Positions 1 through 64,000 of a stretch of DNA of 64,000 nucleotides are shown in pieces. The notes beneath the pieces are model-generated. The model worked only from the letters and a program-made list of their open reading frames with translations, was not told where the DNA came from and did no database searches. Each line of letters begins with the position of its first letter. The first letter of the stretch is position 1. Both the position numbers and the translations under genes were made by a program. The DNA is from Oscillospiraceae bacterium (GTDB taxonomy: Bacteria; Bacillota; Clostridia; Oscillospirales; CAG-272), in the NCBI GenBank assembly GCA_015065385.1, contig SVQK01000097.1, positions 55,516-119,515 on the forward strand. The letters run 5' to 3'.

Positions 1-270
1 TTTTCCCTTGGCGCAGGGGACCGGGGGACGTTCCGCCGCCTTCTCCTCCGCCTGATCGGGGGGAAGAACGCGCCTCACTCCCGCGTGGATGGGCCCCTCC
101 GCCGGTTCGCCCGACGCCGCCTCGGACTGCACTACGCCGTCCAGCCGTACCTTCAGCGCTTCAAAATCCCGGGCGAGCTCTTTCTCCGCCTCGGGAGAGA
201 GGGCCAGCATCGCGGACGCGGTCAGTTTTTTCAGATCCGGTTCGGGGACCGGCTTATTCGTTTCGTTCAT
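1..270 (-). CDS. gatC: GatC-like amidotransferase subunit C, partial (3' end outside window)
   Basis: The first 90 codons read open from ATG 270 to the window edge. The N-terminal half (LKKLTASAMLALSPEAEKELARDFEAL) matches the usual GatC pattern of a short helix with an 'LA.L.LS.EE...' motif. It is followed by a proline-rich turn with GPIHAGVRRVLPPD, in the place of the GatC '.P..H...LR.D' segment. GatC is the small subunit of GatCAB, which amidates Glu-tRNA(Gln) or Asp-tRNA(Asn). The start overlaps the 3' end of nfo by 17 nt, with AAGGAG about 10 nt upstream, so the two genes are probably translationally coupled. gatA would be expected just beyond the window. The assignment rests on a short, weakly conserved family, so a different small protein remains possible. 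Confidence 0.6.
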   Translation of the reverse strand, partial: MNETNKPVPEPDLKKLTASAMLALSPEAEKELARDFEALKVRLDGVVQSEAASGEPAEGPIHAGVRRVLPPDQAEEKAAERPPVPCAKGK

Positions 271-1117
271 AGGGATCGTTCTCCTTCAGAATGCGGATTT
301 CCCGCGCGTAGCCCGCCTCGTCGTTCGGCGTCTCAAGGATCTTCGGAATGCCTTTGAGCAGGGGATGGCGGGCGATCCGGACAAGGGCCTTTTCTCCGAT
401 AAAGCCTTCCCCGAGCTTTGCGTGCCGGTCCTTCCGGGATCCTCCCGGATTGGCCGAATCGTTCAGGTGCACCGCCCGGAGCCGGTCCAGCCCGAGGACG
501 GAATCGAACTCTCGCAGAACCCCGTCGAAGCTGTCCCGGACATCGTATCCCGCGTCGCTGACATGGCAGGTGTCGAGCGTCACGCCGAGAGAGGAACGCA
601 GGGCAGGATCCACCATGGAGAGGATCGACGCAAGCTCCTCGAAGCTGCGCCCGAGCTCCGTCCCCTTCCCCGCCATCGTCTCGAGCAGGACAACGGTCTT
701 CATGCCGGGCCACAGCACCTGCTCCAGCATCGCGGCCACGATCCGGCATCCCTCCTCCGCGCCCTGTCCGACATGGCAGCCGGGGTGGAAGTTGTACAGC
801 ACGCCGGGGAGCTGTTCCAGAAAGGTCAGCTCGGCGCGCATGGAATCCCAGGTGTAGTCCCGCACCTCCGGTTTCAGGGCGCAGGGATTGTATGTATAGG
901 GCGCGTGAGCCACGGGAAGAATCACCTCCCTGCGGCATAACATCCCGGCCAGCCCCTTCACATCCTCTTTGTCCGGCTCCCGGTTCGGCGTCCTGCCCCG
1001 CGGATTTTTTGTAAAAAACTGGAAGGTGTTCCCCCCGAGCCCCAAAATCCGCGCGCCCATCGCGGAATACCCGTCCGACAGGGACAGGTGACAGCCGACG
1101 ATGAAATCCTTGTCCAT
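254..1117 (-). CDS. nfo: Deoxyribonuclease IV (AP endonuclease, Nfo family)
   Basis: 287 aa, the usual Nfo length. It would cleave DNA 5' to abasic sites in base excision repair, using a TIM barrel with three metal ions. Visible family features are GCHLSLSDGYSAMG near the N-terminus, 'LPVAHAPYTYN' and 'NFHPGCHVG' (metal-binding His), 'LLETMAGKGTELG' (metal Glu), 'GVTLDTCHVSDAGYD' (Asp/His) and 'VHLNDSANPGGSRKDRHAKLGEGFIG', which carries the DRH and GEG signatures. The start ATG 1117 was chosen because AAAAGGAGG lies just upstream and MDKDFIVG aligns with family N-termini. The longer track ORF to 2116 is an artefact. Its 3' end overlaps the gatC-like gene. Confidence 0.95.
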   Translation of the reverse strand: MDKDFIVGCHLSLSDGYSAMGARILGLGGNTFQFFTKNPRGRTPNREPDKEDVKGLAGMLCRREVILPVAHAPYTYNPCALKPEVRDYTWDSMRAELTFLEQLPGVLYNFHPGCHVGQGAEEGCRIVAAMLEQVLWPGMKTVVLLETMAGKGTELGRSFEELASILSMVDPALRSSLGVTLDTCHVSDAGYDVRDSFDGVLREFDSVLGLDRLRAVHLNDSANPGGSRKDRHAKLGEGFIGEKALVRIARHPLLKGIPKILETPNDEAGYAREIRILKENDPYERNE

Positions 1118-1180
1118 CCGCCCCTCCTTTTCCGCTTTCGCCGGGGACAACCCTCCCCCGCGCTTTTTTTGCATTTTCCG

Positions 1181-1209
1181 TTGATACCGCCGGGAAAACC
1201 GCGTATAAT
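1181..1209 (+). promoter_or_regulatory. Sigma-A promoter for the YihY/BrkB gene
   Basis: TTGATA (1181-1186), 17-nt spacer, TATAAT (1204-1209). It lies about 30 nt upstream of the TTG start at 1241. Confidence 0.8.
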
Positions 1210-1240
1210 AAAGCAAAATCGTTTTTCCCGGAGTTCCGCT

Positions 1241-2134
1241 TTGAAATCGAAACTGTTCTCGCTCCACCCGGCTTTGGGCAGGGTCGTCGGACTCATCCGA
1301 TCCGCGTCGGGCCGCTTTGAAGAGGATCTGATCTCCCTCAGCGCGGCGCAGGCGACCTTTTTTCTCGTGACCTCGGCCGTGCCGTTTCTGTCCCTTCTCG
1401 CCGCCCTGACCGGGTTTCTCCTGCCCGAGAATCCCGCCGACCTTCCCCTCCCCGACGCGCTGACGACCGGCAGTTTGGGGACGTTTCTGCGCATGCTGAC
1501 GGAGCAGATCTCGACGCCGCCCGGAGTCCCGCTTCTGTCCGTCAGCGCGGCGACCACGCTCTGGACCGCGTCCCGGGGCATTTCCGCGCTCAGAGAGGGC
1601 GTGGGACGGATCTATAAAACCCGGAGCGAACCGACGCGGGGCGCGCTCCCCGGACGGCTGGCGGCGATTCCGACGACCCTCGCGGTCATGGCGGCGGTCA
1701 CGGGCTCGTCCCTGCTGCTCTTTTTCGGGAACGTCCTGCTGTCCTGCGTCGGCGGGGACACGCTTGCGGGACGGGCGGCGGAAGCTCTGGCAAGATCGCT
1801 CGGACTCCCTCTCCTGTATCTGCTCCTTGCGGCGGTGTTCGCGCTGGTCTACGCGGCGGCGGGAGTGAGAAGTCCCCTCTTTCCGAAGCGGTTCCGCGGG
1901 CATCTTCCCGGGGCGTTCTTCTCCGCGGCGGGATGGATCCTCTTCTCCCTGCTCTATTCCGTCTATATCGACCATTTCCCGCGCGCGTCCGCCGTCTACG
2001 GTACGCTCAGCGCCGTCTGCCTCGTCATGCTCTGGCTTTACGCCTGCACCCTCATTCTTCTGACGGGAGCCGAGATCAACCGCATGCTGGCGGAAAAGCG
2101 CTCCGGATCCGGGCATGCCGAAAAGATGCTGTGA
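1241..2134 (+). CDS. YihY/BrkB family multi-pass membrane protein
   Basis: 297 aa from a TTG start. The track ATG at 1088 lies upstream of the promoter and inside nfo, so it cannot be used. TTG 1241 follows CCCGGAG at proper spacing and begins LKSKLFSLHPALGRVVGLIRSA. The protein has about six hydrophobic segments (for example FFLVTSAVPFLSLLAALTGFLL, LLYLLLAAVFALVYAAA, LMLWLYACTLILLTGAEINRML). The C-terminal 'VYGTLSAVCLVMLWLY..ILLTGAEIN' block is the hallmark of the YihY/BrkB family. The family is a widespread inner-membrane protein, formerly mis-annotated as RNase BN, and its function is unsettled. The gene is transcribed alone between two minus-strand groups. Confidence 0.88.
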   Translation: MKSKLFSLHPALGRVVGLIRSASGRFEEDLISLSAAQATFFLVTSAVPFLSLLAALTGFLLPENPADLPLPDALTTGSLGTFLRMLTEQISTPPGVPLLSVSAATTLWTASRGISALREGVGRIYKTRSEPTRGALPGRLAAIPTTLAVMAAVTGSSLLLFFGNVLLSCVGGDTLAGRAAEALARSLGLPLLYLLLAAVFALVYAAAGVRSPLFPKRFRGHLPGAFFSAAGWILFSLLYSVYIDHFPRASAVYGTLSAVCLVMLWLYACTLILLTGAEINRMLAEKRSGSGHAEKML

Positions 2135-2154
2135 ATCTGCCCGTCTCCCGACAA

Positions 2155-2187
2155 CAACCGCGGAACGGTTTTCTCATTCCGCGGTTG
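2155..2187. terminator. Stem-loop between convergent yihY and mltG
   Basis: Perfect 11-bp inverted repeat CAACCGCGGAA / TTCCGCGGTTG with an 11-nt loop, 20 nt after the yihY stop. There is no clear T-run on either strand, so it may be a weak bidirectional terminator or a transcript-end stabiliser. Confidence 0.5.
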
Positions 2188-2237
2188 CCCGTAATGGATT
2201 TGAAGGAAACGCGCCTGCCCCGGCCTCAGCTTCGGCC

Positions 2238-4067
2238 TTACGGCGTTTCGTCCGCCGGAGCGGTCTGGGGCGCGTCGGGTTCCGCCACATTCAGAACGGA
2301 TTCCGCCTGACGGATCTCCTCGATGCGCTGATCGTGCTCCTCCTTCGTCTCGGAGAAGTAGGTCACGCCGTTTCCGGACACGAAATAGTAGAAATTCGTC
2401 TCCGGCACCATCAGCGCGGCCAGCATGGCGGAGGCGGACGGATTGGCGATCGGTCCCGGGGGAAGCCCGTCGTACAGATAGGTGTTGTACGGCGTGTCGT
2501 AGTGCAGATCCACCGTGCGCTCGCCCGTTTCGTGCTCGATGGCGTAGACCACCGTGGCGTCGCTCTCCATCCGGGGATAGACGTCAGGCATTTTCAGACG
2601 GTTGTGAAAGACCGAGGACACGTTGAAGAACTCGGACGGCGCGGCGGCCTCCTTCTCGATCATGGACGCGAGGGTCACGATCTGATCGACCGTGAAGCCC
2701 AGCTCCGCGCACTGGTTCCGGTATTCGCGCGTGAAGATCTGCGAGAACCGGCGCAGGAGGCGGTTGATGACGGTCTGCTCGCTCGAGTTCAGGTAGAAGT
2801 CGTAGGTGTCCGGGAAGAGATAGCCGTCGAGCCGGTAGATCCGGTTTTTGTCCGCGCCGTTTTCCTCGAGCTCCCGGATGAACCAGTAGTCGAATTCGTA
2901 GTTCTGGATGACGTCCACGAATCCCTCGCGCGTGCCGATGCCGTACCGGTTCACGAACAGGTTGATGATATCGTCCGTGGTGTAGCCTTCGGGGATGGTG
3001 ATGCGCACCGTGCCGGTGATTTCCTTCTCCTTGAATTCCGAGAGGATTCGGGAGTAGTTCATCATCGGGCTTATCGTGTACTCCCCGGCGATATAGTCCA
3101 TGTCGTCGTGCTTGTACAGGGCGTAGAGCTTGAAGATCCGCGGATAGCGAATCACGCCGTCCCCGTAAAGGATCTGCGACAGCTCGTCCAGCGTCGTGTT
3201 CGGCGGGATCGTCACCTGCACGGCTTCCTCGGATTTGACGAAGGCGTACATATCGTTGGCGACGCTGATTCCGAACACGGCCAGCGCGACGGCGGACACG
3301 AGCACGAAGATGATATAGACGATGGCCTTGATGACGCTGATGACGGTGTTGCCGCCCTCGTCGGAAACCTCGTACACGACCGCGGATTCCTGCTTCGGCT
3401 TCTTCTCGGCCCTGTTTACCTCGCCGACCTTGAAGTCGGAGGTGCGGGTCTTCGCCATCTGCCCCTGCTCCGCGGAACGAACGGCGGCGGCTTTCTGCGC
3501 GCTCCGTCTGTCGTGCGAAGGGGATCCCTCGCCACGGGTGGGATGCTCCCTGAGAAACCGGTCCAGCTCGCTCTCCTCTTCCACGTCCTGAGCGGGGATG
3601 GGACGGGCGGCGGGCTTCTGTGCCTGTGGCTGCGCCTGATTCGGTGCGGGAGTCCGGGCCTCTGCGGGAACGGGCTTCGACGCCGCGGTCTCCGCTTCCA
3701 TGGCACGGGCAAGGCTCTCGGACAGGTTTCGGACGGGCTGATCCGCCGCCGGTTCACGATCCGCGCGCGAGCCGGGATTTCCCGCCGGTTCCGAAAGGAA
3801 GGTAAATTCGGGATCGGCTCCGGGATCGGCATAAGGCCGGCGGGAGACCGGATCCGCGGCAGGCGCGTCGGAGACCGGGGAGACTTGTCCGCTCTGTGCC
3901 GAAGCAGTCCTTGTCAGATGGGCGGAACCCTTGGCGCGGAGAGCCAGCTCCTGACTGTTGTCGCGGTTGATCCGCGCTTTCAGGGCATCCGCGGAACGCT
4001 CCGTCACGGCGAAGGTCTTCGTCTCGCCGAGGGCTTCTCTGTTGAACTTGTTGTCCGTAAACGGCAC
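2238..4067 (-). CDS. mltG: Endolytic murein transglycosylase MltG (YceG-like)
   Basis: 609 aa. The first ~215 residues are a cytoplasmic low-complexity Pro/Ala/Glu-rich extension. A single membrane segment follows (AIVYIIFVLVSAVALAVFGIS, ~225-245), then the extracytoplasmic YceG domain: a LysM-like part (VTIPPNTTLDELSQILYGDGVI) and a catalytic part containing 'LDGYLFPDTYDFYLNSS', 'LASMIEKEAA' (catalytic Glu) and 'NTYLYDGLPPGPIANPS'. MltG cuts nascent glycan strands and sets chain length. The N-terminal extension is much longer than in E. coli (340 aa), as is common in Clostridia. The gene ends a minus-strand cluster with the CPBP protease, 60 nt downstream of it. Confidence 0.95.
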   Translation of the reverse strand: MPFTDNKFNREALGETKTFAVTERSADALKARINRDNSQELALRAKGSAHLTRTASAQSGQVSPVSDAPAADPVSRRPYADPGADPEFTFLSEPAGNPGSRADREPAADQPVRNLSESLARAMEAETAASKPVPAEARTPAPNQAQPQAQKPAARPIPAQDVEEESELDRFLREHPTRGEGSPSHDRRSAQKAAAVRSAEQGQMAKTRTSDFKVGEVNRAEKKPKQESAVVYEVSDEGGNTVISVIKAIVYIIFVLVSAVALAVFGISVANDMYAFVKSEEAVQVTIPPNTTLDELSQILYGDGVIRYPRIFKLYALYKHDDMDYIAGEYTISPMMNYSRILSEFKEKEITGTVRITIPEGYTTDDIINLFVNRYGIGTREGFVDVIQNYEFDYWFIRELEENGADKNRIYRLDGYLFPDTYDFYLNSSEQTVINRLLRRFSQIFTREYRNQCAELGFTVDQIVTLASMIEKEAAAPSEFFNVSSVFHNRLKMPDVYPRMESDATVVYAIEHETGERTVDLHYDTPYNTYLYDGLPPGPIANPSASAMLAALMVPETNFYYFVSGNGVTYFSETKEEHDQRIEEIRQAESVLNVAEPDAPQTAPADETP

Positions 4068-4127
4068 CTCGCTTTCATGGGACGCTGTCCGCGCGGTCCC
4101 TTCGGATCCCGGCTGAGCGGGAACGAT

Positions 4128-5054
4128 TCACCGGCGCGCTACGGCGACGATGATGAAGAGCAGGACCAGCAGCAGAAAGGCCGGGGTGAAATACGCCTCA
4201 GCAACGCGGGCGAACAGGGTCCTCTTGTCCGACTTGGCGTAGTCGGAGGGAACGTTCTCCTCCGCGTATCCCCGGTAAATGCTCTGCGCTTCGAAGCACA
4301 TCAGCATCGCGGAAAGAACCGCAGCGGCGCAGAGCAGGATGACCAGCAGAAGCATGCTTACGTTCTGCTTGTCCACAATGTACAGAATATACTTTTCGCC
4401 GAACAGGATCACGGCGTTGTAGAGCGCGTGCAGAAGCATCGGGGCGATCAGGGACCGCGTCGCGTACAGCACGGACGAGAGCGCCAGCCCCGCCGCGAAA
4501 TACACCGGAAACCGGACCGCGGAAAAATGCACCATGGCGAACGTCGCCGCCGAAGCCGTCACGGCGATCCCGACGCCCAGCGTTTCGTACTCCCCGATCA
4601 CCACGCCGCGGAAGAGAAATTCCTCCGTCACGGCGGGCAGGACGGCAAACGCCACCGCCACATACAGGCCGTCGAAGAATCCGCTCCCCATGGCGAACGA
4701 GGCCGCGGACGACGCCGAAGACGAGGAAAAGGCCTCCGGCGCGATCCGGTACATGAGGACGGAGAGCAGAACGGCCGACGACGTCATGAAGACGAAGGCG
4801 TGCCACAGGTACAGAAGCTGGGACGGGCGGAAGGGCCTGAGCCGGAGCTTCGGAGTGAACTCCCGTCCCCTGAGGCGGCAGTAGAACAGCGCGGGGAGGG
4901 CGAAAATCAAAAGCTGGATCACCACCGCCGCCAGATACGGATTCTCCCGCATGCCGAGGGAATCCGGCGGGATCAGATCGGCGGCCAGCGTGAGTCCGGC
5001 GACCGCGAGGATCAGAATCGGCGCGGCGGAGGCAGGCTTGATGCGCGGACGCAA
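4128..5054 (-). CDS. CPBP-family intramembrane metalloprotease
   Basis: 308 aa with about eight hydrophobic helices. The Abi/CPBP motifs are visible: 'VTEEFLFRGVV' (EExxxR glutamate pair), 'FAMVHFSAVRFPVYF' (FxxxH) and 'MLLHALYNAVI' (HxxxN), all in order. These membrane proteases are related to Rce1 CAAX endopeptidases. Bacterial members have been linked to peptide maturation and immunity, but no substrate is evident here. The start is 2 nt after the 5-formyl-THF cyclo-ligase stop, so both are in one operon (DJ-1, cyclo-ligase, CPBP, MltG). Confidence 0.88.
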   Translation of the reverse strand: MRPRIKPASAAPILILAVAGLTLAADLIPPDSLGMRENPYLAAVVIQLLIFALPALFYCRLRGREFTPKLRLRPFRPSQLLYLWHAFVFMTSSAVLLSVLMYRIAPEAFSSSSASSAASFAMGSGFFDGLYVAVAFAVLPAVTEEFLFRGVVIGEYETLGVGIAVTASAATFAMVHFSAVRFPVYFAAGLALSSVLYATRSLIAPMLLHALYNAVILFGEKYILYIVDKQNVSMLLLVILLCAAAVLSAMLMCFEAQSIYRGYAEENVPSDYAKSDKRTLFARVAEAYFTPAFLLLVLLFIIVAVARR

Positions 5055-5056
5055 AC

Positions 5057-5665
5057 TCAGCCCTTTCCGGGACGGGATTTGCCCGCGTCCTTGGTGACCT
5101 TGACGCCCTTTTCCGTGAGAAGAATGTCCACGGTCACGTCAAACCGTCCGCGCGGCACCTCGGGCAGGATGTAGTCGGAATAGACCACACCGATGGTGCA
5201 GCCGGAGAAGGCGGAGAGATAGCGGTCGTAGAAGCCCTTGCCGTAGCCCAGACGGTAGCCCGCCCTGTCGTAGACCAGTCCGGGGACGAAGCAGACCGCG
5301 CCGGCCTTCTCGTGCTCCGCGTCGTAGACGGGATTTCCCTCCGGAGGCTCGAGCCCGCCCATGCCGTCGTCTTCGAGCTCGTCGAGGGATTTCACCTCGT
5401 GGTAGGTCATGGTGTGGGATTTCCGGTCGCAGCGGGGGAACAGGACCTTTTTCCCGCGCTCGAACGCCATGGCCGCGATGGCGGAGACGTCGATCTCGTC
5501 CGACGTGGCGGCGTAGAGAAGCACATATTCGGCGTACCGGAAGGACACGAGCCCCGCGGCCGCCTTGCAGATCGCTTCGTCCCGGCGGAATTTCTCCTCC
5601 TCGGGCATGAGCCGCCTGCGTTCCTTGTACTCCTCGCGGATATCATCTTTCTGTTTCTTGATCAT
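5057..5665 (-). CDS. 5-formyltetrahydrofolate cyclo-ligase
   Basis: 202 aa. It catalyses ATP-dependent conversion of 5-formyl-THF to 5,10-methenyl-THF. The start at MIKKQKDDIREEYKERRR (5665) was preferred over the upstream track start because it forms an ATGA overlap with the DJ-1 stop and matches family N-termini (K..R......R). Diagnostic motifs are 'LLYAATSDEIDVS', 'VLFPRC', 'GMGGLEPPEG' and the C-terminal 'VPGLVYDRAGYRLGYGKGFYDRYL', which is the phosphate/folate-binding signature. The C-terminus carries a short basic tail (KSRPGKG). Confidence 0.93.
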   Translation of the reverse strand: MIKKQKDDIREEYKERRRLMPEEEKFRRDEAICKAAAGLVSFRYAEYVLLYAATSDEIDVSAIAAMAFERGKKVLFPRCDRKSHTMTYHEVKSLDELEDDGMGGLEPPEGNPVYDAEHEKAGAVCFVPGLVYDRAGYRLGYGKGFYDRYLSAFSGCTIGVVYSDYILPEVPRGRFDVTVDILLTEKGVKVTKDAGKSRPGKG

Positions 5666-6240
5666 TTCGCAAGCACCGCGGTCCGGAGTCCTTCCGCCGC
5701 GTCTTCTCCTTTCAGTATTTTTACGAGGGCGAAGGCAAATTCCGTCGCCGCTCCCATTCCGCACGCCGTCACAAACCGTCCGTCCGTGACCGCGCGTCCT
5801 TCCGGCGTATCGGCCCGGAGCACCGCCGCGCCCTTGAGTTCCCCTTCGAATCCGGGGAAACAGGTGGCGCGGATCCCGTCGAGCAGTCCGCGGCGGCCCA
5901 AAACCATCGGAGCCGCGCAGATCGCCGCGATCACGCAGTCCGGGTCGGCGGCGGCTTTCGCAAGGATCGCGTCCACCGTGCCGTCCGCGTCGAGATTCTT
6001 CGCCCCCGGCATGCCGCCAGGAAGGATCACGGCCTCGAGCGGGGAGGATCCGTCCAAAAACTCTTCCGCCAGCGCGTCCGCCGTCACGGGGATCCCGTGG
6101 GAACCCGAGACCGTGCGGCAGCCGTCCGGGGCGTGGCCGACCGCCGCGGTCCTGACGTCAAGCCCTGCCCGGCGAAGAAGATCCACGGGGGTCAGCGCTT
6201 CGATTTCCTCAAATCCTTCGGCCAAAAACACGAGAACCAT
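5662..6240 (-). CDS. DJ-1/PfpI family protein
   Basis: 192 aa, single DJ-1/PfpI domain of the YajL/DJ-1 type. Visible are 'VFLAEGFEEIEALTPVDLLRRAG' (conserved acidic E near the nucleophile), 'VILPGGMPGAKNL' and the nucleophile elbow 'VIAAICAAPMVLGRRGLL' with its Cys. Members act as protein/nucleotide deglycases or glyoxalases, or as oxidative-stress chaperones. Which activity applies cannot be told from sequence. First gene of the operon ending in mltG, with a 4-nt ATGA overlap to the cyclo-ligase and its own extended -10 promoter upstream. Confidence 0.92.
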   Translation of the reverse strand: MVLVFLAEGFEEIEALTPVDLLRRAGLDVRTAAVGHAPDGCRTVSGSHGIPVTADALAEEFLDGSSPLEAVILPGGMPGAKNLDADGTVDAILAKAAADPDCVIAAICAAPMVLGRRGLLDGIRATCFPGFEGELKGAAVLRADTPEGRAVTDGRFVTACGMGAATEFAFALVKILKGEDAAEGLRTAVLAK

Positions 6241-6300
6241 CTTTCATACCCGCGGACCGTCGGATCCGCTCTCCTTATCATTCTATGGTTATTCTTTGAT

Positions 6301-6310
6301 ATTATACCAT
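6301..6310 (-). promoter_or_regulatory. Extended -10 promoter for the DJ-1 operon
   Basis: Minus-strand TGGTATAAT (TATAAT = complement of 6301-6306) about 60 nt before the ATG. No good -35 is visible, so the extended TGn motif probably compensates. Confidence 0.6.
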
Positions 6311-6405
6311 AATTGTCCGGGATAAGCGATTAACAAATCATAAACAATGTTGCGGATTTTTCCCGACTTTTATGAATTTCGTCGGAAAAACGCGGTTCCA
6401 GGGGG

Positions 6406-7077
6406 TCAGAGGACCGCCCGGGCCGCCCGGTACACCCGCTCCGCGATGATCTCTTTGGGATCGGGTTCCTCCGCGTTTTCCCCGGCGCAGGGGATCACGA
6501 CCCATCCGCAGGACCGCGCGGCGTAGAAGGCGGCCTCCCGGCTCCGGCGCAGATAGGCCCCGTCCCGCTCGTGGATGTCCGTCGCCCGGCCCGTCTCCGC
6601 CGACCGTTTTCGGACGAGGGCGGAGGACAGGCGCTCCGGCATGTCGAGCAGCATCACAAGATCCGGCTTCGGCAGGCCCAGCTTCACGAATTCAAAATCC
6701 CAGAGCCAGTCGAGAAAGGGATCCCACGCCTCCCGCGGCAGCTTCGAGAGCTGATGGTAGGCGTTCGCGGTGGTATAGCGGTTGGCCAAGATCACGGCGT
6801 CCGGATCGGCGGCGTCCTTCTTCCAGTCGGAGGCGTAGGAGGCGTACCGGTCCGCGGCGAAAAACATGGAGGCGGCGTAGGGGCCGGTATCCGCGGGATT
6901 CTCCCCGAACGCGCCGGAGAGATACATCCGCACGAGCATCGAGCCGTCGGACTTATAGTCGGGGAACTCCAGCGTCCGGACGCGCTTCCCCTCTCCTCTG
7001 AGCCGGTCGGCGAGCAGGGCGGTCTGAGTCCCCTTCCCGGCCCCGTCCAGACCTTCCAGAACGATCAGTTTTGACAT
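6406..7077 (-). CDS. tmk: Thymidylate kinase
   Basis: 223 aa. It phosphorylates dTMP to dTDP. The P-loop is 'LEGLDGAGKGTQTALL'. The residue after the P-loop Lys is Gly rather than the usual Ser/Thr, so it resembles the adenylate-kinase GAGKGT loop. Further motifs are 'TLEFPDYKSDGS', 'FAADRYASYASDW', 'VILANRYTTANAYHQLSKL' (family RY..S..AYQ) and a lid-type 'RKRSAETGRATDIHERD'. It is 42 nt downstream of ftsK and probably in the same transcript. An inverted repeat (TTTTTC.CGAC/GTCGGAAAAA, about 6357-6390) lies downstream. Confidence 0.93.
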   Translation of the reverse strand: MSKLIVLEGLDGAGKGTQTALLADRLRGEGKRVRTLEFPDYKSDGSMLVRMYLSGAFGENPADTGPYAASMFFAADRYASYASDWKKDAADPDAVILANRYTTANAYHQLSKLPREAWDPFLDWLWDFEFVKLGLPKPDLVMLLDMPERLSSALVRKRSAETGRATDIHERDGAYLRRSREAAFYAARSCGWVVIPCAGENAEEPDPKEIIAERVYRAARAVL

Positions 7078-7119
7078 GGATTCGATCTCCGAAATCAGGT
7101 TTCATTCTTCCGCCCGCGC

Positions 7120-10100
7120 TCACAGGTCGAACGGCGGCGGATCGGAATCCCGCATGTTCAGCTCCTGCCACTGGGAGCGGGTCAGAAGCACCTCGCGGGG
7201 ATGAGGGCCGTTGGGAGCGGACACATAGCCGAGCTGCTCCATCCGGTCGATCAGCTTTGCGGCGCGTCCGTAGCCCAGCTTCAGGCGCCGCTGGATCAGG
7301 GAGGTGGAGATCTTTCCCGCGTCGAGCGCGACCTCGATGGCCGGCTTCAGCATGGGATCCTCGTCTCCTCCGTCCTCGTCGGGAATGTCGTCCGCGGACT
7401 GCGAGCCCTTCTTGCCCGCGCCGCATCTCTGGGCCTCGCGCTCGATCTGGTTCACGATCTCGTCGTTATAGCCCTCGGCGACGTTGTTCATATTGCGGAT
7501 GTAACTGACGACCTTCATCACGTCGTCCTCGGACACGAATGCGCCCTGCACGCGGTTCGGCTTCATGGCGCCCACCGGAGCGAAGAGCATGTCGCCCATG
7601 CCGATGAGGTTCGCCGCGGACCCTATGTCGATGATGGTCCGGCTGTCCACCTGATTGGACGTCCGGAACGCGATACGGGAGGGGATGTTCGCCTTGATGA
7701 GGCCGGTGATGACGTCCACGGAGGGCCGCTGCGTACCCACGATCAGGTACATGCCCGCGGCTCTGGCCTTCTGCGCGATCCGGCAGATCGAATCCTCCAC
7801 GTCGTCCGGAGCGGTCATCATGAGGTCGGCCAGCTCGTCGATGATGATGACGATGGAGGGCAGGTGCTCGTATTCGGGATTGGCGTCGGCCAGCTTGTTG
7901 TACTCGCCGATGTTCCGCTTGCCCGCGTCCTCGATCAGCCCGTAGCGGCGTTCCATCTCGCTGACCGCCCACGACAGGGAGCCCGCCGCCTTCTTCGGCT
8001 CGGACACGACCGGAACGAGCAGATGGGGAATGCCGTTGTAAATGTTCAGCTCCACCTTCTTCGGGTCGATGAGGATCATCTTCACGTCGTCCGGAGAAGC
8101 CTTGTAGAGCAGGCTCATGATGATGGTGTTGATGCAGACGGATTTACCGGAGCCCGTGGTGCCCGCGATCAGAAGATGGGGCATCTTCCCGGCGTCGAAG
8201 TACACGGCGTCTCCGGCCACGTCCTCGCCGAGCGCGACGGTCAGACAGCTCTTCGCCGTCCGGAAGGCCTCGGTCTCAAGCAGCGTGCGCAGATGGACGG
8301 TGGTCCGCTTCTTGTTCGGCACCTCGATGCCCACCGCCGACTTCCCGGGGATCGGCGCTTCGATCCGGACGCCGGTGGTGGCGAGGTTCAGGGCGATATC
8401 GTCCACCAGATTGGTGATGGAGCGGACCTTGGTCCCCGGCTCGGGCACAAGCTCGTACCGGGTGATGGTGGGCCCGCGGGAGATGTTCTCGATCTTGGTG
8501 TTGACCTTGAAGGATTTCAGGGTGTCCACCAGCTTGACGGCGTTTTCCTGCAGCTCGTCCTTGATGTCTTCGTTTCCGCCGCCCGGATCCTCCGTAAGAA
8601 GCTCGGTGGGCGGGAAGCAGTAGGCGGGCGCGGTCTCGCGCTCCTCCTCCGGCTCGGGGGCGGACAGGGTCTCGCGCTTCACCTCGAGCGGATTGCGGTA
8701 CTGTTCGGACAGGCGGTCGAGCAGCTCCGCGTCCTCCGGATTGAGGAAGAGATCGGAAATGTCGTCGTTCTCGGCGACCTCGGAGACAAGGGAAGCCGTA
8801 TCGGTCGCGTTAGGTTCCGCGCGCTTCGGTTTCCGTACCTCGCCGGATCTCGCCGCGCTTCTGTCCGACGGTCCGGTGATTTTCAGGGGAGCGGAGAATT
8901 TCTGCTTTTCCGCCTGCGCTCTGGCTGCCGCCGCCTTTGCCGCCGCGTTGACAGCCTCGTCGATCCCGGCGTCGAATTCCGGTTCGGAACCGTCGGGGGA
9001 GGCGGGATCGTCCGTCAGCGTCAGCGGCCCGTCGGGCAGATCGTCCGTGAGATACCGGTCCGCGTCAAAGGCGTCGCCGGCGAATGCGGAGAGATCATCG
9101 GGCAGGGACGGTTTCTCCGCGGCAGACGTGACGGAAGCATGATCGTCCGGAATCGGCTCGCCGCCGCTGACCACGGTCTGAACCTTCGCGCGGGGGCCGG
9201 AGAGCGGGGCGTTTTCTTCCTTCGCCATATTCTTCCCGATCCGTTCGCGGGTCCGGCGCATGACCTCGTCGAAGATCTTTTCGTCCACCGCCGAGCTGTC
9301 CGCGTCGGAGGAGGCGAGCTCTGCCTGCACGGGATCTGTCAGATCCTCGGGAGCCCGGAACGCGTCTGCGGCCCATCCCGTATCGGGATCTTTCTCCACC
9401 GGCTCTTCCCTGAGGGCGGTCTTCGGGCGTCCCCGATCCTTTCCGCGTCCCTTCCCCTTCGCGGGAGATTCCTCGGCGGCGGGGGTGAGTTCGGATCCGA
9501 ACGGCTCCGGTTTTGCCGCCGAGACGGAATCCGAAGGGCCGGACACCGGGATGTCCAGCTCGGTCAGACGGCGTTTCTTCACATGGAACACCTCGCCCTG
9601 TTTTGCCGCGGCCGGGATCGCCATGGGGATCTGCGCGGAGGGAGCGGGGGCTTTGCTTCTCCGGGAGCTGTCCGCGGCCTGCGTCTGAGTCTGCGCCTGC
9701 GCCAGTTCCGCCCGTTTCCGCTCCCGCTTTTCTCTCAGATAGCGGAGGTATTCCTCTTCCTTCACCTGATTCCGGGTGGGACCTCCCGTCCGGCGGAGTT
9801 CGGCCTCGGCTTCCCGCTTTTCCTTCATCCGCTCGATCAGCCGGTCCGCGTGGTAGGCGACGGCGGCCCATACGCCCCGGGGAGAGATCCCCGCGATGTA
9901 GAGGCAGAGGAACAGGAGCACGGCGAACAGCACGATGATGCTGAACACCCGTCCGAATCCGTTCAGAAGGAGCTGCCCGAGGACGCCTCCCACCGCGCCG
10001 CCTCCCGTCAGGGTCTGACCGGCCTCGTAATGCACGCCCGCGTCCGTTGTGGCGGGGCCTTTCCCGAGCACATGGAGCGCCATCGCAAGGATCACCAGCG

Positions 10101-10455
10101 CGGCGGCGGCGGAAACGGAACGCGCGATGCTCCGCCCTTCCTCCCGGTCGCGGCCCAGAAACAGCGCGCGCACGAGGAGCAGGACGGGGAGCGCATAAGC
10201 CGCGCCTCCGAACAGCCCCGTGATGACGCCGCGGATCCCGTGCCCGATCACGCCCTGATCCACCGCCACGCAGACGGCGATCAGCACCGCGCACGCCGCG
10301 AGGATCAGCGGGGCGATCTGCGGGAAAAAGGCGTTCTCCCGGGACTGCGGCGCGGATCTCGACGCCGGATTTTTCCCGGAGGATTTCGCGCCGGTTTTTC
10401 CCTTCTTCGCGGAGGCTCCGGTCTTTTTTGCTTGTTTTTTCTTAGTTTCTGGCAT
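7120..10455 (-). CDS. ftsK: FtsK/SpoIIIE DNA translocase
   Basis: 1111 aa. Order of parts: a Lys/Ala-rich cytoplasmic start; four hydrophobic segments (~45-230) that anchor it at the septum; a long acidic/Pro-rich linker (~260-610); the motor with Walker A 'IAGTTGSGKSVCINT', 'LIDPKKVELNIYNGIPHLLVPVV', Walker B 'IVIIIDELADLMM' and 'GTQRPSVDVITGLIKANIPSRIAF'; and a C-terminal winged-helix gamma domain ('ISTSLIQRRLKLGYGRAAKLIDRMEQLGYVS'). It pumps chromosomal DNA through the division or sporulation septum. Whether it is the vegetative SftA/FtsK or the sporulation SpoIIIE form cannot be separated here. The linker is long for SpoIIIE (about 790 aa total in B. subtilis). Confidence 0.96.
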   Translation of the reverse strand: MPETKKKQAKKTGASAKKGKTGAKSSGKNPASRSAPQSRENAFFPQIAPLILAACAVLIAVCVAVDQGVIGHGIRGVITGLFGGAAYALPVLLLVRALFLGRDREEGRSIARSVSAAAALVILAMALHVLGKGPATTDAGVHYEAGQTLTGGGAVGGVLGQLLLNGFGRVFSIIVLFAVLLFLCLYIAGISPRGVWAAVAYHADRLIERMKEKREAEAELRRTGGPTRNQVKEEEYLRYLREKRERKRAELAQAQTQTQAADSSRRSKAPAPSAQIPMAIPAAAKQGEVFHVKKRRLTELDIPVSGPSDSVSAAKPEPFGSELTPAAEESPAKGKGRGKDRGRPKTALREEPVEKDPDTGWAADAFRAPEDLTDPVQAELASSDADSSAVDEKIFDEVMRRTRERIGKNMAKEENAPLSGPRAKVQTVVSGGEPIPDDHASVTSAAEKPSLPDDLSAFAGDAFDADRYLTDDLPDGPLTLTDDPASPDGSEPEFDAGIDEAVNAAAKAAAARAQAEKQKFSAPLKITGPSDRSAARSGEVRKPKRAEPNATDTASLVSEVAENDDISDLFLNPEDAELLDRLSEQYRNPLEVKRETLSAPEPEEERETAPAYCFPPTELLTEDPGGGNEDIKDELQENAVKLVDTLKSFKVNTKIENISRGPTITRYELVPEPGTKVRSITNLVDDIALNLATTGVRIEAPIPGKSAVGIEVPNKKRTTVHLRTLLETEAFRTAKSCLTVALGEDVAGDAVYFDAGKMPHLLIAGTTGSGKSVCINTIIMSLLYKASPDDVKMILIDPKKVELNIYNGIPHLLVPVVSEPKKAAGSLSWAVSEMERRYGLIEDAGKRNIGEYNKLADANPEYEHLPSIVIIIDELADLMMTAPDDVEDSICRIAQKARAAGMYLIVGTQRPSVDVITGLIKANIPSRIAFRTSNQVDSRTIIDIGSAANLIGMGDMLFAPVGAMKPNRVQGAFVSEDDVMKVVSYIRNMNNVAEGYNDEIVNQIEREAQRCGAGKKGSQSADDIPDEDGGDEDPMLKPAIEVALDAGKISTSLIQRRLKLGYGRAAKLIDRMEQLGYVSAPNGPHPREVLLTRSQWQELNMRDSDPPPFDL

Positions 10456-10563
10456 GTTCTGTCCTTCGAATCGATTGTATGTCCGTCAAATCTATCTTCA
10501 CCCCTCCCTGCCGCGGGACGGCGGGATCCGCTCCCGGGCGGTGGGGATACAAAGCCAATATAT

Positions 10564-10592
10564 AGTATATCATAATACGGAAAGAATCACAA
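10564..10592 (-). promoter_or_regulatory. Sigma-A promoter for ftsK-tmk
   Basis: Minus strand TTGTGA, 17-nt spacer, TATACT, about 110 nt before the ftsK ATG. Confidence 0.7.
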
Positions 10593-10602
10593 GCATAAAC
10601 GC

Positions 10603-10637
10603 AAAAAAACCGCCGTGAAAAATTCAGCGGTTTTTCG
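10603..10637 (-). terminator. Rho-independent terminator of the ctsR-clpC operon
   Basis: Minus-strand stem AAAAACCGC / GCGGTTTTTTT 20 nt past the clpC stop, ending in a T7 run. The A-tract on the other arm makes it potentially bidirectional. Confidence 0.85.
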
Positions 10638-10655
10638 TTTGGCCTGCCGGAGCGC

Positions 10656-13136
<2,481 letters not shown>

Positions 13137-13325
13137 GGGTGTCCCCCCTTTTCTATGCTTCTGCAACGAACAAAACGCAGGAAAGGAAACCTCGTCGAAG
13201 GGGTTCCTTCCCCGCGCGTCCGCCTGATTTCGCGGAGCGGCTCTTTTATCCGGATCCTTCAATCATATTATAAACCGTCGTCCGCCGTTCCGTTCCAAAG
13301 GTGTCTTCCGTTCAGTTTTATGCGT

Positions 13326-14342
13326 TTATCTGCTCCCGCGCAGTCCCGCCGCTCCGAGGATATCCCGGATCCTCGCCGCTCTCTCCGCCGTCAGTCCGGC
13401 TCCCGCGTCCTTGCCTTCCACCGCCGCGAGCGTATGGGGCAGGCAGGCGAAGAGCGCTTCGTCCACAAGCGGAACCGGGATGTCCGCGAGATTCATCGCC
13501 GCCGCCATTCTCATGCGGGAGTACATGGAGCAGAACTCCCCGGCTCCCAGACGTCCGGCGTACATGAGGATCCCGTATGCCCGGCAGACTTCCTCGGCGA
13601 CGTCCGCGCGCCCTTCTTCTGACAGGTTCTGTCTGTAGTCGCGCTCCCGGGCGGTCAGGCGTTCCGCGGCCTCCGTCACGGTCTTGGCCAGCTCTTCCTC
13701 GCTCATTCCCATGGTCTCGCGGTTGGCGATCGTATAGAGACCGGTGTCCGCTCCGCCCCAGTCCATCGAGCGGATGGAGATCCCGTCCTTGTTCAGACGG
13801 AACGCCGCGCGGGACAGCCATCCGGATTTCTCGAGCAGGGGCAGATGCAGGGTCACGCTCGCCCGCATGCCAGTTCCGAGAAGCTCCGGATTGCGCGTCA
13901 CATACCCGAACTGCTCGGCGTAGGCAATGTCGAACGCGTCGTCCAGAAGCTGTTCCGCCTCGAACGCCTTTTCCAGCGCGGCGGGAAGATCGCTCCCCGG
14001 AACCGCGGCTTCGATCCGCACATGATCCGCTCCGCCCACCGTCACGGACACGGAAAAGTCCTCGTTCTGGAACACGGCGGCGGGACGCTTCGAGGCGGCG
14101 GTCTCGCGGGTGATGATCCGCTGTTCGGCCAGCGCCTTTTTCTGCTCTTCCCCGGCTTCGGAGAGGTCCGTGACGCTCCAGCCGTTTTCGGCACGGTAAA
14201 CGCCCTTCGTCTTCTCCACAAGATCCCGGGCCTGCTCCTCGCTCATTTTATCGGTAAAGGGATATCCCTCAAGGTTTCTCGACAGGGCGACGCGCGCGTT
14301 CAGAACAACGTCTCCGTCCCGTCCTTCGGTCTTATACCACAT
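13326..14342 (-). CDS. mcsB: McsB-family protein, probable pseudo-arginine kinase
   Basis: 338 aa from ATG 14342, chosen over the GTG at 14381 because AAAGGAG sits 7 nt upstream and MWYKTEGRDGDVVL aligns with 'W.....PDSDIVLSSR'. The guanido-kinase fold is clear: 'ARVALSRNLEGYPF', 'GTGMRASVTLHLPLL', 'TGLYTIANRETMGMSEEEL', 'CRAYGILMYAGRL'. The positions that are catalytic in B. subtilis McsB are changed: NEEDH reads GGADH (103-107), the Cys-containing SCPTN reads TRNPE (149-153), and YGEGSE reads WGGAD (195-199). McsB normally phosphorylates arginines to inactivate CtsR and tag proteins for ClpCP. This copy may only be an adaptor. Operon place between mcsA and clpC is canonical. Confidence 0.9.
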   Translation of the reverse strand: MWYKTEGRDGDVVLNARVALSRNLEGYPFTDKMSEEQARDLVEKTKGVYRAENGWSVTDLSEAGEEQKKALAEQRIITRETAASKRPAAVFQNEDFSVSVTVGGADHVRIEAAVPGSDLPAALEKAFEAEQLLDDAFDIAYAEQFGYVTRNPELLGTGMRASVTLHLPLLEKSGWLSRAAFRLNKDGISIRSMDWGGADTGLYTIANRETMGMSEEELAKTVTEAAERLTARERDYRQNLSEEGRADVAEEVCRAYGILMYAGRLGAGEFCSMYSRMRMAAAMNLADIPVPLVDEALFACLPHTLAAVEGKDAGAGLTAERAARIRDILGAAGLRGSR

Positions 14343-14377
14343 AGTCTGCTCCTTTCGCTTCTCCGCCGATCCGTCCG

Positions 14378-15052
14378 TCACTGATGATCCCCGGAGTTTT
14401 CGGCCTGATTTTCAGCCGGGGCCTCCGCTGTCTCCGCGCTGTCCGCCGCTGCCGCTGTCGTTGCTGCCTGACGTTCCGCTTCTTCCTCGGCCCGGAGCTT
14501 TTTCAGCTCGTCCCGGATGGAGGCGGCCCGCTCGAAGTCCTCGTTCCGCACGGCCTCGCGCTGTTCCTCCGTCAGAGCCTCGATGCGGCGCTTCCGCTCG
14601 ATCCGGCTGCGGTACCGGCTGGGAACCCGTCCGGCGTGCGCGCCTTTCCCGTGGACTCTCGTGACCGTGGGAGCCAGCTCCTCGGCGAAGGTCTCAAAAC
14701 ATTTCGGACAGCCCGCGCCCTTCGTTGCGAAATCCCTCAGGGTCGATCCGCATACGGGGCAGGTCTTCTCTTCCTTTTTGTCCTTCTGAGTCCCGGAGCC
14801 GAGCGCCCGGTCGCCGCCGAAGAAGCCCTGAAGGAGTCCGTTCAGCGTCTTCATGGGGCTCTGCAGAAACGGCTCGTCGAAGAAGGGATCGAATTCGTCG
14901 AAGAAGCGGTCCGCGTCGAACTTCGGCAGCTCGTCCGCCTCCTCCATCTCCTTCGCGCAGTTTCCGCACAGCCGCAGGGTCTTCGTCACCCCGTTCACGT
15001 TTTCGTGATAGTAATAAGTGGCTTCGTTCTTTCCGCATTTTTCACAGAGCAT
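14378..15052 (-). CDS. mcsA: McsA-family zinc/UVR protein
   Basis: 224 aa. Zinc-binding CxxC pairs lie at the N-terminus (MLCEKCGKNEATYYYHE...LRLCGNCAKEM) and mid-protein ('CPVCGSTLRDFATKGAGCPKCFETF'), followed by a UVR motif ('EALTEEQREAVRNEDFERAASIRDELKKL'). McsA activates the McsB kinase and binds CtsR. ATG 15052 was chosen over TTG 15058 because GGAGG is 8 nt upstream of the ATG. The C-terminal ~35 residues are an Ala/Glu low-complexity tail not usual in the family. Second gene of the ctsR operon. Confidence 0.93.
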   Translation of the reverse strand: MLCEKCGKNEATYYYHENVNGVTKTLRLCGNCAKEMEEADELPKFDADRFFDEFDPFFDEPFLQSPMKTLNGLLQGFFGGDRALGSGTQKDKKEEKTCPVCGSTLRDFATKGAGCPKCFETFAEELAPTVTRVHGKGAHAGRVPSRYRSRIERKRRIEALTEEQREAVRNEDFERAASIRDELKKLRAEEEAERQAATTAAAADSAETAEAPAENQAENSGDHQ

Positions 15053-15125
15053 GTCCAAACCCTCCGCTTTCGTCTATGGTTTTCTTTATTGTACAGTATA
15101 GTCCGTCCGGCGCTCGTTTATGCCG

Positions 15126-15578
15126 TCACATCATATAGATCAGAAGCATCCGCCGGAAGATTTCCGCCCGGAGCGCGTCCCGCTTTTCCGCCGGACAGCT
15201 CTCGAGGGCCGATTCCGTCATGGCCTGCGCCGCGAGCTTGCTTTCCCGCTCGGTCATGATCCCGTGATCCGTCAGGTTTTTGAGATACGCCGCCGCGTCC
15301 GCCTCGCCGAGGGACGAACCGACCGCCTGAAAGAAGTGCATCAGGTATTCGCTCCGGCTCATCTGGACCCGCACGATCCGGATGTATCCTCCGCCGCCCC
15401 GCCGGGAGTCGGTGACATAGCCGCGCTCGGGCGTGAAACGGGAGGTGATGACGTAGCTGATCTGCGAGGGAACGCATCCCAGTTTCTGCGCGAGGTCGTT
15501 TCTCCGGACCTCCGCGCGTCCTCCGCCTTCCTCCAGCATTTTTTCGATCATGGCGGCGATGTGATCCGAAAGAATCAT
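15126..15578 (-). CDS. ctsR: CtsR transcriptional repressor of class III heat-shock genes
   Basis: 150 aa. It has an N-terminal winged HTH ('RNDLAQKLGCVPSQISYVITSRF') and the CtsR-specific glycine-rich wing 'RGGGGYIRIVRV', which reads the GGTCAAA box. A helical C-terminal part follows ('AAYLKNLTDHGIMTERESKLAAQAM'), where McsB/McsA act in B. subtilis. It would repress its own operon and other clp genes. AAGGAGG lies just upstream of the ATG. Two CtsR boxes bracket the promoter, so autoregulation is directly supported. Confidence 0.96.
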   Translation of the reverse strand: MILSDHIAAMIEKMLEEGGGRAEVRRNDLAQKLGCVPSQISYVITSRFTPERGYVTDSRRGGGGYIRIVRVQMSRSEYLMHFFQAVGSSLGEADAAAYLKNLTDHGIMTERESKLAAQAMTESALESCPAEKRDALRAEIFRRMLLIYMM

Positions 15579-15615
15579 AGCGGCCTCCTTCCCGAAGGGC
15601 GTCTCAGCTTTTGAC

Positions 15616-15632
15616 TTTGACTTTCTTTGTCC
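15616..15632 (-). promoter_or_regulatory. CtsR box downstream of the -10 (second operator)
   Basis: Minus strand GGACAAA-GAA-AGTCAAA: tandem heptamers with a 3-nt spacer and one mismatch to GGTCAAA. A further overlapping AGTCAAA follows. It lies between the promoter and the ctsR ribosome site. Confidence 0.7.
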
Positions 15633-15646
15633 TTCGTTGTGCCCCT

Positions 15647-15675
15647 ATTATAGTCCGAAAGTCAGGAAAAGTCAA
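15647..15675 (-). promoter_or_regulatory. Sigma-A promoter of the ctsR operon
   Basis: Minus strand TTGACT, 17-nt spacer, TATAAT. The -35 is embedded in the GTCAAA repeat array. Confidence 0.88.
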
Positions 15676-15692
15676 AGTCAAAGAAAGTCAAA
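15676..15692 (+). promoter_or_regulatory. CtsR box at the -35
   Basis: AGTCAAA-GAA-AGTCAAA on the plus strand, an exact match to the (A/G)GTCAAA-NAN-(A/G)GTCAAA consensus. A third overlapping heptamer lies at 15670-15676. Confidence 0.88.
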
Positions 15693-15722
15693 AATTCGCT
15701 CTGAATCCGATCCAGAGCGATT
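15691..15722 (-). terminator. Terminator of the peptidoglycan-binding operon
   Basis: Minus-strand stem TCGCTCTG / CAGAGCGA (loop of 9) followed by ATTTTT, about 80 nt past the stop at 15803. It directly abuts the upstream CtsR box. Confidence 0.75.
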
Positions 15723-15802
15723 TAGTTATGGATTATCTCCCGTTTTCTCACGAAATCTCGGTATTTCGCGGTTTTTGATCTTTCCGGAAGGTCAAAGATC
15801 GT

Positions 15803-16300
15803 TCAGCCCATCCCGTTGTACGCCTCGGCGAGAGCAAGCCATGTCGGGCGGTCCGCGCGGCCGGTTTCGGGAAGTCCGGCGATCCGCTGAAAGCACCGCA
15901 CCGCCGCCTCGGTCTCCGCGCCGTACCGTCCGTCTGCGGGAACGCTGCCGAAGGGACAGTCCGCCTCGAGCCCGCGCAGGATCAGCTGGAGCCACAGCAC
16001 GGCGTCCCCTTCGTCCCCCGGCCCCGCCTCCGTCTCCCGGATCCGGACAAAGACCGGCGCGCGCCTCTCCTCCTCTTCGGAACAGCAGGCGACCACGCTG
16101 TCCCATGTCTCCCGTCCGCAGAGCCCGGTGACGGGGAGACAGCGCATCTCCTGGAACGCCCGGACCGCCCGCTCCGTCGCCTCGTTCCACACGCCGCACA
16201 CCGGGACCGTCAGGCAGCCCTCCCCCCACGCCGCGCCGAGCATGCACAGCATCCGCTGGAGCGTTTCGATCCGCTCCCGTTCGTTTGAAAGATTCGGCAT
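15803..16300 (-). CDS. Protein with two peptidoglycan-binding (PG_binding_1) domains
   Basis: 165 aa, no signal peptide or membrane segment. Two copies of the PG_binding_1 three-helix repeat are visible: residues ~8-67 ('TVPVCGVWNEATERAVRAFQEMRCLPVTGLCGRETWDSVV') and ~95-160 ('DGRYGAETEAAVRCFQRIAGLPETGRADRPTWLALAEAYN'). No catalytic domain is attached. It is third in an operon after the SpoIID-like/PG-binding protein (53-nt gap), so it probably works with that protein on the cell wall or spore cortex. How it leaves the cytoplasm is not evident. Confidence 0.85.
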   Translation of the reverse strand: MPNLSNERERIETLQRMLCMLGAAWGEGCLTVPVCGVWNEATERAVRAFQEMRCLPVTGLCGRETWDSVVACCSEEEERRAPVFVRIRETEAGPGDEGDAVLWLQLILRGLEADCPFGSVPADGRYGAETEAAVRCFQRIAGLPETGRADRPTWLALAEAYNGMG

Positions 16301-16353
16301 CTAAATCCCCTCCTCCTTTCGCAAAGCGAAAATCCCGCGTCAGCCCGCCGGAC

Positions 16354-17778
16354 TCACGCGCCGCCGTCAAGCCCCTGCCCAAGTCCGAGCACTCCGGCAA
16401 ACTGGGTCTCGGCCCCGTATTCGCCCTCCTCCAGCGCGCGGTAGGCGTTCGAGAGGGATTCCCATGTGAAGGACGCGACGGCTCCGGTGGGATCGAGCCC
16501 CGCGATCCGCTGCCAGATACGCACCGCTTCTTCCGTCTTCGCGCCGAAAATCCCGTCCTCGGTCAGCGGCGGGATCCGGCCCCCAACCTGCCCGATCCGG
16601 TTCAGCCAGCTCTGCACGAGGCGCACGTCCTCTCCCCGGCTCCCGCGCCTCAGCACCGTACCGGGATAGGGCGGCGTATAGACCGGGAAATAGTCCGGCG
16701 GAAGGGAGTCCCGGTAGATCATGTACCGCCGGTAGAGCAGCTCCCACGTCGCCCGGTCCACCACGCCCGTCACGGCAAGGCCCGCGTCCCGCTGAAAGTC
16801 CTCCACCGCGCCCCTTGTGACCGGCCCGAAAATGCCGTCCGTCTCCACGGGCCGCACCGTCTCGTCAAACCGGGAGACAAAGGCGAGGAAGTATTGAAGC
16901 TCCCGCACCTCGTTCCCCCGAAGCCCTTCGTACAGCCGGTCGCCGAACAGCACGGTCACGTCCTCCGGCGGAACGCCCTCCGCGTTGAGATCGGACAGCC
17001 GCTTCACCGCCGCGTAGATCCTTGCGATGGCGTACCACGTCCCCCGCCCCACGATCCCGTCCGCCTCGAGGCCGAACTGCCGCTGGAACGCCTCCACCGC
17101 GTCCACGGTTTCCGCATTGTACACCCCGTCGAGCCGGGAGATCTTCGGAATGCCGGGGTAGTTTTTCGAAATCCGGTTCAGACGCGCCTGAATGAGATAC
17201 ACGTCGTCCCCGAAGCTCTCGGCCCCGAGCGGCTCCCCGGGATAGCTCTCCCGCACGCCCTCCACCGGCACGTCGGACACGATCTCCACGTCCTCGCCGT
17301 AATAGTACCGTAAAATCTCGATCGGCGAGAACCCCGCTCTGGCCAGCTCCACGGATCCCCACTGGGACAGCCCGCCGCACTGAACCTCGATCCCGTCGCA
17401 GTAGAGGGCGAAGAGGGGCTGGATCTCCCCGCGCCGCCGGACGTAGGAGTTGAACACCCCGTCCACGAGCCGCGAGACGTTCTCGAAGATATCCCGCCCG
17501 TAGACGAACGACTGGTCGATCGAGGTGGAATTGGTCAGATCGAAGTCGTACCCGCGGCTCGGATAGTACTCCGTGTAGATCCGGTTCAGCGCGAAGCTGA
17601 TCTGTGCGTAAATGTTGGCAAGGAGCGCGTTTTCGGGCCATGTCGGATAGATCTCGCTCGACGCCACGTTTTTGATGTAATCCGCGAAGGACACCGTCAC
17701 GTTGCGCGCCTCCGCCTCGGGCCGTCCCAGATGGACCGTCACCGTCTCCGGAATCACCGGAATCCTCGCCCCGTTCAC
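16354..17778 (-). CDS. SpoIID/LytB-like domain protein with three peptidoglycan-binding repeats
   Basis: 474 aa. Residues ~25-165 resemble the SpoIID/LytB amidase-enhancer domain ('VSFADYIKNVASSEIYPTWPENALLANIYAQISFALNR', 'CGGLSQWGSVELARAGFSPIEILRYYYGEDVEIV'). Three PG_binding_1 repeats follow (~190-255, ~280-355, ~380-450), each with the 'DG.(F/Y)G..T..AV..FQ...GL...G.V...TW' pattern. The N-terminus (MNGARIPVIPETVTVHLG) is not a classical signal peptide. SpoIID is a lytic transglycosylase in engulfment; the expected catalytic Glu appears within 'ASSEIYPTW'. The ATGA overlap with the upstream gene indicates coupled translation. The combination suggests a cortex or septal wall-remodelling factor. 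Confidence 0.82.
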   Translation of the reverse strand: MNGARIPVIPETVTVHLGRPEAEARNVTVSFADYIKNVASSEIYPTWPENALLANIYAQISFALNRIYTEYYPSRGYDFDLTNSTSIDQSFVYGRDIFENVSRLVDGVFNSYVRRRGEIQPLFALYCDGIEVQCGGLSQWGSVELARAGFSPIEILRYYYGEDVEIVSDVPVEGVRESYPGEPLGAESFGDDVYLIQARLNRISKNYPGIPKISRLDGVYNAETVDAVEAFQRQFGLEADGIVGRGTWYAIARIYAAVKRLSDLNAEGVPPEDVTVLFGDRLYEGLRGNEVRELQYFLAFVSRFDETVRPVETDGIFGPVTRGAVEDFQRDAGLAVTGVVDRATWELLYRRYMIYRDSLPPDYFPVYTPPYPGTVLRRGSRGEDVRLVQSWLNRIGQVGGRIPPLTEDGIFGAKTEEAVRIWQRIAGLDPTGAVASFTWESLSNAYRALEEGEYGAETQFAGVLGLGQGLDGGA

Positions 17779-18278
17779 AGGCTCCCTCCTTCCCCGTCTG
17801 CGGAAGAAACGGATCCGCGGACTCCTCCCGACACGATCCCGTTCCGGCCGCCGATATCCTCCCGCCGCAGTCCGCCCGGCTCGAGCGATTCCGACCCCGG
17901 CGTCTCGTACAGCACCACCTGACCGGGCGCGAACTCCCCGACCGACGCGCCTATGGGCTGCAGATCCACGCTCTGCCTGGACACGACGCCGGAAAACACT
18001 GGAACCCCGACCGCTTCCACCGTATAATACCCCGCCGCCCGGACCGTCACGTTGTACAGCGCTCCCGCTCCCCCTTCACCGGGTTCCGTCGAATCGGCGG
18101 CGGGCGGCGCGGGAAGTCCGACAGCCCCGGTCAGACCGTCCTCCCCCGTCCGCAAAATCCGGATCACGTCGCCCTCCGTCCCCGGCTCGTATTCCGAAAC
18201 CGTCACAAACGCCCCCTCGACGGGCAGCGTTCCGTTGGCTTCGGTCACGAACACCAGAAGAAAACCCGTTTCACCCAT
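17775..18278 (-). CDS. Carboxypeptidase-regulatory-like (beta-sandwich) domain protein
   Basis: 167 aa from ATG 18278 (AGGAGG 8 nt upstream; the track's GTG at 18287 is too close to it). The sequence 'GFLLVFVTEANGTLPVEGAFVTVSEY...ALYNVTVRAAGYYTVEAVGVPVFSGVVSRQSVDLQPI' reads as a transthyretin-like CarboxypepD_reg fold. It is followed by a Gly/Glu/Ser-rich tail with 'APGQVVLYETPG'. There is no signal peptide. First gene of the three-gene peptidoglycan-binding operon, so it is likely a structural partner of the SpoIID-like protein. The biochemical role is unknown. Confidence 0.72.
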   Translation of the reverse strand: MGETGFLLVFVTEANGTLPVEGAFVTVSEYEPGTEGDVIRILRTGEDGLTGAVGLPAPPAADSTEPGEGGAGALYNVTVRAAGYYTVEAVGVPVFSGVVSRQSVDLQPIGASVGEFAPGQVVLYETPGSESLEPGGLRREDIGGRNGIVSGGVRGSVSSADGEGGSL

Positions 18279-18664
18279 GCGCAACACCTCCTGAATCTGC
18301 TTTCTCCCTCAGTGTATGCGCATTCCGGAAAACCGTCCCTTTTGGCGGGAATATTCATTCGTATTCACTGTTATGCACAAATTCAAGTATATATTGATTT
18401 TCGAATTTTGCCATTTGTTGGCGGTTTTCATGCCATAAATTGGCATTTTTCGACCGATCGTTTTGCCATTCGGCGGCAATGTTCACAGATTTTCGGCAGT
18501 TTCACGCAAATTTCGGCAAGCTGTGCTTGAATTTTGAATTTTCCGTAAATTCAAGAACGGCTTTATTGCAATCGGGCCGGGTTTGTGCTATCGTGGAGAT
18601 GCGGATCCGAACACGACAAACGCACGAACAATATACATCGATATGCAGAAAAGGAGAGACGAAC
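18279..18664. promoter_or_regulatory. Palindrome-rich upstream region of the HTH/beta-solenoid gene
   Basis: No gene. AT-richer than its surroundings. It holds several short inverted repeats with TTGCC/GGCAA-type arms: GCCA-N5-TGGC (18410-18422), ATGCCA-TAAAT-TGGCAT (18430-18446) and TTGCC-N7-GGCAA (18463-18479). A perfect 9-bp inverted repeat, CTTGAATTT-N12-AAATTCAAG (18526-18555), sits just upstream of the -35. These are candidate operators, possibly for autoregulation by the HTH protein. Confidence 0.55.
18566..18594 (+). promoter_or_regulatory. Sigma-A promoter for the HTH/beta-solenoid gene
   Basis: TTGCAA, 17-nt spacer, TATCGT with an extended TGC in front of the -10. About 70 nt before the ATG. 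Confidence 0.72.
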
Positions 18665-20905
18665 ATGACGGACAGAACGATCATCGGCCAGCGCATCGCG
18701 GAATTGAGAAAACAGAAAGGACTGACGCAGGCGGAGCTGGCGGACATGCTCGGCGTCACCCATCAGGCGGTGTCCCAATGGGAGAGAAGCGAGACCCTGC
18801 CGGACATTCTGACCCTGCCCCGGATCGCCCAGATCTTCGGAGAAAACATCAACGCCATCCTCGGACTGGAGGAGACAAAGGGAGAGTCCGCGGAACAGGC
18901 GGAAATCACGGAGAAGGAAAATGAACCGGCGGACGAGGCTCAGCCGGTCATGAAAGAAGAAGCGGAGCCCGCGGAGGCCGCCTTTCCCTCCGGAGAAGCG
19001 GAAGCCGAAGAGCCGGAGGCAGAGACGGAGAACGAAGACGGAGCGGATCACGGTGACGTTGTGCGTATCGATATCCCGCCGATCCGGATCCCCGGAATGC
19101 CGGAAATCACCGTCCCGCCCGTCACGATCCCGAAAATCGGCACGGCGGCGGACATTCTGAATTCCGACGAGCTGAAAAAGCAGATCGAAGAAGCGGCGGA
19201 GAACGCGCGGAATCAGCAGAAGGACATGGAAAAGATCATGTTGGAAAAAGCGGAGGAAGCCCGCCGGAAGAGCGAACGCATACGCAGTCAGGCAGCCGAA
19301 GCCGCGGAGAAGGTACGCGCGGAAGCTGAGAAGATGCGCGGGGAAGCGATGGAAAAAGCGCGCGCGGAAGCCAAAAAAACACGGGAAGCCGTAAGAGCCG
19401 AAGCGGAAAAAGTCCGGGAAGCAGCAAGAAACGAAGCCATGAGAAAGGCGGAAGCAAGCCGCGCCGTTCCTCCCGTGCCGCCGATCCCGCCTGTTCCGCC
19501 GATCCCTCCGGTACCCGGCAAGACGACAGAGGCTTTTATGAAGGAAACGGAATCCGATCTTGAAACCCGCTCCATGACCGCGCAGGAGGGGGACAGCGGC
19601 GAACACATCCATGTGAACCCGGAGGGCTGGTCTCTGCCCGCCTCGGAGGAGACCGTGGACTTCGGGGGCGAAGAGGGAGAATACGAGATCTGCGTCGTGA
19701 AGGACGGAAAGGTCGTCGTCTCGTTCAACGGCAACCCCGCAAGGTTCCTCCACATCCATGTGCACGGCGTCGGCGGATCGCTCCGGTCCGAGCTGTCCGT
19801 AACGGTGGAGGGCGACGTGAACGGCCGGGCGGACAGCGGTCTTGACATGCTGGTGCGGGGGAATGTGAACGGTCCCGCGAACGCCGGTCTGAATCTCACC
19901 TGCGGCGACGTGGCCGGGAACGCGAACGCCGGACTGGAACTGAAATGCGGCGCGGTCTCGGGCAAAAAATCCGCGGGAATGGGAGTCCGTGAAGAAGGCG
20001 CGAAGGAAGCGGAGGACGGCTCTTCCTTCACGGCGGACGGCAAAAACGTCACGATCAACGGCCCCTATGCCGGGGATCTCTCGACGGCGGCGGCGGTCAC
20101 AGTGAACGGTCCCGTGGGGGGCAGCGTGGTCTCGACCGCGTCCGTTCAGGTCAACGGGGACGTGGAAGGCGACGTGACGGCTCAGGGCGACGCCACCGTG
20201 ACCGGCGATATCAACGGAGAAGTGAGCGTGGGCGGCAAGTTGTCCGTGTACGGCGACATAGACGGAGACGCTTCCGCCGGGGGCGATATCGTCGTCGAGG
20301 GCGATGTGGACGGGGACGCCTCGTCCGGGGGCAGCATGACCGTATTGGGCGATATCGAAGGCGACGTGACCGGCGTGGGCGGGGATCTCTCCGTGGAAGG
20401 CAGCGTCTCGGGCGACTTCGGCGGTCTGGCATCGGCGGACGGAAAGACCGTCACCATTTCGGGCGACTACGACGGGGATCTCTCGGGAGCCGCCAGCGTC
20501 ACGGTCAACGGCGACGTCAACGGCGATATCAGCGACGCGAAGGACGTGAAGGTCGAGGGCAGCGTGTCGGGGGATCTGAACGACTGCGGCGCGGTGACGG
20601 TCGGCGGAGAGGTCAACGGAGACGTGGATGCGGGAGCTGTCGCGGTGTCCGGAGACGTGAACGGGGATCTTTCCTCCTCGAAGGACGCGGAGGTCGGCGG
20701 AAGCGTGTCCGGAGATTTGGACGCGGGCGGCAGCGTGTCGGTCGGAGGCGGCGTCGGAGGAGACGTGAGCACGGGCGGCAAGGTCTCGGTCGGCGGGGAC
20801 GTCAACGGGAACATCGACGCGGGCGCGGGCGTGACCGTGGAAGGCGACGTGGCGGGCGATATCGACGCCGCGAAGGTCATTGTCAACGGGAAACGGGTGG
20901 AATAA
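18665..20905 (+). CDS. XRE-family HTH protein fused to a coiled coil and a bactofilin-like beta-solenoid
   Basis: 746 aa from ATG 18665 (AGGAGA upstream). Residues 1-67 are a clear HTH_3 domain ('IAELRKQKGLTQAELADMLGVTHQAVSQWERSETLPD'). Next come an acidic linker (~68-130), a Pro/Ile-rich strip, an Ala/Glu/Lys/Arg coiled coil (~165-265) and a 'VPPVPPIPP' hinge. From ~370 to the end there is a long repeat of the type 'V.GDV.GD(V/I)...G.V.V.GDV', very like the right-handed beta-solenoid of bactofilins and polymer-forming adhesin domains. There is no signal peptide or membrane helix, so it is predicted cytoplasmic. It may bind DNA and polymerise, or sense a surface through the solenoid. The function is unknown and no characterised homologue is recognised. 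Confidence 0.85.
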   Translation: MTDRTIIGQRIAELRKQKGLTQAELADMLGVTHQAVSQWERSETLPDILTLPRIAQIFGENINAILGLEETKGESAEQAEITEKENEPADEAQPVMKEEAEPAEAAFPSGEAEAEEPEAETENEDGADHGDVVRIDIPPIRIPGMPEITVPPVTIPKIGTAADILNSDELKKQIEEAAENARNQQKDMEKIMLEKAEEARRKSERIRSQAAEAAEKVRAEAEKMRGEAMEKARAEAKKTREAVRAEAEKVREAARNEAMRKAEASRAVPPVPPIPPVPPIPPVPGKTTEAFMKETESDLETRSMTAQEGDSGEHIHVNPEGWSLPASEETVDFGGEEGEYEICVVKDGKVVVSFNGNPARFLHIHVHGVGGSLRSELSVTVEGDVNGRADSGLDMLVRGNVNGPANAGLNLTCGDVAGNANAGLELKCGAVSGKKSAGMGVREEGAKEAEDGSSFTADGKNVTINGPYAGDLSTAAAVTVNGPVGGSVVSTASVQVNGDVEGDVTAQGDATVTGDINGEVSVGGKLSVYGDIDGDASAGGDIVVEGDVDGDASSGGSMTVLGDIEGDVTGVGGDLSVEGSVSGDFGGLASADGKTVTISGDYDGDLSGAASVTVNGDVNGDISDAKDVKVEGSVSGDLNDCGAVTVGGEVNGDVDAGAVAVSGDVNGDLSSSKDAEVGGSVSGDLDAGGSVSVGGGVGGDVSTGGKVSVGGDVNGNIDAGAGVTVEGDVAGDIDAAKVIVNGKRVE

Positions 20906-20909
20906 ACCG

Positions 20910-20936
20910 CCGCCCGATCCAAGAGAATCCGGGCGG
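20910..20936 (+). terminator. Hairpin after the HTH/beta-solenoid gene
   Basis: CCGCCCG / CGGGCGG stem with a 13-nt loop, starting 5 nt after the stop. A second small hairpin (GGGAG-GGG-CTCCC) with a T-rich tail follows at about 20948-20976. Confidence 0.6.
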
Positions 20937-20983
20937 GTCTCTCACAGGGAGGGGCTCCCCGGGTTCTTTTCTTTGCAAATCCC

Positions 20984-21012
20984 TTGCAATTCCACGGCGG
21001 ATCCTGTATAAT
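20984..21012 (+). promoter_or_regulatory. Sigma-A promoter for the glutamine amidotransferase-like gene
   Basis: TTGCAA, 17-nt spacer, TATAAT; 33 nt before the ATG at 21045. Confidence 0.85.
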
Positions 21013-21044
21013 GAAGGTTGAAATTCTTCATCCCCGAGGCGACT

Positions 21045-21743
21045 ATGAAAACCATTGCGCTGACCGCGTCCACCATCGAAAAAGGATTCAAGCTCTATGA
21101 GCGATATACGGAGTACGTCCTGCTCGGAGGGCGGGAGATCGGGGAGGTCGTCTGCCCGGTGATCCTGCCCTTTACCGAAGATCCCGCCGTCATCCGCGCC
21201 TATGCCGGGGCGTTCGACGGCTATCTCTGCACCGGCGGCGACGACGTGGATCCCATGTATTACGGAGAGGAACGCCATCCGGCCTGCGGGGAAGGCGAAC
21301 CCGCGAGAGACCGCTTCGAGCTGGCCCTGCTCCGGGAGCTGATCGCGCTCGACCGCCCTGTCTTCGGCATCTGCCGCGGGATTCAGGTCATGAACGTCGC
21401 GCTCGGTGGGACGCTCTGGCAGGATATCTACGCGCAAGCATTGGGAACGGCTCGCCCGCATTTTGAGGATCTGCCCGAGGGAAGACGGCACACGGTCTAC
21501 GCCTCCGGCTCCCTCGCGCGGCTGACCGGATCGTCCCGCCTCCGCACCAACTCCTTCCACCATCAGGCGGTGAAGGATCCGGGAGCAGGGCTGGAGGTCA
21601 GAGCGAGGTCCCACGACGGGCTGATCGAGGCGGTGGAGTCCTCCGCGCTCACCTACTACAAGGCCGTCCAGTGGCATCCCGAAATCTCCCCCGACGATAT
21701 CTCCCGCGCCCTCATCCGCGATTTTCTCACGCACTGCGGCTGA
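21045..21743 (+). CDS. Gamma-glutamyl-gamma-aminobutyrate hydrolase-like class I glutamine amidotransferase
   Basis: 232 aa from MKTIALTAS (ATG 21045, GAGG upstream; the track's earlier ATG overlaps the promoter's transcription start). Peptidase C26 motifs are 'YLCTGGDDVDPMYYGE', the nucleophile elbow 'PVFGICRGIQVMNVALGGTLWQDI' with its Cys, 'TNSFHHQAVKDPG' and 'AVQWHPEI' with the catalytic His and following Glu. It would hydrolyse gamma-glutamyl amide bonds (PuuD-like), though the natural substrate is not set by context. It is a single-gene unit between two hairpins, immediately upstream of structured repeat copy A. Confidence 0.88.
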   Translation: MKTIALTASTIEKGFKLYERYTEYVLLGGREIGEVVCPVILPFTEDPAVIRAYAGAFDGYLCTGGDDVDPMYYGEERHPACGEGEPARDRFELALLRELIALDRPVFGICRGIQVMNVALGGTLWQDIYAQALGTARPHFEDLPEGRRHTVYASGSLARLTGSSRLRTNSFHHQAVKDPGAGLEVRARSHDGLIEAVESSALTYYKAVQWHPEISPDDISRALIRDFLTHCG

Positions 21744-21753
21744 GCCGAAAGCT

Positions 21754-22160
21754 ATAGTGTGTTCACACTATTAAAGAAGGAAACCCTTCGGGTTTCCGGA
21801 TTAATTGCCCTGCTCAGGGCGGGAGGCACGGGGGGACACCAGCTCTGGCCGCAGGTTTCCCCCCGTGCGGGGGTTTCCTTGGCCATATGGCATAACAGGA
21901 CAGCTCGCCATTGCATCCAGATTTGACTGTTCATCCCACTGTCCTCGCGCGGACTATATGTGTGAAGCCGAAACATGCGATGAATTCCGTCTTCGCCGAA
22001 ATTCATCGGTTTGCTCTGCCCAAAGGGGCGACGCAAACAGCGATCGAAACGCGCATGAAAAGAATGGGCTGAGAACGGTAGATATCATTCCCCTTTGCGC
22101 CGCAACAGACCGGTTCAGCACTTGTCTCACATGTGTTTTGGCCGGTTGTGTGAACACATC
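21754..22160 (+). repeat. Structured dispersed repeat, copy A (candidate RNA element)
   Basis: Gene-free 0.4 kb. Hairpins in order: ATAGTGTG-TT-CACACTAT (21754-21771), GAAACCC-TTC-GGGTTTC (21780-21796), GCCCTG-CT-CAGGGC, an 11-bp stem GCACGGGGGGA/TCCCCCCGTGC (21826-21868) enclosing GGACACCA. The shared core TTGGCCATATGGCATAA follows at 21879, then GACTGTTC...CCCACTGTCCTCGCGCG and a GATGAATT/AATTCATC hairpin (21979-22007). The first hairpin contains TGTGTTCACAC, and GTGTGAACACA recurs near the 3' end (about 22148), an 11-bp terminal inverted repeat. The downstream gene's ribosome site starts just after it. Confidence 0.75.
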
Positions 22161-22189
22161 CCAAATCACATTGAACCGAGGAGGCCGCC

Positions 22190-24178
22190 ATGAATCAAGC
22201 GCTCTACGACACGATCGTCTCCCACCGCCAGCGGGAACTGCGTACCGTCACCCTCCCCGACCGCGCATCGGAATACGCCGCCGCCGGACTCTCCCCCCGC
22301 GCGCGCATGTCCGACCGTTTTGTCCGGCTGATGGACGCGGAGACGCCTCATATCCTGCCGGGGCAGAAGATCGTCTTCCTGCGCACCGTGAACCGGCCTT
22401 ATGACTGCTTCACCGAGGCGGAATGGGAGGAAATCCGGTCCGAGCACTTCATCCACGAGCTCGGCTACATCTCGAACATCTGCCCGGATCACAGCTTTCT
22501 ATTGAAAACAGGACTGCTCGCGGCAAGGGACTTTGCGGACGAATACGGGCGGGCCGACATCGACGCGCTGCTTCGCCTGACAGAGCGATACCGCGAAAAG
22601 GCCCTCGAGGAAGGACAGACCGACGTGGCCGAGGTGCTCGCCAAAGTCCCCGCCGCCCCCGCCGAAACCTTCCGGGAAGCGCTCCAGTTCTTCCGGATCG
22701 TCCACTACGCGCTCTGGGCCGAGGGGAATTACCACAACACTGTAGGCCGTTTCGACAAATGGATGTACCCGTGGCTGAAACACGATCTCGACGCGGGGAT
22801 CCTCACCGAAGACGAAGCGTACGAGCTGCTCCTCGACTTCTTCCTCTCCTTCAACATCGACTCCGATCTCTACAACGGCATCCAGCAGGGCGACAACGGC
22901 CAGTCCATGATGCTCGGCGGGGACGACGGGGCGGGCGGCGAGATCCGGAACGAGCTCACGGAAATGTGCCTCCGGGCGTCCGGGGAGCTGAAGCTGATCG
23001 ACCCGAAAATCAATCTGCGCGTATCGGAAAAGACGCCCCTCTCCGTCTACGAGGCGGGCACGGAGCTGACGAAGGTCGGCCTCGGTTTCCCGCAGTACTC
23101 GAACGACGACACGGTGATCCCGGCGCTCGTCTCCCTCGGCTACGATCCGAAGGACGCGGCGGACTACACGGTGGCGGCCTGCTGGGAATTCATCATCCCG
23201 GGTCTCGGCATGGAGATCGCCAATATCGGCGCGATATCCTATCCCCTCGCCGTGGACCGGGCGTTTCACCGGGATCTTGCGCATGCCGAAACCTTCGACG
23301 ACTTTACCGCCGCCGTGGAGCGGGAGATCCGCGCCCAGACGGAAGAGATCATGGCAAAGGTAAAAGACGTCTGGTTCGTCCCCTCCCCCTTCCTCGATCT
23401 GCTCTACGGCGGGCGGGATATTTCGAGAGGGAACAAATACAACAACTTCGGCATCCACGGGACGGGGATTTCCTGCGCCGCAGACTCCCTTGCGGCCGTC
23501 AAGACGCTCGTGTTCGACGAGAAATCCGTGACCGCGGAGGACTATATCAAAGCGGTGGACGCCGATTTCGACGGGTACGACGAGCTGCTCCACCGGCTCC
23601 GGAACGAGCTTCCGAAAACCGGATCGGCGGATCCCCGGGCCGATCGCTGGCTCGTGTGGCTGACCGAGGCCTTCCACCGTTCCGTGGACGGGCGGACGAA
23701 CGAGCGGGGCGGGATCTGGCGCGCGGGAACCGGCTCGGCCATGTTCTACCTGTGGCACGCGGCGGAAATCGGAGCGTCCCCGGACGGACGGAGGAAGAAC
23801 GAGCCCTTCGCCGCAAACTACTCCCCCTCCCTCTTCGCCAAGATCGGCAATCCGGTGGATATCGTGAAGAGCTACACCGCGCCGGATCTCAAAAAAGTCT
23901 GCAACGGCGGGCCGCTGACGCTGGAATTCGACGCCGCCGTCTTCGCGGAGCCGGAGAACTGCCGAAAGGTCGCCTCCCTCGTGCGGACCTTCATCCTGCG
24001 GGGCGGCCATCAGCTCCAGCTCAACGCCGTGAGCCGCGACGCCCTTCTCGACGCGCAGGCACACCCGGAAAACCATGCCGGCCTGATCGTGCGGATCTGG
24101 GGCTGGAGCGCGTACTTCGTGGAGCTGGACAGAGGCTTTCAGGATCATGTGATCCGGAGACACGAATATTCAGTTTAA
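22190..24178 (+). CDS. Glycyl radical enzyme of unknown substrate (pyruvate formate-lyase family)
   Basis: 662 aa, shorter than PFL (~760) or the diol dehydratases (~790-850). The GRE barrel core is clear: active-site Cys in 'YTVAACWEFIIPG', 'GASPDGRRKNEPFAANYSPS', 'NGGPLTLEFDAAVF', 'LRGGHQLQLNAVSRDALLDAQAHPENHAGLIVRIWGW', and the C-terminal 'RIWGWSAYFVELDRGFQDHVIRRHEY'. In that last motif the Gly of R-x-x-G-(Y/W) would carry the radical. Strong GAGGAGG ribosome site. thiI starts 13 nt later and a radical SAM PflX-like gene lies further down the same run; it may be the activase. Choline, glycerol or pyruvate specificity cannot be assigned. Confidence 0.85.
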   Translation: MNQALYDTIVSHRQRELRTVTLPDRASEYAAAGLSPRARMSDRFVRLMDAETPHILPGQKIVFLRTVNRPYDCFTEAEWEEIRSEHFIHELGYISNICPDHSFLLKTGLLAARDFADEYGRADIDALLRLTERYREKALEEGQTDVAEVLAKVPAAPAETFREALQFFRIVHYALWAEGNYHNTVGRFDKWMYPWLKHDLDAGILTEDEAYELLLDFFLSFNIDSDLYNGIQQGDNGQSMMLGGDDGAGGEIRNELTEMCLRASGELKLIDPKINLRVSEKTPLSVYEAGTELTKVGLGFPQYSNDDTVIPALVSLGYDPKDAADYTVAACWEFIIPGLGMEIANIGAISYPLAVDRAFHRDLAHAETFDDFTAAVEREIRAQTEEIMAKVKDVWFVPSPFLDLLYGGRDISRGNKYNNFGIHGTGISCAADSLAAVKTLVFDEKSVTAEDYIKAVDADFDGYDELLHRLRNELPKTGSADPRADRWLVWLTEAFHRSVDGRTNERGGIWRAGTGSAMFYLWHAAEIGASPDGRRKNEPFAANYSPSLFAKIGNPVDIVKSYTAPDLKKVCNGGPLTLEFDAAVFAEPENCRKVASLVRTFILRGGHQLQLNAVSRDALLDAQAHPENHAGLIVRIWGWSAYFVELDRGFQDHVIRRHEYSV

Positions 24179-24191
24179 GGAAAAACAACGT

Positions 24192-25385
24192 ATGGAACAT
24201 ATCAAGGAAATCATCCTCTGCAAATACGGAGAGGTCATTCTGAAAGGGGCGAACCGCTCGACCTTCGAAGCGCAGCTGCTCCGCGACGTGAAGCGCAGGG
24301 CCGCGCTCTTCGGACACTACGACATCCGCGCGCGTCAGTCCACGGTCTATGTGGAGCCGCTGGACACGGATGCGGAAGACGCCATCGATGGGGTCTTTGC
24401 CCAGCTGAAAAAGGTCTTCGGATTCGTCGCCCTCTGCAAGGCCGCGGTCTGCGAGAAGGACATGGACGCGATTCTGGCGGCGGCGAAGGCCTATCTGCCC
24501 GAGAAGCTCGCAAACGTCTCCACCTTCAAGTGCGAATCCCGCCGGAGCGACAAGCGATTTCCTCTCTCCTCCCCGGAGATCTCGGGCGAGGTGGGCGGCG
24601 CGGTCCTCGAAGCCTGTCCGCATCTGACGGTGGACGTGCAGAACCCGGACGTGGTGGTGAAGACGGAGATCCGGGAGGAATACGCCTACATCCACGCCGG
24701 TCAGGACAAAGGCGCGGGCGGCATGCCCCTCGGATCGGCGGGCAAGGGGATGCTCCTGCTCTCCGGCGGCATCGACTCTCCCGTCGCCGGATACCGGATG
24801 ATGAAGCGCGGCATGACGGTGGAGTGCGTACACTTCGAGTCCTTCCCCTATACGAGCGAGGCGGCGCGGGAAAAGGTCTTCGAGCTGGCCAGAGAGCTCG
24901 CGGAATTCTGCGGGACGGTCAAGGTGCACGTCATCTCCCTGACCCATATTCAGGAGGCGATCCGCGATCACTGTGAGGAGGACTATTTCACTCTTCTCTT
25001 GAGACGCTTCATGATGCGGCTGGCTTCCCGTTCGGCGGAGGAGAATTCCTGCCCCGTTCTCGTCACGGGAGAATCCCTCGGTCAGGTGGCCTCCCAGACG
25101 CTCAAAGCCATGGTCTGCACCGAGGACGCCGCGGACCGCCCCGTCTTCCGGCCTCTGGTGGGCATGGACAAGGAGGAGATCATCGAAATCGCCCGCGAGA
25201 TCGGGACCTTCGACACCTCCACCCTTCCCTACGACGACTGCTGCACGGTCTTCACGCCGCGCCATCCGAAGACCCAGCCGGAGTTATACAAAGTGGTAAA
25301 CGAGGAAAACCGCATCGACGCCGCCGCGCTGACCGACGAGGCATGGGAAACCCGGCACTGCGTCGTTCTGCGTCAGGGCGAATAA
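24192..25385 (+). CDS. thiI: tRNA 4-thiouridine synthetase ThiI
   Basis: 397 aa, the rhodanese-less form typical of Firmicutes. It adenylates U8 of tRNA for thiolation and can supply sulfur for thiamin thiazole. The N-terminal ferredoxin-like/THUMP part ('ILCKYGEVILKGANRSTFE', 'TFKCESRRSDKRFPLSSPEISGEVGGAV') precedes a PP-loop ATPase 'LLLSGGIDSPVAGYRMMKRG'. It continues with 'VTGESLGQVASQTLKAM' and the conserved 'LPYDDCCTVFTPRHPKT' with catalytic Cys. It lies 13 nt after the glycyl radical enzyme, likely cotranscribed. Confidence 0.96.
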   Translation: MEHIKEIILCKYGEVILKGANRSTFEAQLLRDVKRRAALFGHYDIRARQSTVYVEPLDTDAEDAIDGVFAQLKKVFGFVALCKAAVCEKDMDAILAAAKAYLPEKLANVSTFKCESRRSDKRFPLSSPEISGEVGGAVLEACPHLTVDVQNPDVVVKTEIREEYAYIHAGQDKGAGGMPLGSAGKGMLLLSGGIDSPVAGYRMMKRGMTVECVHFESFPYTSEAAREKVFELARELAEFCGTVKVHVISLTHIQEAIRDHCEEDYFTLLLRRFMMRLASRSAEENSCPVLVTGESLGQVASQTLKAMVCTEDAADRPVFRPLVGMDKEEIIEIAREIGTFDTSTLPYDDCCTVFTPRHPKTQPELYKVVNEENRIDAAALTDEAWETRHCVVLRQGE

Positions 25386-25422
25386 ACCGCCCCTCGACAG
25401 ACCCTCTCAAAGGAGCAGCATC

Positions 25423-26889
25423 ATGAAACTGAACGATTACAATCTCTCTCTTCTCTGCGATTTCTACGAGCTCACCATGAGCCGCGGCTATTTCAACACC
25501 CCGCTCAGGGACAGGATCGCCTATTTCGACGTCTTCTACCGCCGGGTTCCGGACGGAGGAGGATACGCCATCGCCGCCGGACTCGAGCAGATCGTCCATT
25601 ATATTGAAGATCTCCATTTCGGCGAGGACGATATCGAATTCCTCCGCGCAAAGGGCATCTTCGACGAGGCGTTTCTCGGCTATCTGCGTTCGTTCCGCTT
25701 CACCGGGGATATCTGGGCGGTTCCCGAGGGCTCCGTGATCTTCCCCTACGAGCCGATCTTCACGGTCCGCGCCCCGATCATCGAAGCGCAGCTGATCGAG
25801 ACCTACGTCCTTCTCGCCCTGAATCACCAGTCCCTGATCGCCACGAAGGCCTCCCGCATGGTCCGCGCCGCCGAAGGCCGTCCGATCTCCGAATTCGGAT
25901 CCCGCCGCGCGCACGGGGAGGACGCCGCCGTCTCCGGAGCGAGAGCCGCGTACATCGGGGGCTGCGCCTCCACGGCCTGCACGCTCTCCGACCGGCTTTA
26001 CGGCGTCCCGGCGTCCGGTACCATGGCCCATTCGTGGGTGCAGATGTTCGACAACGAATACGAGGCCTTCACCGCCTACGCGAAGCTCTATCCGAACAAC
26101 CCCTGCTTCTTGGTGGACACCTATTCCGTGTTCGGCTCCGGACTTCCGAACGCCATCCGCGCGGTCAAGGACGTCCTTTGGCCGATGGGGCTGAAAAAAT
26201 GCGCGATCCGCATCGACTCCGGAGACTTGGCGTACATCACGAAGAAGGCGCGGAAGATCCTCGACGAAGAGGGACTCACCGACTGCCGGATCGTGGTGTC
26301 CAACTCCATCGACGAATACCTGATCCGGGATCTGTTGAATCAGGAGGCGAAGATCGACGCCTTCGGGATCGGCGAGCGGCTCATCACGGCGAAATCCGAC
26401 TCGGTCTTCGGCTGCGTCTACAAGCTGGCGGCGGTAGAGAACGGGGACGGCGTCGTGATCCCGAAGATCAAGGTCTCCGAGAACGCCGCGAAGATCACCA
26501 ATCCGGGCTTCAAGAGAGTCTGGCGGTTCTACGCCAACGACACGGGCAAGGCCGAAGCGGACCTCATCACCATGCGCGACGAGCCGGACATCGATCAGGA
26601 CGCGCCCTGCGAGATCTTCGATCCGGAATTCACATGGAAGAGAAAGGTCCTCACCGACTTCACGGCCCGTGAGCTTCTGGTTCCCGTCTTCGAAGGCGGC
26701 AGGCTGGTCTACTCCCTCCCCCCGCTCGACGAGATCCGGGATCACTGCGCGCGCGAGCTGAACACCATGTGGAAGGAAGTTCTGCGCTTCGAGAATCCGC
26801 ACGACTACTATGTGGACCTCTCCGAAAAGCTCTGGACCGTCAAGAACGCCATGATCTCCCGCTACATCAAGGGCAACCATGACGAATAA
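25423..26889 (+). CDS. pncB: Nicotinate phosphoribosyltransferase
   Basis: 488 aa. It makes nicotinate mononucleotide from nicotinate, PRPP and ATP in NAD salvage. N-terminal 'NYNLSLLCDFYELTMSRGYF', 'FDVFYRRVPDGGGYAIAAGLEQ', 'SEFGSRRAHGEDAAVSGARAAYIGGCASTA' (phosphorylated-His region), 'GTMAHSWVQMF', 'RIDSGDLAYITKKAR' and 'GIGERLITAKSDSVFGCVYKL' are all typical of this family. Ribosome site AAGGAGCAGC. It overlaps the radical SAM gene by 11 nt, so translation of the two is coupled. Confidence 0.95.
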   Translation: MKLNDYNLSLLCDFYELTMSRGYFNTPLRDRIAYFDVFYRRVPDGGGYAIAAGLEQIVHYIEDLHFGEDDIEFLRAKGIFDEAFLGYLRSFRFTGDIWAVPEGSVIFPYEPIFTVRAPIIEAQLIETYVLLALNHQSLIATKASRMVRAAEGRPISEFGSRRAHGEDAAVSGARAAYIGGCASTACTLSDRLYGVPASGTMAHSWVQMFDNEYEAFTAYAKLYPNNPCFLVDTYSVFGSGLPNAIRAVKDVLWPMGLKKCAIRIDSGDLAYITKKARKILDEEGLTDCRIVVSNSIDEYLIRDLLNQEAKIDAFGIGERLITAKSDSVFGCVYKLAAVENGDGVVIPKIKVSENAAKITNPGFKRVWRFYANDTGKAEADLITMRDEPDIDQDAPCEIFDPEFTWKRKVLTDFTARELLVPVFEGGRLVYSLPPLDEIRDHCARELNTMWKEVLRFENPHDYYVDLSEKLWTVKNAMISRYIKGNHDE

Positions 26890-27841
26890 AGCATTCTCCG
26901 TCCCGGGGTGCGCCTCGGGGCGGTGCCGTCTCTGCCCCCGGATGTGCGCAGCTGACCGGGGAAGCCGGAGCGGATTCTGCGGAGCGGGCGAAGAAATCGA
27001 GGTTTCGAAGATCATGCTCCACCACTGGGAGGAACCGCCGGTCTCCGGTCCCGATCCGACGGACGAGGGCCACGGCTCCGGCGCGGTCTTTTTCGCCCAC
27101 TGCTCCCTAGGCTGCGTCTATTGTCAGAACGGGAAGATCAGCCGCCCCGCCTCCCTTGGGATCCCGTATTCTCCGGACGCGCTGGCGGACGAGTTTCTCG
27201 CGCTCCAGTCCCGCGGCGCGTACAACGTCAATCTGGTGAGCCCGACCCACTACGCGGACCGGCTGGCGGAGGCGGTGGATCTGGCAAGAGAGCGCGGGTT
27301 GACGGTCCCGGTGGTTTGGAATACGGGCGGATACGAGCGGCCCGAAACGATAGACGCCCTTGCGGAGCGGGGAACCGCGGACGTCTGGCTCACCGATTTC
27401 AAATACGCCTCGCCCGAATCCGCCGAACGCTGGTCCCGCGCCCGGGACTATCCGGAAACCGCCGCCGCCTCCCTCGTGCGGATGATCAGAGCCGCGGGCC
27501 CGTGCGTCTTCTCCCCGGACGGGATGATGAAGCGGGGCGTGATCGTGCGCCATCTGGTACTGCCGGGACGAAGGGAGGAGTCTATAGCCGTTCTCAGAAC
27601 CGTGGCGTCTCTTGCGGACGTGAAGTCGATCCGCCTCTCCCTCATGGCGCAGTACACTCCGGATTTTCTCCCCGCCCCGCCCGATCCCGGGAACGGTCAG
27701 CCGGATCCGTACAAGTCCATCCGCCGGAAGGTAACGACCTACGAATACGAAAAGGTCGTCGAGGAGGCCGCCCGCCTCGGATTCGAAGGCTGGACGCAGG
27801 AACGCTCCTCGGCGACAAAACGGTTCACGCCGGATTTTTAG
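26879..27841 (+). CDS. Radical SAM protein, PflX-like (putative glycyl radical enzyme activase)
   Basis: 320 aa. Radical SAM CxxxCxxC cluster at C75/C79/C82 in 'AHCSLGCVYCQNGKIS'. An additional N-terminal Cys group, 'CASGRCRLCPRMCAADRGSRSGFCG', is typical of the PflX/AmmeMemoRadiSam-type subfamily. Further motifs are 'NLVSPTHYADRLAEAV', 'PVVWNTGGYE', 'VWLTDFKYASPESAERW' and 'VRHLVLPG'. The family is annotated as PFL-activating-like but few members are proven. Because it is in the same gene run as the glycyl radical enzyme at 22190, it is a reasonable activase candidate, though thiI and pncB intervene. Confidence 0.82.
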   Translation: MTNKAFSVPGCASGRCRLCPRMCAADRGSRSGFCGAGEEIEVSKIMLHHWEEPPVSGPDPTDEGHGSGAVFFAHCSLGCVYCQNGKISRPASLGIPYSPDALADEFLALQSRGAYNVNLVSPTHYADRLAEAVDLARERGLTVPVVWNTGGYERPETIDALAERGTADVWLTDFKYASPESAERWSRARDYPETAAASLVRMIRAAGPCVFSPDGMMKRGVIVRHLVLPGRREESIAVLRTVASLADVKSIRLSLMAQYTPDFLPAPPDPGNGQPDPYKSIRRKVTTYEYEKVVEEAARLGFEGWTQERSSATKRFTPDF

Positions 27842-27864
27842 GAGAACATATTTTCCGGTTTCCC

Positions 27865-27893
27865 TTGACAGAAAAGAACTCCCGTGATATACT
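27865..27893 (+). promoter_or_regulatory. Sigma-A promoter for the DUF3795 gene
   Basis: Consensus TTGACA, 17-nt spacer, TATACT with extended TGA; 35 nt before the ATG. Confidence 0.9.
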
Positions 27894-27915
27894 ATATTCT
27901 GAAATCGTATATCAC
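27884..27915. promoter_or_regulatory. Perfect inverted repeat over the -10 and start of the DUF3795 promoter
   Basis: GTGATATAC-N14-GTATATCAC: 9-bp perfect arms covering the -10 box and transcription start. It could be a repressor operator or a 5' leader hairpin next to the ribosome site. Confidence 0.6.
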
Positions 27916-27928
27916 AGGAGTTTTTGTC

Positions 27929-28219
27929 ATGGAAGCGATCAATTTTGAGCGGGTCACAGCCTGCGGGGAATGCTGCGACGGGTGCGCGAAATTCAAGGAA
28001 GGAAAGTGTCCCGGCTGCATCGAATCCGACGGGGACGTCCCGGAATGGAAGGAATCGGGCGGCTGTCCCATCCACAAATGCGCAAGGCGGCACGGCGTTC
28101 AGTTCTGCGGCCTCTGCGCGGAATTCCCCTGCGCGTGGCTGAAGGAGAAGATCGTGTGGAATCCTCACGCGATCGAGCATCTTGCTGAATTGGCGGAAGC
28201 GCGGAAAAAACAAGGATAA
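27929..28219 (+). CDS. Small cysteine-rich DUF3795 protein
   Basis: 96 aa from ATG 27929 (CAGGAG 8 nt upstream; the track start lies inside the promoter). Eleven cysteines occur in a DUF3795-type arrangement: 'CGECCDGCAKFKEGKCPGCIE', 'GGCPIHKCARRHGVQFCGLCAEFPCAWL'. The spacing suggests zinc or Fe-S binding. No reaction is known for the family. It has its own strong promoter with an overlapping palindrome, so it appears to be separately regulated from the upstream radical SAM gene. Confidence 0.82.
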   Translation: MEAINFERVTACGECCDGCAKFKEGKCPGCIESDGDVPEWKESGGCPIHKCARRHGVQFCGLCAEFPCAWLKEKIVWNPHAIEHLAELAEARKKQG

Positions 28220-28246
28220 CGCACGGTCCCGTCTGCCGCGCTCATT

Positions 28247-28897
28247 TTATTGCTTTTCGAAGATCGAGACATATTCCGGCGGTATCGTGAAGCAGGGGAT
28301 CTGTTTTTTCCCGTCCGCCTCCGGCCATTCGGCGGGGATCCCCAGCGTCAGCCGCCACACGCCGTCGATCTGCCCGAGCCAGCCTGCATAGACGGTCGGA
28401 ACGGGGCAGTCCCCGTATGCGGCGTAAACCTCCGCCATCTTCTGGCGCTCGTTCACAGCAAAAATCTCGTCGGTCTCCCATATGAAATCCTGCTCTGCCA
28501 GTGAGAGAACCGCGCCGACTGCCCGGCAGAATTCCGCGTCCCGGCGGATTTCCTCCTTCCACCACACAAGGCCGATCTCCCCGGACTGCGGGATTTCATA
28601 ATCCTCCCGGACAAGCAGGGTCCGGTCGAGAAAATCCCTCAGCACGACGAAGGTATGGGACGGATCTTCTTGAACCTCGTCGATTTCCCAGCCGTCCTTT
28701 GTCCGCGCGACCGTTCTTCCCTCGTGACAGCGGCCCGTGACAGCGATATAGTCCACGCCGCGCCAGAGGATCCCGACGCCGGTCCGTTCCGCACTCCGAT
28801 CCGAAACGAACGCCCCGCCGCGGATCAGGCGGAACAGCGGAAAACCGACGAGAAGAAGCGCGATGACCGCAGCCCGGACGACGGTGGTTTTTTTCAC
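28247..28897 (-). CDS. Hypothetical membrane-anchored protein
   Basis: 216 aa starting at GTG 28897, which overlaps the cinA TGA (GTGA). The long track extension upstream lies within cinA in another frame. A single hydrophobic N-terminal segment (VVRAAVIALLLVGFPLFRLIRGG) anchors a soluble domain rich in aromatic residues and acidic groups ('ILWRGVDYIAVTGRCHEGRTVARTKDGWEIDEVQED', 'HTFVVLRDFLDRTLLVREDYEIP', 'TVYAGWLGQIDGVWRLTLG'). No family was recognised. The translational overlap with cinA implies co-expression only. Confidence 0.7.
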   Translation of the reverse strand: MKKTTVVRAAVIALLLVGFPLFRLIRGGAFVSDRSAERTGVGILWRGVDYIAVTGRCHEGRTVARTKDGWEIDEVQEDPSHTFVVLRDFLDRTLLVREDYEIPQSGEIGLVWWKEEIRRDAEFCRAVGAVLSLAEQDFIWETDEIFAVNERQKMAEVYAAYGDCPVPTVYAGWLGQIDGVWRLTLGIPAEWPEADGKKQIPCFTIPPEYVSIFEKQ

Positions 28898-30174
28898 CCG
28901 ATTTCCCCTCTCATCGTCCGGATCGCCAGCATCATGGCGTGGGCTGCGGTGAGGCGGCGGATCTTCGCGCGGTCGTTCTTGCCGTTGAAGTGCCGCGTTT
29001 CCGTATAGATCTCCTTTTCCGTCGAGACGCCGAAGCACACCGTTCCGACCGGCTTTTCGGGCGTTCCCCCTCCGGGACCGGCGATCCCCGTCACGGACAC
29101 GGCGATATCCGCCCCGCACACCCGTCTCGCTCCCTCCGCCATGGCCGCCGCGCATTCCTCGCTCACCGCGCCGACCGACGCGAGGATCTCATGCGGAACG
29201 CCGAGGACGTTTTCCTTGACCTCGTTCGCGTAGGAGATGATCCCGCCGACGAACACGTCCGACGCGCCGGGAATGTCCCCGACGGTCGATCCGATCATGC
29301 CCGCGGTGCAGCTTTCCGCCGTTGCGAAGGTCATGCCCCGTTTCCGCAATTCTCCTATGAGGGTGGTCACCACGGAGTTTTTCGCGTCGAACGGGTTGTC
29401 CGTTTCGGCGTAAATGGTCGGGGCGACCTCGGTCCGCCGGATCTCTTCGATCTTCTCCCGGCACATCGCCTCGGCTTCCTCAAGCGATTTTGCCCTTGCC
29501 GTCACCCGGATCCGCACCTCGTGCTCGCAGGCATACGGCGCGACCGTCGGATTCTCGGACGCCTCCATCATGGGTCTTAGGATCTGTTCCGCCGCCGATT
29601 CGCCGATCCCGTACAGATGGAGGTTCCGGCTGTAGATCACGTCACCGGACAGGCGGGCCAGCCACGGCTTCGCGCATTCCTCGAACATGGGCTCGCACTC
29701 CGCCGGAGGTCCCGGAAGAAGGACGGCATACTTCGTCTTCCCGCCGATCTCCCCTTCGATCCCGAGCCCCGGAGCGGTTCCCCATTTGTTGTAGAACACC
29801 GCAGCGCCTTCGGGAACCAAGCACTGGGAGAGGTTGTTCTCGGTCATGGGACGTCCGATCCGCCGGAAGAACGCCTCGATATCCGCCCGCGTCGCCTCGT
29901 CGAAATACAGCTTTTTCCCAAAGGCTTCGGCGGCGGCGTTTTTCGTGATGTCGTCGCAGGTGGGGCCGAGTCCGCCCGTCAGGATCACGACGTCCGAACG
30001 GGAGAGCGCGAGATTCACCGCCTCCCTGAGCCGCTCCGGATTGTCCCCGACCGTGGTCTGGTGATAGGAGGAAAAGCCCATCGCGGCCATTTCCCGGGCG
30101 ATGAACGCGCCGTCCGTATTGACGATATCGCCGAGCAGCAGTTCCGTCCCGACGCAGAGGATTTCACAGATCAT
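28894..30174 (-). CDS. cinA: CinA family protein (competence/damage-inducible, NMN deamidase type)
   Basis: 426 aa, full-length two-domain CinA. The N-terminal MoCF-like domain ('MICEILCVGTELLLGDIVNTDGAFIAREMAAMGF', 'VVILTGGLGPTCDDITKNAAAEAFG') hydrolyses ADP-ribose-type substrates in homologues. The C-terminal domain ('FATAESCTAGMIGSTVGDIPGASDVFVGGIISYANEVKENVLGV', 'SVTGIAGPGGGTPEKPVGTVCFG') is the NMN amidohydrolase module, with its Ser in AESCT. Start ATG 30174 was chosen by homology and AAAGGAA upstream. NAD recycling would complement pncB nearby, although they are on opposite strands. Confidence 0.95.
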   Translation of the reverse strand: MICEILCVGTELLLGDIVNTDGAFIAREMAAMGFSSYHQTTVGDNPERLREAVNLALSRSDVVILTGGLGPTCDDITKNAAAEAFGKKLYFDEATRADIEAFFRRIGRPMTENNLSQCLVPEGAAVFYNKWGTAPGLGIEGEIGGKTKYAVLLPGPPAECEPMFEECAKPWLARLSGDVIYSRNLHLYGIGESAAEQILRPMMEASENPTVAPYACEHEVRIRVTARAKSLEEAEAMCREKIEEIRRTEVAPTIYAETDNPFDAKNSVVTTLIGELRKRGMTFATAESCTAGMIGSTVGDIPGASDVFVGGIISYANEVKENVLGVPHEILASVGAVSEECAAAMAEGARRVCGADIAVSVTGIAGPGGGTPEKPVGTVCFGVSTEKEIYTETRHFNGKNDRAKIRRLTAAHAMMLAIRTMRGEIG

Positions 30175-30296
30175 GAATCGATTCCTTTCGTTATAACGGG
30201 GGAGGGCTTTCCGAAGAAAGATTCCTCCCCCTGCCCCCCTCTTCAAAGACTCTCACAGGGGGGATATTTCCGCTATGCTGTTTTTGGTTTGCCGCT

Positions 30297-31343
30297 TTAC
30301 CATTCGACGATGTTTCCGCCGTTGTCCACGGACTCGAACGCCTTCATGATGATCCGGAGCACGGTGCGCATCTGGTCGTGGGTGACCATCTGCTCTTCCT
30401 TCCCGTCGATGGCGCGGACGAAATTCCGGTAGTAGTCGTGAACGTCGGACGCCGGGCGCGGAACATCGTATTCGTCGGTGGTGATGGAGTCGCGCGGCGC
30501 CATGGTCTTCGTCAGGCCGGAGCCGTTGACCACCGGGATCACGTCGCTCTCGTGCCATGCCTTGCACTTCACGACATGGGCCGGGACGCGCCAGTCGGTG
30601 ATGACGGCGGAGCCCTTCTTCGCTCTCATATAGAACCGAGGCATGGCGATGAAGTTGTAGGTGCCGACCTCGATGTACGCGCGCTGGCCGGACGCAAACT
30701 CCAGATTGAGCTGGAACCCGTCGTCCACCTCGTCGTTGGTGATGTGGTCGAACCGGCACTGGACGGACTTGATGTCATAGCCGAGGATCATGCAAGCCTG
30801 GTCGATGAGGTGGATGCCCCAGTCGTACAGCATGCCGCCGCCGTATTTCTTGATGCCTCTCCAGTCGGAGGGGATCCCGCGGCTGCCGTGGATGCGGCTC
30901 TCGATGTTGATGACTTCGCCGATCTCGCCGGAATCGTGGATCTGCTTCATAGCGAGGGCGTCCACGTCAAAGCGGCGGTTCTGGTGAACGGAGAAGATCT
31001 TCCCGGCCTTGTTCGCGGCGGCGATCATGCGCTCGAGCGACTCCATGGAAAGGGTGACCGGCTTCTCGGAAATGACGTTCTTCCCGGCTTCGAGGGCGGC
31101 GATGGCGATTTCCTCGTGGACGTCGTTCGGCGTGGCGACGGTGACCAGCTCGATGGCGGGATCGGCGAGAAGCGCTTCTCTCGACTCGTAAACCTTCACT
31201 CCGTCCGCGGCGGCCTTCGCCTGCTTCGCGGGATCGATGTCGTAAATGCCCGCCAGACTCACCACGTCGCTTGCAAGAATGTTTTTAACATGGAACCCGG
31301 CGCCCATTCCGCCGTATCCGATCACTGCTGCCTGTTTCTTCAT
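30297..31343 (-). CDS. Gfo/Idh/MocA family oxidoreductase
   Basis: 348 aa from MKKQAAVIGYGGMGAGFHVKNI (ATG 31343, GGAG upstream). The N-terminal Rossmann fold has GYGGMG for NAD(P). The 'ISEKPVTLS' catalytic-Lys motif and 'GGMLYDWGIHLIDQACMILG' (active-site Asp/His) are typical of sugar or inositol dehydrogenases of this family. There is no signal peptide. It stands alone under a strong promoter, divergent from a lipoprotein gene. Substrate is not predictable; two relatives occur in the window at 53701 and 59889. Confidence 0.92.
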   Translation of the reverse strand: MKKQAAVIGYGGMGAGFHVKNILASDVVSLAGIYDIDPAKQAKAAADGVKVYESREALLADPAIELVTVATPNDVHEEIAIAALEAGKNVISEKPVTLSMESLERMIAAANKAGKIFSVHQNRRFDVDALAMKQIHDSGEIGEVINIESRIHGSRGIPSDWRGIKKYGGGMLYDWGIHLIDQACMILGYDIKSVQCRFDHITNDEVDDGFQLNLEFASGQRAYIEVGTYNFIAMPRFYMRAKKGSAVITDWRVPAHVVKCKAWHESDVIPVVNGSGLTKTMAPRDSITTDEYDVPRPASDVHDYYRNFVRAIDGKEEQMVTHDQMRTVLRIIMKAFESVDNGGNIVEW

Positions 31344-31502
31344 ACGTTGACACTCCATTTCCCCGCCAGCATCGGCTGCGGTATGACAAATCCCCGGCGT
31401 CCGGCATGGGCTCGCGGCCTCGGAAAAGCGCCGGGCGCGTCGGATTGCTGATCCGATTCGGGACGGGACACGGACTGCGAACGTCCATTCCCCGTCAATT
31501 CT

Positions 31503-31530
31503 ATTATATATAAAATCCGCATCCTGTCAA
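31503..31530 (-). promoter_or_regulatory. Sigma-A promoter for the oxidoreductase at 30297
   Basis: Minus strand TTGACA, 16-nt spacer, TATAAT. It leaves a leader of about 150 nt before the ATG. Confidence 0.85.
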
Positions 31531-31639
31531 GGGATTTCTGGTGATTTTCTTCAAAGAATGAATCCGCTTCCAAAAACCGCCTCGGACATGGCCCGCCTCC
31601 CTCCGGAAAAGCCTGCGCGCCGCATTTGCGTCCGCTCTC

Positions 31640-31668
31640 TTGACAAGGCCCATGAAATTGCGTATAAT
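31640..31668 (+). promoter_or_regulatory. Consensus sigma-A promoter for the lipoprotein gene
   Basis: TTGACA, 17-nt spacer, TATAAT, perfect hexamers; 31 nt before the ATG. Divergent from the 31503 promoter. Confidence 0.93.
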
Positions 31669-31699
31669 GGAGTCAGTCAACCGGAAGGAGGTTGTGAAA

Positions 31700-32449
31700 A
31701 TGTTCAGAAAAATCCTGATTGCCTGTCTGGCGGGGATCTGCGTCCTGACCTCCGCCGTCTCCTGCGCGAAGGACGAGTGGAAACAGGTCGACGGAGCGCC
31801 CGCAGAGCCTGCGGACAACGCCGCCGATGAGAACGCCGGCGCGGAACAGGCACAAGCCGCCGACGCCGGAGATGCCGCGGAAGCCGAACCGGAAGCCGCG
31901 CCCGAACCGGAACCCGAACCCGCGCCGGAGCCGGAGCCTGAGCCCGAGCCGGAACCCGTCCCCGAAATCGAATACGAGTACGAAACCGTGTTCGAGCTGG
32001 ACTTCTCCACGATGGAAGACACGAACAAGCCTCCGTTCACCAACAACCAGGTCTCCGGCCTGCGGATCGAGGACGGGGTGCTCAAGGGCACGTCCACCGG
32101 CGGCGACCCGTTCATCACCTTCCAGCAGAAGCAGTTCCCCGCGTTTGATTTCAGCGAGGTGCAGCAGATCCAGCTGAAGCTGATGAATTACGGCGACGGG
32201 TATGACGGACAGCTCTTCTTCACCACCGACAGCGTGAGCTGGTCCGAACCCGCCTCCTACCGCTTCTCCATGTATTACAACGGGGACGACGGGGACGACA
32301 ACGACTGGAACGAAATCGATCTCTTCACCGACGAGAGCGCGGACTGGAACGGCACGATCACCAATTTCCGCCTCGACCCGATGGTCACGACGGGCGACTT
32401 CGAGGTGGCCTACATCCGCTTCCTCAAGGTCACCGAAAAGCAGGGCTGA
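31700..32449 (+). CDS. Lipoprotein with Glu-Pro linker and beta-sandwich domain
   Basis: 249 aa from ATG 31700 (AAGGAGG). A signal peptide with lipobox precedes the lipidated Cys ('LAGICVLTSAVSC'). It is followed by an acidic Ala-rich stretch and a Pro-Glu repeat (PEPEPEPAPEPEPE) that should act as a rigid wall-spanning stalk. The C-terminal ~150 residues ('YETVFELDFSTMEDTNKPPFTNNQVSGLRIEDGVLKG...FFTTDSVSWSEPASYRFSMYYNGDDGDDNDWNEIDLF...NGTITNFRLDPM') look like a carbohydrate-binding-type jelly roll. Ligand unknown. It is likely a surface glycan-binding lipoprotein. Convergent with the SLH gene. Confidence 0.78.
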   Translation: MFRKILIACLAGICVLTSAVSCAKDEWKQVDGAPAEPADNAADENAGAEQAQAADAGDAAEAEPEAAPEPEPEPAPEPEPEPEPEPVPEIEYEYETVFELDFSTMEDTNKPPFTNNQVSGLRIEDGVLKGTSTGGDPFITFQQKQFPAFDFSEVQQIQLKLMNYGDGYDGQLFFTTDSVSWSEPASYRFSMYYNGDDGDDNDWNEIDLFTDESADWNGTITNFRLDPMVTTGDFEVAYIRFLKVTEKQG

Positions 32450-32466
32450 TTCTCCCGTAAACAACA

Positions 32467-32507
32467 CCCGCGGAACGCTTCCTTCCGGAACGCTCCGCGG
32501 GATTTTT
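32467..32507 (+). terminator. Rho-independent terminator of the lipoprotein gene
   Basis: CCCGCGGA / TCCGCGGG stem followed by ATTTTT, 17 nt after the stop. Confidence 0.85.
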
Positions 32508-32563
32508 ATGCTGAGACAGCAAATTCCGACAACATTTTGTTTGTTGGCAGAGCAATAATCCGG

Positions 32564-34204
32564 TTACGCCATGTTCCCCTCGCTGTCGGACTCAGCCGAT
32601 TCGCCGGATTCGGGCTGCTGTTCACGGTTCGCACCGGCTGAGGCCGACCGGACGGAGACTGTGGGCGTGAAGGTCACGTTCCCCGCCGCGTCCCGCACCC
32701 GGCAGCAAAGATACTGGACGGCGTACCGGGGATCGGGTCTGGCGGTGAGGGTCGGTTTGTCGTACCCCGCGGCCCATCCGGACATATCCTCCACTCGGTC
32801 CGCCGCCACGCCCCAGTACCATTGGTAGGAATACGGGGCCACACCGCCCGAGACCGCGGTGGTAAGGGTAAAGGATTCGGACGGATCCGCAAGAATCACG
32901 TCAACCGGATCGACCGACGCCCGGAGAAAATCCTTTTTCAGCTTTACCCGGTCCGTAACGCTCTTCGTTCCCGCGCTGTCGGTGACGATACAGTACACCG
33001 TGACCTCCTCGCTCTGGGAAAGCAGCTGCTCGGCGTCGTTCACATTCAGCGTGTTCGTCGTCTCGGAGGAAATCTGCTGGATGCTGACGGTCCGGGAGGA
33101 AAGCTCCTCGCGCCAGTCGTAGACGTAGGGAGGCCGGCCGCCGATGATCTCCGCGGAGAACGAAACGGCGGTATCCCCCGGCATCCGCAGTGCCCGGTCT
33201 TCCGGCTGTTTCAGCACCCGGAGCGCGTCAGAATAGGGCGTCACCCCGGCCTTTTCGGAGCGGGTCGAGCGTCCCTCGCTGTCCGTGACCACGCAGTAGA
33301 CAAACACCGTCTTCGACACGGCGAAGGTGTCCTCCGGGAACGAGACGCTGTAGGTGCTGATCCGCTGTCCGGAGGTCTGGCTGACACTGGTCGGCGGGGA
33401 GTCCGTCTCCTTTTCGGTCACCCACCTGTAGATGTAGGGCGCGCGGCCTCCCGCGATCTCCACGGTAAAGGACGCGGTCTCGTCCTCCGTCATCAGGGCG
33501 ACGGACACCGGATTTTTGACGATCCGGAGCGCGGTGTCCTCCGGGGTTTCTTCCGGGCCGAGGCTCAGGCTCTTCCGCTCGGATTCGAACATCATCCGGG
33601 TGAGGATCGCCGCGACCTCGCTCCGCCTGATGGGATCGGCCGGGTGGCAGAAATGCTCCTCGTCGCCCTGCACCACTCCGGCGCGGTAGAGCTTGTAGAT
33701 CTGCGCCGCCTGCGGGTAGGTCATGGGCACGTCGGGGATCGATCCGTCCGTGACCCTGTTTTTGGCGGAGAGCGCCGAATCGGGTAGGGCGCGGGCGAAA
33801 ATCCCCATGTATCCGGCCCGGTTAATTGACGCGTCCCAGTCGTACTCGCCGGAGATGATGCCCTTCATTCTGGCGTAATCCGCGTAGTTCTTGTACCACG
33901 GATCGCCGTTTGTCAGGTACACATCGCCCGTGAGGTATATCTGATTCATGCAGGCCGCCAGCTTCACGGCCTCCGCCCACGTCAGATATTCGTCCGGACA
34001 GAAGGTCGTTTCGGTCTTGCCGTTGACCAGTCCGCTGTCCGCCGCGATTTTGACGTCGCTGTAATACCACGCCTCGGGGGAGACGTCCGTAAAGCAGAGC
34101 GCTTCCTCCTCCCACGCCGCATCCTCCGCCGCAAAGGACGCGCAGGGAACAAGCCCCGCACAGAACAGGATTGCCAGAGCCAGCGTCACGAAGCGCTTTC
34201 TCAT
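32564..34204 (-). CDS. S-layer homology (SLH) surface protein with three Ig/PKD-like repeats
   Basis: 546 aa from ATG 34204 (AAGGAGA upstream). Signal peptide 'RKRFVTLALAILFCAGLVPCASFAA'. SLH-type repeats follow: 'CFTDVSPEAWYYSDVKIAADSGLVNG', a middle copy starting 'GDPWYKNYADYARMKGII' and 'IPDVPMTYPQAAQIYKLYRAGVVQGDE'. These bind secondary wall polymers. Three similar ~85-residue repeats follow, each with 'V..A.GG.APY.Y.W....' and '..V.V.C.VTDS.G' (about 235-320, 330-420, 430-520), resembling SprB/PKD Ig-like domains. A Gln/Glu/Ser tail ends the protein. It is probably a cell-surface structural or adhesive protein. Confidence 0.88.
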   Translation of the reverse strand: MRKRFVTLALAILFCAGLVPCASFAAEDAAWEEEALCFTDVSPEAWYYSDVKIAADSGLVNGKTETTFCPDEYLTWAEAVKLAACMNQIYLTGDVYLTNGDPWYKNYADYARMKGIISGEYDWDASINRAGYMGIFARALPDSALSAKNRVTDGSIPDVPMTYPQAAQIYKLYRAGVVQGDEEHFCHPADPIRRSEVAAILTRMMFESERKSLSLGPEETPEDTALRIVKNPVSVALMTEDETASFTVEIAGGRAPYIYRWVTEKETDSPPTSVSQTSGQRISTYSVSFPEDTFAVSKTVFVYCVVTDSEGRSTRSEKAGVTPYSDALRVLKQPEDRALRMPGDTAVSFSAEIIGGRPPYVYDWREELSSRTVSIQQISSETTNTLNVNDAEQLLSQSEEVTVYCIVTDSAGTKSVTDRVKLKKDFLRASVDPVDVILADPSESFTLTTAVSGGVAPYSYQWYWGVAADRVEDMSGWAAGYDKPTLTARPDPRYAVQYLCCRVRDAAGNVTFTPTVSVRSASAGANREQQPESGESAESDSEGNMA

Positions 34205-34309
34205 CTCGTTTCTCCTTTCGGTCCGCATCGATCACACCGTCGAACCGGCGGCGCGGGCGTTTCGCCTCTTTCCGATCCGCGCCGCGGCCGCCGACCGGTT
34301 TCATTCTGT

Positions 34310-34338
34310 ATTATAGCACATCTTTCGGGGAAAGTCAC
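34310..34338 (-). promoter_or_regulatory. Promoter for the SLH protein gene
   Basis: Minus strand GTGACT, 17-nt spacer, TATAAT with extended TGC. Confidence 0.72.
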
Positions 34339-34391
34339 CCGTCTTTTTCTTTTTTCGTTCTGCAAACCCACGGGACCGGCGGCATCCGAAG

Positions 34392-34446
34392 ACGCGTCCG
34401 GATGGAAAACCGTGTATTCCCGGCGTAACGGACGCGTGCTTTTTTT
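34392..34446 (+). terminator. Orphan terminator-like hairpin upstream of the sigma factor gene
   Basis: ACGCGTCCG / CGGACGCGT (9 bp, 28-nt loop) followed within two bases by T7 on the plus strand. No plus-strand gene ends here, because the lipoprotein gene already has its own terminator. It may end a short unannotated transcript or insulate the sigma-factor promoter. Confidence 0.6.
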
Positions 34447-34455
34447 CCTCGCCCC

Positions 34456-34484
34456 TTTACTTTCCCGGAAGAGTATGCTATAAT
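34456..34484 (+). promoter_or_regulatory. Promoter for the ECF sigma operon
   Basis: TTTACT, 17-nt spacer, TATAAT with extended TGC. A second TATAAT at 34488-34493 overlaps downstream. The leader is about 160 nt. Confidence 0.75.
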
Positions 34485-34653
34485 AGTATAATATAGGGTA
34501 ATTGTGGAGCGTATCGGCTGATTGTTCATATATTTTTTACAATTTGCTCTTCGCGCCGCCCGCAACATCCGTGTTCCCCCATGTGTTTACAGGACGAAAC
34601 GCCAAAACAGATCGCGGCTGGGGAACGCGGAACTGATGCTGAGGAGATCCGCC

Positions 34654-35325
34654 ATGGAGAATGTTCGCTTTGTTCCCACTCTGCCGTTCCGGTTCTCGGA
34701 TCGGTTCAGGGCTTTTCTGACCGCGCTCATTTCCATGTCCCGCCGGGTTGAACCGCGCCGCTCCGTGACCAAGCCGATCCCTCCCGCCGCGCCCGAGAAC
34801 GGAGTTCTCCGTGACGCCGCAGAGGACGGGGACCGCGAGGAGATCAACGCGCGCGCGGAGGCCATCCTGACACGGTACGGAAACAGCATCCTGCGCCTCG
34901 CCTACTCCTATCTTCACAATATGGCGGACGCGGAGGAAGTGGTGCAGGACACCCTCGTCCAGTTTTTGAAGACGGCGCCGACCTTCTCGGGCAAGACCCA
35001 TGAGGAGGCGTGGCTCATGCGGGTAGCGGGCAATCTGAGCAAGAACCGGATCCGGTACAACCGCGTGCGATCGACGGACGAGCTGAACGACGAGCTGGTC
35101 GCGGAGGAGCGGGAGGACCTCTCCTTCGTATGGGAGGCGGTGAAATCCCTGCCGGTGAAGTACAGGGAAGTGATCCACCTCTTCTACCACGAGGGCTACA
35201 GCACCGCGGAAATCGCCGGGATCCTCCAGCGCAACGAATCCACGGTCCGCTCTTGCCTGTCGAGGGGACGAGCGCTGCTCAAGGAAATTCTGAAGGAGGC
35301 GTATGACTTTGAAGGGACGATATGA
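34654..35325 (+). CDS. ECF-type RNA polymerase sigma factor
   Basis: 223 aa from ATG 34654 (GAGGAG 8 nt upstream; the longer track start has no ribosome site). After a ~50-residue basic N-terminal extension, region 2 is seen as 'AEAILTRYGNSILRLAYSYLHNMADAEEVVQDTLVQFLK'. Region 4 is 'SLPVKYREVIHLFYHEGYSTAEIAGILQRNESTVRSCLSRGRALLKEIL'. The following gene overlaps by 23 nt and encodes a membrane protein with a cytoplasmic N-terminus, the normal layout of an ECF sigma/anti-sigma pair. The regulon is unknown. Confidence 0.93.
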   Translation: MENVRFVPTLPFRFSDRFRAFLTALISMSRRVEPRRSVTKPIPPAAPENGVLRDAAEDGDREEINARAEAILTRYGNSILRLAYSYLHNMADAEEVVQDTLVQFLKTAPTFSGKTHEEAWLMRVAGNLSKNRIRYNRVRSTDELNDELVAEEREDLSFVWEAVKSLPVKYREVIHLFYHEGYSTAEIAGILQRNESTVRSCLSRGRALLKEILKEAYDFEGTI

Positions 35326-36001
35326 CGAAATCATGGAAAAAATAACCCTGACGCCGGAGTCCCGCGCGCGCATCCTCGAGAATATCCGCGGCATGGATCT
35401 TTCGTCCTCCGGAGGAAAGAGCGGCACGCCGTACTGGAAACGCATGATGCCCGTCGCGGCGATGGCGGCCCTGGTTCTGACCGGCGTGATCGCTTGGCAG
35501 TGGTGGTCGAAGCCCGTGGTGATCCCCGATTCCGGCGACCCGACCTCTCAGGTCCCGCTGTCCCCGGGCGACGAGGATCCCGGGAACGCCCAGACGGTGG
35601 TCCGGGAGGCACAGAGCGCGGCCGAGCTGGAAACGCTCATGGGATTCCCGGTGGACGAGCCCTCGGGCCTGCCCTTTGCGGTCGAACGCACGGTATATAA
35701 AGCGTACTGGTACGGAATGGCGGAAGTGACTGCTTCGGGCGGCGGCCACAGCGCAAAGCTCCGCAAGCAGCCGGGGGAAGCCGACGTATCCGGAACAGCC
35801 GGAGCGGAATACCCCGCCATGACGGAGATCGAGCTCGGCGGCGCGGCGGTTTCGCTCAAGGGCATTCAAGCCGGGGAGCAGTACAACCTCGCCGTGTGGC
35901 AGTTCAGCGGGTATTCCTACTCCCTCGAGCTTTCGGGCGGCGCGGACGCGGACACCTTCGCCTCCGTGATCCGGGCGACGGTCCCGGGAATGGACAACTG
36001 A
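35303..36001 (+). CDS. Putative anti-sigma factor with C-terminal sensor-like domain
   Basis: 232 aa. Short cytoplasmic part (~1-47: 'GRYDEIMEKITLTPESRARILENIRGMD'), one membrane segment ('MPVAAMAALVLTGVIAWQWW', ~49-68), then an extracellular domain with 'SAAELETLMGFPVDEPSGLPFAVERTVYKAYWYGMAEVTAS' and 'YNLAVWQFSGYSYSLELSGG', resembling DUF4367-type sensor domains. The 23-nt overlap with the sigma gene supports function as its regulator. There is no recognisable zinc HxxxCxxC motif, so the mode of sigma binding is not clear. Confidence 0.75.
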   Translation: MTLKGRYDEIMEKITLTPESRARILENIRGMDLSSSGGKSGTPYWKRMMPVAAMAALVLTGVIAWQWWSKPVVIPDSGDPTSQVPLSPGDEDPGNAQTVVREAQSAAELETLMGFPVDEPSGLPFAVERTVYKAYWYGMAEVTASGGGHSAKLRKQPGEADVSGTAGAEYPAMTEIELGGAAVSLKGIQAGEQYNLAVWQFSGYSYSLELSGGADADTFASVIRATVPGMDN

Positions 36002-36010
36002 ACATCGGGC

Positions 36011-36039
36011 GGCGGATTCTTCGGAGTCCGCCTTTTTTT
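36011..36039 (+). terminator. Rho-independent terminator of the sigma/anti-sigma operon
   Basis: GGCGGA / TCCGCC stem with a TTCTTCGGAG loop and a T7 tail, 9 nt after the stop. Confidence 0.9.
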
Positions 36040-36113
36040 GCGCTTCGAACACGCTTTTTTCTCCGGTTCAACCGCCGGTTGTTTTTCATCCTCCCCCTTC
36101 TCCCGAACGTCGC

Positions 36114-36142
36114 TTGCGGACAGGGACGGGGGGTGGTATAAT
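36114..36142 (+). promoter_or_regulatory. Promoter for the HTH-methyltransferase gene
   Basis: TTGCGG, 17-nt spacer, TATAAT with extended TGG; 34 nt before the ATG. Confidence 0.78.
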
Positions 36143-36175
36143 CAAGGGGAAATCCATCGTCACAGGAGGCGCGGT

Positions 36176-37150
36176 ATGATCGACAAGATCCATTTCGGAA
36201 AGCGGGCGGGAAGCCTGCGCAGAAAGCTCGGGATCACGCAGACGGAGCTGGCGGAGAGGCTCGGTGTGACGCCTCAGGCGGTGAGCAAATGGGAGGTGGG
36301 TTCCGCCCTTCCCGACATCGAATCCCTCCTTGCCCTCTCCCATCTCTTCGGACGCTCCGTGAACACCCTGCTCGAGGACGAAGATCCGATGGCAAAGATG
36401 AACGCCGGCGGGGAGATGCGGGATGGCGTGCGGATCTTCACGGGGGAGCGGGATCTCTCCGGATTCGACTCCTTTGTCCGCCATATCGTTCGCAATCAGA
36501 TCATCCCCGAAAGCTGGGAAAGAGCAAATCAACCCGGCCGTCCCTTCGTCTCCGTCGGAAGGCGGATCGCGGAGCGCGGCGGAATGATTCTCGAAATCGG
36601 AGCGGGTCCGGGAGGAGGGTTCATGCCCTATGTCCTGCGGGCCGATCCGGAAGCGTCGGTCATCGTCTCCGATCTTCTGCCCGGAATCGCGGCGGAATGG
36701 AAACGGTTCCTCGACCGCGCGCTCGGATCGCCGAATCTCTGGTACGCCGCCTGCGACTTCACCGCGCTCCCCTTCCCGGACGACAGCTTCGACACCGTCT
36801 CGGACTGCGGCGGGATCGTCAACACGATCGGAGGGGAAAGAAAGGACGCGCTCCGGGAAGCGTACCGGGTCCTGAAACCAGGCGGAGCGCTCGAATCCTT
36901 CGGTGTGTTCGTTCCCCGCGAGGATCTCGCCGCCCTTCCGGATGAGATCCGGTCCGCCCTCGCCGCGCAGTATCCGGACGCCGCGGGAGACCTCTATGCG
37001 GAAACGCTCCTCGCCGGTTTTCGCAGGATCGACAGCGAGGTCGTCGGCGAAACCTGCACGGACAAGGACGACAGCGGATTCGCCGAAGGATGCCGTGCCC
37101 TCGGCGTGAATCTGCGCCGGATCGCCTGCGTCCGCACCTGCGTGAAGTGA
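36176..37150 (+). CDS. XRE-family HTH fused to a class I SAM methyltransferase
   Basis: 324 aa from ATG 36176 (AGGAGG upstream). Residues 1-65 form an HTH_3 domain ('AGSLRRKLGITQTELAERLGVTPQAVSKWEVGSALPDIESLLALSHLFG'). Residues ~120-320 are a Rossmann methyltransferase with SAM loop 'GGMILEIGAGPGGGFMPYVLR', 'ASVIVSDLLPGIAAEWKRFL', 'LPFPDDSFDTVSDCGGIVNTIGG' and 'REAYRVLKPGGALESFGVFVPREDLAALP'. The arrangement suggests a regulator whose enzymatic half methylates a small molecule, or whose DNA binding responds to SAM state. Substrate unknown. Monocistronic. Confidence 0.85.
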   Translation: MIDKIHFGKRAGSLRRKLGITQTELAERLGVTPQAVSKWEVGSALPDIESLLALSHLFGRSVNTLLEDEDPMAKMNAGGEMRDGVRIFTGERDLSGFDSFVRHIVRNQIIPESWERANQPGRPFVSVGRRIAERGGMILEIGAGPGGGFMPYVLRADPEASVIVSDLLPGIAAEWKRFLDRALGSPNLWYAACDFTALPFPDDSFDTVSDCGGIVNTIGGERKDALREAYRVLKPGGALESFGVFVPREDLAALPDEIRSALAAQYPDAAGDLYAETLLAGFRRIDSEVVGETCTDKDDSGFAEGCRALGVNLRRIACVRTCVK

Positions 37151-37210
37151 GTTCCCGCGCAAGTCCGGCTCCATTCGAAAAAACTTTTCAAGTTTTTCGG
37201 TCCCAATTGG

Positions 37211-37239
37211 TTGACAGCTGTTAATTGTACTGATATAAT
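37211..37239 (+). promoter_or_regulatory. Consensus sigma-A promoter for the AMP-binding ligase
   Basis: TTGACA, 17-nt spacer, TATAAT with extended TGA, 35 nt before the ATG. Confidence 0.95.
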
Positions 37240-37273
37240 TACCGTGTACAACAACAGACTGGAGGCCGCATTC

Positions 37274-39025
37274 ATGAAGGAACTGAAAAACTATCCCCTT
37301 TACGAAGTCACCCCCGTCCACTCCGTGCGGGAGCTTCTGACCATGGCGGAGGAGGAGGCCGGAGATAAGATCGCGTTCCGGTTCCGCGCAGACGAGGAGA
37401 CCATCCGCGACGTCACCTACCGGGAATTCGTCCGGGACGTGAACGCGCTCGGATCCGCCCTCACCGAAAAGGGGCTCGTCGGCGACCACATCGCGCAGAT
37501 CGGCGAGAACAGCTACCGCTGGATCACCGTCTACCTGACCGTTCTGCAGGGGGACGGCGTGTATGTCCCCGTGGACAAGGATCTGCCCGAATCCGATATC
37601 ATCAACATTCTCTGTCACAGCGATTCCACGGTCCTCTTCTTCACCCCGAAATACGACGACCTGATCCGTCAGAACGCGGACGGCGCGCTGTCAAGGATCA
37701 AGCTCTTCGTCCGGGTGGTGAATGACGAACACGCGTCGGCCGAGGAGTGCCGCGCGCCGTGGTTCGGGAACAGCCCGCGCTTTACTTCCTATCAGGAGCT
37801 TCTCGCCCGCGGCCATGAGCTGCTGGATCAGGGCTACGCCTACTACGCCGGGCATCAGAGCGGGGAATACGATCTGAAAATGATCGTCTACACCTCCGGC
37901 ACTACCGGAATGGCGAAGGGCGTCATGCTCTCCGAACACAACCTCGTCTCCATCGTCTACTACGGGCTGCAGGTCTCGACGGTCTACGATACCTGCCTCT
38001 CCGTCCTGCCCTATCACCACACCTACGAGGCCGTGGCGGGGATCCTCGTCTCGCTCCATCACCACTCCACCATCTGCATCAACGACAGCCTCAGCAACGT
38101 TCTGAAAAACCTCAATCTCTACAAGCCGGATTATATCTATCTCGTGCCCGCCTTCGCCGAGGTCTTCTACCGGAAGATCTGGTCCACCGCGGCGAAAACC
38201 GGAAAGGAAGCCGGTCTGAAAGCGCTCATCAAGACCTCGAACGGCATGCGGAAGATGGGCGTCGATTTGCGGAAGAAATTCTTCAAGACGATCCACGAGT
38301 CCTTCGGCGGGAATCTGCGCAAGATCGTCTGCGGCGGCGCGCCCATCCGTCCCGAGGTCGGCGAGTTCTTCGACTCCATCGGGATCGATTTGATCAACGG
38401 CTACGGCATCACCGAATGTTCTCCCCTCGTGGCGGCGAACCGGGACTATTTCAACGACTGGAACACCGTCGGCTCTCCCCTTCCCTGCATCGAACTGAAA
38501 TTCGACGACGTGACGCCCGAGGGCATCGGCGAGATCTGCGTCAAGGGCGACATCGTCATGCTCGGGTACTACAAGCAGCCCGAGGCGACGAAGGACGTTC
38601 TGACCGAGGACGGCTGGTTCTCGACCGGCGACTACGGCATGATGAACGAGCGCGGCCAGCTGATCATCACAGGCCGGAAGAAGAACATCATCGTGCTCGC
38701 CAACGGCAAGAACATCTACCCCGAGGAGATCGAGAACTACATCCAGAACATCCCCTATGTCAAGGAAGTGGTGGTCTACTCCCTCCGGAACGAGCACGGG
38801 GAGGAGACGAAGCTCTGCGCCGAGATCTTCCTGAACGAAGAAAAAGTTCAGGAAATGGGCATCACCGATCCCGCGGCCTCCCTGAAAAAGGACGTCGCGC
38901 AGGCCACCTCGACCCTCCCGTCGTACAAGGCGATCTCCAAGATCGTCATCCGGCAGAAGGAATTCGAGAAGACCACGACGAACAAGATCAAGCGGCAGAG
39001 CATTTCGGGATCGACTGTCGGATAA
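37274..39025 (+). CDS. AMP-binding long-chain acyl-CoA synthetase-like protein
   Basis: 583 aa from ATG 37274 (GGAGG upstream). Adenylate-forming superfamily motifs are the P-loop-like 'MIVYTSGTTGMAKGVMLSEHNL', 'CLSVLPYHHTYEAVAGILVSLHHHSTI', 'INGYGITECSPLVAANRDYFN', 'GWFSTGDYGMMNERGQLIITGRKKNIIVLANGKNIYPEEIEN' and a C-terminal Lys in 'TTTNKIKRQSI'. The length and the 'GRKK' type suggest a fatty-acyl activating enzyme (FadD-like); acyl-ACP synthetase is also possible. Under a strong single-gene promoter with no beta-oxidation genes nearby. Confidence 0.9.
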   Translation: MKELKNYPLYEVTPVHSVRELLTMAEEEAGDKIAFRFRADEETIRDVTYREFVRDVNALGSALTEKGLVGDHIAQIGENSYRWITVYLTVLQGDGVYVPVDKDLPESDIINILCHSDSTVLFFTPKYDDLIRQNADGALSRIKLFVRVVNDEHASAEECRAPWFGNSPRFTSYQELLARGHELLDQGYAYYAGHQSGEYDLKMIVYTSGTTGMAKGVMLSEHNLVSIVYYGLQVSTVYDTCLSVLPYHHTYEAVAGILVSLHHHSTICINDSLSNVLKNLNLYKPDYIYLVPAFAEVFYRKIWSTAAKTGKEAGLKALIKTSNGMRKMGVDLRKKFFKTIHESFGGNLRKIVCGGAPIRPEVGEFFDSIGIDLINGYGITECSPLVAANRDYFNDWNTVGSPLPCIELKFDDVTPEGIGEICVKGDIVMLGYYKQPEATKDVLTEDGWFSTGDYGMMNERGQLIITGRKKNIIVLANGKNIYPEEIENYIQNIPYVKEVVVYSLRNEHGEETKLCAEIFLNEEKVQEMGITDPAASLKKDVAQATSTLPSYKAISKIVIRQKEFEKTTTNKIKRQSISGSTVG

Positions 39026-39066
39026 CGGTCTTTCCCCATAAAAAATCATCGCTCGGCAAAAAATAT

Positions 39067-39098
39067 CGCCCGGCAGTCATCCCCTGACATGCCGGGCG
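39067..39098. terminator. Bidirectional terminator between acyl ligase and sialidase-like gene
   Basis: CGCCCGGCA / TGCCGGGCG stem with a 14-nt loop. T-rich tails lie on both sides (TATCTCTTTAT on plus, ATATTTTTTG on minus). Confidence 0.85.
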
Positions 39099-39105
39099 TA
39101 TCTCT

Positions 39106-40497
39106 TTATAACAGTTCCCTGAATCTTCGTATCCGTGTGAACACGCTGTAATTTGCGTCGTGGAAGTTGGCGGCGCGGTTGAAGGCTGTGCGGCAGAGGA
39201 AGAGGATGTCCTCCCCTTCGATGAAGAAATCCACATACTGGAATCCGACCTCCGCGGGGGAAAGATCCCGGTAATCGAAGAGATCCTTCACCTTCGTCCA
39301 CCGTTCCCCGTCCTCCGAGGCGATCAGGGAGAGCAGGTTCCTCCCGGACGGGTGGTTTTCGTCGAGATAACAGACGATGGAGAGATACCGGCGGCTCACC
39401 GGGTCATAGCGGATTTCAAACTTCGCGTGATTGCCCGGGAAGCGGATCATTTTGTGAAACGCAAGAGGCCGCTCCGGCTCGTCCGGGAAGACCTTCATCA
39501 CGCAGGCCAGCCCGAAGGGAGGATCGCACCCTTCGATCTCATAGCGCATAACGTCGTACAGCCCTCCGTCCGGGAATACCGTGAGGCATCCCTCGATGCA
39601 GCCGGGACTGTTCCCCTTCGCCGCGCCCTCCCATGCGGGATCATAGGGTACGGGCGGCGCGAAGCTCCAGTTTCCCGCGTCGAGCAGATCGGCGTTTTCA
39701 TCGACGGACGCGCACATCGCCGCGTGAGTGCCGGACGCCCACGATCCCCATTCGAGCGTCGCCCAGAGCCGTCCCCCGTACCGCACGACCGGCTGGGGAT
39801 TCTTGTGGACGCCCTTCTGACGGAATCCGCTCGATCCCCGGAGCAGCACTGTCGGCATCCCGAATGTCGCTCCCCCGTCGTCGGACCGGCCGATCAGAAG
39901 ATCCCCGTATTCGGTCGAGCAGGACAGCATATAGAGCGCGCCCCGGTGTACAAACAGCTTGCCCCAGAAGCAGGGGAAGAGCTCCGACACATACCGCCAG
40001 CTCCTCCCGTCGTCGTCCGAGCGGAAAATCAAGGTCAGATCCTGCGGCGCGCCTCCCTGAAACACGTCCATCGAGGCGAGCAGGAACCCGTCCGGATGGC
40101 GCGCGAGGGACGGCGAGCAGAGGCAGTGTCCCGAAAAGGAGTACGCCCCATCCTCGGGATGGAGGTAGTTGACCACGGAATCCCCGGGGACAAATCCGGG
40201 ACGCGCCAGCCGGATGCGGCTGTGAAGATCTCCGGAGGACACCCGGAGCTCATAGTCCGCCCCGTCCTCGAGCCCCGTCAGCTCCGCGCCCGTCCGGTCC
40301 GTTTCCATCGACGCAAAGGGAGAATCCGAGCCCCGCTTTCTCCACTGAACCGCGTACCGCCGGTTTTCTCCCTCAAGCGGCAGCCAGTCCAGTGCGATCC
40401 GGCCCGGACCCGGACAGATCCGGCAGATATAGATTTCCCCCGTGTCAAACAAAAGGGGCTTGTACGGCCTGAAACTCCACTGTGTAACGCCTTTCAT
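39106..40497 (-). CDS. Sialidase-like BNR/Asp-box beta-propeller protein
   Basis: 463 aa from ATG 40497 (GGGAGGG upstream; the upstream track extension runs into atpC). No signal peptide. A short Fn3-like N-terminal region ('IALDWLPLEGENRRYAVQWRKRG', 'LEDGADYELRVSSG') precedes a propeller with Asp-box motifs 'IFRSDDDGRSWRYVSELF', 'IGRSDDGGATFGMPTVLL' and 'IASEDGERWTKVKDLF'. These features fit an exo-alpha-sialidase or related GH/PL propeller fold. The sialidase Arg triad could not be located with confidence, so activity is open. It follows the atp operon terminator on the same strand. Confidence 0.75.
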   Translation of the reverse strand: MKGVTQWSFRPYKPLLFDTGEIYICRICPGPGRIALDWLPLEGENRRYAVQWRKRGSDSPFASMETDRTGAELTGLEDGADYELRVSSGDLHSRIRLARPGFVPGDSVVNYLHPEDGAYSFSGHCLCSPSLARHPDGFLLASMDVFQGGAPQDLTLIFRSDDDGRSWRYVSELFPCFWGKLFVHRGALYMLSCSTEYGDLLIGRSDDGGATFGMPTVLLRGSSGFRQKGVHKNPQPVVRYGGRLWATLEWGSWASGTHAAMCASVDENADLLDAGNWSFAPPVPYDPAWEGAAKGNSPGCIEGCLTVFPDGGLYDVMRYEIEGCDPPFGLACVMKVFPDEPERPLAFHKMIRFPGNHAKFEIRYDPVSRRYLSIVCYLDENHPSGRNLLSLIASEDGERWTKVKDLFDYRDLSPAEVGFQYVDFFIEGEDILFLCRTAFNRAANFHDANYSVFTRIRRFRELL

Positions 40498-40517
40498 CCG
40501 AAACCCTCCCGATGTTG

Positions 40518-40543
40518 AAAAAGGACCTCGGAGGCCCTTTTTT
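40518..40543 (-). terminator. Rho-independent terminator of the atp operon
   Basis: Minus-strand A-rich/T-rich hairpin AAAAAAGGGCCTC-CG-GAGGTCCTTTTT, 11 nt past the atpC stop. It would also separate the sialidase-like gene from the operon. Confidence 0.85.
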
Positions 40544-40553
40544 GTTTGACCCG

Positions 40554-40877
40554 TCATCCTTTTCCGTCCGGCACATCCGCGCGGTCGGTGAGGATCGTTA
40601 CGCCGTCCCCCGTGATCACGGCAAGCCCTTCTCCGACGGAGCAGGAAAAGATTGTCTTCCCGCCCGAGAGCGCTGTAACCTTTCCCGGCGCAACCGCCAT
40701 CAAAGCGTCCGCATGGCCCCGCCGGATCCCGTAAAGTCCGCCGCTCTTTTTGCCGTCCGCTCCGTCCGGGATGGAAAACCGCACGGATTCGCATTCGATC
40801 CGGAGTTCGTCCCGGTTCGCGGAACAGACGCGCAGGACGACGGCTCCTCCCTTTTCCTTCCGATCGTTCTCCGCCAT
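40554..40877 (-). CDS. atpC: F1 ATP synthase epsilon subunit, short form
   Basis: 107 aa. Only the N-terminal beta-sandwich is present: 'LRIECESVRFSIPDGADGKKSGGLYGIRRGHADALMAVAPGKVTAL', then 'CSVGEGLAVITGDGVTILTDRADVPDGKG' and stop. Epsilon usually runs ~130-140 residues with a two-helix C-terminal domain that inhibits ATP hydrolysis. That domain is absent here. Position directly after atpD (3 nt) fits. The remaining domain should still couple gamma to the c-ring. Confidence 0.85.
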   Translation of the reverse strand: MAENDRKEKGGAVVLRVCSANRDELRIECESVRFSIPDGADGKKSGGLYGIRRGHADALMAVAPGKVTALSGGKTIFSCSVGEGLAVITGDGVTILTDRADVPDGKG

Positions 40878-40880
40878 GGG

Positions 40881-42317
<1,437 letters not shown>

Positions 42318-43169
42318 CTATCTTCCGGCGTTTCCTCCGGCGGTCTCGATGACGCTGGACGTCACCTCGCTCTGGCGTCTGTGGCTGATCTCCGCCGTCA
42401 GGGCGGCCGCGGTCTCCTCTGCGTTGTCGTACGCGGACCGCATGGTGGCAAGGGTAGCAGCCTGATGCCCCGCGCCCGCTTCGAAGATCCGGGAGAGAAA
42501 ATCCGCGCGGACGCAGGCGTCGGCGGCAGCCCGGAGAACCGTCTCCCGGTCCGGCAGAAAGAGCGGCTCGATCCGGTCCCCCGCGCTCTCCCGGTCCCCC
42601 GATCCCGCGCCGCTCTTCAGGGGAAGGAGGACAAAGGAGTCGGGAACCTGCGTCAGGGTGTTGACAAACCGCTGCCAAACGAGAACGACCGAGGACGCCC
42701 GCCCCTCCTGCCAGAAGGACAGCGCGGCTTCGAGAACCGGTCCCGCTTCCGCGGCGTCCGGAGCGTCGGAGAGGACGAACGCGGCGTCCGGCTCGATCCC
42801 GCGGTCCCGGAAATGGGCTTCGGCGTGCCGCCCCGCCGTGATGAGCAGGGGCCGCCGGGGACTTTGGCCGATCAGACGGTCCGCGTACTCGTACAGCGCG
42901 ATATTGTACCCGCCGCACAGCCCGCGGTTCGCTCCGAGGATCACATAACAGGGCGGCGCGTCCGGATTTCCCGCGGGATACGCCTCCGCGAGCGCGCTCC
43001 CGAACCGCTCTCTCAGCGCGGAGCATGCCCCGGCGTATCCGGAAAACCGTTCGAGGGCGGCGGAAATCTTCGAGAACTTCACGGCGGACGCGGTCTTCAT
43101 CGCCCCCGCCATCTGCCCGGTCATTTCGACGCTGGCAAGATGCTTTTTCAGCTCGCGCAGATTCGACAT
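42318..43169 (-). CDS. atpG: F1 ATP synthase gamma subunit
   Basis: 283 aa. The rotor shaft is recognised by N-terminal 'NLRELKKHLASVEMTGQMAGAMKTASAVKFSK', central 'LGANRGLCGGYNIALYEYA' and C-terminal 'LATMRSAYDNAEETAAALTAEISHRRQSEVTSSVIETAGGNAG'. These two terminal helices form the coiled coil inside alpha3beta3. Starts 1 nt after the alpha fusion stop. Confidence 0.95.
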   Translation of the reverse strand: MSNLRELKKHLASVEMTGQMAGAMKTASAVKFSKISAALERFSGYAGACSALRERFGSALAEAYPAGNPDAPPCYVILGANRGLCGGYNIALYEYADRLIGQSPRRPLLITAGRHAEAHFRDRGIEPDAAFVLSDAPDAAEAGPVLEAALSFWQEGRASSVVLVWQRFVNTLTQVPDSFVLLPLKSGAGSGDRESAGDRIEPLFLPDRETVLRAAADACVRADFLSRIFEAGAGHQAATLATMRSAYDNAEETAAALTAEISHRRQSEVTSSVIETAGGNAGR

Positions 43170-43170
43170 A

Positions 43171-45411
<2,241 letters not shown>

Positions 45412-45412
45412 G

Positions 45413-45832
45413 TCAACCGCCCATCAGCGCGGAGAGGTAAGCCTTGGCCAGCTCCTCCGCTTTTTCGTTTGCGGCCGATCCGATTTCCTCCGCCTCGCGG
45501 GTCAGCGCTTCCCGGCAGGATTCGATCTGCCGTTTCTGTTCCGCGACGGCGTCGGAAAGCAGCGCGGAGGCGTCGGATTCCGCCTGCGCGACGGACTCTG
45601 CCGAAAGCCGCTTTATCCGCTCTGCCTCTTCTTCCCGGAACCGGGCCAGCTGTTCCTCGGCGTCCCGGCGCGCCTCCTCCCTTTTCCGGAGGGTCTCCGC
45701 CGCGGACCGGATCCGCTCTTCCCTTCGGTCCATGAAGGCGAGCAGGGGGCGGAACAGGAGCCGGTTCAGGATGACCATGAGCAGAACGAAACAGATCACA
45801 GTCCAGAGAAGGACCGGCAGCTGAATCGTCAT
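45413..45832 (-). CDS. atpF: Fo ATP synthase b subunit
   Basis: 139 aa. An N-terminal membrane helix ('LPVLLWTVICFVLLMVILNRLLFRPLLAFMDRREERI') with the classic 'F.P....(D/E)R...I' exit precedes a long charged coiled coil. It is slightly shorter than the usual ~160. It forms the peripheral stalk, here probably as a heterodimer with the b-like N-terminus of the next gene's fusion, which starts 1 nt after this stop. Confidence 0.92.
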   Translation of the reverse strand: MTIQLPVLLWTVICFVLLMVILNRLLFRPLLAFMDRREERIRSAAETLRKREEARRDAEEQLARFREEEAERIKRLSAESVAQAESDASALLSDAVAEQKRQIESCREALTREAEEIGSAANEKAEELAKAYLSALMGG

Positions 45833-45843
45833 GCCGCGCCTCC

Positions 45844-46074
45844 TCAGACCTTAGCCGCCAGAATGAACCCGATGAGCAGGCCGTAGATGGTCAGAGCCTC
45901 CATCAGGGACAGGGCGATGATCAGGGTGGAACGGATGTCCTTCGCGGCGTCGGGCTGACGGGCGATGCTCTCCATGGCGGCCTTGGCGGCGAGTCCCTGA
46001 CCGAGGGCCGGGAAAATGGTGCTCACCGCGATGGCGATGGCGGCGGAGAGAGCGATGATTGCGGAACTGTCCAT
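45844..46074 (-). CDS. atpE: Fo ATP synthase c subunit
   Basis: 76 aa hairpin. Helix 1 'AIIALSAAIAIAVSTIFPALGQGLAAKAAMESIARQPDAAKDI' has the RQP loop. Helix 2 'STLIIALSLMEALTIYGLLIGFILAAKV' has the ion-binding Glu. The residue after that Glu is Ala rather than the Ser/Thr of Na+-binding rings, which favours H+ coupling, although a Gln in helix 1 (GQG) is shared with Na+ types. Confidence 0.95.
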   Translation of the reverse strand: MDSSAIIALSAAIAIAVSTIFPALGQGLAAKAAMESIARQPDAAKDIRSTLIIALSLMEALTIYGLLIGFILAAKV

Positions 46075-46122
46075 ATGAGTGTCTCCTTTTCCTTAACTGG
46101 ATTGCCGGAAACTGGATCCGGC

Positions 46123-46797
46123 TTAGTCGGTTTCGACGGCCTCCTCGAGGTAGATGGAGGTGAGCATGGTGAAGACCACGGCCTGAATGGCGCAGAACAG
46201 AAGGGAGAGAACCATCATAATGACGGGGACGCCGATCGGCAGAAGGTCGTACAGATTGTGGGTGACGGTCTCCTCGCCGAAAACGTTTCCGAAAAGCCGC
46301 AGGGCGAGGGACGCGGGCTTGATGAACTCGTCCAGCACCATCAAAGGAAGCATGAACGCGATGGGGCTGATGAACCGCTTGAAATAGTGCTTCACCCCGG
46401 CGCGCAGTCCGGCGATCTGGAGGAAGACGAAGGTGGACACGCCCAGCCCCAGCGTCACGGACAGGGAGGAGGTGGGCGCCTTGAAGTATTTCGTCAGTCC
46501 GACGCCCGGGATCAGGCCGGAATAGTTGGCGCAGATGATAAAGATAAAGAGGGAGCCGAGAAAAAAGAAATACTTCCGCGCGAGATGCTTTCCGATGATC
46601 CCGGTGAAAAAGCCGTCCAGCGTTTCGACGCCGGTCTCGATCATGTTCTGGAGCCGCCCCGGCCTTTCTTTCAGGTTTCGCGTCACGAGGACGGACAGAA
46701 CGGCGGCGACGGCGAGAATGATCCACATGACGATCACTTCCCCGGTCACGTCGAGGATCCCCCCGACGGGAATGACGACTTCCGATGCTTCACCCAT
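46123..46797 (-). CDS. atpB: Fo ATP synthase a subunit
   Basis: 224 aa, five to six membrane helices. The key Arg is in 'KPASLALRLFGNVFGEETVTHN'. The C-terminal 'CAIQAVVFTMLTSIYLEEAVE' with its conserved Q...F.L is present. Forms the ion half-channels against the c-ring. It overlaps atpI by 8 nt. Confidence 0.95.
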   Translation of the reverse strand: MGEASEVVIPVGGILDVTGEVIVMWIILAVAAVLSVLVTRNLKERPGRLQNMIETGVETLDGFFTGIIGKHLARKYFFFLGSLFIFIICANYSGLIPGVGLTKYFKAPTSSLSVTLGLGVSTFVFLQIAGLRAGVKHYFKRFISPIAFMLPLMVLDEFIKPASLALRLFGNVFGEETVTHNLYDLLPIGVPVIMMVLSLLFCAIQAVVFTMLTSIYLEEAVETD

Positions 46798-47134
46798 TGC
46801 GATCCCTTCCTTTCGTCTCCGTTTGATCCGCTCCCCCGCCGTTCACCTGCTTCACAAGGAGGAAGGTGAAGATGAACAGGGGTACGGTCAGCCCGACCAC
46901 CGCTCCCGCAAGGATCCAGACCCTGTCCCACGGGGTGAGAGGCCCGAGAAAATACGCCGCGGCCAGAAGCCCGACGCTGAGAACCATCCGGATCACGGGA
47001 ACCAGTCCGAAGAGTCCGGAGGCTCCCGCAGCGGATCCCGCGGACGAGGCCGCTTTTTTCGTCAGCCGGTAGTTGACAAACGCGATCCCGGCTCCGAGCA
47101 GAGCGGCGATGACCGCTCCCGGCAGAGAATTCAT
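46790..47134 (-). CDS. AtpI-like membrane protein
   Basis: 114 aa with four hydrophobic stretches ('LPGAVIAALLGAGIAFVNYRL', 'GLFGLVPVIRMVLSVGLLAAAYFLG', 'VWILAGAVVGLTVPLFIFTFLLVKQ'). Position as first gene before atpB, small size and hydrophobicity fit ATP synthase protein I, which helps c-ring assembly. Sequence conservation in that family is low, so the call leans on context. Structured repeat copy B lies immediately upstream and may contain or displace the operon promoter. Confidence 0.75.
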   Translation of the reverse strand: MNSLPGAVIAALLGAGIAFVNYRLTKKAASSAGSAAGASGLFGLVPVIRMVLSVGLLAAAYFLGPLTPWDRVWILAGAVVGLTVPLFIFTFLLVKQVNGGGADQTETKGRDRNG

Positions 47135-47171
47135 CCGGCGTTCCTCCTTTTCTTCCTCGCATGCAGCGGGC

Positions 47172-47610
47172 GGATTTTATACTAAATCCCTTCTAAAGGG
47201 ATTATAAGGAATGAAACGCTACGCGTTTCGGATCTAATCCCGCTACGCACAGGAGGCGTCGGGAGGGACACCATCTCATGGCCGATCAAGATTCGCTCCG
47301 CGAACTTGGGTACCCCTCCCGAGGGTCCTGAGTTGCTTGCAACTCGGTTGGCCATATGGCATAAACAGACAGCTCATCCCTGTAGCCGGATTCGACTGTT
47401 CAACCCACTGTCCCCGCGCGAAGTTTCGCCTTTGGCGAACTTCAGAAATTCGCCTTTGGCGAACTTTCAGCGGTCTCTGTTTATGCAGCCAGAGGTCGAA
47501 GAGCTTCAGTCGCGCATTGGGCAAGGGGGCCATCAAGGGGTTGTGCAGGCAAAACTTGTCAGAACTGTTATCTGCACGATCAAACCGTTTAGAAGCGAAA
47601 CAGTTTTATT
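47172..47610 (+). repeat. Structured dispersed repeat, copy B (candidate RNA element)
   Basis: Gene-free. Same order of elements as copy A: AATCCCTT-CTA-AAGGGATT (47185-47203), GAAACGC-TAC-GCGTTTC (47213-47229), stem TCGGGAGGG/CCCTCCCGA (47259-47322) enclosing GGGACACCATCTCATGGCC, core TTGGCCATATGGCATAA (47348-47364), CAGACAGCTC...GACTGTTCAACCCACTGTCC. Two tandem hairpins of GAAGTTTCGCC-TTT-GGCGAACTTC type (47420-47468) follow. The 3' part (GCGCATTGGGCAA..GGGCCAT, GAAGCGAAAC) aligns with copy C. It begins at TATACTAAATCCC just upstream of atpI. Confidence 0.8.
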
Positions 47611-47647
47611 TTACAATATTACCACATTATCGTGGAAAAATCAAGGA

Positions 47648-47687
47648 TCCCTCGTGCATTTCACATAAAATTAACATGTACGAGGGA
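47648..47687. terminator. Stem-loop downstream of pilT
   Basis: TCCCTCGT / ACGAGGGA (8 bp, 24-nt loop) between copy B and the pilT stop. The minus side runs into GATTTTT some 13 nt after the stem and the plus side has a purine tract. Weak terminator. Confidence 0.5.
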
Positions 47688-47741
47688 GAAAAAACACGCG
47701 ATCCCCGGGATGCGGAGACCGCGCGAAATACCGTGTTGACT

Positions 47742-48803
47742 TCACAGCGCGAGACGCTTCTGCATGTTCTCGTAGTACACGCAGTATGTCAGGGCCGTGT
47801 CCTTCGTGATGACGCCGGAGCGGAAGAGCTTCAGCAGATAGCCGTCCATCGTGCACATCCCCTCGGCCGCTCCGCTCTGCATGGCGGAATCCAGCTGGTG
47901 GAGCTTGTCCTCGCGGATCATGTTCTGGATGGCGTTGTTGGTCTTCATGATCTCAAACGCCGCGGTCTGACCGCCGTCCTTGGTCGGAACGAGCTGCTGG
48001 CAGACGACGCCCTTCAGGATCTGGGAGAGCTGGATCTTCACCTGCTGCTGCTGATTGCTCGGATACACGTCGAGGATGCGGTTGATGGTGTTGGACACGC
48101 TGGACGTGTGCAGGGTCGAGAACAGGAGCACGCCCGTCTCAGCCGCCGTGATGGCCGCGGAAATGGTGTCGTAGTCGCGCATCTCGCCGAGCAGGATCAC
48201 GTCCGGAGACTCGCGCAGGGCGGACCGGAGGGAATCGAGATACGACGGTGTGTCGATGGAGATCTCCCTCTGGCTGACGATGCAGCGGTTGTGCCGGTGG
48301 ATGTATTCGATGGGGTCCTCCATGGTGATGATGTGTCCGTCCCGGCTCCGGTTGATCCTGTCGAGGATGCAGGCGAGGGTGGTGGATTTCCCGGTACCCG
48401 CCGCGCCCGTGATGAGGACCAGACCCTTTTTCACGTCCGCGAGGGAGAGAACGCTCTCCGGGATCCCGAGCTTTTCCGGATCCGGAAGGCCGAACCTGAT
48501 CACCCGGATCACCGCGGCGACGGATCCTCTCTGCCGGAACACATTGACGCGGAACCGGCCCAGCTTCGACAGGGAGAAGGAGAAGTCGTCGTCCACCTCG
48601 TTGTTGTAGTTCTTCGGATCCCGGCGGCTGACGGCGTAGATTTCCCGGATCAGCGTATCGAGGTTGTCGGGCATGAGCCGCTCCTCGCCGTCCCGGATCT
48701 GCTTTCCGCTGCACTTATAGGTGACCGGGATCCCGGCGACCAGAAAGATATCGGCTGCTTCGTAACCGAGAGCTTTTTCCAGAATCTGTTCGATGTTCAT
48801 CAT
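47742..48803 (-). CDS. pilT: PilT-family twitching/retraction ATPase
   Basis: 353 aa. PilT/VirB11 ATPase with N-terminal PAS-like domain ('MNIEQILEKALGYEAADIFLVAGIPVTYKCSGK'), Walker A 'LVLITGAAGTGKSTTLACILD', Asp box 'HIITMEDPIEYIHRHNRCIVSQRE', Walker B 'SPDVILLGEMRDYDTISAAITAAETGVLLFSTLHTSSVSNTINRILDV' with the His box. It lacks the Zn tetracysteine of PilB/GspE and so belongs with retraction ATPases. Last gene of the pilus-like operon. No assembly ATPase is in the window. Confidence 0.93.
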   Translation of the reverse strand: MMNIEQILEKALGYEAADIFLVAGIPVTYKCSGKQIRDGEERLMPDNLDTLIREIYAVSRRDPKNYNNEVDDDFSFSLSKLGRFRVNVFRQRGSVAAVIRVIRFGLPDPEKLGIPESVLSLADVKKGLVLITGAAGTGKSTTLACILDRINRSRDGHIITMEDPIEYIHRHNRCIVSQREISIDTPSYLDSLRSALRESPDVILLGEMRDYDTISAAITAAETGVLLFSTLHTSSVSNTINRILDVYPSNQQQQVKIQLSQILKGVVCQQLVPTKDGGQTAAFEIMKTNNAIQNMIREDKLHQLDSAMQSGAAEGMCTMDGYLLKLFRSGVITKDTALTYCVYYENMQKRLAL

Positions 48804-48818
48804 AAGGTCAATCCTCGT

Positions 48819-49214
48819 TCAGCCCGGGAACGTGCCGTCCCAGACCGTGATGGAGGTATCTTCCTCCCATTCGTGCTCAAACCGCCACTCGACGATCCGG
48901 GGCCTTTCGTCTTCGATCACCACGCCCGCGCGCAGGATGAGCCCATCGTCCCCCCGGAATTCCTCCCGGACCACGCCGTCTTCGTCGGGAATGAGGCTGT
49001 ACAGCGTTTCCACGTCAACGATCATATCCCCGATCCATCCCTGCCCCACAGTTTCGAGCCAGTACCGCGTCCGGACGGTTTCCGCATAGGTCTTTGCCAG
49101 ATTCATGTCCGCGCGCGCCGTCGTATAGGTGAGGATGCCGAGCACGGTCATGCAGATGGAGATCACGGTCAAAAGGAGCGCCAGCGGAGTCAGTCTGATC
49201 GGTAATTCCTTCAT
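48819..49214 (-). CDS. Small single-pass protein of the pilus-like operon
   Basis: 131 aa. One N-terminal membrane segment ('LTPLALLLTVISICMTVLGILTYTTARADMNLAKTYAETV') is followed by a soluble acidic domain with several Trp ('RYWLETVGQGWIGDMIVDVETLYSLIPDEDG', 'VEWRFEHEWEEDTSITVWDG'). No prepilin G|FxxxE site is seen. It overlaps the previous gene by ATGA (4 nt). Presumed minor component of a pilus/secretion machine; no named family recognised. Confidence 0.75.
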   Translation of the reverse strand: MKELPIRLTPLALLLTVISICMTVLGILTYTTARADMNLAKTYAETVRTRYWLETVGQGWIGDMIVDVETLYSLIPDEDGVVREEFRGDDGLILRAGVVIEDERPRIVEWRFEHEWEEDTSITVWDGTFPG

Positions 49215-49642
49215 TTTCCAAAGTCCTCCAAAAAATGCGCAGTCATTTTAAGCGAATAGATCTCGTCTCCGCTGTCCGTCCGGAGCACGCGGATATAACC
49301 AATCGCCAACCACCGGGAGTCGGAAACCCGTTTGATTTCGACCCGGAGCACACCGTTCGGATCGGGCTTTCCGTCTGCGCCGTAGGCGGCCGTCACAATC
49401 TCGCCCTCAAGAGCCGCGTTCCCGCCCTCGTCGAGCAGCGTGAAGAGCGACTCCGCGCTGTCCGCCGCCGAAAAAGCCTCCGCCGCGTTCTGGGCCAGCG
49501 TGACCGCGCTCGTGAGCAGCTTCGCCTCTTCGCTCTGCTTTTTCGCCATGCCGAAGACCTGCGTCAGAGTCAGGATCACGGCGACGAACACGAGGATGAG
49601 GATCAGCGTTTCGACATAGAACGACGTAATGTGTTTTTTCAT
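49211..49642 (-). CDS. Pilin-like single-pass protein
   Basis: 143 aa. The N-terminus 'MKKHITSFYVETLILILVFVAVILTLTQVFGMAKKQSEEAKLL' looks like a type IV pilin helix: a short basic leader, then F-Y-V-E with Glu at the +5-like place in a hydrophobic helix. Ser rather than Gly precedes the Phe. The globular part has 'AQNAAEAFSAADSAESLFTLLDEGG' and 'VLRVEIKRVSDSRWLAIGYIRVLR'. ATGA overlaps with both neighbours. It may be a pseudopilin cleaved by a non-standard or unlinked peptidase. Confidence 0.75.
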   Translation of the reverse strand: MKKHITSFYVETLILILVFVAVILTLTQVFGMAKKQSEEAKLLTSAVTLAQNAAEAFSAADSAESLFTLLDEGGNAALEGEIVTAAYGADGKPDPNGVLRVEIKRVSDSRWLAIGYIRVLRTDSGDEIYSLKMTAHFLEDFGK

Positions 49643-50115
49643 TGCGCGTCACCTCCCGCGATGCCCGAGCGCAAGCCGATGAGGGAGCGTCCGGCGTCGG
49701 TTTCCACGGAGCAAAGGTTGTCCGTCAGGATCCGCACCGAGAAGACCTCCGTCTCACCGATGGTCTGCGCGGCGTCGGGATTTAAGGGAGCTCCGGTTTC
49801 CGCGTAGTCCTCCACCAGCTTTCCGTCGCAGCGGTAGATCCGGAAGGCGAATCCGGAGTTCCCATCGTCGGCGGAAATCACCTGTCCGTAGGTCCCGTCG
49901 TCATACACGAGGAAGGATCCCTCGGAGTCGTTGGCACGGATCGCGGTGGTGAGATAAGCGCTCAGACTGCGCGCGTCGTAGTTTGCCCGCTGGCTCCGGA
50001 CCGTATTCCGGTAGGTCAGCGCGCCGAACAGCACGAGAAGGAAGAACCCCGCCAAAAACAGCGCGGCAATTCCGATGGTGTACCAGCCAAGAGGCGACCG
50101 TTCCTTTTCTTTCAA
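49639..50115 (-). CDS. Small single-pass protein of the pilus-like operon
   Basis: 158 aa. An N-terminal cytoplasmic 'MKEKERSPLGWYTIG' precedes a hydrophobic helix ('IAALFLAGFFLLVLFGALTYRNTV'). Then comes 'SQRANYDARSLSAYLTTAIRANDSEGSFLVYDDGTYGQVISADDGNSGFAFRIYRCDGKLVEDYAETGAPL', resembling the globular part of minor pseudopilins, and a C-terminal 'SVETDAGRSLIGLRSGI'. Overlaps the downstream gene by ATGA. Function inferred from context only. Confidence 0.75.
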   Translation of the reverse strand: MKEKERSPLGWYTIGIAALFLAGFFLLVLFGALTYRNTVRSQRANYDARSLSAYLTTAIRANDSEGSFLVYDDGTYGQVISADDGNSGFAFRIYRCDGKLVEDYAETGAPLNPDAAQTIGETEVFSVRILTDNLCSVETDAGRSLIGLRSGIAGGDAQ

Positions 50116-50167
50116 TGGAACACCCTCCCTGTTTTGATTTTGGTGGGCAAAGCCGGATAAAGGATCC

Positions 50168-50512
50168 TTACGGCAGCTCTTCCGAGGCGGCGGTCGATCC
50201 CTCCGGCGTCACGACAACGCTCGGGGGCACGTTCGACGCGAAGGCCTCGTAGGTGACGTAAAAGTCCCTGTGGTTGATCTCGATGCCGTAGTGATCTTCC
50301 AGATACGCGAGGTTCGGAGGGTACACCCCCTCCACCGCGTAGCACTGACGGGCCGTCCGCTCGATCAGATCGCGGATCGCCACGGCGCCTTCCTCCCGCT
50401 TTTCCTCGCGCCTCGGTCCGGAAAACACAACGAGGGCGGCGACGATCAGAATCACGACAAGGACAGCGGGGATCACCCAGAGCCAGTTCCTTTTTTTACG
50501 GTCCGAATACAT
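50168..50512 (-). CDS. Small pseudopilin-like protein
   Basis: 114 aa. Basic N-terminus (MYSDRKKRNW), hydrophobic helix 'LWVIPAVLVVILIVAALVVFSG', then 'GAVAIRDLIERTARQCYAVEGVYPPNLAYLEDHYGIEINHRDFYVTYEAFASNVPPSVVV'. The 'A...L..AA..CYA.EG.YP..L.YL...YG' pattern is the one seen after the helix in type II secretion/type IV pilins. No cleavage motif is seen. Between the GspF/PilC gene (17-nt gap) and the next small gene. Confidence 0.75.
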   Translation of the reverse strand: MYSDRKKRNWLWVIPAVLVVILIVAALVVFSGPRREEKREEGAVAIRDLIERTARQCYAVEGVYPPNLAYLEDHYGIEINHRDFYVTYEAFASNVPPSVVVTPEGSTAASEELP

Positions 50513-50529
50513 GGGACACCTCCGTCACG

Positions 50530-51576
50530 TCAGCCCACGGAGCTCATCATGCCGATCAGAGGCAGCATGACGCTGAGCAGGGACAGGCCCACGGTGACCA
50601 TCAGCACGCCGGAGAGAAGCGGATCCACCACGCTCACGAGGCGGTCCACCAGATCCTTGCAGTTTTCCTCGAGGTGCTCCGTCAGCTTGCCGAGGACGCC
50701 CTCCAGATTGCCGCTCCGCTCGCCTGCCAGAAGCATTCTGCCGTACAGGGGCTCGAACAGCTCTTCGTCGAACGCCGCCTGAGAAATGCTGTGGCCTTCC
50801 TCCATGGAGCGCGCGACCTTTTTCAGCTTTTCCTCGACGGGCGCGCAGTCGGTCATGGGGATGGAGTCAAGCACGGCCTCGTCCTGCATCCGCCCGCTTG
50901 CGAGGAAGGTTGCGAGGGCGCCGGTGAAGCGGAACATGCCCATGGATTCGAGGATCTTCGCGGTGATCGGGATCTTCCAGAGGATCTTCTCGACCGGGCC
51001 GCGCTTTCCCTTCTTCCAGAGCAGGAGGCCGACGAACAGCGCGACGGCAAGGATCACCATCACGCCGAGCGCGATCCAGCAGAAGACGTACGCCCAGCGG
51101 ATGTAGCGGTAAGACGACGCGGCAAGGCTCCCGCTCATGGCGTCGTAGACCTCCGTGAAGGAAGGCAGGACCATGGTGAGCATGACGGCGAGCACCACGA
51201 TGATGAGGACCAGCATCGCGGCGGGATAAGTCACGGCGTTGCGCAGCTTGTCCGAAATGGTCTTCTGATCCGCGTAATAGCGGGACAGACGGAAGAGGAT
51301 GTTTTCGAGGTGTCCGGACGTCTCGCCCGCCTTGATCATCCGCACGGCGTAGTCCGGGAAGATCCCGCTCTTCTCCATGGCGGCGGAGAGAGGCTCGCCG
51401 CTGTCCACGGATTCCTTCATGCCGTGGAGCGCGTTTTCCAGGGGGCCTGACGCAGATCCGTGGCTGCTCTGGAGCAGGGAGATGGCCTCGTCGGTCTGAA
51501 TGCCGGACTGCGCCATCATGGCCATGCTCTCGCAGAACGCGCTGACGCCGAGATTGTCGAGTTTCTTTTGACTCAT
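50530..51576 (-). CDS. GspF/PilC-type inner-membrane platform protein
   Basis: 348 aa with two T2SSF repeats. Motifs include 'FCESMAMMAQSGIQTDEAISLL', 'MIKAGETSGHLENILFRLSRYYADQKTISDKLRNAVTYPAAMLVLIIVVLAVMLTMVLPSFTEVYD', and the second copy 'LLAGERSGNLEGVLGKLTEHLEENCKDLVDRLVSVVDPLLSGVLMVTVGLSLLSVMLPLIGMM'. It anchors the pilus/pseudopilus assembly motor in the membrane. First gene of the operon that ends with pilT. Structured repeat copy C lies directly upstream. Confidence 0.93.
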   Translation of the reverse strand: MSQKKLDNLGVSAFCESMAMMAQSGIQTDEAISLLQSSHGSASGPLENALHGMKESVDSGEPLSAAMEKSGIFPDYAVRMIKAGETSGHLENILFRLSRYYADQKTISDKLRNAVTYPAAMLVLIIVVLAVMLTMVLPSFTEVYDAMSGSLAASSYRYIRWAYVFCWIALGVMVILAVALFVGLLLWKKGKRGPVEKILWKIPITAKILESMGMFRFTGALATFLASGRMQDEAVLDSIPMTDCAPVEEKLKKVARSMEEGHSISQAAFDEELFEPLYGRMLLAGERSGNLEGVLGKLTEHLEENCKDLVDRLVSVVDPLLSGVLMVTVGLSLLSVMLPLIGMMSSVG

Positions 51577-51604
51577 GTCAGTTTCCTGCCCTTCTCAGAT
51601 TTCT

Positions 51605-51980
51605 CTTACTAAATCCCTTCTAAAAGGGATTTAAGGAATGAAACCCTACGGGTTTCTGATTTTATGGCCTTGCGCAGGCCGGGCGCCGGGAGGGACACCA
51701 TCTCAGGCCGAAGGTGCCCCTCCCGGAGGTCCCCCTTGGCCATATGGCATAAACTAACAGCTCGCCTCGGAAACTAAGTCTGATTGTCCAACCTACTGTC
51801 CTCGCGCGAAGTTTCGCCTTTGGCGAACTTTCAGCGGTCTGTGTTCGTGCAGTTTGTGCCATGCACGGAGCAAGCTCCTCGGCCTCCGGCGGTGTTTCAG
51901 GCGCGCATTGGGCAATAGGGCCATAGTGGTTTTGTGCGGATAAAACATGTATGAGCTGTACTATGAAGCGAAACGGTATC
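51605..51980 (+). repeat. Structured dispersed repeat, copy C (candidate RNA element)
   Basis: Gene-free. AAATCCCTT-CTAA-AAGGGATTT (51611-51632), GAAACCC-TAC-GGGTTTC (51640-51656), GGCCT-TGCGC-AGGCC, stem CCGGGAGGG/CCCTCCCGG (51686-51726) enclosing ACACCATCTCAGGCCG, core TTGGCCATATGGCATAA (51736-51752), AACAGCTC...GATTGTCCAACCTACTGTCCTCGCGC, one GAAGTTTCGCC-TTT-GGCGAACTTTC hairpin (51808-51832), and the 3' block GCGCATTGGGCAA..GGGCCAT and GAAGCGAAACGGT. It lies between the pilus operon and the transglutaminase-like gene, which face away from and towards it on the minus strand. Confidence 0.8.
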
Positions 51981-52989
51981 AGTAATAATATACGTCGGAG
52001 TAGTTTGTGCCGTTGCCGATATAGGAGGGGTCGATGCCTCCGGCGCAGAACGTCAGATCCAGCCGGTTCCACGCGTCCTTCGGCACCTGGAAGGTAACGG
52101 TGACCCATCCGGTCTCCGCGGTGTAGAACATGTTCCACGCATGGTACGCGCCGCTCGGGCCGACGTAGCCGAACACCATCTTCGTGGGGATCCCCTGCGA
52201 CCGGAGCATGGCGGCGGCGAGCGCTGCGTAATCGAAGCAGATCCCGTTTCCGGTGCTCATGGTGGAGTCGGGATTCGACATGTAGCCGCTCTGCACCGTG
52301 TTGGCCTTGTTGTAGTCGTAGGTGATGGAGGAGGTCACATATTCGTAGACCTTCGACACCACTCCGACGGCGTCCGCGGCTCCCTGCGCCAGTTCGGCGG
52401 CCTTCTTCACGCAGTTGGAGGAGGAGCTGTAGGGGACATAGTCGCTGTTGCGCGTGTACGGCACAAACTGATTGTCGAGCTGAACCCATGTGGAATTGGA
52501 GTAGAGCTCGCGGTACTTGCTTCCCGTCGTGTTCTCCATGATCCGGAACTTATAGGTCGCGCTTCCGAAGGTCAGGGGGAATATGGAAGGCGTGCCGTTG
52601 TTGGCCATGTTGTAGTAATAGTTGTTCCCGTTTACGACTATGATGAATTTCAGCCGGTTCGCGGACGTTCCCTTCGCCGCCACAACGCCAAGATTCACCA
52701 TGGAGAGGTCGAGGTAGGCGTTGTTCTTCCCGTTGGCCTTGTCCGCGTGGAACTCCGCGTAGTTCATGGCCGGGGCCTGATACGCCGCCGGCTGCTCCGC
52801 CCGATCCGTGTACTGCGAGAAGAACGCCTCCATGGAGAGCTCTTCGTTCGCCGTCTGCGTCAGGGGCAGCGGCGGGTCTTCGGGCAGCTCCTCGGTCCGC
52901 TCAACGGCAAGCGGCTCGGCGCATCCCGCAAGGAACAGCAGGGCAAGCGCAATCATGCAGAGTCGGTTGATCGTTCTGAGTTTCGTCAT
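51979..52989 (-). CDS. Transglutaminase-like lipoprotein
   Basis: 336 aa from ATG 52989. Lipobox 'LALLFLAGC' marks a lipoprotein signal. A ~150-residue N-terminal domain with many Asn/Tyr is followed by a transglutaminase-like core: 'VVSKVYEYVTSSITYDYNKAN', 'STGNGICFDYAALAAAMLRSQGIPTKMVFGYVGPSGAYHAWNMFYTAETGWVTV'. The Cys in GICFDYA and His in YHAWN are placed as in the catalytic pair. Such proteins act as extracellular proteases or wall-associated crosslinkers. Strong own promoter. The stop lies at the 3' edge of repeat copy C. Confidence 0.88.
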   Translation of the reverse strand: MTKLRTINRLCMIALALLFLAGCAEPLAVERTEELPEDPPLPLTQTANEELSMEAFFSQYTDRAEQPAAYQAPAMNYAEFHADKANGKNNAYLDLSMVNLGVVAAKGTSANRLKFIIVVNGNNYYYNMANNGTPSIFPLTFGSATYKFRIMENTTGSKYRELYSNSTWVQLDNQFVPYTRNSDYVPYSSSSNCVKKAAELAQGAADAVGVVSKVYEYVTSSITYDYNKANTVQSGYMSNPDSTMSTGNGICFDYAALAAAMLRSQGIPTKMVFGYVGPSGAYHAWNMFYTAETGWVTVTFQVPKDAWNRLDLTFCAGGIDPSYIGNGTNYSDVYYY

Positions 52990-53096
52990 CCGTCGGTATC
53001 CTTTCCCCGCCCGCGGATCCGGCAATCCTCATCAGGCCGTCCGCTTAGGCGGAAACCGCGCGGGAGATCCGTCCTCCCACCGGCTTCAATGGAGTC

Positions 53097-53125
53097 ATTA
53101 TACCATATATACACTTTTAATGCAA
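53097..53125 (-). promoter_or_regulatory. Promoter for the transglutaminase-like lipoprotein
   Basis: Minus strand TTGCAT, 17-nt spacer, TATAAT with extended TGG. Confidence 0.82.
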
Positions 53126-53275
53126 GAAAAGTTGCGCCAAAACCAAAAAATCTACAAACCGGACCGAATTTGACGGGCTTAGTTGTGCAAATTGAAAAAC
53201 AGCCGGGATCTCGACTGTTCTTCGGGGAAATTCGGATATGGTCCTCCGCCCGCGGCCTCGTCAGAAATCCCGCGG

Positions 53276-53620
53276 TTATCCGGCGGCGAGCGCGTCCAGC
53301 TTTTTCTTCTGCGCGACGATCTCCTCCACGAGGGGGGCGTAATCGGTCTGGGAGCGGGCGCGGAGCAATTCCGTGATCTGGGACAGGGGAGCGGACAGGG
53401 GCGTCAGGGCGAGGTTGGCGTACATCCCCTTGAGAGCGTGGGCCAGCTCGAAGCCCTGTTCGAAATCGCCCTTTCCCACGGCGTCGGCCAGAGCGGCGAT
53501 CTTTTCGTCCTTCACCGCCATCCCGACCATTCTGAGATAGAAAGCTTCATTATTCAGGCAGCGGCCCATTCCTTCCTTCACGTCCGCGCCGTATTCCCGG
53601 AGGGCGTCCAGTGTCAGCAT
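53276..53620 (-). CDS. Stand-alone Hpt (histidine phosphotransfer) domain protein
   Basis: 114 aa. Four-helix Hpt fold with the phospho-acceptor motif 'FELAHALKGMYANLALTPLSAPLSQITELLRA' (HxLKG). N-terminal 'LREYGADVKEGMGRCLNNEAFYLRMVGMAVKDEKIAALADAVGKGDFEQG' is typical. It would relay phosphate between receiver domains of an unlinked phosphorelay. No histidine kinase or response regulator is present in the window. Its own consensus promoter precedes it. Confidence 0.9.
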   Translation of the reverse strand: MLTLDALREYGADVKEGMGRCLNNEAFYLRMVGMAVKDEKIAALADAVGKGDFEQGFELAHALKGMYANLALTPLSAPLSQITELLRARSQTDYAPLVEEIVAQKKKLDALAAG

Positions 53621-53661
53621 TGCGAATCCTCCTTCTGGTTGATCTTCGTTATATCATCCCC

Positions 53662-53690
53662 ATTATACAGGACGGGGACGGAATTGTCAA
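53662..53690 (-). promoter_or_regulatory. Consensus promoter for the Hpt gene
   Basis: Minus strand TTGACA, 17-nt spacer, TATAAT. The -35 lies 10 nt from the end of the upstream oxidoreductase gene. Confidence 0.9.
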
Positions 53691-53700
53691 GGGCTCGCGC

Positions 53701-54687
53701 TCAGAGCGTTATTCTCCCCTGCTCGTACATCGTGAGCATGAGATCCGCGGTGGCCTTGACGGAATCGAGGTTGTTGCGGAACGGACGTCCTTCGGCGAGG
53801 CAGCCGTAGAAATCCGAAATACAGGCGGTGTGCCCGGTGCCCCAGTATTTCTTGCCGAGGGTTTCGGGGACCTCGAAAGTCCTGTGCTCCACGGTATTCC
53901 CGGACCGGATCTCCATAGCGTCGGATTCCAGCCGTACCGTCGACCGCTCGAAGTGGAGCTCGATCAGCACGGGCGCGTCCTGCGTGTAGGCCGTAGTCGC
54001 GTAGAACAGCACCGGACGTCCGCCGAGCTTCAGATACGCCTCCACGGTGTCCTCCACCTCGATGGCATCCCGCAGATGATGGTTCGCCATGTGCGTTTCG
54101 ACCGCGTCCGCAGGGCCGAAAAGCTGTACCAGCAGATCGAGCGTGTGAACGGACTGATTGATGAGAACGCCTCCGCCCTCGGTCGCCCACGTTCCGCGCC
54201 ATCCGCTGTCCCGGTAATAGGGAGCCTCGCGCTTCCATGTGACGAACGCCCGCCCGCCGAGCAGGTCTCCGTACGTCCCCTCCGCGATCAACAGCTTTGC
54301 CGCTTCCACGTTGGGATTGTAGCGGTTCTGGAAGCAGATCCCGAGGGGAACCTTCGCCGCGGCCTCCTCGAGCAGTTCCCACTGATCCCGGCTGATGACC
54401 GGCGGCTTTTCGGAGAATACGGCAAGCCCGTGCTCGGCCGCTTTCTTCGCCATGGGCGCGTGGAGGTAGTGCGGCGTACACAGATGGACGGAATCCAGCT
54501 CGTTTTCCGCGTCAAGAAGCGCGTCCATGGAGGGATACGCCCGGCATCCGTACTTGGCTGCCATAGCTTGGGCGCGTTCCGGACGGATATCGGCGCACGC
54601 GGTCAGGATCGTATCCGGCAGGGCTGAAAGAACGGAGGCGTGAACCTGCGCGATGCCCCCGCATCCGATGATTGCAACTCGAAACAT
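53701..54687 (-). CDS. Gfo/Idh/MocA family oxidoreductase
   Basis: 328 aa. Rossmann GCGGIAQ motif ('FRVAIIGCGGIAQVHASVL'), 'VHLCTPHYLHAPMAKKAAEHGLAVFSEKPP' with the catalytic Lys, and 'GGGVLINQSVHTLDLLVQLFG' in place of the usual GG..D.G.H (the Asp position is Gln/Ser here, HT retained). It probably oxidises or reduces a sugar or amino sugar with NAD(P). Single gene under an extended -10 promoter. Confidence 0.92.
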   Translation of the reverse strand: MFRVAIIGCGGIAQVHASVLSALPDTILTACADIRPERAQAMAAKYGCRAYPSMDALLDAENELDSVHLCTPHYLHAPMAKKAAEHGLAVFSEKPPVISRDQWELLEEAAAKVPLGICFQNRYNPNVEAAKLLIAEGTYGDLLGGRAFVTWKREAPYYRDSGWRGTWATEGGGVLINQSVHTLDLLVQLFGPADAVETHMANHHLRDAIEVEDTVEAYLKLGGRPVLFYATTAYTQDAPVLIELHFERSTVRLESDAMEIRSGNTVEHRTFEVPETLGKKYWGTGHTACISDFYGCLAEGRPFRNNLDSVKATADLMLTMYEQGRITL

Positions 54688-54787
54688 AGTCTGACTTCAC
54701 CTTTCGGAACATGAAGGAGTACATGAAAAGAACGGCGTACGGCGCGCCGGCGTTCAAGAGATCCCATACAGATCGGGAGCCTGTATC

Positions 54788-54816
54788 AGTATAGCAGATT
54801 CCCCCGGAAAAGGCAA
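54788..54816 (-). promoter_or_regulatory. Promoter for the oxidoreductase at 53701
   Basis: Minus strand TTGCCT, 17-nt spacer, TATACT with extended TGC; about 100 nt before the ATG. Confidence 0.72.
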
Positions 54817-54862
54817 GAGCGGGACGAAAAAAAGCGCGTTCTTCTCCCCCAAATCCGTGCAA

Positions 54863-54896
54863 AAACCCCGGACGCTCTTGAAAGCAGTCCGGGGCA
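54863..54896 (-). terminator. Rho-independent terminator of the sortase operon
   Basis: Minus strand CCCCGGAC / GTCCGGGG stem (13-nt loop) with a T5 tail, about 50 nt past the sortase stop. Confidence 0.85.
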
Positions 54897-54944
54897 TGCG
54901 ATCGATATGGAGTTCAAGGCTCTCAGATTTTCGGGGTTGCGGAT

Positions 54945-55619
54945 TTACGGGGTATCGTCTTCGGGTTCCGCCCTCAGGCAGCGAACCGTGAGTCTCTGCG
55001 ACCCGCTGAACGTGCAGGTGAACAGGGAGAGATCCCACTCGTCGCTGATCAGGTCGCGCCCGGCGTTCGCGTTGATCACTTCGCTTCCCACCACTTTATA
55101 GAGGTAGGACTGACCTTCCACGTCGGTGAACAGCACCTCGTCCCCTTCTCTCAGCCAGTCGATCCGGCCGAGGTGGGAGATGTAGTTGTGTCCGCCGATG
55201 ACGAACCCACCGCTTGTCGGGGTCCCGTGATACCGCCCGGGAGAGATATTGATGGTCCGGTCGGTGCAGGTGGCCATGACGGGCAGTTCGCTCCCGGTCC
55301 GCGGGATCGTGAGAACGCCGATGTATTCTCGTCCGTCCACCAGAACCGTCTTCATTTCCGGCTCGGGAACCAGATTCCGCAGTCTGCGCTGTCCGGGCAG
55401 GGGATACTGGGATACGGGCGCTTCGGTTTCGGCTGGATCCTCTTCCGTTCCGGTTCCGGTCTGCTCAACTTCTTCCGCGCGTACTCTGGCCAGAAGGTCG
55501 GAGGTTGCCGCGGCGGCTTTGTTGTCCGTCCGGATATTTCTGAGGGTCAGCCCGGCCGCGCCGAGGATCAGGATCAGCCCGATCACCGCGACGACGGTCC
55601 CGAGTCTGCGCTTAACCAT
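54945..55619 (-). CDS. Sortase (class D-like)
   Basis: 224 aa. N-terminal membrane anchor 'GTVVAVIGLILILGAAGLTL' followed by a linker. The sortase barrel has the three catalytic residues in order: His in 'GGFVIGGHNYISHLGRIDWLREGDEVLF', Cys in 'DLSLFTCTFSGSQ' and Arg in 'RLTVRCLR'. It cleaves an LPXTG-like signal and links the protein to the wall. It overlaps by 8 nt the gene for a protein ending in IPKTG, so this is a dedicated sortase/substrate pair. Confidence 0.92.
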   Translation of the reverse strand: MVKRRLGTVVAVIGLILILGAAGLTLRNIRTDNKAAAATSDLLARVRAEEVEQTGTGTEEDPAETEAPVSQYPLPGQRRLRNLVPEPEMKTVLVDGREYIGVLTIPRTGSELPVMATCTDRTINISPGRYHGTPTSGGFVIGGHNYISHLGRIDWLREGDEVLFTDVEGQSYLYKVVGSEVINANAGRDLISDEWDLSLFTCTFSGSQRLTVRCLRAEPEDDTP

Positions 55620-56631
55620 TGCGTTCTCCGCTCTTCCGAAGCGCGAGGCCCACGACCACCAAAATCAGGCCGCCGATTCCGAGGATCGGCACGGGCCACC
55701 ACAGAAAACCGGTCTTCGGGATCGGCTCCTCGGGGATCTCCTCGTCCGGAGGGGCAAGGGGAGTGGGCTCTTCGGGAATGTCCTCTTCCGGAGGGAAATC
55801 CGGAGGCGTGAGCGGCGGGGGCTCATCCGGAGGAATCTCTTCATCCGGCGGAGGTTCATCCGGGGGCGGCTCGTCCGGCGGAGGCTCGTTCGGGACATGT
55901 CTGGTTTCGGGCTCCGTCTCCGGCTCGGTTTCGGGTTCCGTCTCCGGCTCGGTTTCGGGTTCCGTCTCCGGTTCCGTTTCGGGCTCGGTTTCAGGTTCCG
56001 TCTCCGTCTCCGTGTCCGTTTCGGTCTCCTCGGGTTCCTCTTCTCTCGTGTACTTCGGATAGACCGTCACATCGTAGTCCCATTCCCATTCGCCGGTTTC
56101 AGCGTCAGCTTCTCCCGCTCCGGGAACAAGCACGAGCGCGTAGGGCTGGAAATCATAGGTGACGTTGTCGTCATCGTTCCAGTCGTAGAAACGGAGCAGG
56201 TACAGGCCGGTCGGAACTTCTCCGAACGAAACGGTCCCGTTCGTCACATAGGAAGACAGGGCGGAGGTCAGAAGCGCGTTGTCCTGCCGCAGGACCTGCC
56301 ATGCCTCTCTGGCAATCGTGTCCCACGCGCGGGCGATATCGGCCTCGGTCCAGCCTTCTTGGGCGACCACTTCGAACTTGATGTCCGCAAGGGCGTCGAT
56401 GGGTTTATAGTTCACATGCTCCGCGTAGCCGGACACATCCGCGATCTTCCACGCGTATGCGGCTACCCCGTCTTCGTTCCTCACCGCTCCGGAAGGATCT
56501 CCGGCGCGGAACACCACGGTAAGCGTTCCCGTCTGTGGGCCTTCCTCCAGCCGTCCTTCGCCGAACACGGGAACGACGGTCAGACAGAGGATGAGCACGA
56601 AGATCAACGGAAGAAATCTCTTCTTGTTCAT
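55612..56631 (-). CDS. Sortase-anchored surface protein with Thr-Glu-Pro and Pro-rich stalk
   Basis: 339 aa from ATG 56631. Signal peptide 'NKKRFLPLIFVLILCLTVVPVFG'. A ~170-residue head with pilin/Cna_B-like features follows ('GTLTVVFRAGDPSGAVRNEDGVAAYAWKIADVSGY', 'SFGEVPTGLYLLRFYDWNDDDNVTYDFQPYALVLVPG'). The stalk is a (TEPE)n repeat, then a 'NEPPPDEPPPDE' segment. The C-terminal sorting signal is 'EPIPKTG' plus hydrophobic helix 'FLWWPVPILGIGGLILVVVGLAL' and basic tail 'RKSGERNG'. The following sortase overlaps it. The head resembles SpaA-type backbone pilins, so it could be a mini-pilin or adhesin. Confidence 0.87.
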   Translation of the reverse strand: MNKKRFLPLIFVLILCLTVVPVFGEGRLEEGPQTGTLTVVFRAGDPSGAVRNEDGVAAYAWKIADVSGYAEHVNYKPIDALADIKFEVVAQEGWTEADIARAWDTIAREAWQVLRQDNALLTSALSSYVTNGTVSFGEVPTGLYLLRFYDWNDDDNVTYDFQPYALVLVPGAGEADAETGEWEWDYDVTVYPKYTREEEPEETETDTETETEPETEPETEPETEPETEPETEPETEPETEPETRHVPNEPPPDEPPPDEPPPDEEIPPDEPPPLTPPDFPPEEDIPEEPTPLAPPDEEIPEEPIPKTGFLWWPVPILGIGGLILVVVGLALRKSGERNG

Positions 56632-56687
56632 CAATCAACCACTCTTTTCAATCGCAAAAATAACAACAGGGATACAGGGACACGGTA

Positions 56688-56716
56688 ATGATACCACATT
56701 CGGCGCCCGTTGTCAA
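56688..56716 (-). promoter_or_regulatory. Promoter for the surface protein-sortase operon
   Basis: Minus strand TTGACA, 17-nt spacer, TATCAT with extended TGG. Confidence 0.85.
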
Positions 56717-56792
56717 CCCATTTTTCCGAACTTCGCGGAACCGTTGACGCAGATTTGCGGCCTTTCGTGCGTCTTTTTCCCGGATTTTCCGG

Positions 56793-57428
56793 TCAGATCT
56801 CGGTGTACCCGGCGGTCGTGATGAATCCGTCGAGCTTGCGTCCGCTCTTGCAGAAGGGGCATTCGTCGCTCCGGTAGCTGTTGTAGGCCGAAAGGTCCGC
56901 GCTTGTGAAAATGCTGTGGACGGGGACGCCTCCGCTCTCGCCGACAGCCGAGAAGATCGCGCCGATCCCCGTGAGCGTTCCCCCGTAGTAGCGGATGCAC
57001 TCCGCGGCGCGGGCGAGGCTCCGTCCGGTGGAGACGGTGGAGAGGAGGAGCAGGACGTTCTTCCCCGTCACATAGGGCTGCATGTCGCTGGAAAAGGTCA
57101 GCTGGTTGTTGGAGTTGACCTGAGGCGTGACCACATGGATATCCGCTCCGCTGTTCAGGTTCCGCCCGGGAGAGGACAGGGTCCTCGCCACGAACGCGCC
57201 GATGATCTGGGTGTATTCAAGGCTGATGACGGTATCCACGGGCGTGTAGCGGAAATGGCCCGCCAGCTCGTCCGCGGCCTCCGACGCCATGGCGCAGTCC
57301 GTCCGCACCTCGGTCATGCTGAAATAGTTGTCCACATGGGCGTGGCTGGTGGCGTAGTGGCCGGGATAGATGGCCAGACGGATCTTTCGGTTCCCCTTCG
57401 CCGCAACCGTTACGCAGTTCATCAACAT
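56793..57428 (-). CDS. Phosphoribosyltransferase-like protein (orotate PRTase-like)
   Basis: 211 aa from ATG 57428 (GGGAGGAAA upstream). Type I PRTase core: '[37 protein letters not shown]', '[25 protein letters not shown]' and the PRPP-loop-like '[39 protein letters not shown]'. The loop reads STVSTGRS where classical PRTases have two acidic residues (DD/ED.(I/V).TG), so PRPP binding may be altered. The C-terminal '[22 protein letters not shown]' adds a CxxC. Not linked to pyrimidine genes; it may be regulatory or act on another base. Confidence 0.75.
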
Positions 57429-57486
57429 GGATGTTTCCTCCCTTGGCAGTCCGTTTTGTCCGGGTATTCCGGCATGTATCTGAATT

Positions 57487-57515
57487 ATTATACCACAGAT
57501 CCTTCCCGAGTACAA
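57487..57515 (-). promoter_or_regulatory. Promoter for the PRTase-like gene
   Basis: Minus strand TTGTAC, 17-nt spacer, TATAAT with extended TGG. It is about 70 bp from the divergent rubrerythrin promoter. Confidence 0.8.
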
Positions 57516-57562
57516 GCACTGGAGCGGGATTTTCCCGATCTTTTTCACTTCCGGGTTCCTTC

Positions 57563-57591
57563 TTGACAAAGCCCGCGGAATCGGGTATAAT
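57563..57591 (+). promoter_or_regulatory. Consensus promoter for the rubrerythrin gene
   Basis: TTGACA, 17-nt spacer, TATAAT; 34 nt before the ATG. Confidence 0.94.
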
Positions 57592-57625
57592 GAGAACATC
57601 CAATTTCTGTACAAAGGAGTCAGTT

Positions 57626-58288
57626 ATGAAGAAATTCAAATGCATCCTCTGCGGCGAGATCTTTGAGGCGGAGTCCCTCGAGGACGCGGTATGTCCCCTC
57701 TGCGGCGCGACCGGAGACGACCTCGAAGAGATCGTTGAGGCCGAAAAGCCGTCCAACCCCTATGCCGGGACCCGGACGGAAAAGAACCTCGAGGCCGCGT
57801 TCGCCGGCGAATCCCAGGCGCGGAACAAGTACACCTATTTCGCGTCCCAGGCGAAGAAGGAAGGGTTCGAGCAGATCTCCGCGCTGTTTCTCAAGACGGC
57901 GGACAACGAGAAGGAGCACGCCAAGCTGTGGTTCAAGGAACTGAACGGCATCGGCTCGACGGCGGAAAACCTCGCGGCCGCCGCGGACGGCGAAAACTAC
58001 GAGTGGACCGACATGTACGAGGAATTCGCCAAGGTCGCCGAGGAAGAGGGATTCCCGGAACTGGCGGCGAAATTCCGCGGCGTCGCGGCCATCGAAAAGC
58101 ACCACGAGGAACGCTACCGCGCCCTGCTCAGGAACGTCGAGGCGCAGGCAGTCTTCGAGAAGAGCTCCGTCAAGGTTTGGGAATGCCGGAACTGCGGCCA
58201 CATCGTCGTCGGCACGAAGGCCCCCGAGGTCTGCCCGGTCTGCGCCCATCCCCAGAGCTATTTCGAAATCAACGCGGAAAACTATTGA
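57626..58288 (+). CDS. Rubrerythrin with rubredoxin-type domains at both ends
   Basis: 220 aa from ATG 57626 (AAAGGAG upstream). N-terminal rubredoxin-like knuckles are '[25 protein letters not shown]'. A ferritin-like diiron domain follows with '[35 protein letters not shown]', '[10 protein letters not shown]' and '[13 protein letters not shown]' (EXXH ligand sets). The C-terminal rubredoxin is '[30 protein letters not shown]'. It reduces hydrogen peroxide in anaerobes. Classical rubrerythrin has only the C-terminal rubredoxin and 'reverse' types only the N-terminal one; this protein has both. Strong consensus promoter. Confidence 0.94.
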
Positions 58289-58311
58289 TCCGCGCGGCAA
58301 AGGAAAAAACG

Positions 58312-58356
58312 CTCCGCGTCTTCTCTCTTCACCGGAGGGAGGACGCGGAGTTCTTT
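58312..58356. terminator. Hairpin between convergent rubrerythrin and ceramidase-like genes
   Basis: CTCCGCGTC / GACGCGGAG stem (21-nt loop) with TTCTTTGCTT on the plus side. Confidence 0.75.
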
Positions 58357-58359
58357 GCT

Positions 58360-59664
58360 TCACGCGCCGATGATCCGCAGATTCTCATCGATCACGACCT
58401 GATCCGCGCGGTTGACCAGCGGATGCGCGCCGTTGTAGAGGAAGCAGCCGACTTCGTACCCGCCGCGCACGATCTGATCCTCCGTCGGAAGATACGCCTC
58501 GTAGCCGTTCGTGTTCGAAAGGCAGAGGACATAGCGGAACGGCGCGTAGGCGCGCAGGCGGAGGGAGGTCTCGGCGAAGATCTCGAACGGGAACGGCACA
58601 AAGAGCACGTCCCCGAGCGAAACCGCCGTCTGGGGGTAGGAAAAGTCGCTCCACGCCGGGCATCCCGCCTCGTATTCGTCCATCACCGCCCGGTAGTGGG
58701 CGTATTCGAGCCGCTGAATGTTGATGAGGGCGCCGGGATCGGCATAGGACGCGAGTTTGGCTTCCGCCTCTTCCCGGGGCGGCAGGGGCTTCCGCGGGAT
58801 CCGGACTTCCCCTTCATACACGGTCAGGTTTCCCGGAACAAACGGGCCGACCGCGCGGTACGCCCGGAGCGCATCGGACGCCGCGACTCCCCCGAGCTCC
58901 TCCACATGGCGGATATCCCCGACCGTCCGGCCGTTGGTCAGCCGCGGGCCCACGTCTCCCTGCGCGCCGTTCCAATACGCGGTCAGAACGCCGGTCTCCG
59001 CTTCGAGCCGGTCGGTCATGATCCCGGACCAGTCCCGGGTGATCTCGTGATTCCGGCCCGCCGCGGTTCCATGACAGCCGTAGTGGATCAGGTTGAGGAT
59101 CCCCCGCTTCGTCTGCGCGTTCCGGATCGAGACACAGGTCATCGTCGGATCATAGCAGCCCCACGGGTTCTGGCCGAGATCCACGGAGCCGTCCCGGTTC
59201 TGCTGGCGGCGGTTGATCCCGACCTGCGACGCGGCGCATCCGACCCCGATCTCAGCGGGCGCGAGTCCTTCGACGGCGCGTCGGGAGGCCCTCTCCATCG
59301 CGGGGAACAGGATCCCTTCGGCGTAGGGACGGTCCACATCCCCCCATCCCTCCATGCCGGACACGTTCGGAGCGGAATGGGTGTGGGTGGCTGAGACGAT
59401 CACCCGTCCGACGGGCAGGTCCATAGCCCGCGCGATCCTCTCCCGGATCTCCGTGCAGAGCGCGGTCCCGAAATCCCCCAGCGTCACGGTCAGAAGAACA
59501 GCGGTTTCCCCGCCCTGCCGGAACGCCGCCGCCGTCGCAGACAGAGGATCGTGGACGGATTCGCTCACTGTGTCGGGGGTGTAGCCGTAGAGCAGCGTTC
59601 CGACCTCCGGCGTGATGTCCTCCCGCGCCGCGCCCGCCTCAAACACAAACTCGTTCTTTTCCAT
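58360..59664 (-). CDS. Neutral/alkaline ceramidase-like hydrolase
   Basis: 434 aa, matching only the N-terminal catalytic domain of neutral ceramidases. Signature blocks are 'FEAGAAREDITPEVGTLLYGY', 'VIVSATHTHSAPN' (zinc HxH), 'ILNLIHYGCHGTAAGRNHEITRDWSGIMTDRLEAETG' (zinc His and catalytic region) and 'YWNGAQGDVGPR'. There is no signal peptide, so it would act inside the cell, unlike secreted ceramidases. Many bacterial homologues act on unknown amides. Strong promoter overlapped by an ACCGGTTT/AAACCGGT palindrome suggests sugar- or ligand-controlled expression. Confidence 0.86.
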   Translation of the reverse strand: MEKNEFVFEAGAAREDITPEVGTLLYGYTPDTVSESVHDPLSATAAAFRQGGETAVLLTVTLGDFGTALCTEIRERIARAMDLPVGRVIVSATHTHSAPNVSGMEGWGDVDRPYAEGILFPAMERASRRAVEGLAPAEIGVGCAASQVGINRRQQNRDGSVDLGQNPWGCYDPTMTCVSIRNAQTKRGILNLIHYGCHGTAAGRNHEITRDWSGIMTDRLEAETGVLTAYWNGAQGDVGPRLTNGRTVGDIRHVEELGGVAASDALRAYRAVGPFVPGNLTVYEGEVRIPRKPLPPREEAEAKLASYADPGALINIQRLEYAHYRAVMDEYEAGCPAWSDFSYPQTAVSLGDVLFVPFPFEIFAETSLRLRAYAPFRYVLCLSNTNGYEAYLPTEDQIVRGGYEVGCFLYNGAHPLVNRADQVVIDENLRIIGA

Positions 59665-59703
59665 GGTGAAGCCTCCGTATCGATAAGAGAGATTGCATCC
59701 TGT

Positions 59704-59732
59704 ATTATAGCAGAAAAAACCGGTTTTGTAAA
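59704..59732 (-). promoter_or_regulatory. Promoter for the ceramidase-like gene
   Basis: Minus strand TTTACA, 17-nt spacer, TATAAT with extended TGC. Confidence 0.82.
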
Positions 59733-59737
59733 CCGGT
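59719..59737. promoter_or_regulatory. Palindromic operator candidate over the ceramidase-like -35
   Basis: ACCGGTTT-TGT-AAACCGGT, 8-bp perfect arms. It includes the 12-bp palindrome AAAACCGGTTTT, of the kind bound by LacI-family repressors. It covers the -35 and lies 22 bp from the divergent promoter at 59760. Confidence 0.65.
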
Positions 59738-59759
59738 CGGAAAATCGCGTCTTTCCCGA

Positions 59760-59788
59760 TTGACAGAGAGCGGCGGATTTGATATAAT
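59760..59788 (+). promoter_or_regulatory. Consensus promoter for the oxidoreductase at 59889
   Basis: TTGACA, 17-nt spacer, TATAAT with TGA directly before. The roughly 100-nt leader contains CGGACCG...CGGTCCG complementary segments. Confidence 0.92.
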
Positions 59789-59888
59789 GTTCAAGAGAAA
59801 ACGGACCGGGCGGGTGTTTTTTGGGCAATCCGCCGTTTCCGGTCCGCCCCGCGCTCAGCACGGGAAGACATACGGAGGAGAACAAAAC

Positions 59889-61037
59889 ATGAAAAAGAAG
59901 CTGCTTTACGGACAGGTCGGCGGTTCCCTCGGCGCGTTCATCGGAGGCGTTCACCGGGTCGGGGCCTCGTTCGACGGCTATGCCCGCCTCGCCGCCGGCT
60001 GTTTCAGCCGCGATCCGGAGGCAAACCGGGAGACCGGGGAATTCTACGAGCTCGCTCCCGACCGGATCTATCCGGATTTCCGGACGATGGCCGAGGCGGA
60101 GGGCAGGCGGGAGGACGGGATCGACTTCGCCGTCATCACCACGCCGAACAACGCCCACTACGAGGCTGCCCGCGCGTTCCTCGAGAACGGGATCCATGTG
60201 CTCTGCGAAAAACCGCTCTGCTTCGAAGTGAAGGAGGCGGAGGAGCTGAAACGGATCGCCTGTGAAAAGGGCCTGCTCTTCTGCGTCAACTACTCCTATT
60301 CCGGAAACGTCCTTGCGAAGGAAGCCCGGTCCCTGATCCGCTCCGGCGTCATCGGGGAGATCATCAACGTCAACGCCGAATACCTTCAGGAATATCTGGT
60401 GGACGACGTCGGCGCGGGGGACGAAGCCATGGTGAAGCTCTCCTCATGGCGCAAGGATCCCGCCGTGGCCGGCATCTCGAACTGCGTGGGCGACATCGGC
60501 TCCCACATCGAGCACACCGTCGCCTACATGACCGGGCTGAAACTGAAGCGGGTCGCGGCGCTGACGGACACCTTCGGACAGCCGCTCGATCTGAACGCGA
60601 ACATCCTCGTGGAGTTCGAAAACGGAGCCCACGGGGTCTACAGCTGCTCGCAGGTCTGCGTCGGCCACATGAACGGGCTGACCGTCCGGATCTTCGGAAC
60701 GCTCGGCGCGATCGAGTGGGTGCAGGAGAATCCCAATGTGCTCTACGTCACCCTGAAAGGACAGCCCACGCAGATCTACAACCGCGGCATGGGATACATC
60801 AGCCCGGAGGCCGCCGCGTTCAGCAGACTCCCCTCCGGCCATCCGGAAGGCCTGTTCGTCGCGTTTGCCAACATCTATAAAGCCTTCGTCTCCGCCGTCC
60901 TGAAAACGGAGAACGGAGAGCCGCTCGGCCCCGAAGATCTGGACTTCCCGGATCTTGACGCGGGGATCGCCGGCGTCCGCTTCATCCACGCCTGCGTCGA
61001 GAGCGGAAAGAACGACGCGAAATGGGTGAACGTATAA
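59889..61037 (+). CDS. Gfo/Idh/MocA family oxidoreductase
   Basis: 382 aa from ATG 59889 (GGAGGAG upstream). N-terminal Rossmann region with 'YGQVGGSLGAFIGGVHRVG' (GxxGG in place of GxGxxG), 'FAVITTPNNAHYEAARAFLENGIHVLCEKPLCF' with the catalytic Lys, and 'AGISNCVGDIGSHIEHTVAYMTG' carrying the active-site Asp/His. The family of such longer members (~380 aa) includes glucose-fructose-type and inosose dehydrogenases. It diverges from the ceramidase-like gene across a palindrome, so the two may be co-controlled. Confidence 0.92.
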   Translation: MKKKLLYGQVGGSLGAFIGGVHRVGASFDGYARLAAGCFSRDPEANRETGEFYELAPDRIYPDFRTMAEAEGRREDGIDFAVITTPNNAHYEAARAFLENGIHVLCEKPLCFEVKEAEELKRIACEKGLLFCVNYSYSGNVLAKEARSLIRSGVIGEIINVNAEYLQEYLVDDVGAGDEAMVKLSSWRKDPAVAGISNCVGDIGSHIEHTVAYMTGLKLKRVAALTDTFGQPLDLNANILVEFENGAHGVYSCSQVCVGHMNGLTVRIFGTLGAIEWVQENPNVLYVTLKGQPTQIYNRGMGYISPEAAAFSRLPSGHPEGLFVAFANIYKAFVSAVLKTENGEPLGPEDLDFPDLDAGIAGVRFIHACVESGKNDAKWVNV

Positions 61038-61043
61038 GCGCAT

Positions 61044-61106
61044 AAAAACGCCCCGGCATGGAACGCGCATAAACAGGCCGTACCGTACCGGGGTGCGTTT
61101 CGTTTT
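61044..61106. terminator. Bidirectional terminator between oxidoreductase and methyltransferase genes
   Basis: AAAACG.CCCCGG ... CCGGGG.GCGTTTcGTTTT inverted repeat between convergent genes, T-rich on the plus side and A-rich at the other arm. Confidence 0.75.
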
Positions 61107-61136
61107 ATGACTTATGACAATGCGCCGGGGACAGGC

Positions 61137-61988
61137 TTACCGTCCGAGTCTTCCGGCCAGCTCCCGGACATAGGAGGCGTCCGCGCCGCAGCAGCCGCCG
61201 ACATAGTCCACAAAGTCGAGGGCGGGCATGACGTCGTCGGCGAAGACCTTCGCGCTGTAGGCCGTGGCCGTGCTGCCGTCGGGAGCGAGGATCGGCTTTC
61301 CGGCGTTCGGCTTGAAGATCAGCGGCAGACTCGTCTTCCCGACAAATTCCCGGATCACCGGAACGGCGAGATCCGGGCCGAGAGAGCAGTTCATCCCGAT
61401 GGCGTCGATCCCGACGGGCTCCAGCTCTTCGATCATGTCCTCCACGGAGTTGCCCATCATGGTCTTGCCGCGCTTCTCGAAGGTGAGGCAGCAGAACACC
61501 GGCACGCCGAATTTCTTCGCTTCGACCGCGGCGACCCGGAGCATGGTCAGATCCATGAAGGTCTGGAGCAGGATCAGATCCGGCCCTTCCTTCATCCCGG
61601 CCTCGAGCATTTCATAGTAGATCTCCCCCGCCTCTTCCTCGGTCATGTCGCCGTAAGGCTCGAGCATGGCGGTCAGAGGGCCGGCCGACAGCGCGATCCT
61701 TCTGCCGCTGCCCCTCAGCGTCTTTTTGGCGATGCGCACTCCCGCCGAAACCACCTCGGGAGCGGTGTAGGGGGAGGAGCGTTTGACTGCGGGTCCGTTC
61801 GCGCCGAAGGTGTTCGCAAGGATGATCTCCGCGCCCGCGTCCGCATAATCCGCCGTCAGTTCCGCGACAAGCTCCGGATGTTCGAGGTTGTAGCGCCATA
61901 CGGGATCCTTTTTCACCCCGTTCGCCTCCGCCTTGGCCCAGAGTGAGGTGCCGACCGCGCCGTCCATCAGAGTGATGCCTTGTTTCAT
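61137..61988 (-). CDS. Homocysteine S-methyltransferase family protein
   Basis: 283 aa TIM barrel. 'LMDGAVGTSLWAKAEANG', 'GAEIILANTFGANGPAVKR' (NTF motif), 'GMNCSLGPDL' and C-terminal 'DYVGGCCGADASYVRELAG' provide the three zinc cysteines (NC and GGCCG). It transfers a methyl group from S-methylmethionine, betaine or a methyl donor to homocysteine; the donor cannot be set. No cobalamin or folate domain is attached. Own promoter. Confidence 0.9.
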   Translation of the reverse strand: MKQGITLMDGAVGTSLWAKAEANGVKKDPVWRYNLEHPELVAELTADYADAGAEIILANTFGANGPAVKRSSPYTAPEVVSAGVRIAKKTLRGSGRRIALSAGPLTAMLEPYGDMTEEEAGEIYYEMLEAGMKEGPDLILLQTFMDLTMLRVAAVEAKKFGVPVFCCLTFEKRGKTMMGNSVEDMIEELEPVGIDAIGMNCSLGPDLAVPVIREFVGKTSLPLIFKPNAGKPILAPDGSTATAYSAKVFADDVMPALDFVDYVGGCCGADASYVRELAGRLGR

Positions 61989-62023
61989 GGGAGTACCTCC
62001 GTGTTTTCGAGTTTTCCGGCCTC

Positions 62024-62052
62024 ATTGTAGCATATTTTCCCCAGGATTACAA
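62024..62052 (-). promoter_or_regulatory. Promoter for the homocysteine methyltransferase gene
   Basis: Minus strand TTGTAA, 17-nt spacer, TACAAT with extended TGC. Confidence 0.75.
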
Positions 62053-62074
62053 GGGCATCTTTACGAAAAGGAAT

Positions 62075-62112
62075 GATGTGATTTAACGCATCGCGGGATA
62101 AAAGATCACATC
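62075..62112. promoter_or_regulatory. Inverted repeat upstream of the secreted CBM protein
   Basis: GATGTGAT-N22-ATCACATC, perfect 8-bp arms, 57 nt before the ATG at 62169. Possible operator or leader hairpin. No convincing promoter hexamers were found next to it. Confidence 0.45.
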
Positions 62113-62168
62113 CCTTTCACAATTTGGGCGTATGATGAAGCCATGCGCAAATCATGGAGGTACGATAA

Positions 62169-63671
62169 ATGAAGCAAAAACAATGGGCCGCCCTGTTCTG
62201 CGCCGCGGTTCTCGGGGGATTCCTCGCCGTTTCCGCGTCAGCGGGCGATCTGTTCCTCTCGGAGGTGACGGCGGACCGGGCCGAGAAGACGCCCGCGATC
62301 GACGGCGTGTTCGATCCGGAGGAGGGCTGGGGCGATCCCGTCGTCCGCCTCGATTCCGCGAACATGAAGGACTTCGCCGAGACAGATCCCGGTTTCGAGG
62401 CCCTTCTGGACGACCCGGCGATGATGATCACCGCGCTCGACGTCTATATGAAGTGGGACGACGCGTGCTTCTACTACTGCGCCAACGTGACGGACCCGGA
62501 GCACTTCAATCCCGAAACGGACGCGGCGATCTGGCGGGGCGACTCCCTGATCTTCCATGTAGTGTCCCATCCGAACGACGACAGCCGCGCGCGCATCCTC
62601 TTCGGTCTGAACAACAGCGGGGAGACATGGGTCTTTCAGGAGACCGCGGAGGACGGAACGCTCGATGTCTCCACCGTGAACGACTGGAAAATCACCCGGG
62701 ACGAGGAGACGAAGATCACCACCTGCGAGGCCGTCTTCAAATGGGAGGACATCATCCCCTCCGAAAGGCTCCGCACGGGCGAGTCCTTCTATCTGCGCGA
62801 TCTCTTCCTTCTGGCAAACGCGGCGCACCCGGAACCCGCTGCCGCCGTCGTTCCCGCGGGATACACGGACGGGACCCGGAACTACTATAAAATCACGCTG
62901 ACGGGGGGCGAGCCGTTCGTCAACTGGACGTCCTCCGAGACCGCGTCTTCCTTCGACGAACCCGTATGGCTCGACGCCGCCGAGGCCGTGGAATTCGAGG
63001 ACAGCTACACGGCGGACGAGACCAACTGCCTCATGAACGACGGTTCCTACTATGTGTTCCTCAAAAACCTCGGCAAGGGGGACTACTCCGTACCGTTCGA
63101 GGTCAAAGAGGACGGAACCTACGACATCGGAATCCGTCTGATGGCGTGGCAGAAATCCATCCCGCGGGCGACCAACGTCAAAGTGGACGACGCCGACTGG
63201 ATCCGCCTCGAATACGACTACGAAGACGGGGACAAGGAGCGCGCGCAGTTCGTCACCGGCCTCCGAATCGATCTGACCGCGGGGACGCACACGCTGACGC
63301 TCGGACTGCCGAAAGGCCACGACGACACGACGCTGAAAACGCTGTACTTCGACTCCTTCTTCTATCTGCTCTCGGACAGGGCGGCGGAAATCGAAGCGAA
63401 TCCCCCCGCCCCGGAACCGGAGCCCGCGCCCGAGCCGGAACCGGATCCTGAACCCGAACCGGAACCGATCCCCGAGCCCGAGCCCGAAACTGAACCGGAA
63501 ACGGAGCCCGCCCCCGCGGCACAGGAGCCCAAACCGCTGGCGGCTCCCGCGCAGTACGAAGAAGAGCCGGAGAGGCAGTTCGGTCTTTCCGGATGCGGAT
63601 CCTTCCTCGGCGGAGGATGCGTCGTCCTGCTCTCCGTCCTCGGCTGTGCGTGGATCGCAAAGAGAAAGTAA
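62169..63671 (+). CDS. Secreted, membrane-anchored CBM-type protein with Pro-Glu stalk
   Basis: 500 aa from ATG 62169 (GGAGG 9 nt upstream). Signal peptide 'KQKQWAALFCAAVLGGFLAVSASA'. Residues ~35-240 resemble a CBM9/DOMON-type fold ('KTPAIDGVFDPEEGWGDPVV', 'VYMKWDDACFYYCANVTDP'). About 260-410 is a second CBM6/35-like sandwich ('AEAVEFEDSYTADETNCLMNDGSYYVFLKNLGKGDYSVPFEVKEDGTYDIGIRLMAW'). A (PEPEPE) stalk follows, then a C-terminal 'SGCGSFLGGGCVVLLSVLGCAWIAKRK' hydrophobic tail with a CGS motif and basic end. It probably displays two carbohydrate-binding modules on the surface. Confidence 0.82.
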   Translation: MKQKQWAALFCAAVLGGFLAVSASAGDLFLSEVTADRAEKTPAIDGVFDPEEGWGDPVVRLDSANMKDFAETDPGFEALLDDPAMMITALDVYMKWDDACFYYCANVTDPEHFNPETDAAIWRGDSLIFHVVSHPNDDSRARILFGLNNSGETWVFQETAEDGTLDVSTVNDWKITRDEETKITTCEAVFKWEDIIPSERLRTGESFYLRDLFLLANAAHPEPAAAVVPAGYTDGTRNYYKITLTGGEPFVNWTSSETASSFDEPVWLDAAEAVEFEDSYTADETNCLMNDGSYYVFLKNLGKGDYSVPFEVKEDGTYDIGIRLMAWQKSIPRATNVKVDDADWIRLEYDYEDGDKERAQFVTGLRIDLTAGTHTLTLGLPKGHDDTTLKTLYFDSFFYLLSDRAAEIEANPPAPEPEPAPEPEPDPEPEPEPIPEPEPETEPETEPAPAAQEPKPLAAPAQYEEEPERQFGLSGCGSFLGGGCVVLLSVLGCAWIAKRK

Positions 63672-63682
63672 AATCAAATCAT

Positions 63683-63715
63683 CCCTCTCCGGGATAAAAA
63701 CCGGGGAGGGAATTT
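63683..63715 (+). terminator. Terminator after the CBM protein gene
   Basis: CCCTCTCCGG / CCGGGGAGGG stem (one mismatch) with AATTTCG behind it, 12 nt after the stop. Confidence 0.75.
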
Positions 63716-63728
63716 CGTATGAACGGGA

Positions 63729-64000
63729 CTTATACTAATCTCAAGCTAAAAGGGAAACGCGGCTTTCTTTCGGATGAAAGCTCGCTCAACAAGTTGAGCC
63801 GGCAAAGAACTTCATGGGGAGGACGTAAGGGGAAAGCTATACCAATCAAGTGAAGCTGAGGCTTCGGCACACCAACGAAGTTTCGCGCAAAGCGCGAACT
63901 TCTGAAGCCATCCAACCTTATCAGAGTTATCGCACGCGATGCTCACCCGCTCAACAAGTTGAGCAAGGAGGCCGTTCGCCTTCTACATGGAGCGATCAAA
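63729..64000 (+). repeat. Palindrome-rich non-coding stretch, possibly related to the structured repeat (runs off window)
   Basis: No ORF. It starts with TTATACTAAT, like the TATACTAAA start of copy B. It carries GCTCAACAAGTTGAGC twice (63784-63799 and 63949-63964), a perfect 7-bp hairpin. GAAGTTTCGCGCAAAGCGCGAACTTC (63877-63902) has the same outer stem as the GAAGTTTCGCC-TTT-GGCGAACTTC hairpins of copies B and C. The conserved GGCCATATGGC core is absent in the visible part, so it may be a different element sharing modules. Confidence 0.5.

Follow-up and report, generated by a model that had tools for sequence, protein, structure and literature searches.

We asked why McsB, the protein arginine kinase that normally marks damaged proteins by phosphorylating arginine, should persist at a locus where its active site appears to have been dismantled. 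The window, the 64,000-nucleotide stretch of Oscillospiraceae DNA analysed here, carries on its minus strand the genes ctsR (15126..15578), mcsA (14378..15052), mcsB (13326..14342), and clpC (10656..13136), in that order. The first-pass annotation had placed the mcsB gene of this ctsR operon at the right coordinates, and its reading frame (start codon ATG at 14342, last base of the stop codon at 13326) is uninterrupted over 338 aa. It had also described the neighboring genes as intact, and ctsR, mcsA, and clpC are indeed full length with the expected domains: a GGGG thermosensor loop (RGGGGYIRI) in CtsR, a UVR domain and paired CxxC motifs in McsA, and, in the 826-aa ClpC, the equivalents of the pArg-pocket residues Glu32 and Glu106 (GTEHL, GTEHL). 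The CtsR boxes that it had judged good comprise one perfect site, AGTCAAAGAAAGTCAAA (15676..15692, plus strand), and two near-perfect ones, a box with 1 mismatch (15616..15632, minus strand) and a box-like site with 2 mismatches (15660..15676, plus strand), all 38–114 bases 5' of ctsR, where chance alone predicts 0.13 across the entire window. Further 5' of ctsR, two adjoining minus-strand genes (15803-16300 and 16354-17778) encode repeated peptidoglycan-binding domains (PF01471), the larger, 16354-17778, with an N-terminal part lacking a Pfam match. An 821-aa frame on the plus strand (18440-20905) begins with an XRE-type helix-turn-helix (HTH_3), continues as a long charged coil, and ends in a repeated bactofilin-type (PF04519) region, an unusual HTH-bactofilin fusion.

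Near whole-length homology and the site between mcsA and clpC identify the protein as a member of the McsB family by descent. It scored 118.8 bits against PF00217, the phosphagen-kinase domain profile, and 206.7 bits against the NCBIfam protein arginine kinase model, below the equivalog cut-off of 385, and HMMER aligned it with McsB of Geobacillus stearothermophilus (6fh1; E=5.7e-36, residues 2–302) and Staphylococcus aureus (8gqd; E=4.5e-34, residues 2–289). A profile search of the window genome (G000, 94% complete) returned mcsB as its only PF00217 match; no second, intact McsB was found elsewhere in that genome.

The residues of the active site were located by pairwise alignment with four solved McsB sequences (6fh1, 8wtb, 6tv6, and 8gqd), using native residue numbers anchored on C167, and a multiple alignment with 56 intact homologs gave identical columns. 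The three motif replacements reported earlier (NEEDH to GGADH, SCPTN to TRNPE, and YGEGSE to WGGAD) were reproduced in all of these alignments. GGADH in place of NEEDH (14022..14036, minus strand) removes the catalytic E121 (E121>A). TRNPE in place of TSCPT (13884..13898, minus strand) removes the catalytic C167 (C167>N; CPTN>NPEL), with RNPEL lying under [ST]CPTN; in Bacillus subtilis, C167S is the classical allele without kinase activity (PMC7235348). WGGAD (13746..13760, minus strand) is the remnant of the GEGSE lid loop, shorter by 2 aa, in which WGGADT aligns under YGEGSEAL with a 2-residue deletion and a Gly stands in place of E212. Two further losses had been overlooked. LT (13389..13394, minus strand) occupies the position of R337/D338, the pArg-receptor pair that holds McsB oligomers together in B. 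subtilis (PMC8370763). NARVA replaces SSRIR (14286..14300, minus strand), so that the ATP-site Arg28 is kept and Arg30 is lost. R28, R30, R125, R176, and R207 are taken by us to be ATP-holding residues, by analogy with arginine kinase, and four of these five equivalents (R28, R125, R176, and R207) are present. The rest of the domain aligned without large gaps and includes DHVRI, GTGMRASV, and HLP, in line with the earlier statement that the fold-defining blocks remain. An alternative register that would supply the active site with a Glu or a Cys was sought and ruled out by the four PDB alignments and by an alignment of 106 sequences. An AlphaFold model based on 4 sequences had low confidence (pLDDT 47) and lent no structural support.

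The same or similar replacements were found in three congeneric MAGs named 'uncultured Ruminococcus sp.' (RUG10688, RUG12348, and RUG12770), placed in Oscillospiraceae by NCBI taxonomy and presumably of rumen origin. Their McsBs (L100, L101, and L102) are 77, 76, and 65% identical to that of the window, gapless over 338 residues, and share the motifs GG[AT]DH and [ND]P[ED]L and the lack of GEGSE; three separately assembled genomes rule out assembly error or chance as the cause of the losses. Among the four species, mcsB gave dN/dS values of 0.12–0.25 by the simple NG86 estimator (dS 0.5–1.4, bootstrap upper bounds ≤0.35). Because of these low values, the view is supported that mcsB is kept by selection in the window's genus, as had been proposed, and is not a decaying pseudogene. 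The purifying pressure on clpC is stronger (dN/dS about 0.10, three closest species), and the mcsB values lie above those of most intact McsB pairs (0.04–0.14). The four remodeled active-site blocks evolve no faster than the remaining McsB. Another pair of catalytically dead mcsB genes (L062/L063) gave a dN/dS of 0.097.

To examine the prevalence of the loss, McsBs were classed by E121, C167, and E212, a dead protein being one with at most one of these residues left. PF00217 was matched in 68 of the 146 genomes of the window's family, the remaining 78 having no McsB match, and the scores formed a group of strong matches followed by a weak tail. Reading of the weak-tail sequences revealed McsBs without the catalytic residues in L060–L069 and the window, and an intermediate in L058. 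Intact McsBs were present in G099/L044, which is labeled as the window's own genus, in genus g3 and, judging from the domain score, in g131. Wider surveys, at the level of order and class, revealed dead McsBs in additional families (f13, f16, f23, f34, f57, f67, f102, and f103); a loss peculiar to the window's species is thus ruled out, and the alignment across Clostridia that the first-pass annotation had suggested as a check shows the loss to be shared by the three congeners and recurrent across several families. In total, 106 clostridial McsBs were classed as 56 intact, 2 with two residues, and 48 dead, a sample enriched by the deliberate retrieval of weak PF00217 scorers, so that 48/106 is not a frequency. 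On a tree of the ClpC N-terminal region, a single-gene stand-in for the species tree, the dead state required 7–8 changes on the best tree. Supported branches make 4 of these unavoidable, a minimum of 4 origins for kinase-dead McsB.

The genomes are mostly MAGs, and absence calls are affected by their incompleteness. B. subtilis carries both McsB and CtsR; among 14 control genomes that included it, the PF00217 profile matched none and the CtsR profile matched only Lactococcus lactis, so absences from these profile searches are to be read with care. In genus g26, to which the dead-McsB genome G025 belongs, two loci (L117 in G087 and L118 in G131) have ctsR with McsB undetected and other genes after ctsR in place of mcsA-mcsB; G087 also has clpC.

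Next, we looked for the eraser of the modification. YwlE differs from tyrosine LMW-PTPs in having Thr, not Ile, at P-loop position 5 (PMC8001253); a YwlE-type enzyme was accordingly defined as an LMW-PTP with CxGNTCRS and searched for as a degenerate DNA pattern encoding GNTCRSP. No YwlE-type LMW-PTP was found in the window genome, whose sole LMW-PTP reads CWGNICRSP and is of the tyrosine type. Within the window's family, 49 of the 55 intact-McsB genomes carried the pattern and 0 of the 11 dead-McsB genomes did (Fisher p=1e-8, with phylogeny disregarded). Among the 78 genomes without an McsB match it occurred in 3; one of these matches, encoding GNTCRCP, is probably spurious. Matches in G694 (GNTCSSP) and G103 (GNTCRCP) were read as spurious on inspection. 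In other families, nearly all dead-McsB genomes were negative, with one true match (G204), and most intact ones were positive, giving overall 1 true match in 46 dead-McsB genomes. Contrasts inside a single genus or family (g1, g3, g131, and f57) agreed, and a phylogeny-aware test yielded 3 supported independent pairs, each tied or in the expected direction, a number too small for significance. The pArg receptor follows a similar pattern: position 337 is Arg in 54 of 56 intact versus 10 of 48 dead McsBs, and R341, four residues on, is kept in 45 of the 48 dead proteins. One genome (L046/G133) lacks ctsR and the YwlE signature, yet all McsB catalytic residues are present; it is possibly an intermediate in the loss. 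Beyond the three motifs, the loss of the receptor, the missing eraser signature, and the same joint losses in unrelated lineages all support the earlier proposal that the window's McsB is a pseudokinase, probably devoid of arginine kinase activity.

The reader of the mark has fared differently among families. ClpC Glu32 and Glu106 form part of the pArg pockets (PMC12583610). The window's genus has kept both, as have 13 of 13 dead-McsB genomes of its family, ruling out their co-loss there. The kept residues would suit pArg recognition too; MecA and the resting state of ClpC also use them. Among dead-McsB genomes of other families (n=29), Glu32 is absent in 8, mostly in f67, and Glu106 in 6. In genus g266 of f67 (L123, L126, L129, L131, L133, L135–L137, and L141), Glu32 of the ClpC N-domain is mostly lost and the second pocket reads PEH or PVH; the reader sites of this genus may be eroding as well.

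Among 47 columns that hardly vary in intact McsBs, the catalytic-site ones are mostly lost from dead McsBs (C167 retained in 0%, E121 in 17%, and E212 in 15%, the first value being partly by construction, since the dead class is defined by catalytic columns). R33, G162, G172, and E251 are retained in 100%, H123 in 94%, and N34, P184, and L183 in about 90%. In S. aureus, the McsA zinc finger docks on the McsB loop Y147–Y153 and positions the catalytic Cys (reviewed in PMC12467219). The equivalent YAEQFGY is retained in the window (13902..13922, minus strand), matching YxExxGY, and the window's McsA has the CxxC pairs; in dead McsBs generally the loop mostly reads [FY]-x-[ED]-x-[LFY]-G-[YF], just ahead of the lost Cys. 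McsA has at least 4 CxxC motifs at 41 of 48 dead loci, and mcsA-mcsB-clpC is their usual gene order. Six dead loci of f23 (L103, L108, L111, L113, L114, and L116) have mcsA and mcsB without adjoining ctsR or clpC in the short stretch examined. A genome-wide profile search gave no ctsR match in dead-McsB members of g3, g7, g48, and g68, where mcsA and clpC still lie beside mcsB.

Collectively, these observations bear on four accounts of the dead protein. It could be a pseudogene in the making, the kinase loss being a step toward loss of the gene with no function left. About half of the family genomes (78/146) have no McsB match, and g26 contains one dead-McsB species alongside two others with ctsR but no McsB match, as expected under such a course; against it, the dead genes are open frames of normal length, dN/dS stays well under 1 both for the window's genus and for g68, and the McsA loop and operon position are retained in clades as deep as f57 and f67. 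We consider this course unlikely. It is also rather improbable that McsB remains catalytic through a remodeled active site, with residual arginine kinase activity or another nucleotide-transfer reaction. Four of five ATP-site Arg equivalents remain in the window, and the remodeled blocks match the rest of the protein in conservation among the four species; the pocket is therefore not in free drift. However, all three catalytic residues, the lid loop, and the pArg receptor are gone, the eraser signature is absent, and most other dead clades show erosion of the ATP-site Arg residues too (23–35% kept).

Retention solely as a kinase-independent factor displacing CtsR seems very improbable, even though ctsR and its boxes are present at the window locus and B. 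subtilis McsB, once freed from oxidized McsA, removes CtsR from DNA (PMC5506225). Four genera (g3, g7, g48, and g68) have dead McsB without a genome-wide ctsR match, and partnership with CtsR is therefore not the general reason for retention. Of the two roles first suggested, ClpC adaptor or CtsR partner, the ClpC and McsA side is the one favored by the persistence of the docking loop, the McsA zinc fingers, and the linkage to clpC; the CtsR side fails as a general explanation but may apply in the window's own genus, where ctsR is present.

We therefore favor, as the probable explanation, that McsB persists together with McsA as a scaffold and non-catalytic partner of ClpC after loss of both the writer and the eraser of pArg. 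Stepwise, the window's genus and, independently, several other clostridial lineages would have dismantled the pArg cycle while retaining the McsA-McsB scaffold: the writer residues (E121, C167, and E212), the receptor R337/D338, and the eraser YwlE would vanish together, and the McsB protein would persist because it continues to bind McsA, the YxExxGY loop pairing with the McsA zinc finger, and is produced beside ClpC. Its most likely role would be that of a non-catalytic adaptor or regulator, the McsA-McsB pair docking on ClpC, gating its resting and active states, and presenting substrates directly; the McsA zinc cysteines may serve as a redox switch, and in genera retaining ctsR, McsB may bind CtsR too. 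Docking of substrate or adaptor on the ClpC N-domain releases the resting state (PMC12583610), and a non-catalytic McsA-McsB could therefore still regulate ClpC. CtsR senses heat through its own glycine loop (PMC5506225); the window's CtsR has this loop, and heat induction therefore need not depend on pArg. As a counterpoint, the ClpC adaptor function of B. subtilis McsB is reported to require kinase activity (PMC5506225), so the role of McsB must presumably have changed. A bolder extension, which we offer tentatively, is that several clostridial lineages made pArg degradation phosphorylation-free, with dead McsA-McsB acting as a direct ClpC adaptor or activator; in the window's genus, nucleotide held in the remaining ATP pocket might gate it.

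McsB is the usual marker of arginine phosphorylation, and genomes are annotated as pArg-competent by the presence of mcsB; annotation of mcsB alone is an unsafe basis for inferring pArg signaling. Within one class, catalysis and eraser have been jointly lost several times while the scaffold stays, and the dead McsBs are natural separation-of-function proteins for the question of a kinase-independent ClpC adaptor role. Recurrent loss of the McsB kinase in Clostridia is new here: our search of the open-access literature, with subscription papers outside its scope, found no report of natural McsB pseudokinases.

The window's McsB resembles the protein arginine kinases of B. subtilis, G. stearothermophilus, and S. 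aureus in near full-length homology, operon position, McsA-docking loop, and dimerization-domain residues; it differs in lacking E121, C167, E212, R30, and R337/D338, and its genome in lacking a YwlE-type signature. The closest experimental parallel is the kinase-dead B. subtilis C167S mutant, in which MgsR is stabilized less than upon deletion of mcsB; the authors interpreted this as an adaptor function independent of the kinase, partial in MgsR turnover (PMC7235348). By contrast, the window's McsB is natural, carries many more losses, and has been fixed over at least the divergence of four species. The proposed docking on the ClpC N-domain by protein-protein contact would liken it to the non-kinase adaptors MecA and MdfA; these are different proteins, with docking of the window's McsB only proposed, and MecA was not found in the window genome. 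In bacterial Ser/Thr pseudokinases (chlamydial Pkn5; families in PMC12599244), a kinase scaffold likewise outlasts its catalytic residues, on a Hanks-type fold as opposed to the phosphagen-kinase fold of McsB.
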